The translations under genes and the position numbers were made by a program. From Elusimicrobium sp. An273 (GTDB lineage Bacteria > Elusimicrobiota > Elusimicrobia > Elusimicrobiales > Elusimicrobiaceae): a stretch of 64,000 bases of DNA. How positions within the stretch are numbered: the first letter of the stretch is position 1; each line of letters starts with the position of its first letter. Below the pieces are notes generated by a model. That model searched no databases and had not been told where the DNA came from. It was given only the letters and a program-made list of their open reading frames with translations. This document shows positions 1 through 64,000 of this stretch, piece by piece. The stretch lies in assembly GCF_002159705.1 (NCBI RefSeq), contig NZ_NFJD01000001.1, positions 434,001 to 498,000 on the forward strand, written 5' to 3'.

Positions 1-1
1 C

Positions 2-1639
2 GGGGAAGTAAAGGCCGAACTGCAAAAAATAAGCACCGCCATGCAAAAAACCCTGGCGGAGCTGGACGCCTGCGAACAGAAAGTGCTTTCCACCCTGGGA
101 ACGGAATACGCCAACCTGATGTCCACCCATAAACTGATTTTGCAAGACCCGTCGCTCAAAGAGTCGGTTGCCAAAAAAATCCGCACGGAACACCTGTCGG
201 CCCAAGCGGCTATTTTTCTTACCTTGCAGGAACTGGCGGCCAGCTTTGATAAAATTGAAGATCCCTTTTTTAAAGAACGCCGCAACGATATTTTTGACGT
301 CGGCAAGCGTCTGGTCAACAATTTGGAAGGCGACAAGCGGGAATTTCTGGCCTCTATTACCAAGCCTTCTTTGCTGGTGGCGCACAACTTATACCCGTCC
401 GACACCATCAACCTGCAGGAAAATCAGGTCATCGGTTTCTGCACGGATGTTGGCGGCAAAACCAGCCATACGGCGCTTTTGGCACAAAGCTTAAACATTC
501 CGGCGGTGGTGGGGCTTTCCACCGCATCCAAGGACGTTAAATCCGGCGATACGCTGATTATTGACGGGGAGAACGGCCTGCTGGTCATTAATCCGGACAA
601 ATACACCTTGGCCAATTACCGCAAAATTCAGAAAGAAATCAAAAAGACCGAAGCCCTGCTTAAAACCATCAACCACCTGCCGGTCATTACCGAAGACGGG
701 CACGCCGTGAAGCTGTTTGTCAATTACGACCCCCGCACCGACAACAAAGAAAACAAACGCTTAATTACGGACGGGCTGGGCCTCTTGCGCACCGAATTTT
801 TGTATATGAACACGCCGCACCCGCCCACGGAAGAAGAACAATACCAAGTTTATCTGTCCGTCGCCAAACGCTTTGACATGCGCCCGGTAACCATCCGCCT
901 GGCGGACTTGGGGGCCGACAAACTGCCCGATTTCCCGCTGGACGAGTTTGACCAGGACGCCAACCCCTTTATGGGGTGCCGCGGCATCCGGCTGTTTCTA
1001 AAAAATCCGGATTTAATGTTCACGCAGCTGCGGGCGATCATCCGCATGTCCTGCGAAGTGCCGGCACAGGTAAAAATTATGGTGCCGATGATTTCGTCCG
1101 TGGAGGAAGTGCGCCACGTGCGAAACGCGTTTGAACAAGTATTAAAAGAATTTGAAGCCAAAGGCAAAAAACCCGTCAACCGGGTGGGATTGGGCGCGAT
1201 GATTGAAGTGCCGGCGGCGGCCATTGCGCTGGACGGAATGATCCAGCTGCTGGATTTTATTTCCATTGGCACCAATGACTTGATACAATATTTAGTAGCG
1301 GTGGACCGCGTCAACCAAGAAGTGGCCCATATGTACGACCCCTGCCACCCGGCAGTCGGGCGCACCATTAACCAAATCATTCAAACCGCCCACAAACGCG
1401 GGCGCAAAGTAAGCATCTGCGGGGAAATCGCCTCCGACTCTAAAATGCTGCCGCTTTTGCTGGGGCTGAATGTAGACGCGCTGTCCGTTACGCCGCGTAT
1501 GTATTTACGCGTCAAAAACAATATCCGCAATTTAAATTTTGAAAATTGTTCCGACTTGGCCCAAGCCGCCCTTTTAATGGGCAGTTCGGAAGAAATCCGG
1601 AACCTGATAGAGCAGAACGATAAAAATGAAGATTCGTAA
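2..1639 (+). CDS. ptsI: Phosphoenolpyruvate-protein phosphotransferase (PTS enzyme I), 5' truncated
   Basis: The reading frame is open to the window edge, so the N-terminus (roughly 30-50 residues by comparison with the usual 570-590) lies outside; 545 codons are visible. Enzyme I takes phosphate from PEP onto a histidine and passes it to HPr in the cytoplasm. The phospho-histidine motif GGKTSHTALLAQ is seen, with the His codon at 467-469. The PEP-binding signature DFISIGTNDLIQYLVAVDR and the C-terminal active-site region SICGEIASD are present. The stop overlaps the lepA start by 14 bp. ptsH would be expected upstream. Confidence 0.96.
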   Translation, partial: GEVKAELQKISTAMQKTLAELDACEQKVLSTLGTEYANLMSTHKLILQDPSLKESVAKKIRTEHLSAQAAIFLTLQELAASFDKIEDPFFKERRNDIFDVGKRLVNNLEGDKREFLASITKPSLLVAHNLYPSDTINLQENQVIGFCTDVGGKTSHTALLAQSLNIPAVVGLSTASKDVKSGDTLIIDGENGLLVINPDKYTLANYRKIQKEIKKTEALLKTINHLPVITEDGHAVKLFVNYDPRTDNKENKRLITDGLGLLRTEFLYMNTPHPPTEEEQYQVYLSVAKRFDMRPVTIRLADLGADKLPDFPLDEFDQDANPFMGCRGIRLFLKNPDLMFTQLRAIIRMSCEVPAQVKIMVPMISSVEEVRHVRNAFEQVLKEFEAKGKKPVNRVGLGAMIEVPAAAIALDGMIQLLDFISIGTNDLIQYLVAVDRVNQEVAHMYDPCHPAVGRTINQIIQTAHKRGRKVSICGEIASDSKMLPLLLGLNVDALSVTPRMYLRVKNNIRNLNFENCSDLAQAALLMGSSEEIRNLIEQNDKNEDS

Positions 1640-3455
1640 TTTTTCCATTGTCGCCCACATTGACCACGGCAAGACCACCCTTTCCGACCGTATTTTGGAA
1701 GACACCGGCACCGTTCCCAAGCGCAAAATGCAAGCCCAGCTGTTAGACGGCATGGACTTGGAGCGCGAACGCGGCATTACCATCAAAGCCAAAGCGGTGC
1801 GCATTCAGTACAAAGACTATATTTTAAACCTGATTGACACCCCCGGCCATGTGGATTTTTCGTATGAAGTGGCCCGCTCGCTCCGCGCGTGCGAAGGCGT
1901 GCTGCTGTTGGTGGACGCGTCGCAAGGGGTGGAAGCGCAAACGGTGGCCCACGCGCATTTGGCCCAAAGCCTGGGGCTTAAAATTATCCCGGTAATGAAC
2001 AAGGTGGATTTGTCGCAGGCGGATGCGGACGCTTCGGAAGAACAGCTGTGGGATATTTTAAAAGAGCCCATAGAGGCCGAGCGCGTCAGCGCCAAAACCG
2101 GCATGGGCATTGAACATTTGCTGGATCGTATCATCACCGATATCCCCGCCCCGCAGGGCGACCCCAATGCCCCTCTGCGCGCGCTTATTTTTGATTCTTA
2201 CTACGACCCCTTCCGCGGCGTCATTATGTACATCCGCCTGGTGGACGGCTCCGTTAAACCGGGGCAGATGATTCAGTTTATGTCCTCGGGCGCGTCGTAC
2301 AAAACCGAAGAAATCGGCTTTATGACGCCCAAACAGCTGCACAAAACCGACTCGCTTTCCGCCGGAGAAGTGGGCTATTTGGTGGCCGGCATTAAAGACA
2401 TTCACCAAGTAAAAGTGGGAGACACGATTACCCTGGCCGAACGCCCGGCCGAAAAAGCCCTGCCCGGATACGCCGAGGCCAAGCCGGTGGTGTTTGCCAG
2501 TATTTTCCCAGTGGAAACGACCGATTTTCCGTTGCTTCGCAAGGCGTTGGAAAAATTAAATCTCTCGGACTCGTCTTTTCATTACCAAAGCGAAACTTCC
2601 AAGGCGTTGGGCTTTGGCTTTCGCTTGGGGTTTATGGGCATTTTGCACATTGAAATCGTAAAAGAACGGTTGGAGCGGGAATTTAACCTCTCGCTGATTG
2701 CCACCAGCCCCAACGTGGTTTATCACGTAAAATTTACCCCGCGCAAATCCCACCCGCAGGAACTGGCCGCCTTGCCCGACGCCCCGGACGATCCCGGCTA
2801 CAAGATTATTGATAACCCGGCCAATTTCCCGCCCCACGGCGATATTATTGACATCAAAGAGCCCGTCATCCACATCACCATCGTTACGCCGGTGGAATTT
2901 ATGGACGGCGTGATGACGCTTTTAAAAGAAAAACGCGGCACGTTTATGAGTATGGATCACTTGTCCAACCAACGCGTGATTATTAAATACGAAATGCCGA
3001 TGGGCGAAATGGTCATTGATTTCTACAACAAATTAAAATCCGTTTCCAAAGGATACGCTTCGTTTGATTACGAAGTGGCGGGTTTTAGAAGCTCGGACGT
3101 GGTGCTGATGGAAATTTTGCTGCACGGCACGCCGGTGGATGCCTTGTCCGTAGTGGTACACAAAGACAAAGCCCAAACCATGGGCCGCGCGTTGTGCGCC
3201 AAATTAAAAGAGCTGATCGGCCGCCAGCAATTTGAAGTGGCGGTGCAGGCGGCGGTAAACGGAAAAGTCATCGCGCGCGAAACCATTCCCGCCTTCAGAA
3301 AAGACGTCATTGCCAAATGCTACGGCGGAGACATCACCCGCAAACGCAAATTGCTGGAAAAACAAAAAGAAGGTAAAAAGCGAATGAAAGCCATCGGCAG
3401 TTTGAACATTCCGCAGGAAGCGTTTGTGGCCATGCTTAAGATTGACGAAGAATAA
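1626..3455 (+). CDS. lepA: Elongation factor 4 (LepA), ribosome back-translocase GTPase
   Basis: A 609-residue translational GTPase of normal LepA length. G1 (AHIDHGKT, residues 10-17), G3 (DTPGHVDF, 71-78) and G4 (NKVD, 125-128) are intact. The C-terminal part contains the LepA-specific region ending in GSLNIPQEAFVAMLKIDEE, which separates it from EF-G. Known role: binds ribosomes and remodels stalled or mis-translocated complexes. The start overlaps the end of ptsI, so the two are probably co-transcribed. A bidirectional terminator follows directly. Confidence 0.97.
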   Translation: MKIRNFSIVAHIDHGKTTLSDRILEDTGTVPKRKMQAQLLDGMDLERERGITIKAKAVRIQYKDYILNLIDTPGHVDFSYEVARSLRACEGVLLLVDASQGVEAQTVAHAHLAQSLGLKIIPVMNKVDLSQADADASEEQLWDILKEPIEAERVSAKTGMGIEHLLDRIITDIPAPQGDPNAPLRALIFDSYYDPFRGVIMYIRLVDGSVKPGQMIQFMSSGASYKTEEIGFMTPKQLHKTDSLSAGEVGYLVAGIKDIHQVKVGDTITLAERPAEKALPGYAEAKPVVFASIFPVETTDFPLLRKALEKLNLSDSSFHYQSETSKALGFGFRLGFMGILHIEIVKERLEREFNLSLIATSPNVVYHVKFTPRKSHPQELAALPDAPDDPGYKIIDNPANFPPHGDIIDIKEPVIHITIVTPVEFMDGVMTLLKEKRGTFMSMDHLSNQRVIIKYEMPMGEMVIDFYNKLKSVSKGYASFDYEVAGFRSSDVVLMEILLHGTPVDALSVVVHKDKAQTMGRALCAKLKELIGRQQFEVAVQAAVNGKVIARETIPAFRKDVIAKCYGGDITRKRKLLEKQKEGKKRMKAIGSLNIPQEAFVAMLKIDEE

Positions 3456-3456
3456 C

Positions 3457-3486
3457 AAAAACCCCGGGCGAACCCGGGGTTTTTAG
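3457..3486. terminator. Bidirectional intrinsic terminator between lepA and prepilin
   Basis: An 8-bp GC-rich stem (3461-3468 with 3473-3480, loop CGAA) is flanked by AAAA on the left and TTTT on the right. It can end both lepA and the convergent prepilin gene. Confidence 0.88.
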
Positions 3487-4053
3487 TTAATCGGGGAAAG
3501 GGAACCTTTCTGCAGAGCCCCACCCGCCGGCAGATTCCTTGCGGCCTGTGATGCGTTTGCAAAAATCCAAGGCAAACGAGCTGCTTCGGGTGGCGCGGCA
3601 TTCCTGGGCGCCCGTTGAAAAAGTGATGTTGTACCAAATTCCGTCTTTTTCCAGCCAACACAGCATGCCGGAAGGATCCCAATTTTCTACATCACTGCCC
3701 ACGGAAGTCGTCATCGTGCACGTAATGCGTTTACCTACATTGCGCACGCCGTACACCGTTCCGCCGCCGGACGTATAACTGGGATGAGCCTCAAACGAAG
3801 GCGGGAAATTGATATCCAGCGCAAATAAATCCGCCGAATACTTGCCGTTGGCCATTTTGTATACTTGCTGTCCTTTTCGAATATCGTTTGCCAAAGAAAG
3901 CATTTCCATATACTTCGCTTTTGCAACCGCATACTGGTATTGCGGCAAAGCCACCGCCGCCAAAATACCGATAATTAACACGACCACCAACAGCTCTATA
4001 AGCGTAAATCCGGGTTTTTGTTTGAAAAGAGACGTTTGATAAATTTTGTCCAT
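3487..4053 (-). CDS. Type IV prepilin-like protein (orphan pilin 1)
   Basis: 188 residues from the ATG at 4053; a TTG 6 bp further upstream is possible but less likely. A 15-residue basic leader ends in KPG, followed by FTLIELLVVVLIIG, the class III signal peptide and N-terminal helix of type IV pilins and pseudopilins, with Glu5 of the mature protein present. PilD-type peptidase would cleave after Gly15. The globular part has several cysteines and no family I recognise. It stands alone, with no assembly genes nearby. A TAAATT box ends 6 nt before the ATG, suggesting a leaderless message. Whether it is a major, minor or secretion pilin cannot be told. Confidence 0.85.
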   Translation of the reverse strand: MDKIYQTSLFKQKPGFTLIELLVVVLIIGILAAVALPQYQYAVAKAKYMEMLSLANDIRKGQQVYKMANGKYSADLFALDINFPPSFEAHPSYTSGGGTVYGVRNVGKRITCTMTTSVGSDVENWDPSGMLCWLEKDGIWYNITFSTGAQECRATRSSSFALDFCKRITGRKESAGGWGSAERFPFPD

Positions 4054-4056
4054 ACG

Positions 4057-4085
4057 CAAAATTTATCAAAAAAACGAATCAAGCC
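4057..4085 (-). promoter_or_regulatory. Prepilin promoter-like block (copy 1)
   Basis: On the minus strand a T7 run followed by GATAAATTTTG matches a block before the pilin gene at 36076 and, more loosely, one before the pilin at 4185. TAAATT is the likely -10 box. Confidence 0.45.
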
Positions 4086-4133
4086 CTTTGGCAAAAAGGT
4101 TTTTATGCGCCTCTCCCCGAATGACGTTGCCAT

Positions 4134-4157
4134 AAAAAACCCGGCCAAGCCGGGTTT
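4134..4157 (-). terminator. Intrinsic terminator of the second prepilin gene
   Basis: Nine-bp stem 4137-4145 with 4149-4157, loop CAA; the A run on the plus strand gives a T run in the minus-strand reading direction. Confidence 0.85.
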
Positions 4158-4184
4158 GAAAGGTTGTGTTTGGGAAGGCAAACG

Positions 4185-4670
4185 CTAGTCGGTTACAAAA
4201 TCAAACGTGCGGCACAGCTCCGCGCACTTGGGGTGGGTGCCTTCGCACTCAATCTCGCCGGGCCGGGTGGAGTGATCCAGCCAGAGCTTAATTAAACAGC
4301 CGTTGGTGGCGCCGCTGTCGCAGTCTTTCCCAATGCCGCCCGCCACGACCCATTTGTCTTGGGTGGTGCCATACAAATTATCCAGGCAAGTTCCATTGTT
4401 ATAATCTTCCTGCCCAACGGCCGAGTTGGAGCGCAAATCCCCCTTGGGAACGGTAATATCCAGCACGTTCAAATCATCGGTGTATGTCCCGTTGGCAAGA
4501 AAAAAAGATTCCTGCGCCGTCTTCAGGCTTTTTAAAATAGGCCACATGCTGCTCATGCGGCTTTTTAAGACGGCTTTTTCATACTGCGGCATGGCCACCG
4601 CCGCCAAAATGCCGATAATTAACACAACCACCAACAGCTCTATTAACGTAAAACCCTGTTTCGTTTGCAT
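4185..4670 (-). CDS. Type IV prepilin-like protein (orphan pilin 2)
   Basis: 161 residues. The short leader MQTKQG is followed by FTLIELLVVVLIIG and the rest of the pilin N-terminal helix. The C-terminal domain has about eight cysteines, so disulphide bonds are likely. The DNA coding for the N-terminal helix (about 4570-4660) is roughly 90 percent identical to the matching stretch of the neighbouring prepilin (about 3945-4012), while the C-termini are unrelated. A good Shine-Dalgarno AAGGAG lies 8 nt before the ATG. It has its own terminator, so it is a single-gene unit. Confidence 0.86.
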   Translation of the reverse strand: MQTKQGFTLIELLVVVLIIGILAAVAMPQYEKAVLKSRMSSMWPILKSLKTAQESFFLANGTYTDDLNVLDITVPKGDLRSNSAVGQEDYNNGTCLDNLYGTTQDKWVVAGGIGKDCDSGATNGCLIKLWLDHSTRPGEIECEGTHPKCAELCRTFDFVTD

Positions 4671-4684
4671 ACAGAACTCCTTGT

Positions 4685-4713
4685 CTTAAATATACCAAAA
4701 AAAGAAATTGCCT
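4685..4713 (-). promoter_or_regulatory. Prepilin promoter-like block (copy 2)
   Basis: Minus-strand T7 run followed by GGTATATTT; TATATT is the likely -10 box. It resembles the blocks at 4057-4085 and 36661-36692, but is the most diverged of the three. Confidence 0.4.
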
Positions 4714-4748
4714 TCCAATGACGCGGCATTCCGCAAGGCGGGGCTTTA

Positions 4749-4766
4749 TTTGCTAAAATAATACAT
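4749..4766 (+). promoter_or_regulatory. folD extended -10 promoter, probably leaderless
   Basis: TGCTAAAAT (TGn plus TAAAAT at 4754-4759) ends 7 nt before the folD ATG, with no room for a Shine-Dalgarno sequence. Confidence 0.5.
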
Positions 4767-5639
4767 ATGATTTTAGAAGGACGCACCTTGGCCGCCCAAA
4801 TCCGCGAATCCCTGCCCCGCAGGGCCGAGGCCGTTTGTCAAAAATTGGGCCGCCCCATTAAGCTGTGCGCCATCGGATCTACGGAAGATTACGGCGCTTA
4901 CGTTTATCTTAAAAAAGAAGTGGAAGCCGCACGGAAGCTGGGCGTAGAAACACAGGTGTTTGAAATTAACAACCAAACGCCCGCGGCCGAATTTTTGGCG
5001 TTGGTGGAAAAATTATCCGCAGACGACAAAACCGACGCCATTTTAATCCCGCGCCCGCTGCCCGACCATTTGGCCGCCACCGACTTTGCAGACCGCCTGG
5101 CCCCGCAAAAAGATATTGACGGGATGTCCAACATCAATACGGGCAATTTGTTTCTGTGCAAAACTTGGCCGGAAATTCAGGCCTTAAAAGGCTTTGTGGC
5201 GTGCACGGCCATGGCCGTCATTCGGCTGCTGACGTATCATCACGTTGCGCTGGAAGGGGCGGAAGCGGCCGTTATCGGCCGGTCTATTACGGTAGGGCGC
5301 CCGCTGGCCCACTTGCTGACCTGCCAAAACGCCACCGTGAAAATTTGTCACACCAAAACCGATTTGCCCCGCGCCCTAAAAGACGCGGATTTGGTCTGCT
5401 CCGCCGCCGGCACACCCGGCCTGATTGAGGCGGACTGGCTGCGCCCCGGAACGACGGTGGTGGATATTTCCACCAACTGGCACAACGACAGCCTCTGCGG
5501 CGACGCCGACCCGGAAAAATTGCAGGCGCGAGGCATTTCCTACTCGCCCGTTCCCGGCGGAGTGGGGCCTGTAACGCTTGCAGTCCTGCTGGAAAACATT
5601 ATACTATCTGGTGAAAGGAAACTTAAGGAGAACAAATGA
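4767..5639 (+). CDS. folD: Bifunctional methylenetetrahydrofolate dehydrogenase / cyclohydrolase
   Basis: 290 residues, normal for FolD, which interconverts methylene-, methenyl- and 10-formyl-THF with NADP. The catalytic YVYLK (Tyr45, Lys49), KDIDG (Asp118), the dinucleotide loop GRSITVGRP and the C-terminal VPGGVGPVT are all present. The loop usually written VQLPLP reads IPRPLP at 94-99, so the usual glutamine is replaced; I recall RPLP variants in other bacterial FolD proteins, so activity is still likely. The start is set by a promoter box 7 nt upstream. The stop overlaps the next gene by 4 bp (ATGA). Confidence 0.95.
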   Translation: MILEGRTLAAQIRESLPRRAEAVCQKLGRPIKLCAIGSTEDYGAYVYLKKEVEAARKLGVETQVFEINNQTPAAEFLALVEKLSADDKTDAILIPRPLPDHLAATDFADRLAPQKDIDGMSNINTGNLFLCKTWPEIQALKGFVACTAMAVIRLLTYHHVALEGAEAAVIGRSITVGRPLAHLLTCQNATVKICHTKTDLPRALKDADLVCSAAGTPGLIEADWLRPGTTVVDISTNWHNDSLCGDADPEKLQARGISYSPVPGGVGPVTLAVLLENIILSGERKLKENK

Positions 5640-6055
5640 AAATATTTTCCCTGCTTTTGGCTTTTGTCTTGTGCGCGGGCTTCTTGACCGCGTGCAACAC
5701 TAACGAAAAAAGAAAAGAAAAATACAACCGCAAAATTTATCTGACGGAAGAAGACTATATGGAAGATTTGTCTAAGGACGCCGTCAGAGAGCGCCGCGAA
5801 ACGCCGCCCAACGTGGAGTCCGAATATATTTTTAACGTCGGCCCGGAAGAACAGCGCAACATTTATTTCTTTGACGAACGCCAACAGCCCAAAGTGCCCG
5901 GCCAACCCAGCGAAGCGGATTACAAGAAAGAAAAACGCCTCTGGAAAAAACCCAAACGCTACACGCCCGAACAATACTACGGCATGCAGGGCACGGCCGA
6001 CGCCGCGGCGGAAGACACCTCTTCCGAAACAAGCTACTCCGGCTACGACTATTAG
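5636..6055 (+). CDS. Small lipoprotein of unknown function
   Basis: 139 residues. A type II signal peptide with lipobox LTAC puts the lipidated cysteine at residue 20. The mature part is very charged (Lys, Glu, Arg rich) and Tyr/Ser-rich at the end, with no recognisable domain and probably extended. It is translationally coupled to folD by an ATGA overlap, with AAGGAG shortly upstream. No function can be assigned. Confidence 0.8.
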   Translation: MKIFSLLLAFVLCAGFLTACNTNEKRKEKYNRKIYLTEEDYMEDLSKDAVRERRETPPNVESEYIFNVGPEEQRNIYFFDERQQPKVPGQPSEADYKKEKRLWKKPKRYTPEQYYGMQGTADAAAEDTSSETSYSGYDY

Positions 6056-6068
6056 TTTTAGTCTGTTT

Positions 6069-6098
6069 AAAAAGCCCCGCTTCTAAGCGGGGCTTTTT
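6069..6098. terminator. Bidirectional intrinsic terminator
   Basis: Twelve-bp stem 6069-6080 with 6087-6098 (AAAAAGCCCCGC and its complement). It serves the lipoprotein gene and the convergent GDPD gene, whose stop lies inside the right arm. Confidence 0.9.
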
Positions 6099-6801
6099 AA
6101 TGCTCGGAAACAAACAAATCAATATAATCCGTAAAAATGCCGTCCGCGCCTTCCTGCTGCAGCCGCTTGGCCAGCGAAATGTCGTTTACGGTATAGAGAT
6201 ACGTCTTTAACCCGTTTTGGTGGCACTCCTCCGCGGTGGCCGGGCTAAAGCGGGTGTAGTTTAAGTGAACGCTTTCCGCTTGCAGGTCTAACGCTTTGGA
6301 AACGTCAAAAGAACGCGTTAACAGACCGATACGCGCGTTTTTGTTCAGTTTGCGGATACGGAGCAGGGTGTCGTAATCAAAGCTGGAAAACAGCGTTTTA
6401 GACAATAATTCGGCATATTCGCCCGCTAACAGTTTCAGCAGTTTTTCTTCCAGTCCCGGGTAGCAGTTGGCGTCATTTTTAAGCTCTATGTTCAGCAGCT
6501 CCAGCCCCGGCGCCACCACGGGCAACACTTCCTGCAGCAGCGGGATAAAAGCCGGCGCACCGTCAAAACGGTTTTGCAACGCACAGCGGCGCAGCTGCGC
6601 CCAAGGGAGTTCGCCTATTTTTGCGTCTTTCCCGGCCGTCGCCAACAGCGAATAATCGTGATGAACGACCAGCTGACCGTCTTGCGTCAGGTGGACGTCC
6701 AGTTCATAACAGCTCGCCCCCAGCCTGCGTGCCAGCCGAAAAGCTTCCAGCGTATTTTGAACGCGCCGGGCAGAAGCCCCGCGGTGTGCAAAGTAAATCA
6801 T
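6097..6801 (-). CDS. ugpQ: Glycerophosphodiester phosphodiesterase
   Basis: 234 residues, a single GDPD TIM-barrel domain that hydrolyses glycerophosphodiesters to glycerol-3-phosphate and an alcohol. HRG at residues 6-8, metal ligands in ELDVHLTQDG (Glu33, Asp35) and the second catalytic His in VVHHD (His48) are seen. The common PENT element reads VQNT. There is no signal peptide, so the cytoplasmic UgpQ type is more likely than periplasmic GlpQ. The gene is monocistronic, with a promoter directly before the ATG. Confidence 0.9.
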   Translation of the reverse strand: MIYFAHRGASARRVQNTLEAFRLARRLGASCYELDVHLTQDGQLVVHHDYSLLATAGKDAKIGELPWAQLRRCALQNRFDGAPAFIPLLQEVLPVVAPGLELLNIELKNDANCYPGLEEKLLKLLAGEYAELLSKTLFSSFDYDTLLRIRKLNKNARIGLLTRSFDVSKALDLQAESVHLNYTRFSPATAEECHQNGLKTYLYTVNDISLAKRLQQEGADGIFTDYIDLFVSEH

Positions 6802-6836
6802 ATCTCCAGTGTAAAAAAATTGCCGTTTTTTAGCAA
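6802..6836 (-). promoter_or_regulatory. Promoter of the GDPD gene, leaderless type
   Basis: Minus strand: -35 TTGCTA (6831-6836), 17-bp spacer, -10 TACACT (6808-6813), then GGAGAT and the ATG. Only 6 nt separate the -10 box from the start. Confidence 0.55.
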
Positions 6837-6851
6837 GACAGCATGTTATTT

Positions 6852-6879
6852 AAAAAGAGCGGGGGTTTCCCGCTCTTTT
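6852..6879 (-). terminator. Intrinsic terminator of mscL
   Basis: Eleven-bp stem 6853-6863 with 6869-6879 and a 5-nt loop, followed by a T run in the minus direction. Confidence 0.87.
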
Positions 6880-6894
6880 GGTGTTCCCGCAAAA

Positions 6895-7353
6895 TTATTT
6901 TAATTCCGACGTACAATGCGGGCAGCGCACCGCTTCCAGCGGGATTTCCGTACAGCAGTACGGGCAGGATTTGGTAGTCGGGGCGGCGTCTTCTTTGCGT
7001 TTGTTAATTTTGTTCATGGCTTTGACCAGCGCAAAGATACAAGCGGCCACAATTAAAAAGCTGATAATGGAATTTAAAAAATTGCCGATATTAATGGTGG
7101 TGGCGCCGGCTGATTGGGCGGCGGTTAACGATTCATACGGGCCGGGCGTAGTGTCGCCTTGTTTAAGGACGATAAACCAATTGGAAAAATTTACTTTCCC
7201 CATCAGCAGGCCCAGCGGCGGCATCATCACGTCCGCCACCATGGAGTTGACGATCTTCGTAAACGCCCCGCCGATGATGATACCTACAGCCATATCCAGC
7301 ACATTGCCGCGCATCACAAAATTTTTAAATTCATTGTAAATGTTTTTAAACAT
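6895..7353 (-). CDS. mscL: Large-conductance mechanosensitive channel with C-terminal zinc ribbon
   Basis: 152 residues. The N-terminus MFKNIYNEFKNFVMRGN and the first membrane helix (about 18-45) are typical MscL; a second helix lies at about 92-113. The homopentamer opens under membrane tension to release solutes. In place of the usual plain C-terminal helix there is a zinc-ribbon-like tail, Cys130/Cys133 and Cys144/Cys147 (CPYC and CPHC). I know such tails from other bacterial MscL proteins, so this is a variant rather than a new fusion. Start ATG at 7353 with AAGGAG upstream. Confidence 0.95.
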   Translation of the reverse strand: MFKNIYNEFKNFVMRGNVLDMAVGIIIGGAFTKIVNSMVADVMMPPLGLLMGKVNFSNWFIVLKQGDTTPGPYESLTAAQSAGATTINIGNFLNSIISFLIVAACIFALVKAMNKINKRKEDAAPTTKSCPYCCTEIPLEAVRCPHCTSELK

Positions 7354-7363
7354 AAGGCTCCTT

Positions 7364-8071
7364 TTATTTGATTAATTTGACCGCCTTTAACAGCGGCGTA
7401 TACAAATCGTTCTGCGGCGGATATTTGATTTCCGCCGGGTTGGTACCATCCACGAAAGCAACGGGGGCCCCTTCCGCCAGGCACAGCGGCTGTTGTTCGG
7501 CGGCTTCCCCCATGGCAAGCGCGCAGGCCGCCGCCAGCGAATCGGCCGCGTCCACCAGCGTTACTTCCAACTTTTTTCCGAAGATATCTTCTCTCCCGCG
7601 CAAATCTTTCACGCCTTCAAACCCGCTGTACGCCACCGCCGCGCCGATAATGCCCGCCCGCAGGGGAAGAATCATACTGTCCGTGATAATTACCCCCAAG
7701 TCCTGCACGTTCCATTTTTGCCGCAAAGCCGTCCGCAGGTCTTGGGCGCAGGCATAGCAGTCCGGCGGCAGCAGAATCAATTTCCCGTCTGCGTTGGATT
7801 CATCAATCCCGGCGTTGGTCATAATCATACCGTCTTTAATCGTCAGCCACGCAAGCGGCGTTTGCAAGGCGGCTTGGCTTTCCCGCCGGATCAGTTCTTC
7901 CTTTTGTGTGCGGCCCGTGTAGGGAACTGTTTTCCCTTTCCACAAAGCAACCAGCTTGGAGGATACCGTTAAAACGGTTTTTTCCGGCACCAAAACGATG
8001 TGCTCGGCAATAAAAGCGGGCAAATCTTCCTTTTCTTTAAATATACGCGTATGAACGGGAGTAATCTTCAT
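7364..8071 (-). CDS. CofE-like (F420-0:gamma-glutamyl ligase family) protein
   Basis: 235 residues, one domain. Family features are the motif NAGIDESNADG (86-96) and ITDSMILPLRAGIIGAAVAYSGF (129-151, here split by the reader). Characterised members add glutamate to coenzyme F420-0 with GTP, but the family also occurs in organisms without F420, with unknown substrate. No other F420 gene is in the window, so the substrate is open. The start overlaps the hemW stop by 4 bp (ATGA), so it is the downstream gene of the hemW operon. Confidence 0.8.
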   Translation of the reverse strand: MKITPVHTRIFKEKEDLPAFIAEHIVLVPEKTVLTVSSKLVALWKGKTVPYTGRTQKEELIRRESQAALQTPLAWLTIKDGMIMTNAGIDESNADGKLILLPPDCYACAQDLRTALRQKWNVQDLGVIITDSMILPLRAGIIGAAVAYSGFEGVKDLRGREDIFGKKLEVTLVDAADSLAAACALAMGEAAEQQPLCLAEGAPVAFVDGTNPAEIKYPPQNDLYTPLLKAVKLIK

Positions 8072-9171
8072 AGTTCTTCAAACGGCGCTACAAAACTGCA
8101 AAAAACTTCATTGGCCAAAAACAAGCCTTCAAAAGATAATTTTACTTTTTTTCCCGCCCGTTCCAACAGGCCGCTTTGCAAATGCTTTTGAATTTCTTTT
8201 CCGAACATTTTTTCTTGCCGCGGGGTCAGCTCCACGCCGTCTAACTTGCGAAAGGCCAACATCAGTGTTTCGCCTTCTTTGACCTTGCCGGTTAGTTTTT
8301 CGCGAAACACCACCGGGCTTTCGCCCGCCGTCATCCGGCGGATATACTCCTGCACGTCCGGCGTGTTCTGCCGGCGCTCTCCCCCCCAGTATGACGCCGC
8401 CGCACTGCCAAGCCCGATGTAGGGCCCGTTGTCCCAGTAGTGCGTATTGTGCTTGGCTTCCCTCCCGGGCAGGGCAAAATTGGAAATTTCGTAATGGTGA
8501 TACCCCGCGGCCTGCAAACGCAGGTGCGTTTCCTCCAGCATGCGGCGCATCAGCAGTTGGTCGCACACGACACCGCGGGCAAAAAAGGGCGTTCCTTCTT
8601 CTATCTGCAGGCCATACACGGAAATATGCTCCGGCCGCAGGGCAATCAATTTGGAAAGCCCCTCTAAAAAGCTTTCCAGCCCCTGCCCCGGTACGCCGGC
8701 AATCAGGTCTACATTGATGTTTTCAAACCCGCCCGCGCGGGCCGCCCGGTAAGCGTTTAAAAAAGTTTTTACGTCGTGCACGCGGCCCAAGGTTTTAAGC
8801 TCTTGGTCACAAAAGCTTTGCAGGCCGATGCTCAGGCGGTTAAACCCCGCCCCGCGAAGCAGGGCGATTTTGCCGGGAGTTAAACTTTCGGGGTTGGCTT
8901 CCGCCGTGCTTTCCGAAAAACGCCCGATGGCGCCAAAATTATCCGTCAGCACTTGGCACAGCCGCTCCAGCTCCTGCTCCGTCAACAGGCTTGGCGTGCC
9001 GCCGCCCACATACAGTGTGTCAAACGTTTTAACGGGCGTTTGCGCCGCCTCGCGCGCCAGCGCCGCCAGATAAGCGGGAATCTGTTTTTCGCGCCCGGCA
9101 AACGAAGCAAAATCGCAATAATTGCATTTTTGCCTGCAAAACGGAAGGTGAATATACAAACCGGTAGGCAT
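8068..9171 (-). CDS. hemW: HemW-type radical SAM protein (coproporphyrinogen oxidase-like)
   Basis: 367 residues. The radical SAM cluster motif is FCRQKCNYCDF (Cys12, Cys16, Cys19), followed by the SAM-binding YVGGGTPS. HemW lacks the extra cysteine typical of true HemN (CxxxCxxCxC); here the fourth position is Phe, in agreement with HemW, a heme chaperone. The C-terminal HemN-like domain is complete. The start overlaps the prfB stop by one base (TAATG), so translation is coupled. Confidence 0.9.
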   Translation of the reverse strand: MPTGLYIHLPFCRQKCNYCDFASFAGREKQIPAYLAALAREAAQTPVKTFDTLYVGGGTPSLLTEQELERLCQVLTDNFGAIGRFSESTAEANPESLTPGKIALLRGAGFNRLSIGLQSFCDQELKTLGRVHDVKTFLNAYRAARAGGFENINVDLIAGVPGQGLESFLEGLSKLIALRPEHISVYGLQIEEGTPFFARGVVCDQLLMRRMLEETHLRLQAAGYHHYEISNFALPGREAKHNTHYWDNGPYIGLGSAAASYWGGERRQNTPDVQEYIRRMTAGESPVVFREKLTGKVKEGETLMLAFRKLDGVELTPRQEKMFGKEIQKHLQSGLLERAGKKVKLSFEGLFLANEVFCSFVAPFEEL

Positions 9172-10289
9172 TATTTTTTGTGTTCGGCTTCGTAGTTTAA
9201 GAAAGCAAAAATAAACGGGTCTAAATCGCCGTCCATCACGGCGTTGATTTGCGACGTTTCGTACCCGCTTCGCAGGTCTTTTACCAACTGGTACGGCATA
9301 AATACGTAGGAGCGGATTTGATGCCCCCAGGCGATTTCGCCTTTTTGGCCGTAGCGTTTTTCGGCTTCGCTGCGTTTTTTGTCCATTTCCATTTCGTACA
9401 GGCGGGCTTTGAGCATTTTCATAGCCGTCTGGCGGTTTTGCAGCTGGCTGCGTTCAATGCGGCAAGAAACCACAATTCCCGTGGGGATGTGCAGCAGGCG
9501 CACGGCCGATTCCACCTTGTTTACGTTTTGCCCGCCGTGGCCGCCCGCGCGGGAGGTTTCCAGCTGGATGTCTTTTTCGGGAATTTCAATGTTGATGTTT
9601 TCGTCAATATCGGGAAGCACGTCGCACGAGGCAAACGAAGTATGCCGCCGGGCGTTTGCGTCAAACGGGGAAACCCGCACCAGCCGGTGCACCCCGTTTT
9701 CTCCTTTCAAATAGCCGTAGGCATAGGGGCCTTCCACCATGGCGCTTAAGGTTTTGATGCCGGCTTCGTCGCCGGGCTGCGTGTCCAGTACGGAAAATTT
9801 AAACCCGTGCTGTTCGGCCCAGCGCGTGTACATGCGCGCCAGCATTTGCGCCCAGTCGCACGATTCCGTGCCGCCCGCGCCGGCGTGAATGGTTAAAATG
9901 GCGTTTAATTTATCGTTCGGCTCCGAAAGGCGGATCTCGCCTTCTTTCTGAGCCACCTGTTTTTCGGTTTCCTGCAGTGAAGCGTTTAGCGCCAGCAGTT
10001 CTTTTTCATCCTGCATTTCTTTGCACAAGTCAAACCAGGTGCGGTCGTCTTCTATTTTTTTGCCGAGCGAGCGGAATGTGTCAATGGAATTTTTTAAAAA
10101 ATCAATTTGCCGGCTTACTTCTTTGGCTTTTTTGGTGTCGTTCCAGAACGAAGGATCGGCCGACTGTTGCTGCAAGGCGGCCAATTCTTTTTGTTTGCCG
10201 GGGATGTCGTCAATGGATTCTATTTTGGCAACCCGCGCCGCCAATTCTTCCAATTTTTGTTCTACGTCTTTAAATTCAATGTTATTCAT
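9171..10289 (-). CDS. prfB: Peptide chain release factor 2, without programmed frameshift
   Basis: 372 residues. The stop-codon tripeptide SPF (207-209) identifies RF2, which reads UGA and UAA. The peptidyl-hydrolysis motif GGQ (252-254) is intact in [16 protein letters not shown]. In E. coli the reading frame is broken near codon 25 by an autoregulatory +1 frameshift with an in-frame UGA; here the same stretch is one open frame, so that control is absent. The start overlaps the lnt stop by 8 bp. Confidence 0.96.
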
Positions 10290-11913
10290 AACTAAAAACC
10301 ACCGTGGAAATCAACAAGGTTGCAAACAACGCCGCGCACAGCCAGGCAAACCAATCGCCCCATTGGGTATAAAAATTTTTTTGCTCGTTTAAAGCCAGCG
10401 GAATGGAGGCCTGTAAAATTTCCTGCGTAAATAAACGCGACTGTTTTTCAATCCGTCCGAACGGATCAATAACGGCCGAAAAGCCGGTGTTGGCCGCACG
10501 CAAAACAGGGCGGCCGGTTTCTACGGCGCGCAGTACATTTACCGCCAAATGCTGGTAAGGGGCAGCCGTATCAAAAAACCAAGCGTCGTTGGTTACGTTA
10601 ATAAACAGTTTTGCGCCCTGCCGGTTTTGCGAAAGCCACAGCTGCGGATAGATGGACTCGTAACAAATGGTTTCCCCTACGGCCACGCCGCCCAAATCCA
10701 GCGGCTTCTGCCCGCGCGCACCCGGCGTGAAAGAGCCCAACTCGCCCAATACGGCCACGTCCTTAAAAATACGGTGCACCAGCCCTTCCAACGGAATATA
10801 TTCCCCAAAAGGCACCAGTTTGGTTTTGCGGTAAGACTGCAGTTTTTCCGACTGCGGCGCCAGCAAATAAGCGCCGACATATTGCTTGCCGTCTTCCTCC
10901 ACATTGGAGCCGATAAATTGGTAGGCGTCTGTCTTGGCGGCAATCTCTTTAAAAAGAGTCCAATACGGCTCTTCCGTCAGCGCACCGGGCACGGCGCTTT
11001 CCGGCCACACCATCAGCCGAACGCCTTTTCCTTCCAGCGCCATCCCCTGCGCCTGAAGCGTCTGCAAAATTTCAGCTTCGTATTGCGGGCTCCATTTTTT
11101 GTATTGGTCTATATTGGGCTGCAAGAGCGCGGTGCTTAAACTCAATAGCGGCTTAAACGGCCTTTTTTGAGAAGCGTCCGGCAGCGTATAATGCCCATAC
11201 GTATACGCCGCTAAAAAAACCACCGCGGCCGCAACCATATGCCATACGCCGTCTTTTACGCCTTTGGTGGCAAAGGCCCAGCCCAAGCTGGCCCCCGTAA
11301 ACGCCACAATAAAGCTAATGCCGTACACCCCCGTAAAAGCCGCCAGCTGCAGCATTTCCGGCGCGTTCCATTGGGTATACCCCAACATAATCCACGGAAA
11401 CCCCAGCCCATAAAACGCCAAGGTTTGGTGCAGCCACTCCAGCGTGACAAACCCGCACGCCGCCAGCAACGGGAAAAAGGGCCCTGTTTTCTTTAAAAAA
11501 TAGCAGCTCCCGCCAAAGAGCGCAAACTGCACGGCCAGCAGCCCGCTAAGGCCCAGCCACGCCGCCAAGGAGAGGCCCTGCGAAAGCCCGCCCCCGTGTA
11601 AGCAGGTGTAATAAATCCAGTAAAAAATACCGGCATTGAATAAAAACGCCGTCAGCCAGCCGTATAAAAAAGAAGACCAAAACCCTTTGGTTTTGGTCAC
11701 ACCCCAAATAAAAGGTGCCAAGGCAAACCACGCCAATGCATGGCGCGACACGCTGGGATAGCTTTGGTATACCAGCCACGCCGTGGCCCCGGCACAAAGC
11801 AATAAAAACAGATAGCGCCCCAGCACAGAAAAGCTGTTTTTAAAGAAAATGCTCCAGCGATTTTGCGCCAAAAATGCATCTTGTTCGGCGATGGTTTGTC
11901 TAAATCCGCGCAT
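10282..11913 (-). CDS. lnt: Apolipoprotein N-acyltransferase
   Basis: 543 residues from the ATG at 11913. The frame is open 32 codons further upstream, but that extension lies wholly in the preceding gene and reads as shadow. The N-terminal half has about seven membrane helices. The C-terminal nitrilase domain carries the triad Glu ([10 protein letters not shown]), Lys ([13 protein letters not shown]) and Cys ([11 protein letters not shown]). It N-acylates lipoproteins in the inner membrane and is a marker of organisms that send lipoproteins to an outer membrane. It follows the Cys-rich exported gene by 5 bp. Confidence 0.92.
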
Positions 11914-11918
11914 AAATA

Positions 11919-12350
11919 TCAGTACGAAATCCGGCAGACGTTGTCTTGGCAAACGGCTTGGGCCGACGGACTGCATTCCCGTTCCGTAGAAGGAGCGCCT
12001 TCCGGGCAAGCCTTGGTTACCAGGCTGGACTGGAATTTATTAAAATCCAGCGTGTAAGCCGCATTAATGGCCGTAACCCCTTCCGGCCCGACCAAACAGC
12101 CGCACGGGTCTTTATCTACAATAATGCAATCTTCGTTTACGCTGCAGCTGACCATGCGCCGCATGGCCGCCTGCGCGGCAGATTCTTCGGCCTCTTTTTG
12201 CGCTTTGGCTTCTTTGGCCGCCAGTTTGGCCGCATCCAGCACCGGCACAGACACTTCTATCGGGTTATCCTTGCTTAAAAACACGGGAATCGTTCCCAGC
12301 GCCGCCAAGGCGCAGACCAGCAAGATAGCTTCTCTTATTTTCAATTTCAT
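11919..12350 (-). CDS. Exported or anchored cysteine-rich protein, unknown
   Basis: 143 residues. A hydrophobic N-terminal segment (about 7-26) serves as signal or anchor. A charged Ala/Lys/Glu stretch (40-65) looks like a short helix. The C-terminal domain holds eight cysteines in the pattern [12 protein letters not shown], then C, C, C...C, which suggests a small disulphide-bonded domain. I do not recognise the function. It overlaps the secA stop by 4 bp (ATGA), placing it in the secA-lnt-prfB-hemW operon. Confidence 0.75.
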
Positions 12351-14941
12351 AAATTAGCTCCGCAGCATTTTTTGTATTTTTTACCGCTCCCGCACGGGCA
12401 CGGGTCATTGCGCCCGATATGTTTGGACACGGGGGCGGCGTTTTTGTTCGGGTTTTTGGCCGCCGCCTGCTGGGCCCGTTCCGCCGCCGTGCGGCGGGGC
12501 GGCAATTGCAGACGGAAAATATAGCTGACCATCAAATCCCGCACGCGGTTGAGCATGGAAGAGTAGAGCTTGTAGGACTCTTTTTGGTACTCAATCAGCG
12601 GGTCTTTCTGCGCATAGCCGCGCAGGCTTACGCTGTTTTGCAGCTGATCCAGTTCATACAAGTTCTGTTTCCAAGCGTTATCAATAATTTGCAGCAACAG
12701 CATCCGCTCAATCTCGGAAAAATTAATGCCTTGCTCCGTAAAGTACAGCACGCGGGCGTGGTACAAGTCTTTTACCTGCGCCATAATTTCATCCACCAGC
12801 TGGTCGTGGGATTTGCGCCCCACGTTTTCGGCCGTAAAGTGAAAATCGCCGGGGAAGAAATTGCGCAAGTTAATGTTTAGCGCTTCAAAATCACTGCGCT
12901 GCAAATGGGCCGGCTGATAATACTGTTCCACCAATTCGTCCACGATTTCTTCCATCATCTGCATGGACTTTTCGGTCATGTTCTCGCCGTCCAAAATAGC
13001 GTTTCTGAGCCCGTAAATGGCGGTGCGTTGTTGGTTCATCACTTTATCGTAATCCAACAGCTGTTTGCGGATGTCAAAGTTGCGGCCTTCCACCATGCGC
13101 TGGGCGCCTTCAATCTGCCGCGTCATCAGGCGCGATTCAATGGCTTCGCCCTCTTTCATGCCCATCGTGCTGAGCACGGAAGCGATTTTGGTGGTGTTGG
13201 CAAACAGACGCATGAGTTCATCATCCAGCGAAATATAAAACCGCGAACAGCCCGGGTCGCCCTGGCGCGCGCAGCGGCCGCGCAGCTGGTTATCAATACG
13301 GCGCGACTCGTGACGCTCGCTGCCGATGACGTGCAGCCCGCCTAAAGCGACTACTTGTTTCTGCTCTTCCGGGTCGGCCGGGTTGCCGCCCAGTACAATA
13401 TCCGTTCCGCGCCCGGCCATGTTGGTGGCAATGGTTACCGCGCCTTTGCGCCCGGCCTGGCTGATGATTTGGGCTTCCATTTCGTGGTACTTGGCGTTTA
13501 ACACTTTGTGCGGAATGCCTTTGGCGCGAAGCATATGGCTGAGCTTTTCCGATTTTTCAATGGAGCGCGTGCCCACCAGCACGGGCGCGCCCTGTTTCCA
13601 TAAGCTTTCCACTTCGTCCACAATGGCGTTAAATTTTTCCCGCTCGGTCAAATACACCAAATCCGGGTAGTCAATGCGTTTAGAAGGTTTATTGGGGCGG
13701 ATTTCCACTACGTCCAACTTGTAAATTTGCCAGAATTCGTTGGCTTCCGTCATGGCGGTACCCGTCATGCCGGACAGTTTTTTATATAGTTTGAAGAAAT
13801 TCTGAAACGTAATCGTGGCCAAGGTCTGGTTTTCTTCCTTGATGGGAAGGCCTTCTTTGGCTTCTACCGCCTGGTGCAGGCCGTCGCTCCAGCGGCGCCC
13901 CGGCATCAAGCGGCCGGTAAATTCGTCCACAATAATCACTTCGCCGTCTTTGACGACGTAATCCACATCCCGTTCGTACAAGTGGTGCGCCCGCAGCGCT
14001 TGGTTGATGTGGTGCACCCACTCCGATTCCACGTCGTTATACAAGTTGGGCACGTTTAAAAACTTTTCGGCCTTGGCAATCCCCGTGTCCGTAAGCGTGG
14101 CGGTGTGGGCTTTTTCGTCGATAATGGCGTCCACGCCTTCATCTAATTTGATGCCTTCGTATTTGGCTTTTACTTCGTCTTTTTCCGTAATCATACGGAC
14201 TTTCAACGAAGGAATCAGACGGTTGACGATGTAATACTTATCGGTGCTTTGTTCCGATGGGCCGGAAATAATCAGCGGGGTGCGGGCCTCGTCAATTAAA
14301 ATAGAGTCCACTTCGTCTACGATACAATAGTTCAGCGGGCGCAGCACGCGGTCGGCCCGGTTGATGACCATGTTGTCGCGCAGGTAGTCAAACCCCAATT
14401 CGTTGTTGGTAACGTAGGTAATGTCTTTGGCGTACATCTCGCGGCGCTCGGTACTGTCCATATCGTGGTTGATATACCCCACACTGAGGCCTAAAAATTC
14501 GTGAATGGGGCCCATCCATTGGCGGTCGCGGCGGGCCAAGTAATCGTTTACCGTCACCACATGCACGCCTTTGCCCGTCAGCGCGTTTAAGTAAGAAGGA
14601 AGCACCGCCACCAGGGTTTTCCCTTCCCCAGTGCCCATTTCGGCAATTTTCCCTTGATGCAGCACAATGCCGCCCAACAACTGCACGTCGTACGGGCGCA
14701 GCCCGATCACGCGCTGGGCCGCCAAGCGCACCACGGCAAAAGCCTCCGGCAACAATTGGTCTAAGGTTTCGCCTTTGGCCAAGCGGTCTTTAAATTCCTG
14801 TGTTTTGGCTTTTAACTGTTCATCCGTCAGCTTCTCAAAGGCGGCGGTGAATTTGTTGGCGTCGTCTACGTAATGTTGGATTTTTTTGAGGTCGCGTTCG
14901 CTTTTGGTTCCAAAAATTTTATCAATAATCGTCTTTAGCAT
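12347..14941 (-). CDS. secA: Preprotein translocase ATPase SecA
   Basis: 864 residues. Drives Sec-dependent export at the inner membrane. Walker [14 protein letters not shown] and the DEAD-box-like DEVDS are seen, with the preprotein cross-linking and helical scaffold regions in order. The C-terminus has the zinc-binding SEC-C motif [16 protein letters not shown], used for SecB or ribosome contact. AAGGAAC precedes the ATG. It is probably the first gene of the long minus-strand operon running to the CofE-like gene. Confidence 0.97.
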
Positions 14942-15018
14942 ATATGTTCCTTGTTCCTTGGATTAAAATGTAGTTTTTCTGATACGGCGCGGAACGCTCC
15001 GAAGCGGAGCGGAACATA

Positions 15019-15747
15019 TTATTTGGCGACGGGCTTTTTGTTTTTGGTTTTGATTTGCAGATTAGGCGTTTGAAGGGGCTGTTCTGCCTCGGCTTGGGCT
15101 TGCGCCGCGCGCACGGCTTGCAGCTGTTCGGATAAGCTTTGATCCGCTTGCGCGATATAGGCATCCACCGAAGCGATAATTTGCTCTCCGATATTTTCCT
15201 GAAGGGCCGCGCTTTCCCGCTGGAGGGCCGCCTGGCGCGAGCGTAAAGCGTTTTCTTTTTCCGCGCGTTCCTCGTCGGAAAGGGTTTTGTCTTTCCGCAG
15301 GGCTTTTAACTGCGCTTGCACCTCTTGCAGTTCGTACTCCCGCAGCTGAACGGTTACCGCCCAGATGTTTTCAAACAAAGGGAACAGCTCTTTGCGAAAA
15401 CGCAGCGCCGCGGGGGCCAAATTGGCCCCGCTCATGCGGGAAAACACAAAAGCTTCTTCGTACACCGAGGTGGCATACTGCAGGCGGATGGAATTATCAA
15501 AATTGCGGGCCACCGCAATTAATTCGTAGCGGTTCTGCTCCGTTTGCGGGGAGGTATACGCGGCAAGAAAGCTTTCTAAAATGGCGTTATAGTCGGCATT
15601 TTGGCGGGCGTTTTCCAACACGGCAGGGTTGTATTGCGAGAAAATTTCCAACACTTTTTCCCGCGTGTAATTGCCTGTTTCCGCCTGGGCATACAAGGCC
15701 GAAGACATCGCCAGCGTAGCTAAAATAAAAAGGCTTCTTTTCATCAA
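15019..15747 (-). CDS. Exported coiled-coil protein, unknown
   Basis: 242 residues. A signal peptide (MMKRSLFILATLAMSSALYAQ) is followed by an all-helical protein; residues about 125-190 are rich in Leu, Glu, Lys, Gln and Arg, as in a coiled coil, and the tail is Lys-rich. No family recognised. The 77 bp between this gene and secA hold only a 7-bp hairpin (14995-15011) without a good T run, so read-through into secA is possible. Confidence 0.75.
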   Translation of the reverse strand: MMKRSLFILATLAMSSALYAQAETGNYTREKVLEIFSQYNPAVLENARQNADYNAILESFLAAYTSPQTEQNRYELIAVARNFDNSIRLQYATSVYEEAFVFSRMSGANLAPAALRFRKELFPLFENIWAVTVQLREYELQEVQAQLKALRKDKTLSDEERAEKENALRSRQAALQRESAALQENIGEQIIASVDAYIAQADQSLSEQLQAVRAAQAQAEAEQPLQTPNLQIKTKNKKPVAK

Positions 15748-15819
15748 AAATCCTCTGTTCTTCTATTGTGCTATTTCTATAGGCGCTCGTCAAGCCCCGC
15801 AAGGGGGCCAGGAAGCCAT

Positions 15820-15848
15820 AAAAAACCCGGGGCCCAAAGACCCCGGGT
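15820..15848 (-). terminator. Intrinsic terminator
   Basis: Eight-bp stem 15825-15832 with 15841-15848 and a T run in the minus direction, directly after the CcmI-like gene. Confidence 0.85.
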
Positions 15849-15865
15849 AAATCGTTCAGAAGGGA

Positions 15866-16336
15866 TTAGCGGGCGGCCGTGCGGAAGAAGTTTCCTTTCA
15901 CGTTGCGGGCCAACTGCACCCGGCCTAACGTCTTATCCGCCGACACGGTGATATTTTTATCATTGGGTTTAATCATTCTGTCTACGGAACCGAAAATATC
16001 CCCTTTCTTTACTACGCCCAATTGCCCGTGATTGTTAATCTGCACTTCCAGCTTTAAAGCTCCGTCCACGCTGGCCGTAAGCAAATCCGCTTCGCCCATC
16101 GAAAATTCCAGCGGGAACTTGGGGTTAACTACCCGTTTGATCGCCACGGGCACGTCCGCCTCGTTTTTTACGATAATGGCGCAGGAATTATTGTCCGCCT
16201 CCGCCATACGTGCCAACCGTTCCGGAACGGTTACCGTGCCGGAAATGTTAAAACGCCCTTCGCTGACCGTACGAGCTAAGCAAAAAACGCAGGCGATAAT
16301 GCTGGCAGCCGCAGCTGCAATTAAAATCTTTTTCAT
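15866..16336 (-). CDS. Exported protein resembling the C-terminal domain of CcmI/CycH
   Basis: 156 residues. The N-terminal hydrophobic segment is a signal or anchor. The body (GTVTVPERL, CAIIVKNEADVPVAIKRV, PLEFSMGEADLL, LKLEVQINNHGQ, KKGDIFGSV) follows the order of motifs in the periplasmic part of cytochrome c biogenesis factor CcmI: a beta-domain with VFARA-like, PLAV-like and GDLxG-like elements. This is my recollection of the family, not a search. No other ccm gene is in the window, so it is a free-standing copy of that domain and its role is unknown. Confidence 0.6.
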   Translation of the reverse strand: MKKILIAAAAASIIACVFCLARTVSEGRFNISGTVTVPERLARMAEADNNSCAIIVKNEADVPVAIKRVVNPKFPLEFSMGEADLLTASVDGALKLEVQINNHGQLGVVKKGDIFGSVDRMIKPNDKNITVSADKTLGRVQLARNVKGNFFRTAAR

Positions 16337-16434
16337 ACTTATATTTTACCCTTTTGCGCCTCTTTTTGGCAAGGGAGGCGCAATCCCTATATACAGTATA
16401 TTCTTGCCGGACTGTTTTTCAAGCCCTTGGCGGC

Positions 16435-16464
16435 AAAAAAAGGGAACCCGAAAGGGTTCCCTTT
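16435..16464 (-). terminator. Intrinsic terminator of the SH3-domain gene
   Basis: Eleven-bp stem 16439-16449 with 16454-16464, GAAA tetraloop, preceded by an A run that gives T in the minus direction. Confidence 0.88.
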
Positions 16465-16480
16465 TCGGTTTACCCAAAAC

Positions 16481-16948
16481 TTATTGTTTAAAGAAACCCC
16501 ACAGGTTAACGTTGTATACCCAGCCTTCGCATTTGCCGTCTTTGGGGTCGGCCGGGTCGTCTTCTACCTGGATCCAGCTGCCTTTTTTGGAAATGTATTT
16601 AAACGGATAGCCTTTTTCCACCGTGCAGACGATGTCCGCGTTGGAAGAGGGGCTCTTGCGCACGTTTAAATCCACCTTGGCAGACATGCCGCCGTTGGGG
16701 CTTAAGAGGCTGGCGGAAATCCAGCCGCTGTATCCTTCAAAATCTTTCACCAGCACCCAGCTTTTGTCTTCATTGGTTTTTACCATAATTACCGGAGTGT
16801 ATCTCCAGGCGTACCATTTGATGGCGCATTTCGTGCCGGCACAGGCGCGGATGTTGGCTCTTTTGGCATTCACGCTGGCATATTTCTGGGCAAAAACGGG
16901 CGCGCTGACAAGCAGCATAAGCGTGCATAAAGCGATGATTTTCTTCAT
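16481..16948 (-). CDS. Exported protein with two bacterial SH3 domains
   Basis: 155 residues from ATG 16948. The frame is open 25 codons upstream, but this start has GAGGAG and AAGG upstream and begins a clean signal peptide (MKKIIALCTLMLLVSAPVFA). Two SH3-like repeats follow: about 24-85 (KRANIRACAGTKCAI ... GYSGWISASLL) and about 93-150 (VDLNVRKSPSSNADIV ... CEGWVYNVNLW). Such domains usually bind peptidoglycan or other envelope parts. Single-gene unit with its own terminator. Confidence 0.82.
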   Translation of the reverse strand: MKKIIALCTLMLLVSAPVFAQKYASVNAKRANIRACAGTKCAIKWYAWRYTPVIMVKTNEDKSWVLVKDFEGYSGWISASLLSPNGGMSAKVDLNVRKSPSSNADIVCTVEKGYPFKYISKKGSWIQVEDDPADPKDGKCEGWVYNVNLWGFFKQ

Positions 16949-17102
16949 ATACCTTCGTCTCCTCTGCAATAATCCATAAAACTCTACCCCAAAAGTATAG
17001 CAATACTGCCCCGAACTTTGCAAGTGTTTTTATGGCTCGCGCGCCCGCCGGCCTGCTTAAAAAGATATAATAAAAAGTAGTTTATCCCTTTTTGGAGTGT
17101 TT

Positions 17103-17327
17103 ATGAAAGAACAAGTACAAGACGTTGTAAACCAAATCCGCCCGATTTTGCAAGCCGACGGCGGCGATATTGAACTGATCGGCGTAGATGAAAAAACCGG
17201 CATTGTTACCGTAGGGCTGCGCGGCCGCTGCGGCGGCTGCCCGCACGCGCAGATGACGCTGCAAGCCGTAGTGGAAAAGAAGATTAAAGAACTTGTCCCC
17301 GGCGTAACGGCAGTGGAACGCGTCTAA
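17103..17327 (+). CDS. Nfu/NifU C-terminal domain iron-sulphur scaffold
   Basis: 74 residues, one NifU-C domain. CGGCP (Cys43, Cys46) is the cluster-binding motif; two monomers hold one [4Fe-4S] cluster for transfer to apo-proteins. GGAG at 17094-17097, 5 nt before the ATG, decides this start over the GTG at 17097. TATAAT at about 17066-17071 is a likely -10 box. The PHP gene begins 1 nt after the stop, suggesting one operon. Confidence 0.92.
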   Translation: MKEQVQDVVNQIRPILQADGGDIELIGVDEKTGIVTVGLRGRCGGCPHAQMTLQAVVEKKIKELVPGVTAVERV

Positions 17328-17328
17328 T

Positions 17329-18144
17329 ATGCCCAAGGTGGATTTGCACACCCATTCCAATTTTTCGGACGGCACCAGCACGCCGGAGGAAGTGGTCTTA
17401 AGCGCCCTGAAAACGGGTATTACCGTTTACGCGCTGACCGACCATGACACTACCGACGGCGTGCGCCGGGCCGCGGCCGTGTGCAAAGAACACCGTATTT
17501 TATTCACGCCCGGCGTAGAAATCAGCACCCGGGAGCATGACCACCTGCACTTTACCGGATATAATTTGGATTTGGACAATGCAGACTTCCAGGCCTTTCT
17601 GGCGCAAAACCGCCACAACCGCCAAGAGCGCATCCGCCAAATCATCCGCCAGCTGCAGCAGGCGGGAGTGGATATTACCGAGCAGGATGTTTTTTCCCGC
17701 GCGCCCAATACCGTTTCCCGCGCGCACGTGGCGGACGCCTTAAAAGCCAAAAAAATCGTATCTTCCCGCCAAGAAGGTTTCCGTAAATACCTGGTGCCGG
17801 GCCAGCCGGGCTATGTGCCTTCGGCCGGCGTGACGGCCATTGAAGCCATTCAGCACATCAAGCGGGCGGGCGGCATAGCCGTCATTGCACATCCCGGCAT
17901 TGTAGCCGAGCATTGGAACTTCCCCGCCTGGACGGAAGCCGGGTTGGACGGGGTGGAAGTCTTTTATCCCGCCCATACTTTTACGATGCGCCAAGACTTG
18001 CTGGCCATCGCCCGCAAATACGGCCTGTTGGCCACGGCCGGATCGGATTATCACGGCCCGCAGGGCGGGCGCAACAGCACGCCCGGCATGCAAATTCCGC
18101 AGTCCCACTACGATAAACTGCTGCGAAAATTATTCAACCGCTAA
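17329..18144 (+). CDS. PHP-domain phosphoesterase (RNase AM / YciV type)
   Basis: 271 residues. The PHP metal motifs are DLHTHSNFSDG (Asp5, His7, His9), LTDHDT, PGVEIS, IAHPG and SDYHG. Proteins of this kind include 5'-3' exonuclease RNase AM and 3',5'-nucleoside bisphosphate phosphatases; the sequence alone does not separate these. It is cytoplasmic and coupled to the Nfu gene. Confidence 0.86.
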   Translation: MPKVDLHTHSNFSDGTSTPEEVVLSALKTGITVYALTDHDTTDGVRRAAAVCKEHRILFTPGVEISTREHDHLHFTGYNLDLDNADFQAFLAQNRHNRQERIRQIIRQLQQAGVDITEQDVFSRAPNTVSRAHVADALKAKKIVSSRQEGFRKYLVPGQPGYVPSAGVTAIEAIQHIKRAGGIAVIAHPGIVAEHWNFPAWTEAGLDGVEVFYPAHTFTMRQDLLAIARKYGLLATAGSDYHGPQGGRNSTPGMQIPQSHYDKLLRKLFNR

Positions 18145-18197
18145 TTTCCCCGTTCGTAACGCCCCTGCAGATATCCTTTTCTTTTTAGTTATGCATA

Positions 18198-18227
18198 AAA
18201 AAGCCCCGGCCGTAACCGGGGCTTTTT
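18198..18227. terminator. Bidirectional intrinsic terminator
   Basis: Twelve-bp stem 18198-18209 with 18216-18227, A and T runs on both sides; serves the PHP gene and the convergent MFS fusion gene. Confidence 0.9.
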
Positions 18228-18243
18228 AAATGGAATGTATTTT

Positions 18244-21200
18244 TTACTGGGCCGGGGCGGCATCGTCCAAATTCCCCGCGGGAGGGTTCTTGCCGCCGCG
18301 TTTAAAAAGTTTCTTTACGCCCTTCCACAACCGTTTCGCTTCGTACTTCAACTCTTTTACGATCGTGGAGTTTTTCGTCATGCCCGGCGTCAGCACCAAG
18401 CTGGCCCCCAACGCCGCCCCCGCATACAACAGGGAGGACGCGTCAAACCCGGTCATCGAGGCCAAATAGCCGGCCGGAATAGCGCCTAACCCGCCCAGCG
18501 CCATCGTCAGCGCCAGAATAGAGGAGAGCTCGCGGTTCTGCTTCGGATATTTATTCATAATGTAATCATACATTTGGGTAAAGAAGTTTCCCACCCCAAA
18601 GCTGGCTACCGCTGCGCCCGTGATCATCTGCGCCACGCTGTCCCCGGCCGTGGCCATGACCAGCGTGCCCAAGGCAGAGAGCGCCGAGCAGAAGATGTAC
18701 ATGCTGTCTGCACTGATCCGGCGGCTGATGATATTGCCGCCCAAACGGCCGGCAATCAGCGGTACATACAGCGAGCACGCAATCAGGAAGTTGGCCAGTT
18801 CGCCCTGGTTAATTAATTGCTTCATCACGCTGGCGAACGAGCTGGAGATGACGAACTCGTGCACCGTGGCAAGCGTCATGGCGGAGGACAAGGCCAGCAC
18901 GCCCGGCGCTTTTAACATTTTTAAGATGTTGCCCAGCGTATTTTCCTGCACCGCCAAGGAATGTTTAATCTGCCCGGTAATTTCTTTGACGCGGGCCGGA
19001 TCCATGGCATATTCATTGGAAAGTTTGTTTTCTAATTTTTGCAGGAAGTTTTTCTTTTCTTTGGCGTACAAATCGGCTTTTTTCTGGCCCGGATTTAATT
19101 TCACGTCGGCAAAGACCAACGCGTCCAGCGCGTCTTTAAAGGCGCGGGCGGCGTCGTCAATTTGCGTAGACGAAATTTTGCCTTTGACGCCGGCCAAGGC
19201 TTTTGCGCCCGAATGCAGGGCCAATTCCAAATTCTTTTTGCTCTGTTCCAAATTCTTGGCGGAATACGCGTCGCGCAGTTTGGCGCGCCACACTTTCCAG
19301 GCCACCACCCCGCTGTATACCGCATAAATCGGGAAGCTGATGGAGTAGTCAATTCCCAAATCCACCCCGGTCGCCAGCAGGATTCCGTGGTTAATTAAGT
19401 ACGGCGAAGCCAAGAAGGCCAACGTACCCACGTTTTTATAAACGAAGCTCAAGTTGTACAGCACAACGTCTTTTAAACTGACTTCGGACTTCTTGGTAAA
19501 GAATTCTTTTAACCGCAGTCCCATTTGAGCAAAACCGTGTTTTTGTTCGGCCGTGAATTCCGTTTCGGAGGCTTTGACCGCTTCCTTGGCGTCATTTAAA
19601 ATCACTTCGCCGCGGTTGGCGCGGATGAGCATGTTGGAAACCAGCTGTTTTAAAATGCTCGAACCGCTCATCAAAAACAAGGCCGTAATGAACAGCCCTT
19701 TGGAAACCGGCCCCAGCGTCAGTCCTTCTACAAAACCGTAGAAACCGCCGGCACTGGCCAACACCCCCGCCGCGGAGGACATCGCCAACGAAAGCACCAT
19801 CAGTTTCTTTTCCCCGTATTTCTTTAAAACAGGAGTCAGCAAAGAAGCCAAGCCCGGCAAAATGTAGTTAATCGTAAACATCATGCTGTTTGCCGCGCTT
19901 ACTTCCATCCCCAAAGAGCCGTTGACCATCGGCCCCATGGTTTTGCCGAGGCTAACGTTGGTCAGCGAAGCATCCCGCATAATCAGGTCGGCACGGTTGC
20001 GGGTCGGATGCACCGACACATTAAAAGAGGTCGGGCTAAAACGCAGTACTTCTACAAAATTGGCAATTTGATTTTTGGGCAGGCGCACATAAAAGCCTTT
20101 CAAGGCCGTCGGCTGTGTGGCACCCGGTTTAAGCAGGCCCAAGGCGCCGTTCTCCATCACCACCATTTTGGCATTTTCCACATAGGCTTTTACCGGCATT
20201 TCCACTTCCAAGGGAAGCTCTTTGCCGCTTAAGAAATCATAGACGGGAAGCTTAACCGACTTGTACACCACGTCCGGCGTACTTTCCAGTTTCAGATTGA
20301 ATTTTTCAATTCCAGTCGCTTGAATTAAATCCGCCAAAGCGCCTACTTGGTTGCGCTGCAAGCGCATATAGAAATGCGCCATGCGCAGGGGTTCCTGCTC
20401 TTGGTTGCGCAGCTCCGCCACATAGCCGTGTTTGAAATCCGAATGGGCCGCAAAAGCAATGCGGTTGTACCCTTTTACACGGAAGCGGTTGCTGATTTCC
20501 AAATTGACCGGCAGGATTTTTTCTACGCCCTGTTCATCAACCAGCGTCAGCTTAAACCCTTTTTCAGATACCGGGATAAATCCCGTTTCATTGGCGCCCA
20601 TGACCTCATCGGCCGAGGCCGGCGCTTCCGGAGAGCGCAAATTGCTGAATACTTCGTGAATTTCGGAATCGTCATGCAGGCCGGGCTCTTCGTGCGGGGC
20701 ACTGGGCAGAGCCGGCTCCTTTTTCCCCCATTTGCCGCGCAGCCAAGAAGCGGCTTTTTTAAACAGTTTGCCGGCTTCAAATACGGGCAGCCCGCTGTAT
20801 AAGGTGCCAGAGGAAGAGGAAGGCGTGCTTTTGGCAAAGAATTGTACCGTTTTTTGCTGTACTTGAGTGGGAGCCGGGGCGGGTTGTTCGGCTGCCGCCG
20901 TACCGCCGGGCAGGGTAATGGGCGAAACATTTAAATCGGCTGCGGGCAGTGCAACTTGCGGCAGGGAAATATCCAACGCCGCCATTGGCTCCGGCGCGGC
21001 GGCCTTTTGAGCGGAAGCCGTTTCTGCCGGCGTACCCAGCGAAAGCCATTTATCCGTCGCTTCGGAAGAAGCTTTGGCATTGAGGGCGTTGGGCTGGCAG
21101 CCGGCCCGCAGGAAAACGGCTAAAGCGTCGTCTTCCGCACTGGGGGCAACGGCTCCGTCCGCCACGGAAATCTGTACTCCTTTTTCGTGGGCACGGGCGG

Positions 21201-22050
21201 CTACATCTTTCCAAAACGGGCCTTGCGCTTTGACCAACGCGGCCAATTCCTGCAGTTCTTTATAGGCCCCTTGGCGCAGCAATCCGCGGGCGGCAATGCG
21301 CTGCGCCGCGTCTTTAAAAACGGAAGAGGAAGCTTGTTTATAAAAAGCCAACAGGCTCGCCCCGTCCTCCGCTCCGCCTAAAAGCCCTAACGCCGCCGCA
21401 GAAGACAGCGCCTGCTGGCTTTGGCTGACGATTTGGTAAGAGGGATGTTCCGGGGTGCGGGCAATTTTCAGCAAGGTGTTTAAATCCGCTTGGGGCAGCT
21501 GGGCAAAAGCGCCGCCGTTGTTGGCTAAATCCGTGCGGTAAAATTGTACGGCTTGGGCCACTTGGGCTTTGTCCGCCCCGCCTTTTAAAGCAACGGTTAC
21601 AAATTCATTGCGAAGGAGTCCTTCCCGGAAAGACGGTTTGGGGTAGCTTAAAATACGGCTGGCCAGCCCGTCTGTTTGGCCGGCCGCAACCAAGGCCCGG
21701 ATCTCTTTGCCGCTGACGGTTAATTGCTGCCGAACCGAGCGGTCTACATTAAGGCGCAGCTGAGAGACATCATAAGAGGGAAGAGGAGATGCAACGGAAA
21801 CAGACGGAAAAGCGGATTTAGCAGCCGAAGAAACGGGAACCGCCGCCGCATGGGCCGCGGCAGCCGAGACTCCCTTCTGCACCAATTTGCCGGGCAGGGC
21901 TTTCCCCGCGGTAACAGCGGCGCTTTTTGCTCCGCTTTGCGTTAAGCCCTTAACTACTTGCCGGCCGGCCGGAACGAGCTGGGCCAGCGACGGAGTAACG
22001 CTGCTGACCAACAGACTGATGCTTAAAATGGCTGCTAGTATTTTGTTCAT
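18244..22050 (-). CDS. Giant exported fusion: helical repeats, duplicated beta-domain and MFS-like transporter
   Basis: 1268 residues. A signal peptide (1-24, ending SLAQ) leads to an Ala-rich stretch, a helical repeat region at about 100-295 (HEAT-like by eye), a Pro/Ala/Ser linker (300-490), then a tandem duplicated domain. Its two copies contain HFYMRLQRNQVGALADLI (559-576) and GFYVRLPKNQIANFVEVL (652-669). From about 718 to 1222 there are 10-12 membrane helices with an MFS-like layout and a long helical loop at 920-1045. The tail is Lys-rich. Start has GAGGAA 7 nt upstream. The membrane part suggests transport, substrate unknown. Its leader carries an operator, a promoter and a terminator hairpin. 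Confidence 0.8.
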   Translation of the reverse strand: MNKILAAILSISLLVSSVTPSLAQLVPAGRQVVKGLTQSGAKSAAVTAGKALPGKLVQKGVSAAAAHAAAVPVSSAAKSAFPSVSVASPLPSYDVSQLRLNVDRSVRQQLTVSGKEIRALVAAGQTDGLASRILSYPKPSFREGLLRNEFVTVALKGGADKAQVAQAVQFYRTDLANNGGAFAQLPQADLNTLLKIARTPEHPSYQIVSQSQQALSSAAALGLLGGAEDGASLLAFYKQASSSVFKDAAQRIAARGLLRQGAYKELQELAALVKAQGPFWKDVAARAHEKGVQISVADGAVAPSAEDDALAVFLRAGCQPNALNAKASSEATDKWLSLGTPAETASAQKAAAPEPMAALDISLPQVALPAADLNVSPITLPGGTAAAEQPAPAPTQVQQKTVQFFAKSTPSSSSGTLYSGLPVFEAGKLFKKAASWLRGKWGKKEPALPSAPHEEPGLHDDSEIHEVFSNLRSPEAPASADEVMGANETGFIPVSEKGFKLTLVDEQGVEKILPVNLEISNRFRVKGYNRIAFAAHSDFKHGYVAELRNQEQEPLRMAHFYMRLQRNQVGALADLIQATGIEKFNLKLESTPDVVYKSVKLPVYDFLSGKELPLEVEMPVKAYVENAKMVVMENGALGLLKPGATQPTALKGFYVRLPKNQIANFVEVLRFSPTSFNVSVHPTRNRADLIMRDASLTNVSLGKTMGPMVNGSLGMEVSAANSMMFTINYILPGLASLLTPVLKKYGEKKLMVLSLAMSSAAGVLASAGGFYGFVEGLTLGPVSKGLFITALFLMSGSSILKQLVSNMLIRANRGEVILNDAKEAVKASETEFTAEQKHGFAQMGLRLKEFFTKKSEVSLKDVVLYNLSFVYKNVGTLAFLASPYLINHGILLATGVDLGIDYSISFPIYAVYSGVVAWKVWRAKLRDAYSAKNLEQSKKNLELALHSGAKALAGVKGKISSTQIDDAARAFKDALDALVFADVKLNPGQKKADLYAKEKKNFLQKLENKLSNEYAMDPARVKEITGQIKHSLAVQENTLGNILKMLKAPGVLALSSAMTLATVHEFVISSSFASVMKQLINQGELANFLIACSLYVPLIAGRLGGNIISRRISADSMYIFCSALSALGTLVMATAGDSVAQMITGAAVASFGVGNFFTQMYDYIMNKYPKQNRELSSILALTMALGGLGAIPAGYLASMTGFDASSLLYAGAALGASLVLTPGMTKNSTIVKELKYEAKRLWKGVKKLFKRGGKNPPAGNLDDAAPAQ

Positions 22051-22075
22051 AGAAGATTCCTCTTTGCTCTCTCCT

Positions 22076-22330
22076 TTAATTATGAGTTAAATAACGACAA
22101 AAAAATAGGGCCAAAAGACCTATATTTTTTCGGTTTTTGGCCCTATGTAAAACTGGGACTGACAGACACTGCAAATAAATAGAATAGGAAACGGCTTGAA
22201 TATTTCTGAAAATCTGGGAAAAACGGGAAGCAAACGGAAAAGGGAAAACGGCAACGGATGCCGCCGTCTGCGGCTTGAGCCGCTGGGGCAAGCACTGGCA
22301 CGCAAATTGGGTATGATTGCTGCAGTACAT
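22076..22330 (-). CDS. Candidate leader ORF upstream of the fusion gene
   Basis: 84 codons, ATG at 22330 with AAAGGAG 7 nt upstream, about 25 nt downstream of the predicted transcription start. It ends 25 nt before the start of the fusion gene and runs through the terminator hairpin at 22099-22146. The composition is odd (many Cys, Phe, Ser and Arg) and no family is recognised. It may be a real leader peptide acting on the hairpin, or chance. Overlapping frames here are less well placed. Confidence 0.35.
   Translation of the reverse strand: MYCSNHTQFACQCLPQRLKPQTAASVAVFPFPFASRFSQIFRNIQAVSYSIYLQCLSVPVLHRAKNRKNIGLLALFFCRYLTHN
22099..22146 (-). terminator. Terminator or attenuator hairpin in the leader of the fusion gene
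   Basis: Perfect 12-bp stem 22105-22116 with 22135-22146, 18-nt loop, followed in the minus direction by seven T. It sits between the predicted promoter and the start of the fusion gene, so it would stop transcription before the gene unless relieved. Confidence 0.65.
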
Positions 22331-22361
22331 TCACAAACTCCTTTTATCCTTCTCCACAGAT

Positions 22362-22423
22362 ATTATAATAAACTTATCTATCCCCCCTCAACCGAATAAA
22401 AGACCTATTTTTGCTTTAGGCCT
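22362..22423 (-). promoter_or_regulatory. Operator plus promoter of the giant fusion gene
   Basis: Minus strand: -35 TTGAGG (22386-22391), 18-bp spacer, -10 TATAAT (22362-22367). A dyad of 8-bp half-sites 7 bp apart covers 22401-22423: ATAGGTCT next to the promoter and an imperfect inverted copy further out. ATAGGTCT lies exactly 9 nt from the -35 box, as it does before the gene at 24322-24999. Confidence 0.6.
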
Positions 22424-22448
22424 TTTGGGTTAGCTGCCGTCGGAGCAT

Positions 22449-22477
22449 AAAAAAGCCCCGGCCAAAACCGGGGCTTT
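22449..22477 (-). terminator. Intrinsic terminator of coaD
   Basis: Ten-bp stem 22452-22461 with 22468-22477, T run in the minus direction. Confidence 0.88.
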
Positions 22478-22483
22478 CAAAAC

Positions 22484-22966
22484 TTAAAATCGTTTTTTCC
22501 GCTGCAGGGCCTCCGCCACCCCGGGCGGCACCAGCGCACTTACGTCCGCCCCGTAGGAAAAAGCTTCCCGCACCGCCGAGGAACTTAAAAACGCATATTC
22601 GGGCCGGCCGGGCAAAAAGACGGTCTCCGCCGAGGCGTAAAATTGTTTATTGTAAAAGGCGTTTACCAACTCATGCTCCAAATCCCCTTCGCCGCGCAGG
22701 CCGCGCACCAATACTTTCAGCCCGTTCTTTTTTAAATAGTCCGTCAGCAACCCCTCGGTCGCCTCCACCCGGACGTTTTCCTCCCCTTGCAGGGCTTGGC
22801 GCAGCAGTTCCACCCGTTCTTGCGCCGTAAAAAGCGGCCGCTTGCAGGCATTGGGCATCACCAGCACAATCACGGCGCCAAACACGTCCCGTGCGCGGCG
22901 GATAATATCCATATGTCCGTTGGTAACGGGGTCAAAACTTCCGGCATATACGGCGGGGGTCAGCAT
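22484..22966 (-). CDS. coaD: Phosphopantetheine adenylyltransferase
   Basis: 160 residues, typical CoaD length. Catalyses the fourth step of coenzyme A synthesis, ATP plus 4'-phosphopantetheine to dephospho-CoA. GSFDPVTNGH (nucleotidyltransferase T/HxGH motif) and VRGLRGEGDLEHE are seen, with the C-terminal SSSAVREAFSYG. AGGAG lies 7 nt before the ATG. Divergent from dgt. A second CoA-pathway gene (coaW) is at 55661. Confidence 0.96.
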   Translation of the reverse strand: MLTPAVYAGSFDPVTNGHMDIIRRARDVFGAVIVLVMPNACKRPLFTAQERVELLRQALQGEENVRVEATEGLLTDYLKKNGLKVLVRGLRGEGDLEHELVNAFYNKQFYASAETVFLPGRPEYAFLSSSAVREAFSYGADVSALVPPGVAEALQRKKRF

Positions 22967-23007
22967 ATTTTCTCCTGTCTGTCTTCTATCTGCCTTCTAT
23001 ATTATGG

Positions 23008-23019
23008 TATCATAATTTT
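23008..23019 (+). promoter_or_regulatory. dgt -10 box, leaderless type
   Basis: TATCAT at 23008-23013, 6 nt before the ATG; no Shine-Dalgarno sequence is possible if transcription starts at the usual distance. Confidence 0.4.
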
Positions 23020-24141
23020 ATGATAAAAAATCCGTTCCCCAATGAAATTTATTTGGCCCGCACCCATGCCCATACGCCCGACTTGCGCGATGAGTATTTC
23101 CGCGACCAGACCAAAATCATTCATTCGCTCCCGTTTCGACGCCTGAAACACAAAACGCAGGTCTTCTTTGCGCCCAACAACGACCACATCTGCACCCGCA
23201 TCGAACACGTGCTGCACGTGGCCACTATCGCCGCCACCATTTGCCGCGGCTTAAACAAAAGCGGGAACTGGGAACTGAGCGAAGATATGGCCTATGCCAT
23301 CGGGCTGGGGCACGATATCGGGCATGCGCCCTTCGGGCACGAAGGGGAACGCGCGATTGACGCCTGCATCCGCCCCAAACGTTTTCTGCACGAGCTCAAC
23401 AGCTACCGGGTGGTGGAACATCTGGCCAACTACGGGGAAGGATTGAATTTAACGTTTGCCGTCAAAGACGGCATCATCTGCCACTGCGGGGAAGATTTTG
23501 CCAACAATAAACTCCGCCCCGCGGACAAGCCCAACGATTTGGAAAAAATTACCGGCCGCAACCAAATGCCTTCCACCTATGAGGGCTGCATTGTGCGCCT
23601 GTCGGACAAAATCGCCTACTTGGGCCGGGATATTGAAGACGCCATTAAAGCCGATTTGATTACGACCAACGACATCCCCAAAAACGTGCGGGAAGAAATC
23701 GGCACCTCCAACGGGGAAATTATCAACACCCTTACCTTGGATTTAATCAATCATTCCAAGGATAAGGATTTTATCGGATTTTCGGACGACAAGTTTGCCC
23801 TACTCTCCCAGCTGCGCACATTCAACTACGAACGCATCTACCACAACGAGCAAATGCGCCAGCGCAAGGAAACCATAGACAAATGTATCCGCGATTTGTT
23901 TGACTACTTCCGCACCATTTTTAACCGCTACGGCTTTGATTACGAAGCTTATGCCAAGGAAGGCAAAAACACCGCCAAAAGCTTTGCCAATTACATGAAG
24001 TCCATGACCAAGGTCTACCACCAAGATCCCGCCCAGATAGACACGGCCATCGCCGATTATATCGCCGGGATGACCGATTCGTTTGCCTTAAGCGTGATGG
24101 AAGACGTGATTTTGCCCAACTCCATTAAATTCTTCAGCTAA
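23020..24141 (+). CDS. dgt: HD-domain deoxyguanosinetriphosphate triphosphohydrolase-like protein
   Basis: 373 residues. The HD-domain metal motif is spread as RIEHVLHV (first His) and GLGHDIGHAPFGHEGE (His-Asp and following His), the pattern of dNTP triphosphohydrolases. These cleave dNTP to nucleoside and tripolyphosphate and balance nucleotide pools. The early RRLKHKTQVF region is also typical of the family. The gene stands alone; the 180 bp after it hold only the terminator of the opposite gene. Confidence 0.9.
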   Translation: MIKNPFPNEIYLARTHAHTPDLRDEYFRDQTKIIHSLPFRRLKHKTQVFFAPNNDHICTRIEHVLHVATIAATICRGLNKSGNWELSEDMAYAIGLGHDIGHAPFGHEGERAIDACIRPKRFLHELNSYRVVEHLANYGEGLNLTFAVKDGIICHCGEDFANNKLRPADKPNDLEKITGRNQMPSTYEGCIVRLSDKIAYLGRDIEDAIKADLITTNDIPKNVREEIGTSNGEIINTLTLDLINHSKDKDFIGFSDDKFALLSQLRTFNYERIYHNEQMRQRKETIDKCIRDLFDYFRTIFNRYGFDYEAYAKEGKNTAKSFANYMKSMTKVYHQDPAQIDTAIADYIAGMTDSFALSVMEDVILPNSIKFFS

Positions 24142-24269
24142 AGCGCATCCGAAAATTCGTACGAAACCCTATTTTCGCCGCGCAAACCGTCCGGCGCGGA
24201 TTTGCCTGTGAGTTGTTGGCAAATTTGCCGCACATACGGCTGTTCCCCGGAAAGACAAAGCCATATAAA

Positions 24270-24302
24270 AAAGGAACACCTCCGGAGGGGTACCGGAGGT
24301 GT
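24270..24302 (-). terminator. Intrinsic terminator of the ankyrin-like gene
   Basis: Ten-bp stem 24276-24285 with 24293-24302 and a 7-nt loop; the minus-strand continuation is TCC followed by six T. Confidence 0.75.
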
Positions 24303-24321
24303 GGGGGGGATGAAATCGGTT

Positions 24322-24999
24322 TTATAAATAGGGCGCGTTATTTTGGAAGAAAGCAATCACTTGCGCCATACCGGGGGCGGAGGCATTATCCCGCGCCGCT
24401 TGGGCAATAGTGCGGCCGCTGGCGTCTTTGCTCATTTCCACCACCACAGCAGCTTCCGTTTTGGCCACTTCGGCAATTAAACCGCCTTTGTTTAATTTGG
24501 TTTTTACCGTCATCATTTTGTCGTACATATCCGTATACGGAAAAGCAATGCGGAAGGTATCGGCGCGGCCGTAATTAATCTGAGCCTGAACCGGCGTCTC
24601 GCCCAGCTGATTGCGCTGGTTCATCATTTGGCGGATTTTGATTTTATAATCGCCGGGATAGAAATCGCGCAGTACGCGGGCCAAGGCCTGAAATGTTTGG
24701 GCGTTGCGCGCCACATGAAAAACATTGTTCCCGTTTTTGCCGGTGCGCAGCAGGAAAGAACCGTTGGCCGCGCGTTTACCATAGCGCAAAATCGCGCTTA
24801 CGTCCCCGTTCTGGGCTGCCGTAAAAACAGGCGTATCGCCAAATTCATTTTCTTTATTCAAATCGGCAGAAGAAAGGGCACGGGTCAGGTATTCGTGCAC
24901 CAATTGCTGACGGCGTTCCTGGCGAGCATCCCGCGTCGGCGCCGCGTTTACCACCGAAACCATCAAACAAGCGATCAAAATAAAAAGAATGTTTTTCAT
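24322..24999 (-). CDS. Exported ankyrin-repeat-like protein
   Basis: 225 residues. A signal peptide (MKNILFILIACLMVSVVNA) is followed by about four degenerate ankyrin-type repeats: NEFGDTPVFTAAQNGDVSAI, GKNGNNVFHVARNAQTFQAL, NQLGETPVQAQINYGRADTF and DASGRTIAQAARDNA. The repeats usually bind other proteins, here outside the inner membrane. GAGG lies 5 nt before the ATG. Its promoter region matches that of the giant fusion gene, so the two are probably controlled together. Confidence 0.75.
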   Translation of the reverse strand: MKNILFILIACLMVSVVNAAPTRDARQERRQQLVHEYLTRALSSADLNKENEFGDTPVFTAAQNGDVSAILRYGKRAANGSFLLRTGKNGNNVFHVARNAQTFQALARVLRDFYPGDYKIKIRQMMNQRNQLGETPVQAQINYGRADTFRIAFPYTDMYDKMMTVKTKLNKGGLIAEVAKTEAAVVVEMSKDASGRTIAQAARDNASAPGMAQVIAFFQNNAPYL

Positions 25000-25035
25000 A
25001 ATTACCTCTTACTTTAGTATCTCTTTTTCGCCGCA

Positions 25036-25097
25036 GTTTTACGAGGGTCTTTGGGCCTATTTCAAGCGGAATTTAGACCTATCTTTTTTCTGGGTCT
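25036..25097 (-). promoter_or_regulatory. Operator plus promoter of the ankyrin-like gene
   Basis: Minus strand: -35 TTGAAA (25060-25065), 18-bp spacer, -10 TAAAAC (25036-25041). A dyad at 25075-25097 has the half-site ATAGGTCT 9 nt from the -35 box and an imperfect inverted half-site 7 bp further out. Arrangement is the same as at 22362-22423. Confidence 0.6.
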
Positions 25098-25103
25098 TCA
25101 CAT

Positions 25104-25135
25104 AAAAAACCGCCTTCCCCGAAGGAAAGGCGGTT
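25104..25135 (-). terminator. Intrinsic terminator of the UlaG-like gene
   Basis: Nine-bp stem 25108-25116 with 25127-25135, T run in the minus direction from 25104-25109. Confidence 0.85.
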
Positions 25136-25153
25136 ACAAACTGTGCCAAGCGT

Positions 25154-25933
25154 TTAGAAAATCAAGGTTTCTCCATCGGCCGGAATAAGCAGTTTGTCCA
25201 AACGGTGCTGCCGGGCAAACGCCGCCAGCTGCGCCCGCGTAACGGACGCATGGCTGACTTCGTCCATATGGCTGGCCACAATCACCGCTTGCGGCGCGGC
25301 TAAGGAGGTTTGCTCCACATCCTGTTCGTCCATAATCAGGCGGTCGCCGCTGGCTACGCGCGCCGCACAGGCATTGACTATCACCACCTCCGGCCGGTAG
25401 GTGTGCAGGGCTTGCTGTACTTCTTCGCAGAAAATTGTGTCTCCCGCCAAATACAGGGTTTTCTCGCCTTCGGCTTTCATCACAACGCCCATTGCGTCAT
25501 ACGGCATGCCCAGCTGCCGGCACGCAGGTTCCACTTTGGTTCTTTCCCCGTGTTGGCCGCGCGTTTTATGCAATGTAACGCCCCGGAACAACGTTCCCCC
25601 CTCGCTTAATACGCTCACGCGCGTAAATCCTTTACCGGCCACATACTTCTGGTCTGCTTCGGACTGGACAAAAAAGGGAATATCTTTTGGCAGGGCTTCT
25701 TCTGCATACGCGTCCCAATGATCCGGGTGGACGTGCGTTAAAATCACGGCGTCCGCCTGTGCAACCGTCTGCGCCGGGAACGGAAGATCCGTGCGGGGCT
25801 GGCGGATTTCCGGATGGATGGCTCCTTCAAAACCGGGCATATATTCCTTGGGCCCCAGCCAAGGATCCACCAAAAATTTTACGTTAGGGTATTCTATCCA
25901 CAGGGTAGCATTGCGGATTTGCGTTATTTTCAT
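25154..25933 (-). CDS. Metallo-beta-lactamase-fold hydrolase (UlaG-like)
   Basis: 259 residues from ATG 25933, chosen because AGGAGG lies 8 nt upstream; the frame is open 61 codons further but that part crosses the promoter. The zinc motif THVHPDHWD is followed by the other ligands in GQHGERT, LAGDTIF and ASHMDEVSH. The substrate is unknown; the superfamily includes lactonases and phosphodiesterases. It is divergent from an HxlR regulator, so it is probably its target. Confidence 0.85.
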   Translation of the reverse strand: MKITQIRNATLWIEYPNVKFLVDPWLGPKEYMPGFEGAIHPEIRQPRTDLPFPAQTVAQADAVILTHVHPDHWDAYAEEALPKDIPFFVQSEADQKYVAGKGFTRVSVLSEGGTLFRGVTLHKTRGQHGERTKVEPACRQLGMPYDAMGVVMKAEGEKTLYLAGDTIFCEEVQQALHTYRPEVVIVNACAARVASGDRLIMDEQDVEQTSLAAPQAVIVASHMDEVSHASVTRAQLAAFARQHRLDKLLIPADGETLIF

Positions 25934-25952
25934 AGGCTTTCCTCCTGCTTTT

Positions 25953-26021
25953 ATAATAGGTATTTTGTGCAGTTTTAGCAAGAATGTACTTTTTTGTACA
26001 ATACTTACTTTTTTGTATAAT
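25953..26021. promoter_or_regulatory. Divergent promoters with tandem operator repeats
   Basis: Minus promoter: -35 TTGCTA (25976-25981), 17-bp spacer, -10 TATTAT (25953-25958). Plus promoter: -35 TTGTAC (25994-25999), 16-bp spacer, -10 TATAAT (26016-26021). A 17-mer beginning TACTTTTTTGTA is repeated at 25987 and 26006 (19-bp period, 16 of 17 matching). Each copy has inverted TAC...GTA ends. The second copy covers the plus -10 box, as expected for autorepression by an HxlR dimer. Confidence 0.65.
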
Positions 26022-26045
26022 AAGGCGTATAAAAGGACTTCCTCT

Positions 26046-26429
26046 ATGAAAAAGAAAAAGCAAGAATATAAGTGCCCGCTGGAAGCCACCATGGACATTA
26101 TCGGCGGGAAATACAAAGGAATTATTTTAGGATATTTAATCGGCCGGAAGCTGCGCTACAGCGAACTGCAAAAATTGGTTTCGCAGGCTACGCCCAAAAT
26201 GCTGATCCAGCAACTGAAGGAATTGGAGGCCGACGGCATGATTGTGCGCAAGCTCTACCCTGTCGTACCGCCCAAAACGGAGTATTCCCTCTCGGCCCGC
26301 GGCAAAACGATGATCCCTATTATCAAAGCGCTTAATTTGTGGGGCATACGCTACTTAAAAGAGGAAAGTATTCCCTGTAAATACAACCTGGATGACTTAT
26401 CCGAAACGGCAAAGAAATTATTCCAATAA
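26046..26429 (+). CDS. HxlR-family transcriptional regulator
   Basis: 127 residues, a winged helix with dimerising helices. The family signature CPLEATMDIIGGKYKGII is at residues 9-26; the Cys at this position senses oxidants or electrophiles in several known members (YodB, HypR). The start is the ATG at 26046 with AAGGA upstream; a much longer open frame is an artefact crossing the divergent gene. Tandem operator-like repeats lie directly upstream. Confidence 0.9.
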   Translation: MKKKKQEYKCPLEATMDIIGGKYKGIILGYLIGRKLRYSELQKLVSQATPKMLIQQLKELEADGMIVRKLYPVVPPKTEYSLSARGKTMIPIIKALNLWGIRYLKEESIPCKYNLDDLSETAKKLFQ

Positions 26430-26457
26430 AAAACCCGGAACATTGTTCCGGGTTTTT
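26428..26457. terminator. Bidirectional terminator between hxlR-type gene and tRNA-Gly
   Basis: Thirteen-bp stem 26429-26441 with 26445-26457, loop ATT, A and T runs on the two sides. Confidence 0.9.
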
Positions 26458-26460
26458 AAA

Positions 26461-26534
26461 TGGAGCGGGCGAAGAGAATCGAACTCTCGTCTCAACCTTG
26501 GCAAGGTCGCGTTCTACCATTGAACCACGCCCGC
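26461..26534 (-). tRNA. tRNA-Gly (anticodon GCC)
   Basis: 74 nt on the minus strand with CCA encoded at 26461-26463. The acceptor arms GCGGGCG and CGCCCGC pair, the D-loop contains GGTTCAATGGTAGA, the anticodon loop CTTGCCAAG reads GCC, and the T-loop TTCGATTC is standard. It is the only tRNA in the window. Confidence 0.96.
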
Positions 26535-26592
26535 AAAATCAGTTTACCTTCAACACTAAAATTATAACAAATTTTCCGCCGAACGCACAACT

Positions 26593-27510
26593 CTATTTTT
26601 TCTTGGCGGCGGTTTTGCCGGCGGCGGCAGGCTTTCCCGTCGTTTTGGCGGGGGCCGCCGCAGGGCCTAAAATAATGTTGGCGATTTTCTTTAAATACGG
26701 GTTTTCGCGCACGGCCGCCTGCACATGGGGGTTTTGCTGGACTTCTTTTAAGTACGGGTTGGCGGCAATGGCCGCGGCGGCCTCCTGCGGCCGGTCGCGG
26801 AAGTATTTAACGGCTTTGCTGATGAGTAAATAGCTCATAAAACGGCTGCCCGCCACTCCGCGCACCATTTTTTCGTTTGCCAGTACTTGTTTGACGGTGT
26901 CGCTGTCAAAAAATTCTTCCATGGCGGCATTGTCCTTCGTAAAAGCAAGCAGTAATTGCGGATCCTCCAGCAAAGGTGCCACGTCCGGGCGAGCCAAAAA
27001 GGCTTGAATCATCGTATCGTTGGAAAGCAAATAGCGCATTAAATCGGGGTCGGAAATGTTGGAAGAGAAGTTGGTGGTCAGCGCCCAGGGAGCGGCGCCG
27101 ATAACTTCGTAATTATCCGGCGTAAAAGAGCGATAGTTAAACCGACTGATAATGGGCAGGGTGGTACCCAAGTTGCTGACGGCTACGTTGCGGTCTTGCC
27201 CTTCGCTTACCTGAATATAGGTAACCCCGGTGTTAGGGTTAAATTCCGTTTCGGCGACAGACAAGCCTTTCACTTGCTCGGGATCCAGCGCCGCTGTTAA
27301 ATTATCCGCCCGGTTTTGGGCCGAGCTGATTACCAAAAGCGTAACCGCCACCAGCGCCGCCACGCCCAAACCTACCCCCCACAGCAGTTTATCCTGCAGC
27401 TTGCGGGCAGGCTCTTGCTGCGGTTTGGTTTGCTGCGGCTGAGCGGCCTTTTTATCCTTGCGGTATTTGGCCGGATTTCGCAACAATTTCATTAATTCTT
27501 CTTTTTTCAT
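26593..27510 (-). CDS. Membrane-anchored protein of unknown function
   Basis: 305 residues from ATG 27510 (seven extra codons upstream are possible). A polar, Lys/Gln-rich cytoplasmic head of about 40 residues is followed by one membrane helix (about 43-64) and a periplasmic domain of about 240 residues. This domain repeats short Asp-Pro or Asn-Pro phrases (ARPDVAPLLEDP, AANPYLKEVQQNP, RENPYLKKI). The tail is Ala/Lys-rich (AAGKTAAKKK). No family recognised. Confidence 0.72.
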   Translation of the reverse strand: MKKEELMKLLRNPAKYRKDKKAAQPQQTKPQQEPARKLQDKLLWGVGLGVAALVAVTLLVISSAQNRADNLTAALDPEQVKGLSVAETEFNPNTGVTYIQVSEGQDRNVAVSNLGTTLPIISRFNYRSFTPDNYEVIGAAPWALTTNFSSNISDPDLMRYLLSNDTMIQAFLARPDVAPLLEDPQLLLAFTKDNAAMEEFFDSDTVKQVLANEKMVRGVAGSRFMSYLLISKAVKYFRDRPQEAAAAIAANPYLKEVQQNPHVQAAVRENPYLKKIANIILGPAAAPAKTTGKPAAAGKTAAKKK

Positions 27511-27558
27511 ACGCTTATTGTAACAAATCAAACGGTGCTTTCCACCTTTTATATCAAG

Positions 27559-27571
27559 TATAATTTATTAT
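27559..27571 (+). promoter_or_regulatory. yjbQ -10 box, leaderless type
   Basis: TATAAT at 27559-27564 ends 7 nt before the ATG at 27572. Confidence 0.45.
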
Positions 27572-27988
27572 ATGAAATCTTATACGCAATATCTAACCGT
27601 TTGCACCGAAAAACGGTACCAAATCGTCAACATCACCCCCCAGGTGGAAGAAGCCCTGGAAAAAAGCGGCATTCAGGAAGGGTTATGCTTGGTCAACTCC
27701 ATGCACATCACTTCCAGCGTATTTATTAACGACAACGAACGCGGCCTGCATGCCGATTTTTTGCGCTGGGCCGAGCAACTGGCGCCGTACGGCGTGGATA
27801 AATACCAGCATAACCTGACCGGCGAGGACAACGGCGACGCCCATTTAAAACGCACCCTGCTGGGGCGCGAAGTGGTGGTGGCTGTGACCAAAGGGCACCT
27901 GGACTTTGGCCCGTGGGAAACCATTTTTTACGGGGAATTTGACGGACAGCGCAACAAACGGATTTTAATTAAAATTATCGGAGAATAA
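27572..27988 (+). CDS. yjbQ: YjbQ/UPF0047 family protein
   Basis: 138 residues. Conserved family features are [31 protein letters not shown] and the end with [14 protein letters not shown]. The E. coli homologue has weak thiamine phosphate synthase activity, but the real role is unsettled. The gene is 1 nt upstream of ybgC, so they are co-transcribed. Confidence 0.9.
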
Positions 27989-27989
27989 T

Positions 27990-28376
27990 ATGCAAAAAAC
28001 CATCTTTTACCACGATACCGACTGCGGCGGTGTGGTATATTACGCCAATTATTTAAAATTTTTTGAAGAAGCCCGCACCCTGTATATGGCCGAAAAAGGC
28101 TTCTCCGTGCCGGCGCTGATGCAGCGCGGGCTGTATTTCGTCGTGGCGCGGCAGGAAGTGGAATACAAATTCCCCGTTCGCTACGGCGACGTGATTGACG
28201 TTTCCACCCGGGTGTTGGAAGTGTCCGACATTAAAATCGTGTTTGAAAACATCATCACCAACCAAAACGGACGCCTCTGCACCAAAGGCAAAACCACGTT
28301 GGTGTGCGTCAACAGTTCGGGGATGCCTACCCCCATGGGGGCGGACGTAAAAGCCGCCATGGCGCCCGCGGCCTAA
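27990..28376 (+). CDS. ybgC: YbgC-type acyl-CoA thioesterase
   Basis: 128 residues, a hotdog-fold enzyme. The signature YHDTDCGGVVYYANYLKFFE carries the catalytic Asp. Family members hydrolyse acyl-CoA or acyl-ACP and are often encoded with tol-pal, which is not in this window. The C-terminus is slightly short and Ala-rich. Confidence 0.9.
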   Translation: MQKTIFYHDTDCGGVVYYANYLKFFEEARTLYMAEKGFSVPALMQRGLYFVVARQEVEYKFPVRYGDVIDVSTRVLEVSDIKIVFENIITNQNGRLCTKGKTTLVCVNSSGMPTPMGADVKAAMAPAA

Positions 28377-28397
28377 AAAGCGGTTTGAAACATATTA

Positions 28398-28429
28398 AAA
28401 ACTCGAAACAAAAGTGTTTCGGGTTTTAT
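28398..28429 (+). terminator. Intrinsic terminator of yjbQ-ybgC
   Basis: Thirteen-bp stem 28398-28410 with 28415-28427 (one G-T wobble), loop AAAG, then TTTTATT. Confidence 0.8.
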
Positions 28430-28451
28430 TGTTCCTGCAAAACAAAAACCG

Positions 28452-28712
28452 CTAGACGATTTTCTTTTCTTCTTCCTGCGCTTTTGCAATTTCCTTATCC
28501 AGCCGGGCGGCCAGCCGTTTGAGAGCCGTTTGCGTGTTGCGTTTCCATTCTTTTACGTCTTTCAGTTCGCTCTCCACGGCTTTCAGCTTTTCTACGCCGT
28601 CTTCCAAACTGCGCAGTTTGGCTTTCAGCGCGGTGTTCTCGCCCTGCAGTTCTTTCTGCCGGGCGAGCACCTGCGATACCAAAAGCTCCAGCTGTTTCAG
28701 TTTTTCCTGCAT
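28452..28712 (-). CDS. Small coiled-coil protein, possibly ZapB-like
   Basis: 86 residues, almost entirely heptad coiled coil (Leu, Lys, Glu, Gln, Ala rich), no signal peptide or membrane helix. The ATG follows the pheT stop by 1 nt. Length and composition resemble the division protein ZapB, and a ZapA-like gene begins on the other side of pheST (32281), so a role at the division ring is possible. Coiled coils are easily confused, and this is inference from context. Confidence 0.65.
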   Translation of the reverse strand: MQEKLKQLELLVSQVLARQKELQGENTALKAKLRSLEDGVEKLKAVESELKDVKEWKRNTQTALKRLAARLDKEIAKAQEEEKKIV

Positions 28713-28713
28713 A

Positions 28714-31098
28714 TTACCTGAGTTCCGCCCCTACCTGCTCGCGCAGTTGCTGCACAATGCGGTTAAACGCTTCGTCCGTTTCCTTGTCCTTCAGCGTGCG
28801 CTGCGGGTTGGAAAACGCCAGCGAAAACGTAACGCTCTTTTTGCCGGCGGGCAAATGCTCACCTTGGTAGAGGTCAATTAAATGATATTCCAGCTGCACG
28901 TCCAAGGGCGTTTTGTCCAAGGCGCTCGTAATACTTGCGTAGGAAACGCTTTCATCCAGCACGACGGACAAGTCGCGCAAAGACGGTGGAAACACCGCCA
29001 CCTCTTTGGCCGGTTTAAAATCCTGCGCCGAGAAGGCTTTTTCAATTAGCTTGGTGGCAAATTCAAACGCCCATACGTCCTGCGTTTTAATATCAAACGC
29101 TTTAAGCGTCAGCGGGTGCACTTTGCCAAACACGCCGATTACCTTGCCGTTTAACAAGATGTCCATGCAAATTTTGGGGTGCATATACACCGGCGCCGTT
29201 TTAGACGGAAGAAACGCAACCCCTTCCACATCCGCCAAAAGCGCCTGAAGAAGTCCTTTTAACCAGTAAAAATCCACCGGTTTTTCCGCTCCGCCAAAGA
29301 ACTTTTCTTGCTCCAGCGAGCCCGTCAGCACGCCGGCCACGGCGTAGCCTTCCACCGGGAAACCTTTGATAGATTGGAACGTTTTGGTCGTTTCAAACAG
29401 GGCCAAATTGCGGTTTCCAAAGCGCAAATTGCTTTCCACATTCTTTAAAAGCGAAGGCAGCAGCGTCGGGCGCAGGTAATCCCACCCCTGTGCCAGCGCG
29501 TTTTTGATTTTAATGCAGTTTTTGGGTTCAACGCCAAACGCCTTGAGTTCCTTTTCTCCCAAAAAGTCTATATTCTTGCATTCGCAGAAACCCGCCCCAA
29601 TCAGCGCGCGGGCGTATTTTTTGCCCAAGTCAATGCCTTTGGGATTATCGGCAAACGCCAAGCTGGCCTTGGTTTCCGACACCGGAATCATATCGTAGCC
29701 GGCAAAGCGGGCGGCTTCTTCGGCCAGATCCCATTTGTGGTTTAAATCGCGGCGATGGGTGGGAGCTTTGAACGTCCACTTTTCCCCGTCCGCGTGGAAT
29801 TCGGCGGCCAAGCGGCCGAAAATTTCTTTCAGTTTTTCTTCCGGAATCTGCGCCCCTAAAATGGCGTTGATTTCCGCCGGGGTAAACACAACGGTCGGGC
29901 TTTCGTAGCGGGAGGGATACACGTCCACCACTTCCGAGGCCGACCCGCCGCACAGTTCCAAAAACAAATCCGTCGCGCGCTGCATGGCCAGCGTAACGCC
30001 TTCAATGTCCGTTCCGCGTTCAAAACGTTGGGAGGAATCGGACGAGACGGCAAACTTTTTGACAGTTTTGTTTACCGTCGGCGGATTGAAATAGGCGGCT
30101 TCTATAAAAATATCCTGCGTATCGTCTTTAATGCCGCTGTTGAGCCCGCCCATAATGCCGGCCAAAGCGGTGGCTTTGTGAGCATCGGCAATCATCAGGC
30201 AGTTGGCGTTTAGCGTAAGTTCCCGCCCGCCCAAGAGCGTAAATTTTTCGCCTTCCTGGGCGTTTCGCACGATGATTTTGCCGCCTTCCACCTCGCGCAA
30301 ATCAAACGCGTGCAACGGGTGCCCCAGCTCAAACATCACGTAGTTGGTCACGTCCACCAGCGCGTTTTTGGGGTTGAGGCCCATGGCGGCCAGGCGCTGT
30401 TTCATCCATTCGGGCGACTGGGTGTTTTTCACGCCGCGGATAATGCGCCCCGTATAGCGCGGGCAGCCTTCGGCGTTTTGAATTTCCACTTCCAGAGCTT
30501 TTCCTTCGCCTTTTACGGCTTTTACCGCGGGCAGCTTGACAGGCTTATTAAGAAGCACCCCCAATTCCCGCGCCACGCCCAAGTGGGAAAGCAAGTCCGG
30601 CCGGTTGGACGTGATTTCCAAATCAAACAACGAATCCGGCTTTCCGTACAAAGAGGACACGTCCGTCCCCAGCGGCAGATTTTCATCCAGCACCATAATC
30701 CCGCGGGCACGGGTTTGCGTCAGGCCCAGTTCGTCGGACGAGCAAATCATCCCTTCCGATTCCACCCCGCGGATAACCGCCGGCTTGAGTACGTTTTTGC
30801 CAAGCCGCGCCCCTACGCGGGCCAGCGGCACTTTCTGCCCTACCGCCACGTTCGGCGCCCCGCACACGACGCGCTGGGTTTTCCCGCTGCCCAAGTCCAG
30901 CGTTACCAGGTGCAGGTGGTCGGAGTTGGGGTGGTCTTCAATTTTGATAATTTGGGCTACAAAAACGCCCTCAAAATCCGCGCCCGTGGTTTCCACGGAG
31001 GCCACTTCAATGCCGACGTCGGTCAGTTTTTTAGACAGTTCTTCGGGAGTTAAATCCAGGTCTATAAAATCTTTCAGCCACGAATAAAGTATCTTCAT
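28714..31098 (-). CDS. pheT: Phenylalanine-tRNA ligase beta subunit
   Basis: 794 residues, the full bacterial form. The N-terminal tRNA-binding EMAP-like domain (QIIKIEDHPNSDHLHLV) is followed by the B3/B4 editing domain, the B5 domain and the C-terminal anticodon-binding FDX-ACB domain with PPSLRDLSVVLDE. Works as alpha2-beta2 with PheS. It starts 11 bp after pheS. Confidence 0.97.
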   Translation of the reverse strand: MKILYSWLKDFIDLDLTPEELSKKLTDVGIEVASVETTGADFEGVFVAQIIKIEDHPNSDHLHLVTLDLGSGKTQRVVCGAPNVAVGQKVPLARVGARLGKNVLKPAVIRGVESEGMICSSDELGLTQTRARGIMVLDENLPLGTDVSSLYGKPDSLFDLEITSNRPDLLSHLGVARELGVLLNKPVKLPAVKAVKGEGKALEVEIQNAEGCPRYTGRIIRGVKNTQSPEWMKQRLAAMGLNPKNALVDVTNYVMFELGHPLHAFDLREVEGGKIIVRNAQEGEKFTLLGGRELTLNANCLMIADAHKATALAGIMGGLNSGIKDDTQDIFIEAAYFNPPTVNKTVKKFAVSSDSSQRFERGTDIEGVTLAMQRATDLFLELCGGSASEVVDVYPSRYESPTVVFTPAEINAILGAQIPEEKLKEIFGRLAAEFHADGEKWTFKAPTHRRDLNHKWDLAEEAARFAGYDMIPVSETKASLAFADNPKGIDLGKKYARALIGAGFCECKNIDFLGEKELKAFGVEPKNCIKIKNALAQGWDYLRPTLLPSLLKNVESNLRFGNRNLALFETTKTFQSIKGFPVEGYAVAGVLTGSLEQEKFFGGAEKPVDFYWLKGLLQALLADVEGVAFLPSKTAPVYMHPKICMDILLNGKVIGVFGKVHPLTLKAFDIKTQDVWAFEFATKLIEKAFSAQDFKPAKEVAVFPPSLRDLSVVLDESVSYASITSALDKTPLDVQLEYHLIDLYQGEHLPAGKKSVTFSLAFSNPQRTLKDKETDEAFNRIVQQLREQVGAELR

Positions 31099-31109
31099 TT
31101 TAAAAATCC

Positions 31110-32150
31110 TTAAAATTGTTTCAGCACGCGCAAATCGTTTTCATAGAACGTGCGGATGTCTTTGATGTTCAGCATCATCATCGCCAGGCGTTCCACGCCC
31201 ATACCAAAGGCGTAGCCGCTGTAGACCTCGGGATCAATGCCGCAGTTTCTAAGCACGTTGGGGTGCACAACCCCCGCGCCCAGCATTTCAATCCAGCCGT
31301 TTCCTTTGCATACGTTGCAGCCTTTTCCTTGGCAGAATACGCATTTTACGTCTACTTCCACGCTGGGCTCCGTAAACGGGAAGAACGACGGGCGGAAACG
31401 AATTTCGGCCTTGTTGCCAAAGAGCCCTTTCATAAATGCGGTCAAATCGCTTTTTAAATCCGCCAGGCTGACGTGCTTGTCCACATACAGTCCTTCAATT
31501 TGGTGGAACACGGGGCTGTGGGTAGCGTCCAAGCTGTCGTTTCTGAACACGCGGCCGGGCGCCATAATGCGAAGCGGCGGTTTGTGTTTTTCCATATACC
31601 GGCTTTGCACGTTGGAAGTGTGCGTGCGAAGCACAAGCGGCATTTTGCCGTCCACAAAAAACGTATCCTGCGCGTCGCGCGCGGGGTGGTGAAGAGGAAT
31701 GTTGAGCAAATCAAAATTGTGTTTTTCGTCTTCCACCCACGGCCCTTCCGCCCATTCAAACCCCAGGCGGGAGAGAATGTCCGTCATCCGGTCTTGCGCC
31801 ACGGAAAGCGGGTGGCGGTGCCCTTTGGCCACGGGGTAGCCGGGAAGGGTCAAGTCCAGATTTACTTTGTTTAATTCATCGTTAATTTCTTTGGCGGCAA
31901 AAAATTCGGTTTTTTCGTCAAACGCGGCCGTCAGCGCGGCTTTTAATGCGTTGCCCAGCGGGCCGGCTTCTTTCTTTTCTTCTATGGAAAAATCTTTCAG
32001 TCCTTTTAAAAGTTCCGTCAGCGCGCCTTTGCGCCCCAAGGCGGCTACGCGCAATTCTTCCACGGCGGCCAAATCGGCGGCTTGGCCGATTTTGGCTTTG
32101 TATTCCTGTTCAATAGTGGAACAAGCGGATTTAAATTCTTGGATAGTCAT
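31110..32150 (-). CDS. pheS: Phenylalanine-tRNA ligase alpha subunit
   Basis: 346 residues. Class II motifs are seen: HPLSVAQDRMTDIL near motif 1, FRNDSLDATHSPVFHQIEG (motif 2) and GYAFGMGVERLAMM (motif 3). TATAAT ends 8 nt before the ATG, so the message is probably leaderless. Operon: pheS, pheT, coiled-coil gene. Confidence 0.97.
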   Translation of the reverse strand: MTIQEFKSACSTIEQEYKAKIGQAADLAAVEELRVAALGRKGALTELLKGLKDFSIEEKKEAGPLGNALKAALTAAFDEKTEFFAAKEINDELNKVNLDLTLPGYPVAKGHRHPLSVAQDRMTDILSRLGFEWAEGPWVEDEKHNFDLLNIPLHHPARDAQDTFFVDGKMPLVLRTHTSNVQSRYMEKHKPPLRIMAPGRVFRNDSLDATHSPVFHQIEGLYVDKHVSLADLKSDLTAFMKGLFGNKAEIRFRPSFFPFTEPSVEVDVKCVFCQGKGCNVCKGNGWIEMLGAGVVHPNVLRNCGIDPEVYSGYAFGMGVERLAMMMLNIKDIRTFYENDLRVLKQF

Positions 32151-32245
32151 ATATTTTAATTATAGTATTTTTAGGCGCCCGTATAGGGGATTTTTCCCAT
32201 TTTTTGGGCTTTTTTGCCACTTTTTGTGCGGGCCGCCCCTAAAAA

Positions 32246-32280
32246 TGCACAACCCCCGGCAAAAAAGTTACAATACCAAT
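32246..32280 (+). promoter_or_regulatory. Promoter of the zapA-like operon, leaderless type
   Basis: -35 TGCACA (32246-32251), 17-bp spacer, -10 TACAAT (32269-32274); the ATG follows 6 nt later. No Shine-Dalgarno. Confidence 0.5.
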
Positions 32281-32577
32281 ATGGCCAAAGATATTGTACA
32301 AGTGGAAATCAAGCGGATTCCGCTGGATATAGAAGCGTCCGAATTGGGCATGGTGGAACTGACCGATCTGGCCGCTTCGGTGGAAAAGTATATGCTTCAG
32401 CTGCAGGAAGAGGGCGAAATTGACACGTTAAAGCAAGCGCTCTTGGCCGCCCTGCATTTTGCCGCGCAGGCCTATTTGCAAAGCCAAAACGAAGGCGGCA
32501 AGCGCAAGGAAGAAGAATCCCGCGTGGACGATTTGATTGTGAAATTAAAATCTTCTTTGGACAATACCCGCAAATGA
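32281..32577 (+). CDS. zapA: ZapA-like cell division protein
   Basis: 98 residues from ATG 32281 (an open frame extends back over pheS but is a shadow). The order is a short beta start (VQVEIKRIPLDIE), then helix and coiled coil (LAASVEKYMLQLQ ... ALLAALHFAAQAYLQ), as in ZapA, which bundles FtsZ. The match is by pattern and moderate. The stop overlaps rarA by 4 bp (ATGA). Confidence 0.65.
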   Translation: MAKDIVQVEIKRIPLDIEASELGMVELTDLAASVEKYMLQLQEEGEIDTLKQALLAALHFAAQAYLQSQNEGGKRKEEESRVDDLIVKLKSSLDNTRK

Positions 32578-33827
32578 CACCCGACGAACAGGAAAACATC
32601 CCGCTGGCCGCGCGCCAAGCGCCGAAACGATTGGAAGATTTTGCCGGACAGCCGCACCTGCTGGGCCCGGGCAAAATGCTGCGCCGCCTGCTGGAAGCGG
32701 ATATGATTAAATCGGCCGTGTTTTTTGGCCCGCCCGGCTGCGGCAAAACGGCCACGGCGCGCTATATCGCTTCGCGCACGCAAGCCTATACGGTGGAACT
32801 CAACGCGGCGGCCGCCGGCGTGGCCGACATTAAAAAAGTGCTGGCCGAAGCCCGTGAACGCGCCCGCACGCCTACGTTTGACCAAAAGCGAACGCTGGTC
32901 ATTCTGGATGAAATCCACCACTTTAATAAAACCCAGCAGGACGTCTTGCTGCCGTCCGTGGAACGGGGCGACATCATCCTCATCGGCATTACCACCGAAA
33001 ACCCATACTTCTATATCAACACGGCCTTGCTGTCGCGGTTTTCCGTGTTTGAATTTAAGGCGCTTGGGGAAAAGGATTTGCTTAAAATTTTAAACCGTGC
33101 CGCCGAAAAAGAAAAAGCCCAAATCGCAGCGGACGCGGCCGACTATTTTATCACGCAGGCCAACGGCGATTCGCGCAAAATGCTAAACGCCGCGGAACTG
33201 GCGTTTGTAACCACGCCCCCCGCACAAGACGGCCTGAAGCACATTGATCTGGACATTGCCAAAGAATGCATCCAGCGCCGCCATTTAAACTACGACAAAA
33301 AAGGCGACGAACATTACGACATTATTTCCGCCTTTATTAAATCCATGCGCGGCTCCGACCCGGACGCCGCCGTCTACTGGCTGGCGCGGATGCTGGAAAG
33401 CGGGGAAGACCCGCGCTTTATCGCCCGGCGCATTTTAATTTGCGCCTGCGAAGACGTGGGCTTGGCCGAACCGTACGCCATTATGATTGCCCAAGCGGCG
33501 TTTGCCGCCGCGGAAGAGTTGGGCATGCCCGAGGTGCGCATCCCCTTGGCGCACGCCGCCATTTACGTGGCCTGCTGCCCTAAAAGTAATTCGGCCTACC
33601 TCGCGGTGGACGCCGCCCTTACAGAAGTGCGCGAGGGCAAATACCGCCCCGTGCCCGACCACCTGCGCTCCGGCGGCAAGAACCGCGGCTACAAATACGC
33701 GCACGATTTTCCCAACCATTATGTAAAACAGCTCTATATGCCTTCACCCATGCAGTTTTTTAAGCCCGGCGTGCTGGGCAAAGAAGCCGCTATTATAGAA
33801 CGCCTGAAAAAAATCAAAGGAGAATAA
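32574..33827 (+). CDS. rarA: Replication-associated recombination protein A (RarA/MgsA)
   Basis: 417 residues, AAA+ clamp-loader-like ATPase acting at stalled forks. Walker A GPPGCGKT (52-59), Walker [11 protein letters not shown], sensor 1 ITTENPYF and the arginine finger SRF are present. The C-terminal tetramerisation region contains [19 protein letters not shown] and [13 protein letters not shown]. xseA starts at the next base after its stop. Confidence 0.94.
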
Positions 33828-35033
33828 ATGGAACCCGAAGCGCCTTTCCGCGGGCAGGTATTTACCGTTACCGCCATTACGCTGGCCCTCAAGCAAATGA
33901 TGGAAGGGGTGTTCCGCGACGTGTTTGTGGAAGGCGAAGTAAGCAGCCTGCGCGAGGCCGCCAGCGGGCACATTTATTTTGACCTCAAAGACCGCGAATC
34001 GCTTTTATCCGCCGTGATGTTTAAATGGGACGCCCGCAAATACGGCTTTGAACTGCAGGAAGGCGTGCAGGTGCGCGTGTGGGGCAGCCTGTCCTGCTAT
34101 GCCAAGCAAGGGCGGTACCAAATTGTGGTAAAAACGGCCGAAGCCTTGGCCAAAGGCAACCTGTTTTTGGAATTTGAAAAATTAAAAAAGAAGCTGGAAG
34201 CCGAGGGCCTGTTCGCCCCCGAGCACAAAAAAGAAATTCCGGCTTATCCCCAACGCATTGGCGTAGTTACCTCGCCCACCGGGGCGGCGGTGCGGGATAT
34301 TTTATCCGTCTTAAAACGGCGCAGCCCGCATTTGGAAATCATCATTGCGCCGGTGCTCGTGCAGGGCGAAGAAGCCGCCGGCCAAATCGCCCAAGCCATT
34401 GCCGATTTAAACCGCTTCAAACCGGCCCCGGACGTATTGCTCGTGGGCCGCGGCGGCGGCAGCATGGAAGATTTGTGGGCGTTTAACGAAGAAATCGTGG
34501 CCCGCGCCATTTACAAAAGCAAAATCCCCGTGATTTCCTGCGTGGGGCACGAAGTGGATTTTACCATTGCCGATTTCGTGGCCGATTTGCGCGCACCCAC
34601 GCCGTCCGCCGCGGCGGAGCTGGTGGTGCAAAACTCCCAAAATACCCGGCAGTATATCCGCCAGCTGCAAAAACGCCTGCTTCAATCCGTCAGCTTGTTC
34701 TACGAGCGCGCCCGCAACCGCTTTGACCAGGCCCTAAACAGCCGCGTGTTTAAAAACCCCGAAACCATTTTTCAAGCCAAAGAACAGGAATTGGATGATT
34801 TATCCCTGCGGCTGGAAAACGCGTGGAAGGAAAAGCTGTCTAATTTTACCCACCGTTTTGAACTCGCCCGGAACCAACTGCAGGCGCTGGGCCCCCAAGC
34901 CGTGCTCAAACGCGGCTACAGCATTACACGCAAGGCGGACGGCTCGGTCATCAGCCGCGTAGGCCAAACCGCGCCCGGCGAAACCGTATTTATCCAAGTG
35001 CAGGACGGTATGATCCGCTCCGAAGTAAAGTGA
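33828..35033 (+). CDS. xseA: Exodeoxyribonuclease VII large subunit
   Basis: 401 residues. N-terminal OB-fold (FRDVFVEGEVSSLREAASG), then the catalytic domain with VVTSPTGAAVRDI, VGRGGGSMEDLW and CVGHEVDFTIADFVADLRA, and a helical C-terminal region that wraps the small subunit. Degrades single-stranded DNA from both ends. Followed by xseB after 6 bp. Confidence 0.96.
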   Translation: MEPEAPFRGQVFTVTAITLALKQMMEGVFRDVFVEGEVSSLREAASGHIYFDLKDRESLLSAVMFKWDARKYGFELQEGVQVRVWGSLSCYAKQGRYQIVVKTAEALAKGNLFLEFEKLKKKLEAEGLFAPEHKKEIPAYPQRIGVVTSPTGAAVRDILSVLKRRSPHLEIIIAPVLVQGEEAAGQIAQAIADLNRFKPAPDVLLVGRGGGSMEDLWAFNEEIVARAIYKSKIPVISCVGHEVDFTIADFVADLRAPTPSAAAELVVQNSQNTRQYIRQLQKRLLQSVSLFYERARNRFDQALNSRVFKNPETIFQAKEQELDDLSLRLENAWKEKLSNFTHRFELARNQLQALGPQAVLKRGYSITRKADGSVISRVGQTAPGETVFIQVQDGMIRSEVK

Positions 35034-35039
35034 GGCATT

Positions 35040-35288
35040 ATGGCAAGCAAAATAAACTTTGAAAAACAACTGGCCCGGCTGGAAGAAATCGTGGCCCAAT
35101 TGGAAGAAGAACAAACGGATTTGGACGCTTCGGTAAAGCTGTTTGAAGAGGGCGTCGCTTTATCCAAAGAGCTGTCGCAAAAATTGGAAACCGTCAAATT
35201 CAAAGTGGAAGAATTAAAGAAAAAAGGAAGCGAACTCTTAACCGAGCCGTTTGACACCGAACTGGCTGAGGATCCCAATGGCAAATAA
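35040..35288 (+). CDS. xseB: Exodeoxyribonuclease VII small subunit
   Basis: 82 residues, two helices. FEKQLARLEEIVAQLE and LDASVKLFEEGVALSKE are the family motifs. The stop overlaps the tlyA start by 11 bp. Confidence 0.95.
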   Translation: MASKINFEKQLARLEEIVAQLEEEQTDLDASVKLFEEGVALSKELSQKLETVKFKVEELKKKGSELLTEPFDTELAEDPNGK

Positions 35289-36042
35289 AAAACTGCGTTT
35301 GGATATGGCGCTGGTAGAAAAAGGCTTTTTCCCCAGCCGAAACCGCGCGCAGGCCAGTATTATGGCGGGGGAAGTGTTGGTAAACGGCGAAGTGGATACG
35401 CGCGCCGACCGCACGATTCTGCCGGAAGACGTGATTGCGCTAAAAGAAAAATCCTGCCCGTATGTGTCGCGCGGCGGGCTGAAGCTGGCGGGAGCACTGA
35501 AAGCCTGGAACATAGACCTGAAAGGAAAAGTGTGTGTGGACATTGGCGTAGCCACGGGCGGATTTTCGGATTGTATGATTCAAGCCGGCGCCAAAGACGT
35601 GTACGGGGTGGACGTGGGCAAAGGCCAGCTGGCAGACGAAATGCGCCGCTATAAAAACTTTCACTTTAAACCCGAAACCAACGCCCGCTATATGACGGCC
35701 GATTTGTTTGACCAAGCCCCGCAGTTTGCGGCGGTGGATGTTTCGTTTATTTCCTTAACGATGATTATGGAGCCGTTATTTAAAGTAATGGCAAAAGAAG
35801 CGGAAATCGTGTTTTTAATTAAACCGCAGTTTGAGCTGACGCCCAAACAGGTGCCGCACGGCATCGTGAAAACGGAAGAAAACCGACAGCTTGCCATTCG
35901 GCGCGTGCAGGACTTTTTTGAAGAAAACCTGAAAGAAAAATACGGCGGCGTATCGGGCGAAGTAATAGAAAGCCCCATTAAAGGCACACACGGAAACACG
36001 GAATACCTGTGGCACGTAAAACTAAACAAACCGAATGCATAA
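35278..36042 (+). CDS. tlyA: TlyA-family rRNA 2'-O-methyltransferase
   Basis: 254 residues from ATG 35278 (a TTG nine codons upstream is less likely). An N-terminal S4 RNA-binding domain (about 5-65) is followed by an FtsJ-type methyltransferase fold: VCVDIGVATGGFSDCMIQAG is the SAM loop, and VDVSFISL the following strand. Known TlyA enzymes methylate cytidines in 16S and 23S rRNA. Last gene of the zapA-rarA-xseAB-tlyA run. Confidence 0.93.
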   Translation: MANKKLRLDMALVEKGFFPSRNRAQASIMAGEVLVNGEVDTRADRTILPEDVIALKEKSCPYVSRGGLKLAGALKAWNIDLKGKVCVDIGVATGGFSDCMIQAGAKDVYGVDVGKGQLADEMRRYKNFHFKPETNARYMTADLFDQAPQFAAVDVSFISLTMIMEPLFKVMAKEAEIVFLIKPQFELTPKQVPHGIVKTEENRQLAIRRVQDFFEENLKEKYGGVSGEVIESPIKGTHGNTEYLWHVKLNKPNA

Positions 36043-36043
36043 A

Positions 36044-36071
36044 TAAAAAACCCCGCTTTAAAAGCGGGGTT
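36044..36071. terminator. Terminator between tlyA and the third prepilin
   Basis: Eight-bp stem 36049-36056 with 36064-36071; A run on the left gives a T run for the minus strand, the plus side is weaker. Confidence 0.75.
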
Positions 36072-36075
36072 AAAT

Positions 36076-36582
36076 TTAAATGGGGTTGCCTTTTCCTTTA
36101 AACAGCTTACACCATTTGTCACTTTCGTAACATACAATCGTATTAGCTGAACCTTCACACGTCTCGTATTCCAGCAGATACTTGCGTTCCAAGTTATTCC
36201 CGTCAAACTCTCTTCCGTCCCCTTCCATGCGGGCTGCAATCACATTCTCCGTTACTGGGCAACGGCTGCCCCAGCTAAAACCGGTGTTTATATAGCACCA
36301 GTCCTTGTTGCAACACACCTCTTCTTCCCCCGTCCAAGAGCAAGTTAGCCCGGCCGGCAGCTCTATTCCCAAATCTTCATTCTTTTTCCCATATACGGCA
36401 TCCGCCCCGTTTGCCAAAATGAACAGCTGCTTTTGCTGATTCATATACCGCAGCATCTGTACCGCTTCTGCCGCGCGCGATTTTTCAACCGATTTTTCAT
36501 ATTGAGGCAGCGCAACGGCAGCCAAAATACCGATAATGAGCACAACTACTAGCAATTCAATAAGGGTAAACCCTTTTCCCAT
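36076..36582 (-). CDS. Type IV prepilin-like protein (orphan pilin 3)
   Basis: 168 residues. The very short leader MGKG is followed by FTLIELLVVVLIIG and the same helix as the other two pilins. The globular domain is different and has about nine cysteines (CSWTGEEEVCCNKDWC among them). AAGGAG lies before the ATG. Single gene, flanked by housekeeping genes, with its own upstream block shared with the other prepilins. Confidence 0.86.
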   Translation of the reverse strand: MGKGFTLIELLVVVLIIGILAAVALPQYEKSVEKSRAAEAVQMLRYMNQQKQLFILANGADAVYGKKNEDLGIELPAGLTCSWTGEEEVCCNKDWCYINTGFSWGSRCPVTENVIAARMEGDGREFDGNNLERKYLLEYETCEGSANTIVCYESDKWCKLFKGKGNPI

Positions 36583-36660
36583 AATAAAACTCCTTGTATA
36601 TATTCATTTAAAGGTCTGTTTGCAGTTGATGCTGCGTCCAAGCTAAAAAGAAAGAACAAA

Positions 36661-36692
36661 CAAAGTGTATCAAAAAAACCGAGTCAAAGCCA
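36661..36692 (-). promoter_or_regulatory. Prepilin promoter-like block (copy 3)
   Basis: Minus strand: TTGACTCGG, T7 run, then GATACACTTTG; TACACT is a likely -10 box, giving a leader of about 75 nt. Close to the block at 4057-4085. Confidence 0.45.
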
Positions 36693-36714
36693 ACACGAAA
36701 CGCTAGGCTATGAA

Positions 36715-36752
36715 TAAAAACCCGGGGAAAAGTTTGTCTGTCCCCGGGTTTT
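36715..36752 (-). terminator. Intrinsic terminator of the glmU-prs-rplY-pth operon
   Basis: Twelve-bp stem 36717-36728 with 36741-36752, 12-nt loop, T run in the minus direction. Confidence 0.85.
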
Positions 36753-36775
36753 GGATGTTCTTCTAAATTTATCAA

Positions 36776-37336
36776 TCAGTTAAAGGTATTCATCGCTTTT
36801 TCCATACCTTGCGTAAAAAGCATTTCCAAAGCGTCCACCGCCCGCGAAAGGGCGTCTTCCAACGCCGGTTGGTCGGCCTTGGGAAATTTGGAAAGTACAA
36901 AATTGGCCAAATCAAATTTTTCGGGTTTGGGCCCAATGCCTAGGCGCAGGCGGGGAATGTCCTGCGTGCCCAACTGCTCAATCACGCTTTTCATTCCTTT
37001 CTGCCCGCCGGCCGAGCCGCTCTTGCGCAGGCGCAATTTGCCCACCGCCAGCGATACGTCGTCAAAACACACCAAGCAGTTTTGCGGCGGGATTTTATAG
37101 AACCGGGCCAGGCTGGATACAGCCCGACCCGATTCATTCATATATGTGGAAGGTTTCAGAAGAAAGACCTCTTTCCCCGCCACCGTTACTTTTGCATATA
37201 CTCCCAAGTTCTGCCAGGCTTTCCACTCGGCACCCCATTTCTGTCCGGCGGCGTCCAACACCATAAATCCGGCGTTGTGGCGCGTGCGTTCATACTCGGT
37301 TCCGGGATTTCCAAGCCCCGCCAGGAGATATTGCAT
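36776..37336 (-). CDS. pth: Peptidyl-tRNA hydrolase
   Basis: 186 residues. Releases peptides from dropped-off peptidyl-tRNA. GLGNPGTEYERTRHNAGF carries the catalytic His; STYMNESGRAV and CFDDVSLAVGKLRLR are the other family motifs. It follows rplY by 3 bp; L25 and Pth are often neighbours. Confidence 0.96.
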   Translation of the reverse strand: MQYLLAGLGNPGTEYERTRHNAGFMVLDAAGQKWGAEWKAWQNLGVYAKVTVAGKEVFLLKPSTYMNESGRAVSSLARFYKIPPQNCLVCFDDVSLAVGKLRLRKSGSAGGQKGMKSVIEQLGTQDIPRLRLGIGPKPEKFDLANFVLSKFPKADQPALEDALSRAVDALEMLFTQGMEKAMNTFN

Positions 37337-37339
37337 ACG

Positions 37340-38014
37340 TTATTTCTTAGCGGCGTCCTTCGTAAGGTTGCCTTCTTCGTCTTTCTTGCCCTTGGTGGAA
37401 GAGCTTTCCGGCTGGGCGGCGGCAGCATCAGCGGCCGGCGCAGGAGCAGGAGCTTCTTCTTCTTTCGGAATGGCCAAGTGCACCACGGGGGCTTCGGCAT
37501 CCGTGATGAGTTCCACCCCTTCGGGCAGTTTAATATCGCCGGCTACCAAGCCTTTGTTAATCGTCATGGGCGTAATATCCAACACGATTTCGTGCGGAAT
37601 GGCGCTGACCAAGGCGCGTACTTCAATTTCGCGCAGGATGTGTTCAATAATAGCGCCGTAGTTGGCCACGTCGGCCGGGGTTCCTTCCAGTTTAAGCGGA
37701 ACAACGACGTCCATTTTGTCTTTCATGCTGACGCGCTGAAAATCGGCGTGAATCGGATTGTCGGTTACGGCGTGGTATTGGATTTCTTTTACCAGGGCCA
37801 ATTCTTTGGCACCGTTTAAATCCATTTCCACCAGCGTGTTTTTACCGGCTTTTACGATTTTGTCCAAATCTTTTACGCTTACGGTTACGCTAACAGGTTC
37901 TTTTTGCCCGCCGTAAATGACGGCCGGGATTTTCTTTTCGGCTCTGATTTTAGAAAGAGCCCCTTTGACGCCAATCCCTTCGCGGGCAGCGGCAGAGATA
38001 GTTACTTTTTCCAT
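37340..38014 (-). CDS. rplY: Ribosomal protein L25, long CTC type
   Basis: 224 residues: an N-terminal 5S rRNA-binding L25 domain (about 1-95), the C-terminal TL5/CTC domain (to about 185), and a low-complexity Ala/Pro/Glu/Lys tail. ARVGIGVKGALSKIR-like start and VIYGGQKEPVSV support the assignment. Confidence 0.94.
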   Translation of the reverse strand: MEKVTISAAAREGIGVKGALSKIRAEKKIPAVIYGGQKEPVSVTVSVKDLDKIVKAGKNTLVEMDLNGAKELALVKEIQYHAVTDNPIHADFQRVSMKDKMDVVVPLKLEGTPADVANYGAIIEHILREIEVRALVSAIPHEIVLDITPMTINKGLVAGDIKLPEGVELITDAEAPVVHLAIPKEEEAPAPAPAADAAAAQPESSSTKGKKDEEGNLTKDAAKK

Positions 38015-38059
38015 TTTATTCCTCCAAAAATTTTCATCCGAAAATTTTGAAATTTTGTT

Positions 38060-39004
38060 TTAGTTAAACATATCGCTGATAGAGCGGCCGTCGTGGTTGC
38101 GTTTAATCGCGTCCGCCAGCAAATACGACACCGACAGCACTTCCACCTTCGGCCCCAAGTCCCGAATCGGCAGCGAGTCCGAAATGACCAGCTTTTTGAT
38201 TTCCGACCGGTTAATTTTGTCTATCGCGTTGCGGGACAGCAGACCATGCGTGCAAACCGCATAAATCTCGCGGGCGCCCCGCTCTTTGATTTTCTGGGCT
38301 ACGGTGGTAAGCGTACCGGCCGTATCCACAATGTCATCAAAAATAATGGCTACTTTGTCTTTCACGTCGCCGATGACGTTATAGACCACCGCTTCGTTGG
38401 CTTTGGGGCGGCGTTTATCAATAATCACCAGCCCCGCATCCATGCGGGCCGCAAATTTGCGGGCGCGTTCCACGCCGCCCACATCCGGCGAAATAACCAC
38501 CAAATCTTTCCGGTCAAAATCTTTGAAATAATCCAAAAACACTTTGCGCGCGCGCAAATGGTCTACCGGAATGTCAAAGAAGCCCTGAATCTGCCCCGCG
38601 TGCAAATCCACCGTCATAATCCGGTCGGCACCGGCTTCGGTAATCAGATTGCTGGCCAGCTTGGCCGTAATCGGCACGCGCGGGGAGGCCTTGCGGTCGG
38701 CGCGGGCATAGCCGAAGTACGGAATTACGGCCGTAATCTTGCCGGCGCTGGCGCGTTTAAAGGCGTCAATCATGATCAGCAGTTCCATCAAGTTTTCGTT
38801 GACGGGCGGGCAAGTGGGCTGGATTAAATAGCAATCGTGCGCGCGGACGCTTTCCAAAATCTGGACGTCAATTTCTCCGTCGGCAAACCGCTCCACACGC
38901 AGTTTTCCCATTTCCATATTGAGGTGGCTGCAAATTTTCTGCGCCAGAGCAATGTTGGCATTGCCGGAGAAAATTCTTAAATCGCCGTTTACGCTTTTAG
39001 TCAT
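38060..39004 (-). CDS. prs: Ribose-phosphate pyrophosphokinase
   Basis: 314 residues, normal length. Makes PRPP from ribose-5-phosphate and ATP. The flexible-loop residues (KRRPKANEAVV), the PRPP-binding loop IIFDDIVDTAGTL and RADRKASPRVPI are present. The start overlaps the glmU stop by 8 bp. Confidence 0.97.
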   Translation of the reverse strand: MTKSVNGDLRIFSGNANIALAQKICSHLNMEMGKLRVERFADGEIDVQILESVRAHDCYLIQPTCPPVNENLMELLIMIDAFKRASAGKITAVIPYFGYARADRKASPRVPITAKLASNLITEAGADRIMTVDLHAGQIQGFFDIPVDHLRARKVFLDYFKDFDRKDLVVISPDVGGVERARKFAARMDAGLVIIDKRRPKANEAVVYNVIGDVKDKVAIIFDDIVDTAGTLTTVAQKIKERGAREIYAVCTHGLLSRNAIDKINRSEIKKLVISDSLPIRDLGPKVEVLSVSYLLADAIKRNHDGRSISDMFN

Positions 39005-40400
39005 TTTTCTTTACACCTTTTTTTTCCAGAACGACCTGACGCGAACGGGCTATCGCCAGAGATTCCGCCGGAACCTCTTTCGTGATGGTTGACCCCGCGC
39101 CGATTTTTGCATATTCGTGCACCGTTACCGGCGCCACAAAATTCACGTTAGACCCTACAAACACATGGTCTCCAATAAGCGTTTGGTGTTTGTTTTTGCC
39201 GTCATAATTGCAGGTAATGGTTCCCGCCCCCACGTTCACGCCGGCGCCCATTTGGGTATCGCCGATATAGCTTAAGTGGTTTACTTTGGAACCTTCCCCG
39301 ATGACGGATTTTTTAATTTCTGAAAAATTGCCCACTTTGGCGCCTTTTTTAAGCACCGATTTCGGACGCAAATGCGCATACGGCCCCAGTTGGCAGCACG
39401 CCTCCACCTGCGATTCTTCAATATACGTGCCCATTTTAAGGGTTACGTTGTCGCCGATGACCGAGTCCTTGATATACACGTTGCCCTCTATCTCGCAGTT
39501 TTTGCCGATGACCGTGTTGCCGCAAATATAGCAGCCGGGGCAAATGCGCGTATCCGTGCCGATTTTGACGCCCGGATCAATATACACTTCCCGCGGGCGC
39601 ACGAGGGTTACCCCTTCGTCCATCAGTTCCGCGGCCACGCGGTCGCGCATGATTTGCTCGGCCTCGGCCAGCTGCGCTTTGCTGTTAATGCCCAGCGCCT
39701 GCTGGTAATCCCGGCCGGCAAAAACCACTACGGGCTGGTTCATTTGCTTAATCAACGCCAGCGTATCGGTTAAATAGTATTCGCGTTTCGGGCCCTGCGG
39801 CGTAAGCTGGGTAAGCGCCGTTTGCAGCGAGTGGGAATTAAAAACGTACATGCCGCTGTTAATTTCGGCGATTTTTTTGGTTTCTTCGTCGGCGTCGCTG
39901 TCTTCTACGATATTTTCAAACGAGCCGTCCTCCGCCCGGATGATGCGCCCGTACCCACTGGGGTCGGGCACCGTAACACCCAATACAAGGGCGCCGGCTT
40001 CGTTTTGTTCAAACACTTCGGTCATCCGCGCCAAGGACTGCGCTTTTAATAACGGCGTATCGCCGTTTAACACTAAAACGGTTTCAAATTTCTGCAATAA
40101 GGGAATGGCTGCTTTGACGGCGGAAGCCGATCCGGTCAGCTCGGTTTGCTGAACAAACACCACCGGCGCCGTAATGCCCCACTGGCTCAGGCCGGCCTGT
40201 ATGGCGTTTACCACCGTTTGTGCTTCGTGCCCTACGACAATGCCAATCGCGGCCGGGCCCAAGGCTTGGGCCGCCTTCAAAATATGTGCGATAATAGGAA
40301 GACCGCAAACGATATGCAGCGGTTTGGGAAGAGGGGACTTCATCCGGGTGCCTTTTCCGGCCGCCAAGATGAGTACACACAGATTTTTTTTGGCTACCAT
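38997..40400 (-). CDS. glmU: Bifunctional UDP-GlcNAc pyrophosphorylase / glucosamine-1-phosphate acetyltransferase
   Basis: 467 residues. N-terminal uridylyltransferase with LAAGKGTRMKSPLPKPLH; C-terminal left-handed beta-helix of hexapeptide repeats, with GAGTITCNYDGKNKHQT near the acetyltransferase site. Makes UDP-GlcNAc for peptidoglycan and LPS. First gene of glmU-prs-rplY-pth; a TATAAT lies about 80 bp upstream on the minus strand. Confidence 0.97.
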   Translation of the reverse strand: MVAKKNLCVLILAAGKGTRMKSPLPKPLHIVCGLPIIAHILKAAQALGPAAIGIVVGHEAQTVVNAIQAGLSQWGITAPVVFVQQTELTGSASAVKAAIPLLQKFETVLVLNGDTPLLKAQSLARMTEVFEQNEAGALVLGVTVPDPSGYGRIIRAEDGSFENIVEDSDADEETKKIAEINSGMYVFNSHSLQTALTQLTPQGPKREYYLTDTLALIKQMNQPVVVFAGRDYQQALGINSKAQLAEAEQIMRDRVAAELMDEGVTLVRPREVYIDPGVKIGTDTRICPGCYICGNTVIGKNCEIEGNVYIKDSVIGDNVTLKMGTYIEESQVEACCQLGPYAHLRPKSVLKKGAKVGNFSEIKKSVIGEGSKVNHLSYIGDTQMGAGVNVGAGTITCNYDGKNKHQTLIGDHVFVGSNVNFVAPVTVHEYAKIGAGSTITKEVPAESLAIARSRQVVLEKKGVKKND

Positions 40401-40578
40401 TGTTTTATCTACTCTTGCCTAAAAAGAATCTAACTTGTTAATGAATAATCAGGAACAAATTATATATATATTATACCAATAATCCGCCCAACCTGCAAAG
40501 CGGAAATGTCGGCACTTCCTGCCTAGGCGGGGCATTGGTTATATTGTAGCATTTTCAGTTAGAAGGGAAAAAGCCCGC

Positions 40579-41808
40579 CTAGCACAAAACGCCCCGGCAC
40601 AGGCCGCCTTCGGCCCCGGTAATCCGCACGCGCACCAGCCCGCGGCAGGGCTGATCAGTCTCCAGCACCGTTTGCTGAAAGTTGGAAGTAATCCCGTGCG
40701 GGCGGCCTTGTTTGTGCTCTTCTATAAACACTTCCTGCTCCGTTCCCACCAGCGAAGCGGCAAATTGCGCGCGGAGCTCTTTATCCAACGCGCGCAGGGC
40801 GTCTGCGCGGCGTTTGATTTCCTCGCGGGGAAGCTGTTTCAGCGCCGCCGCCGGCGTGCGCGGGCGGGGCGAATAGCTAAATACGTGAAGGCCCGCCAGT
40901 TTTACTTCGCGGATAAAGGCCACGGTTGCTTTAAAATCGGCTTCGGTTTCGGTGGGGTAGCCGGCAATTACGTCTGCAAAGATTCCGATTTGCGGCACCT
41001 GCCGGCGCAAATCCGCCACCCGCGCGCGGTAAGCGGCGGTGTCGTAATGGCGGTTCATATCCTTTAAAATTTTATCGCACCCGGCCTGCAGCGGCAGGTG
41101 AAAATAATTGCAAAACCGGTCGGGCCGCAAGGCCATCTGTCGGATGATCCCATCCGTTACCGTTTGCAGTTCAATGGAGGAAAACCGCACCCGAAAACGA
41201 CCGGGCAGGGCGGCAATCTTTTCGCACAAGGCGGCCAAATCCGCCCCCGTTTGCGGGCAGACGTAGTTGCCGATGTTAATGCCCGTCAGCACGATTTCGG
41301 CAAAGCCTTTTGCCTCCAAGGTCTGAATTTCATGCAATACGTCCGCCAGCGGTTTGGAACGCTTAACGGGCCGCGCATAGGGAACAATACAATAGGAACA
41401 AAAGCAGTCGCACCCGTCTTGAATTTTAATAAAAGCGCGGCTGTGCCCTTCGTGGCCGGACACCGTCCAGCACACGTCTTCCACGCCAAAAAGCTGTTTG
41501 CCCAAGTCGTACTTGCCGATGATTTGCGCCTGCGGGAACTTTTCGCGCACCTGCGCTTCGTGCGCGGCGGCGTAGCATCCCGTCAGCACCAAACGTGCGT
41601 TGGGGTTGCGGCGCAAAATTTGGCGGATTTGTTTTTCCACGTCTTTATCGGCCTGATGGGTTACCGTGCAGGTGTTGAGCAGGCAAATATCGGCCGTTTC
41701 CGGCGAGGAGGCCTGCGTATATCCGCCGCGCAGGAATTGCTCCAAGAGGGCTTGGCTTTCTACCTGATTGACGCGGCAGCCGAAAGTTTTAATAAAAAAA
41801 GTAGTCAT
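40579..41808 (-). CDS. mtaB: MtaB-type tRNA methylthiotransferase (radical SAM)
   Basis: 409 residues from ATG 41808 (ten more codons are open upstream, inside rsmE). N-terminal UPF0004 domain with CRVN, NTCTV and TGC cysteines, then radical SAM motif CDCFCSYCIVPYARP and a C-terminal TRAM-like stretch. MtaB converts t6A37 of tRNA to ms2t6A; it is distinguished from MiaB and RimO by overall pattern, moderately surely. Coupled to rsmE by TAATG. Confidence 0.88.
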   Translation of the reverse strand: MTTFFIKTFGCRVNQVESQALLEQFLRGGYTQASSPETADICLLNTCTVTHQADKDVEKQIRQILRRNPNARLVLTGCYAAAHEAQVREKFPQAQIIGKYDLGKQLFGVEDVCWTVSGHEGHSRAFIKIQDGCDCFCSYCIVPYARPVKRSKPLADVLHEIQTLEAKGFAEIVLTGINIGNYVCPQTGADLAALCEKIAALPGRFRVRFSSIELQTVTDGIIRQMALRPDRFCNYFHLPLQAGCDKILKDMNRHYDTAAYRARVADLRRQVPQIGIFADVIAGYPTETEADFKATVAFIREVKLAGLHVFSYSPRPRTPAAALKQLPREEIKRRADALRALDKELRAQFAASLVGTEQEVFIEEHKQGRPHGITSNFQQTVLETDQPCRGLVRVRITGAEGGLCRGVLC

Positions 41809-42503
41809 TATAACAGTTTGGCGGCTACGGCAATGCACGCCGTTTCCGCCCGCAGGATATTGACGCCCAACGTAACGGGCAGTACATTGTATTGGGCGGC
41901 GATGACGATTTCTTCATCCGTCCAGCCCCCGGCTGGCCCCACATACACCCGCAGGCGTTTGGGATGGGCCAATTTTTCCAACCCCCACGCCAAGGTATGC
42001 GTTTCTTCGGCCTCGTAAGCAATCAAGGACGGGATTTCCTGCCCGATCGCTTGCGAAAATTTTAACGGCGGCAGTATCGCCGGCACAAACGGCGTGTCGC
42101 ACTGTTTGCAGGCGGCAATCATAATCTGGCGCCAGCGGTCGTTTTTGCCGTCCCATTTTTTAAGCACATCGTATTCACTGCGCTCGGTTACCACCGGCCG
42201 AAAAGCCGCCACCCCCAGCTGGGTGCATTTGTCCAACACGTCTTCCAGCCCCGTGCGGGAATTGGGAGCAAAGCAAAGCTCCAGCTCCAGCGCCGGACGG
42301 CGCACCGGGCACGGCCTTAACAGCGTGCCGCGCACGAATTTTTTTTGAATACGGTCAATGCGCCCCATATACTGGCGGCCCGTACCGTCAAACACGCGGA
42401 TTTCGTCCCCCTCCTGGTGCCGCGCGACGGCGCAGGCGTGGTGGGCTTCCGCATCCATCAGAAAAAATTCGGTTTCTTTAATATCTGCAAAATACTGGGG
42501 CAT
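41808..42503 (-). CDS. rsmE: 16S rRNA m3U1498 methyltransferase
   Basis: 231 residues, SPOUT (knotted) fold with N-terminal PUA-like domain. FAPNSRTGLEDVLDKCTQLG, ERSEYDVLKKWDGKNDRWR, QCDTPFVP and YVGPAGGWTDEE (knot) are RsmE motifs. TAAAAT ends 6 nt before the ATG (42510-42515), so it is probably leaderless. Confidence 0.93.
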   Translation of the reverse strand: MPQYFADIKETEFFLMDAEAHHACAVARHQEGDEIRVFDGTGRQYMGRIDRIQKKFVRGTLLRPCPVRRPALELELCFAPNSRTGLEDVLDKCTQLGVAAFRPVVTERSEYDVLKKWDGKNDRWRQIMIAACKQCDTPFVPAILPPLKFSQAIGQEIPSLIAYEAEETHTLAWGLEKLAHPKRLRVYVGPAGGWTDEEIVIAAQYNVLPVTLGVNILRAETACIAVAAKLL

Positions 42504-42548
42504 ACAGTTATTTTACTTTTTTATGCTTTTAAAAGTAAAAACAGCCCA

Positions 42549-42580
42549 TAAAAAAGGGGAACCGCGTTCGGTTCCCCTTT
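42549..42580 (-). terminator. Intrinsic terminator of the dnaK operon
   Basis: Eleven-bp stem 42553-42563 with 42570-42580, small loop, T run in the minus direction. Confidence 0.87.
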
Positions 42581-42599
42581 CATTGCTGGCAAGTGAAGA

Positions 42600-44480
42600 T
42601 TATTTATCTACCACTTCGGCTTCTACCACATCGTCCTTGCCGCCGTTGCCTGCCGCTCCGGCTTGGGCCGAGGCGTCCGGCCCGGGCTGAGCGCCGGCTT
42701 GGGCGCCCGCTTGGGCCTGCTGTTGGGCTTGCGCGTTTTTGTACATCGCTTCACCCAATTTCTGGCCGGCTTTCAAGGCTTCATCCGTGGCGGATTTGAT
42801 TCTGGCCACATCTTCGCCTTTGAGGGCGTCTCTTAAGTCGCTCAAGGCGCGGTCAATGGCCAAGCGGTCATCCTGAGACACTTTATCGCCATATTCTTTC
42901 AGCGATTTTTCCGTCTGGTAGAGCACGCTGTCGCCCTGGTTTTTGGCTTCAATGACTTCTTTGTGTTTCTTGTCTTCTTCCGCAAATTTCTCTGCGTCTT
43001 TGACGAATTTTTCCACTTCGGCATCACTGAGCTTGTTGGGCGAGCTGATGGTGATATGCTGTTCCTTGTTGGTACCCAGATCTTTGGCGGAAACGTTCAA
43101 AATACCGTTCGCGTCGATATCAAACGTAACTTCAATCTGCGGTACGCCGCGAGGAGCTGGCGGAATGCCGTCCAAGTCAAACTTGCCCAGCGGCACGTTG
43201 TCTTTGGCCATGGGGCGTTCACCCTGCAAAACGTTGATGGTTACGGCCGGCTGGTTGTCCGACGCCGTAGAGAAAATCTGCGTTTTGCGCACCGGGATGG
43301 TGGTGTTGCGTTCAATTAGGCGAGTGCACACGCCGCCCAAGGTTTCCAGACCCAAAGACAGCGGGGTTACGTCTAACAAGAGGACGTCTTTGACGTCGCC
43401 CGTCAAAATACCGGCTTGCACCGCCGCACCGATTGCCACGCATTCCATCGGGTCAATGCCGCGTTCAATTTTCTTGCCGACCAAGTCTTCCACGTATTTC
43501 TGCACAATCGGCATACGGGTCGGGCCGCCGACCAAGATGATGCGGTCAATTTGCGAGGCCGTCAAGCCTGCATCGGACAAAGCCTGATTGACCGATTTGC
43601 CGCAGCGTTTGACGATGTCGTCCACCAAGCTTTCCAGTTTGGCGCGGGACAATTGCAGTTCCAAGTGTTTCGGGCCGTCCGCACCCGCGGAAATGAACGG
43701 CAGGTTAATGTCCGTTTCCATGGTGGTGGACAATTCAATTTTGGCCTTTTCGGCCGCGTCTTTCAAGCGCTGTTGGGCTTGTTTGTCTTTGGACAAATCA
43801 ATACCGGTTTGTTTGCGGAACTCGTCCACCATCCACTGGATGATGGCGTTATCCATATCCGTACCGCCCAGCTGCGTATCGCCAGAGGTGGCCAGCACGT
43901 CAAACGTGCCTTCTTTGCCCATTTCCATAATTGTTACATCCAGCGTACCACCGCCCAAGTCAAAGACCATTACTTTCTGTTCTTTGCCGGCTTTATCAAT
44001 CCCGAAGGCCAACGCGGCAGCGGTCGGTTCGTTTACCAAGCGCACCACTTCCAACCCGGCAATGCGGCCGGCGTCTTTGGTGGCCTGGCGCTGGTTATCG
44101 TTAAAATAGGCAGGTACCGTGATAACGGCTTTTTCCACGGGTTCGCCCAAGAAAGCTTCGGCGTCTTTTTTCACTTTCTGCAGAATGAAAGCCGACAGCT
44201 GCTGAGGCGTAAATTCCTGTCCGCGCAAATTGTATTTATAGTTTTCCCCCATTTTGCGTTTGAAGGCGGTTACGGTGCCTTCCGGGTTGGCAATGGCCTG
44301 CCGGCGGGCAGGTTCACCCACGAGGCGCTGACCGTCTTTGGTGAAAGCTACATAAGACGGAAAAGCCTTTCCGCCGATAGAGCTTCCTTCGGCAGACGGA
44401 ATAATCGTTCCTCTGCCTCCTTCCATCACCGCAGCGGCGGTGTTAGAAGTACCCAAGTCAATACCAATAATTTTAGCCAT
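42600..44480 (-). CDS. dnaK: Molecular chaperone DnaK (Hsp70)
   Basis: 626 residues. The nucleotide-binding domain starts [14 protein letters not shown], with [14 protein letters not shown] and [13 protein letters not shown]; the substrate-binding domain has [17 protein letters not shown]; the Gln/Ala/Gly-rich tail ends [17 protein letters not shown] precedes the ATG. dnaJ is not directly downstream. Confidence 0.98.
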
Positions 44481-44537
44481 ACTTTATTTCTCCTTGTGAA
44501 ATCAAAAAATTTTTACCCCATTTGGGCGGAACGGGCA

Positions 44538-45131
44538 TTACCCTTCCGCGTGCTGGCCGACAATCACCCGCGCCGGGCGCAGGACTTTGCCGTCCATCGT
44601 AAATCCCATCTGTACTTCCTGCAAGACAAGTCCGTCTTGGTCTTCGCTGGAAGGAATCATCGCCACGACTTCCTGGGTGGCCGGATCATACGGCTTATCC
44701 AGTACATCCATATGCTCAATTCCTTCCGCTTTAAAAGCTTTTTCAAGCTCCGTAAAAACCATATTCAGCCCAGCCTTTACGGCTTTTAACGAAGCGGAAC
44801 ATTCTCCTTTATCTTCTTCTTTGGCCAATTCGGCGCGCTGGCGCAAAAGCACTTCATACGCGGGCAGCAGCTTCTGGGCAAATTCTTTTTTCCCGTAAGC
44901 CAGGAAAGAAGCTTTTTCCCGTTCGGTGCGTTTGCGGTAGTTGTCAAAGTCCGCGCTTAAACGAACCAGCTGGTCGTAATAATCAGGCTTTTTTTCCGGG
45001 GTAGGCTCGTCCGCCGGTTTTACTTCAATTTCCGGCTCGCGCACTTCCGGCAAATCCTGCTCATCAAGCGCTTGGGCGGCTTCTTCTCCGCCGTTTTTAT
45101 GCTGATGTTTTTTACTCATAGTCTTTTTCAT
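44538..45131 (-). CDS. grpE: Nucleotide exchange factor GrpE
   Basis: 197 residues; ATG at 45119 is an alternative start. An acidic N-terminal part and long helix (YDQLVRLSADFDNYRKRTER) lead to the beta-wing domain with YDPATQEVVAMIPS and LRPARVIVGQ. Acts on DnaK. Overlaps the end of hrcA by 20 bp. Confidence 0.95.
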   Translation of the reverse strand: MKKTMSKKHQHKNGGEEAAQALDEQDLPEVREPEIEVKPADEPTPEKKPDYYDQLVRLSADFDNYRKRTEREKASFLAYGKKEFAQKLLPAYEVLLRQRAELAKEEDKGECSASLKAVKAGLNMVFTELEKAFKAEGIEHMDVLDKPYDPATQEVVAMIPSSEDQDGLVLQEVQMGFTMDGKVLRPARVIVGQHAEG

Positions 45132-46212
45132 CCTCGGAGGGCAAAGCCGTCCAGGTATTCATAGAAGTTTCCAACAAACTTCCGATAAAATTTACCAAGG
45201 ACATCACTCTGGTATACTCCATATGTTTCGGGCCGATAATGCCCAACATCCCTACCGTTTTATCCCCCACACGGCAAGCGGTAGACACAATGCTCAGGTT
45301 GCGCAGTTCCGCCAATTCGTTTTCGCTGCCAATGCTGACGTTTACCTTCTGATTGGATTTCTCCATATCCGCCATTTTTTCATTGAGCAGCGAAGAAAAC
45401 CGTTCGCGCTCCTCCACCACCCGCATCATTTGTTTCAAATCTTCGTAATCGTCCTGCGTAGTGTTTGCCAGCAGGCGGCCGATGCCTTCCACATACAATT
45501 CGTCCGCACTGGTTTGGGGCCGTTCAATATCTTTCAGCACCTGGGTGGTTAAATCCGCCAAGTCGGAAATTTCCCGGTGGCCGGAGTGAACGTGCTGCCA
45601 CAGCACCTGCCGCGCCTGAGCCAGCGTGCGGCCGGCAATTTCTTCATTAATAAAGCGGCTCAGTACCCGCAGGCGGGCCGGCTCAATCACGTATCCCGTA
45701 CGCACCGGCCAGTGCCGCACGGCGCCCGCTTGTGTAACCAGTACTACCAAAATCAGCCCCGGCGCCACCGGCACAAAATCCAACCGCTGAATCCGCTGGT
45801 CGTCCACATTGGCCGTATACACAAACCCCGCCGCGCCGGAAAGCATCGCCAATAAGCGCGAGGTTTGCACCAGCATATTGTCCACCTCGTTGACGCGGGC
45901 ATCGTACTGCTCTTCAATGCGCTGGCGTTCGCGTGCGGCCATTTTTTGCACGTTGGCCAGGTAATCCACATAATAGCGGTAGGCTTTGTCCGTAGGAATG
46001 CGTCCGCCGGAAGTATGCGGCTGGTAAAGATATCCTTCTTCTTCCAGTTCTTTCATAATGTTGCGAATGGTGGCGCTGGAAACATCCGGCAGGGCACCGT
46101 CCGCAATCATTTGCGAACCGACCGGACGGCGGGTTTCCACAAACTGCTGGATGACCCACCGCAGAATCTTTTCTTTACGAGCTTTGGCAATTTCCGGTTT
46201 TAAAATTCTCAT
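45112..46212 (-). CDS. hrcA: Heat-inducible transcription repressor HrcA
   Basis: 366 residues. N-terminal winged helix (ILRWVIQQFVETRRPVGS), then VSSATIRNIMKELEEEGYL and HTSGGRIPTDKAYRYYV, all typical. Binds CIRCE operators and is kept active by GroEL. A CIRCE-like element overlaps its own promoter. Operon hrcA-grpE-dnaK. Confidence 0.96.
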   Translation of the reverse strand: MRILKPEIAKARKEKILRWVIQQFVETRRPVGSQMIADGALPDVSSATIRNIMKELEEEGYLYQPHTSGGRIPTDKAYRYYVDYLANVQKMAARERQRIEEQYDARVNEVDNMLVQTSRLLAMLSGAAGFVYTANVDDQRIQRLDFVPVAPGLILVVLVTQAGAVRHWPVRTGYVIEPARLRVLSRFINEEIAGRTLAQARQVLWQHVHSGHREISDLADLTTQVLKDIERPQTSADELYVEGIGRLLANTTQDDYEDLKQMMRVVEERERFSSLLNEKMADMEKSNQKVNVSIGSENELAELRNLSIVSTACRVGDKTVGMLGIIGPKHMEYTRVMSLVNFIGSLLETSMNTWTALPSEDEKDYE

Positions 46213-46249
46213 ATTTTTCTCGGAGCATCTTCTGAGTACTTAATCTATT

Positions 46250-46306
46250 TTAGCACTCTTTGTTCCTCACTGCTAGTATTATATGCAATTATTTTATTTT
46301 TGTCAA
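46250..46306 (-). promoter_or_regulatory. hrcA promoter with CIRCE operator
   Basis: Minus strand: perfect -35 TTGACA (46301-46306), 17-bp spacer, perfect -10 TATAAT (46278-46283). Just downstream lies CTAGCAGTG, 9 bp, GAGTGCTAA (46250-46276). The second half matches the CIRCE consensus exactly; the first differs at three of nine positions. Confidence 0.85.
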
Positions 46307-46309
46307 CCC

Positions 46310-46748
46310 CTTTTTTAGACTGCTAATTTTGAAATTGCCTTTCTCGTCGAATCAAAGCCCAATAAAAGCCCTTCCTACCAGCCAGTATAGAAAGGGTCAT
46401 GCACAAAAACAAGCGTATTTTTGGATTAGACTTTCGCCTCCCTGTCCACCCCCGGGAAGGCGCGGTTAGCCTGCCCTTGGAGCGCCATGGTTTGCCTCAC
46501 GCACACCTGCTTTCTGTTCCGTAAACATGTTTTGGCCCGGCGCAACCGCCTGCACATAGCGACTTTTGGAGACGGCGCCTGATACCGTGGCAAGGCTCCG
46601 CCGTAAAATGCCCATGATGAAAACAAGTGCTGACAGTTTTATACGGGGAAATCCGGCCTTTGGAAGGACTGTGCGAGATTTTGTGCAAAGAAACGGTCTA
46701 TCCCTCCTAAAGAAAAACAATTCCTTCTATTGCGGCTGTTTAAAAAGA
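46310..46748. other. Long intergenic region, possible minus-strand small RNA
   Basis: About 440 bp without a convincing gene. A GC-rich block (46430-46640) has several hairpins on the minus strand, such as ACGGCG with CGCCGT around 46570-46602. A terminator-like hairpin (stem about 46371-46377 with 46392-46398, then CTTTTATT) follows in the minus direction. I looked for tmRNA, RNase P RNA, SRP RNA and 6S RNA motifs and found no match. Short open frames here have poor starts. Confidence 0.3.
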
Positions 46749-46760
46749 TACAATATATAT
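46749..46760 (+). promoter_or_regulatory. tatD -10 box, leaderless type
   Basis: TACAAT at 46749-46754, 6 nt before the ATG. Confidence 0.45.
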
Positions 46761-47570
46761 ATGCAATTTATTGATTCGCACGCCCATTTAAACGACCCCG
46801 CTTTTGACGCCGACCGTACGGAATTAATCACCCAAAAACTGCCGCAGGCCGGCATTGCGCTTAGTGTGGAAATCGGCTGTTCGCCCGAAGAGTGGCAGCC
46901 CGCGCTGGAGTTGTCTTCGCAACATCCGTCGCTCATTCGCGCGGTGCTGGGGGTTCACCCGGAATACGCCTGCAAAATGAACGACGCAGCCTGGAAACAG
47001 CTGGCCGCCCTTTTACCGGACGAACGCAACGTGGCCGTGGGAGAAATCGGGCTGGATTACACGTGTTTGGAATTTACCGATAAAGAAAAACAGCAGGAAG
47101 CGTTTGCCCGCATGCTTGCGCTGGCCAACCAAACGCAAAAGCCGCTTGTACTGCACATCCGCCGCGAAGGCGACGATTACGCCGCCTACGAAGACAGTTT
47201 CCGCCTGTTAAAACATCAGTGGAACGGATCTTCTTCCACCGGGTATCCGGGTGTGCTCCATTGTTTTTGCGCCCGGTATGAAGAAGCCAAAAAGGCGTTG
47301 GATTTAGGGTTGCTGCTGGGGATCAACGGCTGCTTTACCTATAAAAAGAACGAATACATCCGCGAAGCCGTTAAAAAAGCGGGGGCGGACAAAATCATTT
47401 TGGAAACGGACTGTCCGTACCTTTCCCCGCAAGGAAAACGCGGCCAGCGAAACGATCCTTCCAATGTCCCGCTGATTGCCCAATTTACGGCCGATTACCT
47501 GAATATGCCGCTGGAAGAACTGGCGGAAATGACCACCCGGCAGGCAAAAGCCTTGTACGGGCTGAAATAA
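46761..47570 (+). CDS. tatD: TatD-family deoxyribonuclease
   Basis: 269 residues from ATG 46761; a frame open upstream to 46566 reads as shadow. Metal motifs DSHAHLND, VGEIGLDY, LHIRR, LHCF and ETDCPYLSP are those of TatD (3'-5' exonuclease and D-Tyr-tRNA deacylase-type family). The lipoprotein gene follows after about 30 bp. Confidence 0.94.
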   Translation: MQFIDSHAHLNDPAFDADRTELITQKLPQAGIALSVEIGCSPEEWQPALELSSQHPSLIRAVLGVHPEYACKMNDAAWKQLAALLPDERNVAVGEIGLDYTCLEFTDKEKQQEAFARMLALANQTQKPLVLHIRREGDDYAAYEDSFRLLKHQWNGSSSTGYPGVLHCFCARYEEAKKALDLGLLLGINGCFTYKKNEYIREAVKKAGADKIILETDCPYLSPQGKRGQRNDPSNVPLIAQFTADYLNMPLEELAEMTTRQAKALYGLK

Positions 47571-47599
47571 ATTTGTTATAGTGGGAAAACGGAGTGCAT

Positions 47600-48178
47600 A
47601 TGAAAAAATGGGGACTGGTTTTTGTATTTGGCACGCTGCTATTGGCAGGGTGCACCACGAAAGAGCAAGAACAGCAAATCCGCTTGTTTTGGCTGCAGCA
47701 ATACAGCAATTTGATAGTGAAAAAGCTGGCGTCTGCCCCGGCGGAGCTTGCCAACAATCCTCAATTTAAAAAGCTGACGGCCTCGCTGGAGCAGTCTTTT
47801 GGCAAGAATCTGCCGGCCCAGCCTGCGGCGGCCCGCCCCGCGCAGCCACAAATTATGGAAGTATCCATGTCCGAAGACCTGCTGCCGGGCAAAGCCTCCG
47901 AAGCCGATCGCACCCGTATGAAACGCGCCTTGGAAGCGGTGCAGCTTTCCAATCAAAGCACGCTTACGGATATTGCCGCCACTTTTGGCAACAACGTCAA
48001 ATACCAGGCCTTTTTAATTACGGCCCAAACGGAACGCCAACTAAAGAAAACCGCCGAACAAAGTGCCACTTTTACGGCTTATTTTCAGACTCAACAGCAA
48101 TTATTAAAGGAGCAAGACCGCCAGATTAACGAATTGCTGCGCAAGAATACGGCCAGCATTAAAAATATCCGCCGCTAA
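47600..48178 (+). CDS. Lipoprotein of unknown function
   Basis: 192 residues. Signal peptide with lipobox LLAGC; the lipidated Cys is at residue 18. The ATG at 47600 has GGAG 5 nt upstream, better than the GTG at 47594. The mature protein is helical and Gln-rich with a Pro/Ala linker at about 75-85. The end is coiled-coil-like (QTQQQLLKEQDRQINELL). No family recognised. Confidence 0.78.
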   Translation: MKKWGLVFVFGTLLLAGCTTKEQEQQIRLFWLQQYSNLIVKKLASAPAELANNPQFKKLTASLEQSFGKNLPAQPAAARPAQPQIMEVSMSEDLLPGKASEADRTRMKRALEAVQLSNQSTLTDIAATFGNNVKYQAFLITAQTERQLKKTAEQSATFTAYFQTQQQLLKEQDRQINELLRKNTASIKNIRR

Positions 48179-48246
48179 AACGCCACGCGGGGTTTTCCCC
48201 TGCCGCGTACCGGCCCCTAATAAACGATTGTTTGCTTTATGCCCAT

Positions 48247-48277
48247 AAAAAACCCCGCCCATACGAGCGGGGTTTTT
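48247..48277. terminator. Bidirectional intrinsic terminator
   Basis: Eleven-bp stem 48248-48258 with 48267-48277, loop of 8 nt; serves the lipoprotein gene and rplT. Confidence 0.9.
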
Positions 48278-48296
48278 ACTTGCAAAGCAGAAACGC

Positions 48297-48644
48297 TTAC
48301 GCGGCTTTGACCACGTCCACCAATTTCTTGAAGGACACCGGGTCTTTGATCGCCATTTCGGACAACATTTTGCGGTTAAGCGTAATGTTGGCCTTGGCAA
48401 GGCCGCTGATGAATTTAGAGTAAGACAAACCTTCCTCTCTCACCGCGGCATTGATGCGGGTAATCCACAACTGGCGGTAAGTGGTTTTTTTGTCTTTGCG
48501 GCCAACGTAAGCATGCACGCCGGATTTATCCAGCTGCTGGGTGGCCATGCGCAAGCGGCGGGATTTGTCTCCATAGTAGCCGCTGGCTCTTTTCAATACT
48601 TTTTTCTTTCTTGCGTGTCTGGCAACGCTGAATTTAATTCTCAT
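48297..48644 (-). CDS. rplT: Ribosomal protein L20
   Basis: 115 residues, RIKFSVARHARKKKVLKRA and YYGDKSRRLRMATQQL are L20 features. Binds 23S rRNA and commonly represses its own operon. Twelve bp after rpmI. Confidence 0.97.
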   Translation of the reverse strand: MRIKFSVARHARKKKVLKRASGYYGDKSRRLRMATQQLDKSGVHAYVGRKDKKTTYRQLWITRINAAVREEGLSYSKFISGLAKANITLNRKMLSEMAIKDPVSFKKLVDVVKAA

Positions 48645-48656
48645 GTTTCTACCCTC

Positions 48657-48863
48657 TTATTTGGCCATAGGAAGATATTTTTCCAAGATCTTCCCTTTGT
48701 TAGACTCGGGCGTAATCACGCCGGTCTTTCTGGTTTCGTGCTTCCGGGAGGCAGAAACAGGCGTAAGCAAGTGTTTTCTGCCGGCTTTTCTGTGGGTGAA
48801 TTTACCCGTGGCGGTTTTTCTGAAGCGTTTTTTGCCGCCGCTGTGGTTTTTCAATTTAGGCAT
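48657..48863 (-). CDS. rpmI: Ribosomal protein L35
   Basis: 68 residues, very basic; MPKLKNHSGGKKRFRKTATG is the usual start. Middle gene of infC-rpmI-rplT. About 100 bp separate it from infC, with a weak AACC/GGTT hairpin before a T run (about 48945-48965) that may reduce read-through. Confidence 0.96.
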   Translation of the reverse strand: MPKLKNHSGGKKRFRKTATGKFTHRKAGRKHLLTPVSASRKHETRKTGVITPESNKGKILEKYLPMAK

Positions 48864-48965
48864 TTTATCATTACCTCTGTTTAATTAGTTCTTTTTCCGA
48901 ACAACCTGCGCCGGGAGCCGGTCAAGCCCCGCACGCAGTACACTAAAAAGAACCTAAAAATCGGT

Positions 48966-49505
48966 TTAGTTTTTGGGCACAAACGTCATAGACATCCGGT
49001 TGCCCATGGACTGCAGTCCGCCGTCCACATTGGCAAGCTCGGCCAAACGTTTGGCCGTATCGTTTAAAATCTGGATGCCGATATCCTTGTGCTGGTTTTC
49101 GCGGCCGTGGAACACCACTACGAAACGCACCATATCCTTCTTGCGAAGGAACTCTTCAATCTGGCGGATTTTCACGTCCAGATCGTGCGGAGCAATGCGC
49201 GATTTGATGCGCAGCTCTTTTAACGTTACTTTGGCTTGTTTTTTTTTGGCTTCCGCCGCTTTCTTGCCCTGTTCGTAAACATACCGGTTGTAATCGAGTA
49301 TCTTACACACAGGAGGCTGGGCGTTGGGTGAAATTTCCACCAAGTCCAACTCTTGTTCTTTGGCCAAGGCGATGGCTTGCGCCACCGGCATGACCCCAAT
49401 CATCGTGCCGTCGGTATTAATGACTCTTACTTCGGGCACACGGATGTTCTGGTTTCTGCGATAGAGATCTTTTTTGTATTCTCTTCTGTTATCGTATCTG
49501 GCCAT
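48966..49505 (-). CDS. infC: Translation initiation factor IF-3
   Basis: 179 residues: N-terminal domain (RRNQNIRVPEVRVINTDG), linker and C-terminal domain (KEIRIKSRIAPHDLDVK-like, VVFHGRENQHKDIG). Starts with ATG, unlike the AUU start used for autoregulation in E. coli. Strong promoter and 5' hairpin upstream. Confidence 0.97.
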   Translation of the reverse strand: MARYDNRREYKKDLYRRNQNIRVPEVRVINTDGTMIGVMPVAQAIALAKEQELDLVEISPNAQPPVCKILDYNRYVYEQGKKAAEAKKKQAKVTLKELRIKSRIAPHDLDVKIRQIEEFLRKKDMVRFVVVFHGRENQHKDIGIQILNDTAKRLAELANVDGGLQSMGNRMSMTFVPKN

Positions 49506-49519
49506 TTAGTTATTCTTTC

Positions 49520-49582
49520 AAAAAAATAGTTCCCCTATACGGGAACATATTTATTATACCAACTTCCGCAAAAATGTGTCAA
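49520..49582 (-). promoter_or_regulatory. infC promoter with hairpin at the transcript 5' end
   Basis: Minus strand: perfect -35 TTGACA (49577-49582), 18-bp spacer, perfect -10 TATAAT (49553-49558). The transcript would begin near 49546 with the hairpin GTTCCC...GGGAAC (49529-49546) followed by a run of seven T. Confidence 0.7.
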
Positions 49583-49995
49583 CGCGCGGGCGGGTTGGAG
49601 GCCTGATACAAAAGCACGCCGTCCTTCCACAGCCGCCACCCTTGCGCCGGGCGCAACAGGCGCCACGGGCTTTCCGGCTGCGTCCAACAGGGGCCGTCTT
49701 CCGTAAACGAGCGGGAAAGAATCAACGGGCTTGTTTTAACCGGCAAAAAGACTTCCGCCTGCGTTCCGTCTAAAGACAGCACCACATACGCCGCCGTTTC
49801 ATCCTGCACGCCGCTAAGCGTAATGCCTTCTTCCCACACCCGTATGCACGCCTGCCGGGCCGTACTCCACGTATAGCCGGCGGACGGGATGCAGCCGTGC
49901 CCGTCCCTGTCCGCGCCCAACGGGGCCTGCACAAGCGGCTGGCCGGCACAGGCCGCCAGTCCCAAACTTGCCAACATCACTCCGAAACGTTTCAT
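49579..49995 (-). CDS. Lipoprotein of unknown function
   Basis: 138 residues from ATG 49995; eleven more open codons upstream cross the promoter. Lipobox LAAC, lipidated Cys at residue 16. A short Cys-containing segment (HGCIPSAGYTWSTARQACI) resembles the start of small Cys-rich lipoproteins with a potential disulphide. The rest is beta-like. TATAAT (50002-50007) ends 6 nt before the ATG, with TTG at the -35 position. Confidence 0.78.
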   Translation of the reverse strand: MKRFGVMLASLGLAACAGQPLVQAPLGADRDGHGCIPSAGYTWSTARQACIRVWEEGITLSGVQDETAAYVVLSLDGTQAEVFLPVKTSPLILSRSFTEDGPCWTQPESPWRLLRPAQGWRLWKDGVLLYQASNPPAR

Positions 49996-50032
49996 GGGTT
50001 TATTATAGAATTTCCGCGGGCGTTGCACAATA

Positions 50033-50058
50033 ACAAAGGCCCCTTGCGGGGCCTTTGT
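50033..50058 (-). terminator. Terminator hairpin of the GIN-domain gene
   Basis: Eleven-bp perfect stem 50033-50043 with 50048-50058, loop TTGC; the T run in the minus direction is poor (ATTGTG). Confidence 0.6.
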
Positions 50059-50072
50059 TGCAAAAGACGGTT

Positions 50073-50876
50073 TTAATCGTCGTAGTCGTCGTAATCTTCG
50101 TCGCGGTCGCGCACGACTTTGCGGGCATTGCCTTCTTTGCGAAGCGTAGAAGGGTATCCTCTGTATTCAATTCTGCCGCGGCCGTTGGCTTGGGCATATA
50201 AGGCTTCGCTGGCGTTTACTTTAATTTTGCCGGAAGCGTTCGTGGTGGCACGCACCGTAACGGCGCGCAAATCGTCGGCGTCAATTTCGCCCGAGCCGTT
50301 GTTGGTCAACACGGCTTCTTCCGCCGTGCCGGACAAATCCACATCGGCCCGGCCGTCCGCCGTGGCTTTTACCTGCTGCACATGCACCCGGCCCAGCTCA
50401 ATATCCGAGCGGTCATAGGCGGCTACCGTAATGGTGTCGGCGTTTACGTAATCCATAGAAATATCCGAATCCGCATCCGTGGTCAGCACCAGTTGGTTGG
50501 CATCCAGCGAGCCGCGCAGGTCAAATTCGCCGCTTTGGCTGGCGGTTACGGCCGTCAATTCCGGCGCTCTTACCGCTACGCGCAGTTCGTATTCGCCGCG
50601 CACGCGCACCGGGCGCGTAAAGCTGACGAGCAATACCCCGTTTTCTACCCGTACGTCCGACAGCGCCACCAGGTTCTCCCGTCCGCTGACCGTGACGGAA
50701 GTGATTTTATCCTGCATAAAATCCACTTCAATATCGCCGCGCACTTCTACCGCGTGGAATGCCGGCAGATGGTTGACATCACGCGATACATAGCGCCCCC
50801 GGCCGGTGACCGACTCCGCAAACACAGGAGCCGCCGCCAAAAGCGCCGCAAGTAAGAATAGACTGATTTTTCTCAT
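50073..50876 (-). CDS. Exported GIN-domain (DUF2807) protein
   Basis: 267 residues. Signal peptide MRKISLFLLAALLAAAPVFA, then a right-handed beta-helix-like repeat domain: FHAVEVRGDIEVDFMQD, LVALSDVRVENGVLLVSF, VTASQSGEFDLRGSLDANQL, DADSDISMDY, GRADVDLSG, NGSGEIDADD, NASGKIKVNAS. This is the pattern of DUF2807, a putative adhesin head domain of unknown ligand. The tail is acidic (DEDYDDYDD). Confidence 0.88.
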   Translation of the reverse strand: MRKISLFLLAALLAAAPVFAESVTGRGRYVSRDVNHLPAFHAVEVRGDIEVDFMQDKITSVTVSGRENLVALSDVRVENGVLLVSFTRPVRVRGEYELRVAVRAPELTAVTASQSGEFDLRGSLDANQLVLTTDADSDISMDYVNADTITVAAYDRSDIELGRVHVQQVKATADGRADVDLSGTAEEAVLTNNGSGEIDADDLRAVTVRATTNASGKIKVNASEALYAQANGRGRIEYRGYPSTLRKEGNARKVVRDRDEDYDDYDD

Positions 50877-51060
50877 TTTCTTTCTCCCTTAAGTTAATTT
50901 TTAGCTTTTTTATCTTAGCACAAAAAAAACGATGATACCAGTATAAAAATTTATTATTCCCTTGTCGTGCCGTTTTCCCCGCGCGCGTTCCTGCAAGGGC
51001 GGCGTAAATTTGCTAAAATCTATATAACTTTTATTACAATTTGTTTTGAAGGTGGGGAAA

Positions 51061-51471
51061 ATGAGCAACAGAAGAATGGCCCGGGAATGTGCCTTGCAAT
51101 CGCTTTATTACGCAGACAGCGCCAAAGACGCCCAGGAAAAAGACGTCCTGCGCTATGCGGCGGACTTTAAAAGAGAATTGGGGGATTGCTACCCGTTTTG
51201 CCAAGACCTGGTTTCCGGCACGACCGAACATTTGAAAGAGATTGATAAGCTCGTTTCCGCCTATGCCAAAAACTGGACGGTGGCCCGCATGTCGGCGGTA
51301 GACCGCTCCATTTTGCGCATGGCCACCTATGAAATGGTTTTCAGCCCGGAAAAAACGCCCGTTCCCGCCATTATTGACGAAGCCATTGAACTGGCGAAAA
51401 AATACTCCACCGAAAATTCCAGCAAGTTCATCAACGGCCTGCTGGATCAGCTGAAAAAAGAACGCAAATAA
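51061..51471 (+). CDS. nusB: Transcription antitermination factor NusB
   Basis: 136 residues from ATG 51061, with GAAGGTGGGG upstream; a TTG five codons earlier overlaps that site. [41 protein letters not shown] and [13 protein letters not shown] are NusB motifs. Binds boxA of rRNA transcripts. ligA starts 5 nt after the stop. Confidence 0.94.
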
Positions 51472-51476
51472 AAGTT

Positions 51477-53462
51477 ATGCACCCGAAAGAAGAGATTGAA
51501 CGGCTTAAAAAGCTGATCAATTACCATAACAACCTTTACTACAATTTGGACAATCCGATTTTGTCCGATACGCAGTACGACGAACTCTACAAACAATTAA
51601 AAGACCTGGAAGACCAATACCCCCAGTACCGCACCAAAAATTCGCCCACCCAGCGCGTGGGCGGCCAAGCCGGGACGATGTTTTCCCCGGTGCGGCACAC
51701 GACGCCGATGCTGTCGCTGGACAACTCCTACTCGGCAGACGACATCCGCGAATGGTACGCCCGCGCCGAAAAAACACTCCAGCGCAATGATTTTGAAATG
51801 GTGGTGGAAGGGAAAATAGACGGGGTGTCCTGTTCGCTGACGTACGAAAACGGCATTTTGGTAACGGCCGCCAGCCGCGGGGACGGAAAAGTAGGCGAAG
51901 ACATTACCGCCAACGCGCGCACCGTGTGCAATATCCCGCAAAAAATAGAAAACGCCCCCGCCGGATTGTTGGAAATCCGCGGCGAGGTGTATCTGGATAA
52001 AAAAGATTTGGAAGAACTCAACCGCAAGCAACAGCTGGCGGGCGAAAACACCTTTGCCAATACCCGCAACGCCGCGGCCGGCTCACTGCGCCAAAAAGAC
52101 CCGCAAATTACCGCCCAGCGGCCGCTTAAATTTTTTGCCCATTCCTTTGGCGCGGGAAACATCGCGGCCGATTCCTTCAGCGGGTTTATTGATTTGTGCC
52201 GCCAATGGGGTTTTTCCGTCTGTCCCGCGCGCACCAAAACCACGCAGATTTCCGAAGTCATCCGTTTTTATAATCAGTTTGAAGCTTCCCGCCGCCAACT
52301 GCCCTTTGACGTAGACGGCCTGGTGGTAAAAGTAAACCGTTTTGAATTTCAGCGCATTTTAGGCGTTACCGCCAAAAGCCCCCGCTGGGCCATCGCTTTT
52401 AAATACCCCGCCCCGCAAGCCACCACCGCCGTCAACCACATTCTTTTTTCCGTGGGCCGAAGCGGCGTGATTACCCCCGTGGCCGAGCTGCAGCCCGTGC
52501 CGGTGGGCGGCGTAACCATTTCCAACGCGACCCTGCACAATTTTGACGAAATTAAACGCCTGGGCGTGCGCGTGGGCGATACGGTGATTGTAGAGCGAGC
52601 GGGAGAAGTCATCCCCAAAATTATCAAAGTGGTGGAGCACAAAGGGCAAGAAGAAGTCCTGCCCCCGACTGTTTGCCCGTCCTGCGGCGGGCCGGTGTAC
52701 AAAGAGCCCGACGAAGTGGGGTATTATTGCGTCAATCCGTCCTGCCCGGCGCAGCTGCGGGCGCGGCTGTTGCACTTTGCCTCGCGCGGGGCCATGGATA
52801 TTGACGGGCTGGGCGACGTGGTGATGGATCAATTATTGGAAAACCATTACGTGTCCGACTTTGCGGATATTTATAATTTGACGTTTTTGCATTTGTTAAA
52901 TTTGGAAAATTTTAAAGACAAAAAAGCCCAAAACCTCTTAGACGCCATTGAAGCCAGCAAACAAAAACCGCTTTCGCGCCTGTTGTTTGCGCTGGGCATT
53001 GCGTTTGTGGGCGCAAAGACCGCCGAAATTTTGGCAGACCGCTTCCGCACGCTGGACTCCTTGAAAAACGCGTCTTTGGAAGACTTGCAAAACGTGCGGG
53101 AAGTGGGCGAGATTGTGTCCAAAAGCATTTACGATTTTTTCCGAAATCCGCGCGCCCAGGAACAAATTGAACGCTTGCGCGCGGCGGGGCTTAATTTTAC
53201 GCAGCCCAAAAAAGAGCTCTCCGGCAATATCTTGGACGGAAAAACGCTTGTGTTTACCGGCGAGCTCAAAACGATGACCCGCCCGCAGGCCGAACTGCTG
53301 GCCAAGCAATACGGCGGGAAAGCCAGCTCCAGCGTGTCTAAAAAAACGGCCTATGTGGTGGCGGGGGAAGCCGCCGGCAGCAAGCTGGCCAAAGCCCGAG
53401 AGCTGGGCGTACCGGTGCTGACGGAAGAAGAATTTTTAAAGTTGATCGGCAAACAAGCTTAA
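51477..53462 (+). CDS. ligA: NAD-dependent DNA ligase
   Basis: 661 residues, normal LigA length. Domain Ia ([18 protein letters not shown]), adenylation domain with Lys113 in [11 protein letters not shown] fold, Cys4 zinc finger (CPSCGGPV ... CVNPSCPAQ), helix-hairpin-helix repeats and C-terminal BRCT domain (about 585-661). All key parts present. Confidence 0.98.
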
Positions 53463-53474
53463 AACGCGCAAGAC

Positions 53475-53510
53475 AAAAAAAGAGCGGGGGCAAAGCCTCC
53501 GCTCTTTTTT
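53475..53510. terminator. Bidirectional intrinsic terminator
   Basis: Fifteen-bp stem 53476-53490 with 53496-53510 (one G-T wobble); serves ligA and the convergent TPR gene. Confidence 0.88.
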
Positions 53511-53522
53511 AGATTTGTCCGT

Positions 53523-54884
53523 CTATTCCAATAAATTCCCGTCGTCCAAACACACCGTATAGCCGTAAAACGCATAGCTTTCCACCAGCGAGTTGGACGG
53601 CACTTTTACTTTGGGGTTGCGCTTGGCGTGCGCCGCCATTAAGTAATAATACGCCACGCCTTTTTTGGGGTCGGCCGTTTGGCGCGCCAACACGAAATAG
53701 CGCACGTCGTTTTTGGTAACGGGCAGAACATATACCCCCAATTTGCTGCGCAAAGTTTCATCGGAGCATTTGGTTTGGTTTTGAATCATTTTGTATTCGG
53801 AGCGCGTAATTTCCACATAGCCGGCGTCTTTCAGCTCCTGCACGCGGGCGGATACTTTGGCCAAAAACGCCTGCGTGGGCGGCACCGCTTCGTTGGGCAT
53901 CAGAAACGCTTTGCGCCCTTTCAACGCTTCGGTATACACGTAAAATCCGCTTTCCGTGAGGGTGCTTTCCGGCGTAAAAATTTTTTCGCCCTTCATATCT
54001 CTTAAATCAAATACATCTTTAATGGGCACGCCTACTTTTTGGAACACGGCAATCGCATCCTGCCCAATGCTTTTTTCCAAGGCGTTATAACCCGCCAGCG
54101 TAAGCATTTCCCGCTCGAAGCTGGTGTCTTTGTTAATGGTAACAATATACTCCGAAGGAACTTTAGCGTATTTATTTTTTAAATAATCAATGCCGCGGCG
54201 CTGTTCGGCTTGGTGAATTTTTTCAAACAACGCTTTGTTTTCATCGGTCAGTTCCGTGGCGTCCGGTTCCACGGCGTAGCGCTGTTTAAGCGCGGTAAGC
54301 ATTTCGTCGTTGGTCAAATAGTCCGGCTCCAAATTAATCAGCCGTTTGCGCGCAATCAAATTCAGCGGTTCCACCGCCAGGGCCGAGCGGTAATACTCGC
54401 TGGCGCCCTGCTTGTCGCCCTGATACTCCACAATCACGCCCTTGCCCACCAGCGAATTGACGTTGGCCGCATTATATTCCAGCGATTTGGAATAGAGCTT
54501 AAGCGCTTTGTCGTTTTGCTGTTGCTTCAGCGCAATATCCCCCAACATGGAATACGTGTACGACCAATACGGCGAGTTGCGCTTCATGCTGCGGGTGGCG
54601 GCGGTAAAGTATTTTTCCGCTCCTTTCAAATCGTCCTGCGTCAGCAGTACGCCCGCCAGCGACAAAAGCGCTTCCACATTGTCGGAATCCAGTTTTAAGC
54701 ACCGCGTAAAAACGTCCTGCGCCTGCAAATAATCTTTGGCGGCATAGGCTTTTTTGCCGCTTTCCAAACACGACGAAATGTTTTGCTGCTTGGCTCCCGC
54801 CGCCCAGAGTTCCCCCGGCAGCAGGCCCAGCGCCAGCCACAACGCCAAACAATTAGAAAAAGGTTTTAAATAATGCATAAGCAA
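53523..54884 (-). CDS. Exported TPR protein
   Basis: 453 residues; an ATG two codons later is an equal start. Signal peptide up to about residue 29 (PGELWAAG). Four or so TPR units at about 37-190 (AYAAKDYLQAQDVFTRCLKL, ALLSLAGVLLTQDDLKGAEK, MLGDIALKQQQNDKALKLYS, GKGVIVEYQGDKQGASEYY). The C-terminal 250 residues form an unrecognised domain. Overlaps the synthase stop by 32 bp and is the last gene of that operon. Confidence 0.78.
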   Translation of the reverse strand: MLMHYLKPFSNCLALWLALGLLPGELWAAGAKQQNISSCLESGKKAYAAKDYLQAQDVFTRCLKLDSDNVEALLSLAGVLLTQDDLKGAEKYFTAATRSMKRNSPYWSYTYSMLGDIALKQQQNDKALKLYSKSLEYNAANVNSLVGKGVIVEYQGDKQGASEYYRSALAVEPLNLIARKRLINLEPDYLTNDEMLTALKQRYAVEPDATELTDENKALFEKIHQAEQRRGIDYLKNKYAKVPSEYIVTINKDTSFEREMLTLAGYNALEKSIGQDAIAVFQKVGVPIKDVFDLRDMKGEKIFTPESTLTESGFYVYTEALKGRKAFLMPNEAVPPTQAFLAKVSARVQELKDAGYVEITRSEYKMIQNQTKCSDETLRSKLGVYVLPVTKNDVRYFVLARQTADPKKGVAYYYLMAAHAKRNPKVKVPSNSLVESYAFYGYTVCLDDGNLLE

Positions 54885-55671
54885 TGCTGTACAATTTTTC
54901 GTTCTTCGTCAATTTAACCGGACGGGCGAACAAAAAGCCCGTTTTTTTTATTTTAGCAAGATTTTTTAAATATACATACCCCATGACCCGGCACGGGATC
55001 ATTTTCAGGCGTGCAAACCCCGCCATTTGTTTAAACGCCGCTTCGTAATACGCTTCCGCCTGCGCCGCCAGTTCCTGCAGGGCGGCCGCCAGCACCCGCG
55101 GGGCGCGGTTGTCCAATACGTCTTGGCGGGTAAGACCAAAGCGGGTGAGCAACTCTTCCGGAATATAGACGCGGCCCAATTTGGCGTCTTCGGGCACGTC
55201 GCGGATGATATTCGTCAGCTGTACGGCGGCGCCTTCCTGCCAGGCAAGCGCCTCGGCCTGCTTTCCTTGCACGCCTAAAATGTCCAGCGTGGCCAGCCCC
55301 ACAACAGCCGCCACCCGGTAGATATACCAGTCCAACGCTTGCTGGGTGGGATACGTCCGCCCTGTTAAATCGGCCCGCATGCCTTCTATTAACAGCAAAA
55401 ACCGATCGGGAGGCATGGAAAATTCCCGCGCGTCCGCCTGCAGCAGCCGGCCCAGTTCCGTCTGCGGAGTGCCGTCGTACATGCGGTGCACTTCCGCTTC
55501 CCAGTCGTCCAGCTGCCGGCCGGGGTTGGGGATGTTCGGCTCGTCTGCAAGGTCATCCATCAGGCGGCAAAATTCATAATAATGCGCCAACGCTTCGCGG
55601 CGGCGTTTGGATAAAAAGAAAAACGCCGGGCCGAAGCTGGATTTTTTATACGACTGCACATTAGTCGACAT
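54853..55671 (-). CDS. Squalene/phytoene synthase family protein
   Basis: 272 residues from ATG 55671; an open frame 42 codons longer lies inside coaW. First Asp-rich motif is LMDDLADEP (Asp39, Asp40, Asp43); second is NIIRDVPEDAKLGRVYIP. The family joins two prenyl diphosphates head to head. Whether the product is (pre)squalene for hopanoids, or phytoene or dehydrosqualene for carotenoids, cannot be told; no other such gene is nearby. Overlaps coaW by 11 bp. Confidence 0.88.
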   Translation of the reverse strand: MSTNVQSYKKSSFGPAFFFLSKRRREALAHYYEFCRLMDDLADEPNIPNPGRQLDDWEAEVHRMYDGTPQTELGRLLQADAREFSMPPDRFLLLIEGMRADLTGRTYPTQQALDWYIYRVAAVVGLATLDILGVQGKQAEALAWQEGAAVQLTNIIRDVPEDAKLGRVYIPEELLTRFGLTRQDVLDNRAPRVLAAALQELAAQAEAYYEAAFKQMAGFARLKMIPCRVMGYVYLKNLAKIKKTGFLFARPVKLTKNEKLYSIAYALFKTFF

Positions 55672-56506
55672 GGATTTTACCGTTTTTGTACAAATAGGAT
55701 AACGCCGCCCCCGTAGCGGTGGCATAAATGGCGTTTTGGGGAATAATAAAATTGACGCCGTGCATTTTGTGCAATGCCTGAAACACGTGTTTGGCAAACG
55801 GTACCAACGTAAGCGTGCCGGTCAGGATGACGTCTTTTACGGAGTCGTTGCGGCAGGCAAACACCGCCATCATGCCAATGGTTTGAAATACCATATTCAG
55901 CACGCCCACTGTCAAATCTTCGGGCGTAACGCCGTCTTCCATTTTGCCAAAGTTGGACGCGGTCGTATCGGGTGTGAGGGTGGAAATCACACCGGTGCTG
56001 ATATCGCTGATGTTCAAGTCCACCTGCCCCAGCCGGCCGCCTTCGGCCATTTCCACTACGGTTTTAAACGAGGTGGCCCCGCACAGCTTGCCGCACAGAC
56101 CCAGCACCGTCCCGCCGCCGACGCCCGAGCCGCCAATGTGGCGGATGCCGTCTTTCCCCGCGCGCACGAACGCCGTGCCCGTGCCCATGCTGACAATCAG
56201 CCCTTCCTTTTTGCCCGAAAGCGCCAATCCGCCCGAGCCGATGGCTTCAAATTCGTCCACCTTGGAAGTGGCAATCCCGTAAATGTTTTTCTTAAACAGC
56301 GAAGACCCCACCCCCGTCAGGATGATTTGCTGTACGTCCGAAAGTGCCAGGCCGTTTTCGTTGATAAATTTGCCCAGCGCCCCATAGGCGGAAGTCAGCG
56401 GGTCGGCGGCTTCCACTTTTAGCATGGAAACCAATTTTCCGGCGTCCGTATACCCCACGATTTTGGTGGTGGAGCCCCCTACGTCTATCCCGATGACTAC
56501 GCTCAT
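55661..56506 (-). CDS. coaW: Type II pantothenate kinase
   Basis: 281 residues, ASKHA (acetate and sugar kinase/Hsp70) fold. Phosphate 1 motif IGIDVGGSTTKIVGY, then the internal VSMGTGTAFVRA and GGSGVGGGTVLGLCGKL typical of eukaryote-like and Staphylococcus type II PanK. First step of CoA synthesis, from a kinase class that often escapes CoA feedback. It overlaps the M3 peptidase stop by 4 bp (ATGA). Confidence 0.9.
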   Translation of the reverse strand: MSVVIGIDVGGSTTKIVGYTDAGKLVSMLKVEAADPLTSAYGALGKFINENGLALSDVQQIILTGVGSSLFKKNIYGIATSKVDEFEAIGSGGLALSGKKEGLIVSMGTGTAFVRAGKDGIRHIGGSGVGGGTVLGLCGKLCGATSFKTVVEMAEGGRLGQVDLNISDISTGVISTLTPDTTASNFGKMEDGVTPEDLTVGVLNMVFQTIGMMAVFACRNDSVKDVILTGTLTLVPFAKHVFQALHKMHGVNFIIPQNAIYATATGAALSYLYKNGKIHVD

Positions 56507-58551
56507 AAATCCTCCTGCGGCAAGCCGATGGCCTGCAAGAACGGTTCTATCTTGGCCGGGCGGCCCAAGAAATTTTCCACCATTTTCTCTTCATCCAGCG
56601 TGCCGCCTTTTTCCAAAATTTCGCGGCGGAATTTAAGCCCCGTCTCGGGGTTAAAAATGCCGTTCTTTTTAAACTCGCCGAAAAAATCTTCCGCTATTAC
56701 TTCCGACCACAAATACCCGTAATATCCGGCGTCATACCCGCCCATAATGTGCCCGAAAGAGGCCTGCGGGAGGGTGCCCTTGGTAAGCGGAAGCCCGCGG
56801 ATTTTTTTGGTTAAATCAAAATACAGTTTGGTGGAGTCGGGTGTAGTTTTGGCGGTGTGGAGCGTCATATCATACTGGGCAAAAAAGTCCTGCCGCAGGT
56901 ACGTCCCGCCCGAGCCGAAATTCTTGGCCGCAATCATCCGTTGGATTAAATCGTCCGGCAGCGGCTCGCCCGTTTTGTAGTGCTTGCTGATTTTTTTAAG
57001 CACCTGCGGATCCCACGCCCAGCGCTCCAGCATTTGGCTGGGCGCTTCTACAAAATCCCAGCTGACGTTGGTGCCCGAAAACGCGGAGTATTTGGCCTGG
57101 GTCAGCGCGTTGTGCAGTACATGACCAAACTCGTGGAATAACGTTTCCACTTCGCTGTGTTTAAGCAGGGAAGGCGTCGTGGCGGAAGGTTTGTTTAAAT
57201 TGGCCACAATGGCGACGAACGGAATTTGATAGGTGCCGTCTTTCTTTTCTTCCCCTTCCACCAAGCCGAAGCAGGCGGCGTGTTTGTATTTGCCTTCGCG
57301 CGGGTAAAGATCCATATAAAAATAGGCAATCAGCCGGCCGCTGGCCCGGTCGGTAATTTTAAAAGCTTTTACGTCGGGGTGCCACACCGGGATATCCACC
57401 GGCTCAAACGTAATGCCAAACACTCCGCCAAACAAATCCAGCATGCCGTCAATCACCACTTGGGACGGGAAATACTCTTTTATTTTTTCGCTGTCCAGTT
57501 CCAAATTTTCTTTGCGGTATTTGTTGCTCCAATAGCCGCTTTCCCACGAATATAAGGTGCGGCTTTTTTTGCCGGTCTTGCCGTTTTTGTAAGCAATCAT
57601 TTCCCGGTCTTCCTGTTTGGCAAGCGGTTTTAGCTTTTTTTGCAAATTCTTCAAAAACTTCATCACGGTTTGGGGGTTTTTTGCCATGCGGTCTTCCAGT
57701 TTCATCTGCGCATGGTTTTCATACCCGAGCAAGTGCGCAATCTCCCGGCGAAGCGTCAGCGTTTTTTCCAGCAGTTCCACATTTTCCGCCCCGCCGCGGC
57801 GGTTGTATTTAAATTCAAGCGCTTTGCGGGCGTCTTCATTATCGGCGTTTAACATAAACGGCACGTAGTCGGGATAATCCAGCGTAACCAGGTATTTGCC
57901 GTCCGGCGTTTTTTCCAGTTTTTCAATATAATCTTCGCCCAAGCCCTGCAGCTGCTCGCGCGTAACGGCAAGGGGGTCTTTGTATTCTTGGATGTTTTTG
58001 TCAAACTTAATAATATATTCCGCTTTTTCTTTATTAAGCGCTTTAAATTTTTCCAAATCTTCGTCGTTTAGTTCCATACCGCTGTTTTTAAACCCGATCA
58101 GCATTTCTTTAACGAGCTTGGCCTGCACGGGGTCTAATTGGGGGTTGGTGTCGGTATATTCGCGGATGGCGCGGTACACGTCGCGCCGGGTGGCCACGTC
58201 CACCATATATTGGCTGATTTGCATTTGCAGCGCCAAGGCCGCATCGCGGAAGTTTTTATCCGTAGACACGTACGACAAAAAACCGCTCATTCCCAAGGCG
58301 TTGCCGTAATCGTCAAAGGCGCGTTCGTAGGCCATAATGGTGTTTTCAAACGTGCGCTGCTCTTTGGGGATGGCCACCAGCGCGTTTAAATCCTTTTCCA
58401 GCTGCACGCGCGCCGTCGCCTCGGCCGGGGCCAGTTCCTCGGCTTTATAATCAAAATGCAAAACGCCGTTTTTAAACATATCTGCCATACAATACGCTCC
58501 CGTCGCGGTTAAAAGAAAAGCCGTAACTAAAAGAAATTTTGTTTTTTTCAT
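56503..58551 (-). CDS. Exported M3-family zinc oligopeptidase
   Basis: 682 residues. A signal peptide (MKKTKFLLVTAFLLTATGAYC, possibly a lipobox-like end) precedes an all-helical M3 peptidase. Catalytic HEFGH at residues 473-477 in VETLFHEFGHVLHNAL. Related to Dcp and oligopeptidase A, which are usually cytoplasmic, so export is notable. Degrades short peptides. Start of the peptidase-coaW-synthase-TPR operon. Confidence 0.9.
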   Translation of the reverse strand: MKKTKFLLVTAFLLTATGAYCMADMFKNGVLHFDYKAEELAPAEATARVQLEKDLNALVAIPKEQRTFENTIMAYERAFDDYGNALGMSGFLSYVSTDKNFRDAALALQMQISQYMVDVATRRDVYRAIREYTDTNPQLDPVQAKLVKEMLIGFKNSGMELNDEDLEKFKALNKEKAEYIIKFDKNIQEYKDPLAVTREQLQGLGEDYIEKLEKTPDGKYLVTLDYPDYVPFMLNADNEDARKALEFKYNRRGGAENVELLEKTLTLRREIAHLLGYENHAQMKLEDRMAKNPQTVMKFLKNLQKKLKPLAKQEDREMIAYKNGKTGKKSRTLYSWESGYWSNKYRKENLELDSEKIKEYFPSQVVIDGMLDLFGGVFGITFEPVDIPVWHPDVKAFKITDRASGRLIAYFYMDLYPREGKYKHAACFGLVEGEEKKDGTYQIPFVAIVANLNKPSATTPSLLKHSEVETLFHEFGHVLHNALTQAKYSAFSGTNVSWDFVEAPSQMLERWAWDPQVLKKISKHYKTGEPLPDDLIQRMIAAKNFGSGGTYLRQDFFAQYDMTLHTAKTTPDSTKLYFDLTKKIRGLPLTKGTLPQASFGHIMGGYDAGYYGYLWSEVIAEDFFGEFKKNGIFNPETGLKFRREILEKGGTLDEEKMVENFLGRPAKIEPFLQAIGLPQEDL

Positions 58552-58570
58552 AGGAATATATTACACTCTT

Positions 58571-58600
58571 ATTGTATCGGTTTTGGGCCCGAAGGGGCAA
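58571..58600 (-). promoter_or_regulatory. Promoter of the M3 peptidase operon
   Basis: Minus strand: -35 TTGCCC (58595-58600), 18-bp spacer, -10 TACAAT (58571-58576), about 20 bp before the ATG. Confidence 0.45.
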
Positions 58601-58620
58601 CCGGTAAAAGTGGACTCGGA

Positions 58621-58667
58621 TTATAACGAAAAACAAAAAGTCTTTTTCTTTTTGTTATTTGTTATAA
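58621..58667. repeat. 47-bp near-perfect palindrome upstream of the arginine decarboxylase gene
   Basis: Arms 58621-58640 and 58648-58667 match as inverted repeats at 18 of 20 positions, with one further G-T wobble; the centre is TCTTTTT. The arms are almost all A/T. The right arm contains the TTGTTA (58652-58657) that serves as -35 for the decarboxylase gene. Confidence 0.75.
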
Positions 58668-58680
58668 TTTATATTATATT
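58652..58680 (+). promoter_or_regulatory. Promoter of the arginine decarboxylase-agmatinase operon
   Basis: -35 TTGTTA (58652-58657), 17-bp spacer, -10 TATATT (58675-58680). Confidence 0.5.
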
Positions 58681-58713
58681 AATTCACATCAAGGAATTAG
58701 TGGAAAAATAAAA

Positions 58714-59268
58714 ATGTACGAAGCGTTTGTACCCAAAGAGATATTCCTTACCAAAGGAATTGGCAGACACAAAGAAAAACTGGCCAGCTTTGAAGAAGCG
58801 TTGAGAGACGCCAAAATCGCCAGCTTTAACTTGGTGCCTGTGTCCAGCATCTTCCCTCCCGGCTGCAAAACCGTGCCAATATCCAAAGGCCTTCAAGAAT
58901 TGCACCCGGGCCAAATTCTGCATTGCGTCATCAGCAGAAACACGAGCAACGAATACCGCCGCTTGATTTCCGCTTCCGTGGGTCTGGCGATCCCGAAAGA
59001 AGGAAAGAAAACGCACGGATACATTTCCGAACACCACAGCTTCGGCGAAACCGACAAACAAGCCGGCGATTATGCGGAAGACTTGGCTGCTTTGATGCTC
59101 TCCACTACGCTGGGCATCGAGTTCGACAATAACACCACTTGGGACCAGAAAGAAGAAATCTGGAAAATGAGCGGTAAAATCGTCCGCACTACCAACATTA
59201 CTCAGTCCGCCATCTGCGTGGAAGGTCTTTGGACCACCGTTGTAGCGGCGGCTGTGTTTGTAAAATAA
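58714..59268 (+). CDS. Pyruvoyl-dependent arginine decarboxylase
   Basis: 184 residues. Makes agmatine from arginine. The proenzyme cleaves itself at a Ser-Ser bond: the site VSSIFPPG places it between Ser44 and Ser45, giving a pyruvoyl group on the second chain. GRHKEKLASFEEALRDA and the C-terminal family features are present. AAGGAA upstream. Followed after 13 bp by agmatinase. Confidence 0.93.
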   Translation: MYEAFVPKEIFLTKGIGRHKEKLASFEEALRDAKIASFNLVPVSSIFPPGCKTVPISKGLQELHPGQILHCVISRNTSNEYRRLISASVGLAIPKEGKKTHGYISEHHSFGETDKQAGDYAEDLAALMLSTTLGIEFDNNTTWDQKEEIWKMSGKIVRTTNITQSAICVEGLWTTVVAAAVFVK

Positions 59269-59281
59269 CTCCGGTAACATT

Positions 59282-60166
59282 GTGAGCGATAACGTACAAA
59301 CCGATAAGTTTATGGGGCTAGAGAGCAGATACAGCTCTCTGCCCCTTTCTAAATTCGTGGTCGTGCCCGTGCCGTTTGAAAAGACGGTCTGCTACGGGCA
59401 TGGTACCGCCAAAGGCCCCGCCGCGGTGATTGAGGCTTCCACCCAAATTGAACTTTGGGACGAAGAAACCAAAACCGAAACGTGGGAACTGGGCATTAAT
59501 ACGCAGCCGGCCGTTAATTGCAAAGGGTCTACCAACACGGTATTTAAAAATATCGACAAAACCGTCCGCAACCTGATGCAGTACAAAGCCATTCCGTTTT
59601 ATATCGGCGGCGAGCATACGGTTACCCAAGCGCTGGCGCAGCCTTATATTGAAAAATATAAAGACTTAAGCATCTTGCACTTTGACGCCCACGCCGATTT
59701 GCGCGAAACCTTTGAAGGCACGCCCAAAAGCCACGCCTGCGCCCTGTATCCGGCCTCCCGCCAGGTACCGGTGGTGCAAGTGGGCATCCGCAGCGTAGCC
59801 AGCGAAGAAAAGCAATACTGCAATGCGGGCAAAGTGACCACGTTTTTAATGCACGAAAACCGCGACATTAAAAAGCTCATCCCGCAGGTGCTTAAAAAGC
59901 TGACGGACACCGTCTATATCACCATTGACGTGGACGGCTTTGATCCGTCCGTCATCCCGGCTACCGGCACCCCGCAGCCCGGCGGATTTATGTGGTATGA
60001 AGCGCTGGACTTGTTCCGCGAAGTCATTAAACATAAAAAAATCGTGGCGGTGGACGTGGTGGAAGCCTGCCAAAGAAAGGCCGACGTCATTACGGAATTT
60101 AACGTGTCTAAGTTAATTTACCGCTTAATGGGCTACCTGGCCTTGAAAGATCAAAAGAAAAAATAA
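59282..60166 (+). CDS. speB: Agmatinase (arginase/ureohydrolase family)
   Basis: 294 residues, GTG start. Converts agmatine to putrescine and urea. Mn-binding motifs: GGEHTVTQ, LHFDAHADLRETFEG and ITIDVDGFDPSVIPATGTP. The pairing with arginine decarboxylase settles agmatine as the substrate. Two terminators follow. Confidence 0.95.
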   Translation: MSDNVQTDKFMGLESRYSSLPLSKFVVVPVPFEKTVCYGHGTAKGPAAVIEASTQIELWDEETKTETWELGINTQPAVNCKGSTNTVFKNIDKTVRNLMQYKAIPFYIGGEHTVTQALAQPYIEKYKDLSILHFDAHADLRETFEGTPKSHACALYPASRQVPVVQVGIRSVASEEKQYCNAGKVTTFLMHENRDIKKLIPQVLKKLTDTVYITIDVDGFDPSVIPATGTPQPGGFMWYEALDLFREVIKHKKIVAVDVVEACQRKADVITEFNVSKLIYRLMGYLALKDQKKK

Positions 60167-60173
60167 TTTCCTG

Positions 60174-60197
60174 CCCGCTCTTCGGAGCGGGTTTTTT
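60174..60197 (+). terminator. Intrinsic terminator with TTCG loop
   Basis: Seven-bp stem 60174-60180 with 60185-60191, TTCG tetraloop, then six T. Confidence 0.88.
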
Positions 60198-60214
60198 ATG
60201 CTCCTCTAATTCCG

Positions 60215-60247
60215 CCCGTTTCGGTTTCGTACCCGGAACGGGTTTTT
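60215..60247 (+). terminator. Second intrinsic terminator downstream of speB
   Basis: Ten-bp stem 60215-60224 with 60233-60242 (one wobble), then TTTTT. Tandem to the first. Confidence 0.7.
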
Positions 60248-60307
60248 ATGCTAAGCGCGGGGCGAACGCCTAATTCTCCCCTCCGCCGCCCAATTAACAA
60301 CCTATAT

Positions 60308-60342
60308 AAAAACCCCCGCGGTGCAATCCGCGGGGTTTTTTT
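60308..60342. terminator. Terminator of the first beta-barrel gene
   Basis: Eight-bp stem 60314-60321 with 60328-60335, six-nt loop, A and T runs on both sides. Confidence 0.85.
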
Positions 60343-60357
60343 CTTCACGCTTTTACG

Positions 60358-61083
60358 TTAAAACACATACCCCCGCTTTAAAAACACCGTTACATAATGC
60401 AGGTTTTCGCGGCCGGCACCGGACAAGAATTTGTCATAGTCAAACGAAAAGCTTTGGTACCGCCCTTCCAAGCCCCACAGCCACTGCCCGGCCAAGCGGT
60501 GTTCCACCCCCAGCCCGGTATAGTATGTAAACGAGCGGCTGCTTTCGCTGCGGCTGTCCGACACGGACGTATACGCCCCGCCGTTTTGCTCCCAAAAACT
60601 GTTTTTGACAGTCGCTTTGGAAAAGGCAATACCCGCCCCGAACGGAATGTAAAACCGGAAAGTCCCTTGCGGATTGAGCGTAAACCGCCCGGCCGCCATC
60701 AGGTTATGCACATCCATATCCTGATCTGCCTCGGCTTTCATATGCTGGCCGCTGCCGCCCCACGCGTTTAATTCTTCGGCCGCGCCGTCAAACAAGTTGG
60801 CGTTGTATTCCACGCCAAATGCCCAGTAGGGGCTGACGGTATATAAGTACTGCGCGCCGAACGCTACCGATTCATCCCCCCATCCAAAATCTTTGGTTTG
60901 CCCCAGCGGATAGCCGGTATCATCCCGAAAATCCAGCCCCAAATGCGTATCGTTGGTGGCGCCGCCCGCCCCCGCGTATACGGAAATAAATTGATCTCCT
61001 GCTTGGATGCCCTGCGCGTGGCTCCATACCGGCCATACGCAGCTGATGCCTATTAAAACGGCGAGCCAAAAACTTTTTTTCAC
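60358..61083 (-). CDS. Outer-membrane beta-barrel protein (paralogue 1)
   Basis: 241 residues. Signal peptide to about residue 24 (VWPVWSHAQG). Alternating strands with turn-rich loops, and a C-terminal Phe (FLKRGYVF) as BAM-recognised barrels have. About eight strands, like OmpA-X-W-type small barrels. It is a paralogue of the next gene: GIQAGDQFISVY against GIEKGDQMVSVF, and both contain LWGLEGRYQ or IWGVEGRYQ. Confidence 0.82.
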   Translation of the reverse strand: MKKSFWLAVLIGISCVWPVWSHAQGIQAGDQFISVYAGAGGATNDTHLGLDFRDDTGYPLGQTKDFGWGDESVAFGAQYLYTVSPYWAFGVEYNANLFDGAAEELNAWGGSGQHMKAEADQDMDVHNLMAAGRFTLNPQGTFRFYIPFGAGIAFSKATVKNSFWEQNGGAYTSVSDSRSESSRSFTYYTGLGVEHRLAGQWLWGLEGRYQSFSFDYDKFLSGAGRENLHYVTVFLKRGYVF

Positions 61084-61142
61084 ACTGCCTCCTTGTAGGA
61101 ATTTTTCTTAATAAGAATATCTTGCCAATTTTTGACAGAAAC

Positions 61143-61170
61143 AAAAACCCCGCATCCAAAGATGCGGGGT
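61143..61170 (-). terminator. Terminator of the second beta-barrel gene
   Basis: Ten-bp stem 61147-61156 with 61161-61170, loop CAAA, T run in the minus direction. Confidence 0.87.
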
Positions 61171-61190
61171 ATACAGGCATAAAGCCTAAA

Positions 61191-61907
61191 TTAGAAGCGG
61201 TAGCCCAGTTTCAGCAACAGCGCAAAGTAGCTCAGATTTTTCGTGCCGTATTCGTCGCTGAATTTGCCGTAATCAAACTGGAAGCCTTGGTAGCGGCCTT
61301 CCACGCCCCAAATCCAGTTTTGGCTAAACGTTCCTTCCAAACCTAAACCAACGTAATAGGTAAACGAAGTGGTGCGTTTGCTTTCCGAAGCATTCGTGCG
61401 ATCCAAGCGTCCGGCCATGTTGATTACTTCATTAAAATCAAAAGTCGCTTTGGAAGAAGCCACCCCTAAGCCCAACGGGATGTAGAAGCGAACTTTAGAC
61501 TGCGGGTTTACCGTATAGCGTCCGGCAATCATAAAATTTTGTACGTCCATTTTGCTGTTTACTTCCGATTCACCCCAATTGTTCCAGTCCACAAAATATT
61601 CCCGTTCATATTCGGCATCGCCGAAGTTGTTGCCGTTGTATTCGGCACCCAAAGCGAAATGCGGCGTAAGCGCGTACATATACTGCACGCCGTAAGACGT
61701 AGAGGCATCCCCCCAATCTAAGGTGGAAGTGTCAACCGCTTCACCCGTAACAGAGTATGCAGAAACGCCCGAATCGTTCAGCGGGGCGGCGCTGCCCAAA
61801 AAGACGGAAACCATTTGGTCGCCTTTTTCAATGCCTTGGGCAGAGGCGGTCGTCGGCCAAGCACACAACATGCTTAAAAATACGGCTAATAACGTGATTT
61901 TTTTCAT
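61191..61907 (-). CDS. Outer-membrane beta-barrel protein (paralogue 2)
   Basis: 238 residues. Signal peptide to about residue 24 (CAWPTTASAQG), eight or so strands, C-terminal Phe (LLLKLGYRF). Shares motifs NLxRYTVNPQS- and VRFYIPLGLGVASSKATF-like strands with paralogue 1 (FRFYIPFGAGIAFSKATV). Each has its own terminator. Role, porin or structural, is not known. Confidence 0.82.
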   Translation of the reverse strand: MKKITLLAVFLSMLCAWPTTASAQGIEKGDQMVSVFLGSAAPLNDSGVSAYSVTGEAVDTSTLDWGDASTSYGVQYMYALTPHFALGAEYNGNNFGDAEYEREYFVDWNNWGESEVNSKMDVQNFMIAGRYTVNPQSKVRFYIPLGLGVASSKATFDFNEVINMAGRLDRTNASESKRTTSFTYYVGLGLEGTFSQNWIWGVEGRYQGFQFDYGKFSDEYGTKNLSYFALLLKLGYRF

Positions 61908-61950
61908 TGACTTCTCCTTTCTGAATTTTTTATATCATACTAATTTTAGA

Positions 61951-61980
61951 AGAAAAAACCTATGCTTCGGCATAGGTTTT
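61951..61980 (-). terminator. Intrinsic terminator with TTCG loop
   Basis: Eleven-bp stem 61955-61965 with 61970-61980, TTCG tetraloop; T run in the minus direction. Ends the serS-TPR transcript. Confidence 0.88.
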
Positions 61981-61997
61981 CCCCAAAAACAAAAAAG

Positions 61998-63193
61998 TCA
62001 AGCCTGCGGCGGCAGCGGGCCTACGTCGCGGCTGGCAGGCACGGCGTAAGGCGTTTGCAGCAGTTTTTTAGCCAAATCGTCAAAGCCCCATTTGTCGTCA
62101 AACGACAGTACGTAGCGGTATTGTTTTTTGGCTTTTTCCCGCGCGCCCAGCACGTCATACACCTCGCCCAAGCGCACTTCGTTCCACACGCCCCAGCGGC
62201 TGGGTTCTTGGTTTTTAATGGCTTGTTGCCCTTGTTCAAACAAGGCGCGGGCCTGCTCAAAATTTCCTTTTTGCATCTGCACCGTGCCCAGCGCCGTATA
62301 CGCGCGGGAAATGTAGATATCTTTATAAAAAGGATCGGTGCCGATTAATTTTAAGAAGTCTTCCGCTTGTTCGGTTACTTCGTCATAATGGGCGGTTTCG
62401 TAGAGACAGATGATTTCCACATAATGCATCAGCGGGTTTTTGGGGTATTTGGCGCGCAGCTGGCGGATGTATTCCAGCGATTTTTGCGGGGCATAATACT
62501 TGCTGTTGCGCGTATTTTGGATTTCAATTAAAATCAGTTTAGCACTGTCGGACGTAAAATGCGCTTTTTCCCGCGCCAGGTTTAGCTGGGCAACGCCTTC
62601 GTCCGGATCGCCTTTAATGGCCACAATCTTGGCCAGAATTTTAATGACCGAGGGCAGCGTGCCCGCATAATACTGGTAAATACCCAAGCCGAAATAAGCG
62701 TCGTAATAGGTGGGATCCAACTCGAGGGATTTTTCCAAGTTTTTGATGGCTCTGCGCCCGGAGAAATACGCCGTAATCCAGCTGCGGTTGCGCATGGTAA
62801 ACATCGCGCGCAAGCCGTACAAGGCGCCAATGCCCATGTAGGCGTTGGGGTCTTCGGGGTATTGTTTAATCCAGCGTTTGATGCCCGCAATGGATTCATC
62901 CAAAATTTGTTCAAATACTTTGCGCTGGCGGTCGTCGCTCAGTTCATACTCGTACTCGTAGCGGCTCCAGGCAATCATGGCGTTGCCAAAGTGGGCGAAC
63001 GGATGATCCGGATAGTCCTTAAACACCCGCTCAATGTTTTTTTGCGCGGTGTCAAAGTCCAGGCTGTACACGCCGTTGATGCCTTCCGTGGCGTATTGCA
63101 TCACGTCCGGCGGGAGCGTCAGCTCCGAAGACGCCGGAAGCGCCGCGGCCAGCATCAGCAGCCCGGCCGCCGCCCAGTGGAGCAGCTTCTTCA

Positions 63194-63194
<1 letters not shown>
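61998..63194 (-). CDS. Exported TPR protein
   Basis: 398 residues. Signal peptide (MKKLLHWAAAGLLMLAAALPASS), then helical repeats throughout, with canonical TPR-like units (GINGVYSLDFDTAQKNIERV, AIKNLEKSLELDPTYYDAYF, TALGTVQMQKGNFEQARALF). No other domain. It is coupled to serS by a one-base overlap (TAATG). Confidence 0.82.

Positions 63195-64000
<806 letters not shown>

Follow-up and report, generated by a model that had tools for sequence, protein, structure and literature searches.

A conserved inverted-repeat element at predicted promoters of exported-protein genes in Elusimicrobium sp. An273

The window analyzed here is a stretch of 64,000 nt from Elusimicrobium sp. An273, to which all window coordinates refer, and it carries two minus-strand genes for exported proteins whose promoter sites lie on the same strand. 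The first is a giant gene (18244..22050) encoding a 1268-aa protein with a signal peptide ending in SLAQ and an MFS_1-like C-terminal region (Pfam MFS_1, residues 1057-1236). Its product has three paralogues in the genome (947, 932 and 1455 aa) and no sequence match in the PDB. The second gene (24322..24999) encodes an ankyrin-like exported protein of 225 aa, where the Ank_2 match is weak (E 7e-5, under the curated cut-off) and relatives occur in 42 of 59 genomes of the genus. Between the giant gene and its upstream promoter (P1) lies a small minus-strand ORF of 84 aa with a strong Shine-Dalgarno sequence (22076..22330). All 11 orthologues keep this frame open beyond a leader hairpin, and the stretch LKPQT recurs among them. 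The coding signal of this ORF is weak (third-position excess of 1116 versus 856 and 850), and the region may instead be a structured leader RNA; an Rfam search returned chance-level matches only.

Inspection of the two promoter regions reveals a common arrangement. The word ATAGGTCT lies at 22408-22401 before the giant gene and at 25082-25075 before the ankyrin-like gene. At the giant-gene site, 9 nt separate it from TTGAGG (22391-22386), which is followed by an 18-bp spacer and TATAAT (22367-22362); at the ankyrin-gene site, 9 nt lead to TTGAAA (25065-25060), an 18-bp spacer and TAAAAC (25041-25036). Inverted half-sites lie farther out, AAGGCCTA at 22424-22417 and AAGACCCA at 25098-25091, such that the dyad spacing at both sites is N9 when counted between 8-mers. 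The shared design described in the first-pass annotation, namely a half-site 9 nt from the -35 box, an 18-bp spacer and an imperfect inverted outer half-site, is thus exact at both sites. Its statement that non-coding DNA of the window has the word only at these two sites and in the giant-gene leader also holds: the window has three copies, all non-coding, the third at 22122-22115. The observed design is real and is part of a far larger set than first reported.

To place these sites within the 1.5-Mb genome (14 contigs), genes were called on the four large contigs and intergenic words were counted. The exact word ATAGGTCT has 21 copies genome-wide, where 14 are intergenic against about 1.1-3 expected and just 5 fall inside ~1.3 Mb of called coding sequence. 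In the list of over-represented intergenic 8-mers, TAGGTCTT/AAGACCTA comes second: an order-3 Markov model predicts 1.3 copies, and 24 are present. The combination ATAGGTCT-N9-TTGA occurs three times in the genome, at both window sites and one other, and the reversed pattern does not occur. Judged against this reversed control and the intergenic expectation, the word with promoter spacing is far above chance. A search of all spacings of AAGACCTA...TAGGTCTT gave a sharp peak at N8 (9 sites at <=2 mismatches; 0.2 in shuffles, none in coding sequence) and a second at N9 (4 sites at <=2 mismatches; 0-0.2 in shuffles, none in coding sequence). The usual spacings in the genome are N8 within the dyad and N7 to TTG, and the window promoters are slightly off this geometry, with an N9 dyad and, at P1, N8 to TTG. 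Given these peaks, the window pair belongs to a genome-wide set, in its rarer spacing class, and the dyad does not occur at a random rate.

The full dyad takes the form AAGRCCYA-N8/9-TRGGYCTT, usually followed by TTGNCCC, a poor -35 box (TTGT..) and a TANNNT -10 box at a fixed distance. A matrix comprising this dyad and 14 downstream bases, applied to the four large contigs (that is, all but ten small contigs of about 53 kb), retrieved 36 upstream regions at >=14 bits and no reversed upstream region, where leave-one-out scoring applied to the training genes only; matrix, gene caller and signal-peptide caller were all home-made. The element is linked to promoters. TANNNT, which lies outside the matrix, stands exactly 30 nt downstream of the dyad end in 17 of the 36 sites against a background of 2.4%, and is therefore taken as a -10 box with a 17-bp spacer. 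The -10 boxes are good, and the -35 boxes are poor (TTGTNN, TCGTAA), matching the consensus mainly in TTG. Genes with a predicted signal peptide lie behind 28/36 matrix promoters compared with 199/652 other regions (Fisher P = 2e-8), a bias that may be inflated because the matrix was trained on signal-peptide genes. Several of the remaining eight targets are divergent neighbours or probably have mis-called starts, an exception being a thioredoxin-like gene (C3:245368, -) that pairs a 21.6-bit operator with a near-consensus -35 box, TTGACA, and is among the few apparently non-exported targets. We consider it very improbable that the element is a dispersed genome word with no role in transcription, such as a motif for DNA uptake or replication, whose intergenic location is mere tolerance. 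Over-representation in the genome and its relatives would suit such a word, but the copies number in the tens only and keep to promoter elements and one gene class, and the promoter-locked spacing already contradicts it.

The targets include an M20 peptidase, trypsin-like proteins, a Gln_deamidase_2 protein, a histidine kinase, the ankyrin protein, giant proteins and four proteins that combine a signal peptide with a receiver-like domain; many products have no Pfam match. The operator stands in front of all four members of the receiver-like exported family. In three of them (L093:1640-2749, -; L073:12041-13354, +; L039:18656-19819, -) the receiver-like domain is C-terminal to the predicted signal peptide. 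These proteins retain Asp at the usual phospho-acceptor position, which is odd for exported proteins. The Gln_deamidase_2 (glutaminase) match, in an exported protein at C1:272007-273230 (L038:12007-13230, -), is barely over the curated cut-off, and an operator half-site lies upstream.

Conservation of the element was followed in relatives, where it is kept across genus, family and sister family. The strict dyad was found in 27/61 genomes with no reversed matches. The promoter-proximal half, TRGGYCTTTTGNCYCTTG, was found in 86/295 genomes of the phylum, all from the same class, and its reversed control in none. It is concentrated in the organism's own genus and family and extends to the sister family; a few genomes from families f7 and f8 also carry it, and no others in the 295-genome sample do. 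At relatives' loci with a callable downstream gene, the product of that gene mostly opens with a signal peptide, in many cases one that ends in AQ. A set of 39 dyads from relatives and the genome itself was picked without regard to flanking sequence; 21 of its 78 sides have TTG at offset 7, and pooling the flanks brings out the TTGNCCC arm.

Comparison of orthologues leads to a different placement of the ankyrin-gene promoter. Its distal operator, AAGACCCA-N9-TAGGTCTA (25074..25098, -), has half-sites kept in 8/8 aligned orthologues with purine/pyrimidine swaps. The -35 box first assigned to this gene, TTGAAA, does not fare as well, reading TGGAAA or TGGACC in 3/8 orthologues. Farther downstream, a proximal operator in 7-2-7 form, TAGGCCC-AA-AGACCCT (25044..25059, -), is kept in 8/8 bar one A/G and one C/A position, and a likely core promoter with TCGTAA, a 17-bp spacer and GATACT (25016..25044, -) has both hexamers in 8/8, with its -10 box at the canonical offset of 30. 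That is to say, the whole block, TAGGCCC-AA-AGRCCCT with TCGTAA-N17-GATACT, is kept in every orthologue apart from two single-base variants. Because this block is conserved with exactly canonical geometry, the ankyrin promoter is probably TCGTAA-N17-GATACT, about 20 bp downstream of the one first noted.

The giant gene appears to possess two promoters of the class. At P1, the operator (22400..22424, -) is the dyad AAGGCCTA-N9-TAGGTCTT, kept in 11/11 orthologues with variable spacer bases as AAGRCCTA-N9-TAGGYCTT, where one orthologue reads TAGGCCCT. In the P1 core promoter (22362..22391, -; TTGAGG, 18-bp spacer, TATAAT), TTG is kept in 11/11 orthologues and the -10 box is TATAAT, TACAAT or TAAAAT. 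The third window copy of the word, which had been described as a hairpin loop in the leader, belongs to an inverted repeat, ATAGGGCCAAAA...TTTTGGCCCTAT, that contains TAGGTCT-TT-TGGCCCT and does indeed fold as a predicted hairpin followed by seven T (22105..22146, -). It is not merely a hairpin, however, as it shows canonical operator-promoter geometry. The operator word TAGGTCTTTTGGCCCTAT is identical in 11/11 orthologues. A core promoter with TATTTT, a 17-bp spacer and CATAAT (22079..22107, -) places its -10 box at the regulon offset of 30 from the dyad end, with ATAAT in 11/11, and some 65 nt separate the dyad from the start codon, a distance shared with other regulon genes. Together these features identify the leader copy as a predicted second, canonical promoter (P2) of the giant gene. 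Since it also folds as a hairpin before a T run, the P2 element may double as a terminator of P1 transcripts, such that one sequence may be both operator and terminator hairpin.

At C3:189337-189366, between two related exported-protein genes, AACCATAGGTCTTAAGACCTATGGTT forms a perfect palindrome with a T run behind it, a terminator-like use of the same word. This copy and the leader hairpin are what would be expected if the inverted repeats acted as RNA, as intrinsic terminators or leader hairpins, with their likeness arising from terminator composition. As a general account we find this improbable, as most copies lie upstream of the -10 box and so are not transcribed from their own promoter; nor would it explain the fixed N8/9 spacing, the fixed TTG and -10 offsets or the bias towards exported genes.

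We instead favor the reading, with a probability of roughly 0.7, that both window sites represent one operator-promoter class over about 35 genes, mostly with Sec-exported products, served by one shared dimeric regulator that is probably a class II activator. The same predicted operator stands at a consistent promoter position before related genes and is kept in relatives, a pattern that is that of a regulon. The first-pass annotation had proposed a dedicated regulator of a small regulon of exported proteins; the exported character of the set and its conservation bear this out, but with about 35 promoters the set is not small. The arrangement suggests that much of the bacterium's secretome is switched jointly.

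A dimeric transcription factor is the putative binding partner of the element. The consensus, once seen, could be parsed as two mirrored 7-2-7 inverted repeats, [AGGGNCA-AA-AGRCCTA]-N8/9-[TAGGYCT-TT-TGNCCCT], immediately preceding the weak -35 box (TTGTNN or TCGTAA) and a normal TANNNT -10 box. The inverted heptamers TAGGYCT-TT-TGNCCCT are present both in the matrix and in relatives picked on the dyad alone. A regulator dimer would bind the proximal 7-2-7 site, with the mirrored second site usually about 24 bp upstream. It is improbable, in our estimate, that the element is instead a promoter part recognized by an alternative sigma factor, or a polymerase-associated protein, dedicated to it. 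The distances to the -35 and -10 boxes are fixed and the genome encodes an ECF-type sigma (C4:63186), yet a long inverted repeat with a variable middle and both arms conserved points to a dimer, and the -10 boxes resemble the housekeeping TANNNT.

The position of the proximal site relative to predicted starts informs the likely mode of action. Its center lies at -42.5 for promoters with a 17-bp spacer and at -44.5 for P1, where -42.5 falls within the range of about -41 to -45 that marks class II activation. Class II activators contact sigma region 4 from around -42. Given this placement and the poor -35 boxes, the likeliest mode of action is class II activation, and if a factor exists we consider it reasonably likely, by about two to one in rough terms, that it activates transcription. 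The same operator and regulator could alternatively repress, with dimers at -42 and farther upstream blocking RNA polymerase from the -35 box until a signal dislodges them. The proximal site directly adjoins the -35 box and shares part of it, and two dimer sites could act cooperatively; the -10 box and start site nevertheless lie outside the operators, and a poor -35 box with a good -10 box is expected of activator-dependent promoters. Repression thus appears unlikely, though less so than the readings as RNA or sigma target.

The element has the geometry seen with NarL/FixJ-type response regulators. NarL itself recognizes inverted heptamers in a 7-2-7 layout, among them sites in napF (-40 to -49) and yeaR (-38 to -47) (PMC4549865). 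The likeness to the Escherichia coli NarL/NarP regulon (e.g. TACCCCT-AA-AGGGGTA) consists of inverted heptamers 2 bp apart and a dimer center at about -42 to -45 (PMC4549865). In contrast, the Elusimicrobium heptamer is TAGGYCT/AGGGNCA and not that of NarL, the site is usually accompanied by a mirrored repeat of itself some 24 bp upstream, and exported proteins, not respiratory genes, make up its targets. The half-sites and spacing also differ from those of BvgA, RcsB and LuxR box sites. These sites of other LuxR/FixJ-type activators are dyads with TAGG/CCTA-like cores or ~-42 placement. Gut Elusimicrobia of this lineage are known nearly all from metagenomes, and the open-access literature searched yielded no account of a transcription-factor regulon in them. 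An operator paired with its regulator is a known kind of system; this particular regulon and its motif seem not to have been described in that literature.

DNA-binding regulators were inventoried as a small set recognized with generic consensus queries, and the inventory is consequently incomplete. A NarL-type response regulator gene at C2:312179-312871 shares a row of genes with two histidine kinases and adjoins Tad/Flp-like genes. Its orthologues occur in every motif-bearing genome tested and also in many genomes without the strict motif, including genera within the class, and no family f15 match is among the matches listed. We regard it as a possible but tentative candidate for the factor; given its presence in genomes without the strict motif and its place at a Tad/Flp-like pilus locus, its function may be a different one. 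A TetR-type gene (C2:149296) was rejected, being present in 4/110 genomes, as was a MerR-type gene (C1:86022), which is phylum-wide, including motif-less families, and has no match in the motif-bearing genome G011. A second GerE response regulator (C4:102748) has close matches only within family f1. No clear operator indicative of autoregulation lies upstream of the scorable DNA-binding regulator genes.

A sharply defined, conserved operator allows exported proteins under joint control, many of them functionally unassigned, to be listed, and provides a concrete sequence with which to retrieve the regulator; metagenome-assembled genomes alone suffice to read such promoter architecture. One could imagine a class-wide secretome switch of Elusimicrobia, in which one conserved regulator, possibly linked to a Tad/Flp-like pilus, would act through the double 7-2-7 operator to turn on a large set of exported proteins (peptidases, receiver-like domains, ankyrin and giant multi-domain proteins), with one of the operator copies at the giant gene doubling as an attenuator hairpin in the leader of a same-class upstream promoter. 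Taken as a whole, this picture is speculative and we think it doubtful. The Tad/Flp-like pilus locus itself (C2:306673-322366, -; in L066), contains the two histidine-kinase genes and the NarL-type response regulator conserved across the class. Separately, a type IV pilin-like family (query C3:111237) has about 45 relatives in the 1.5-Mb genome.
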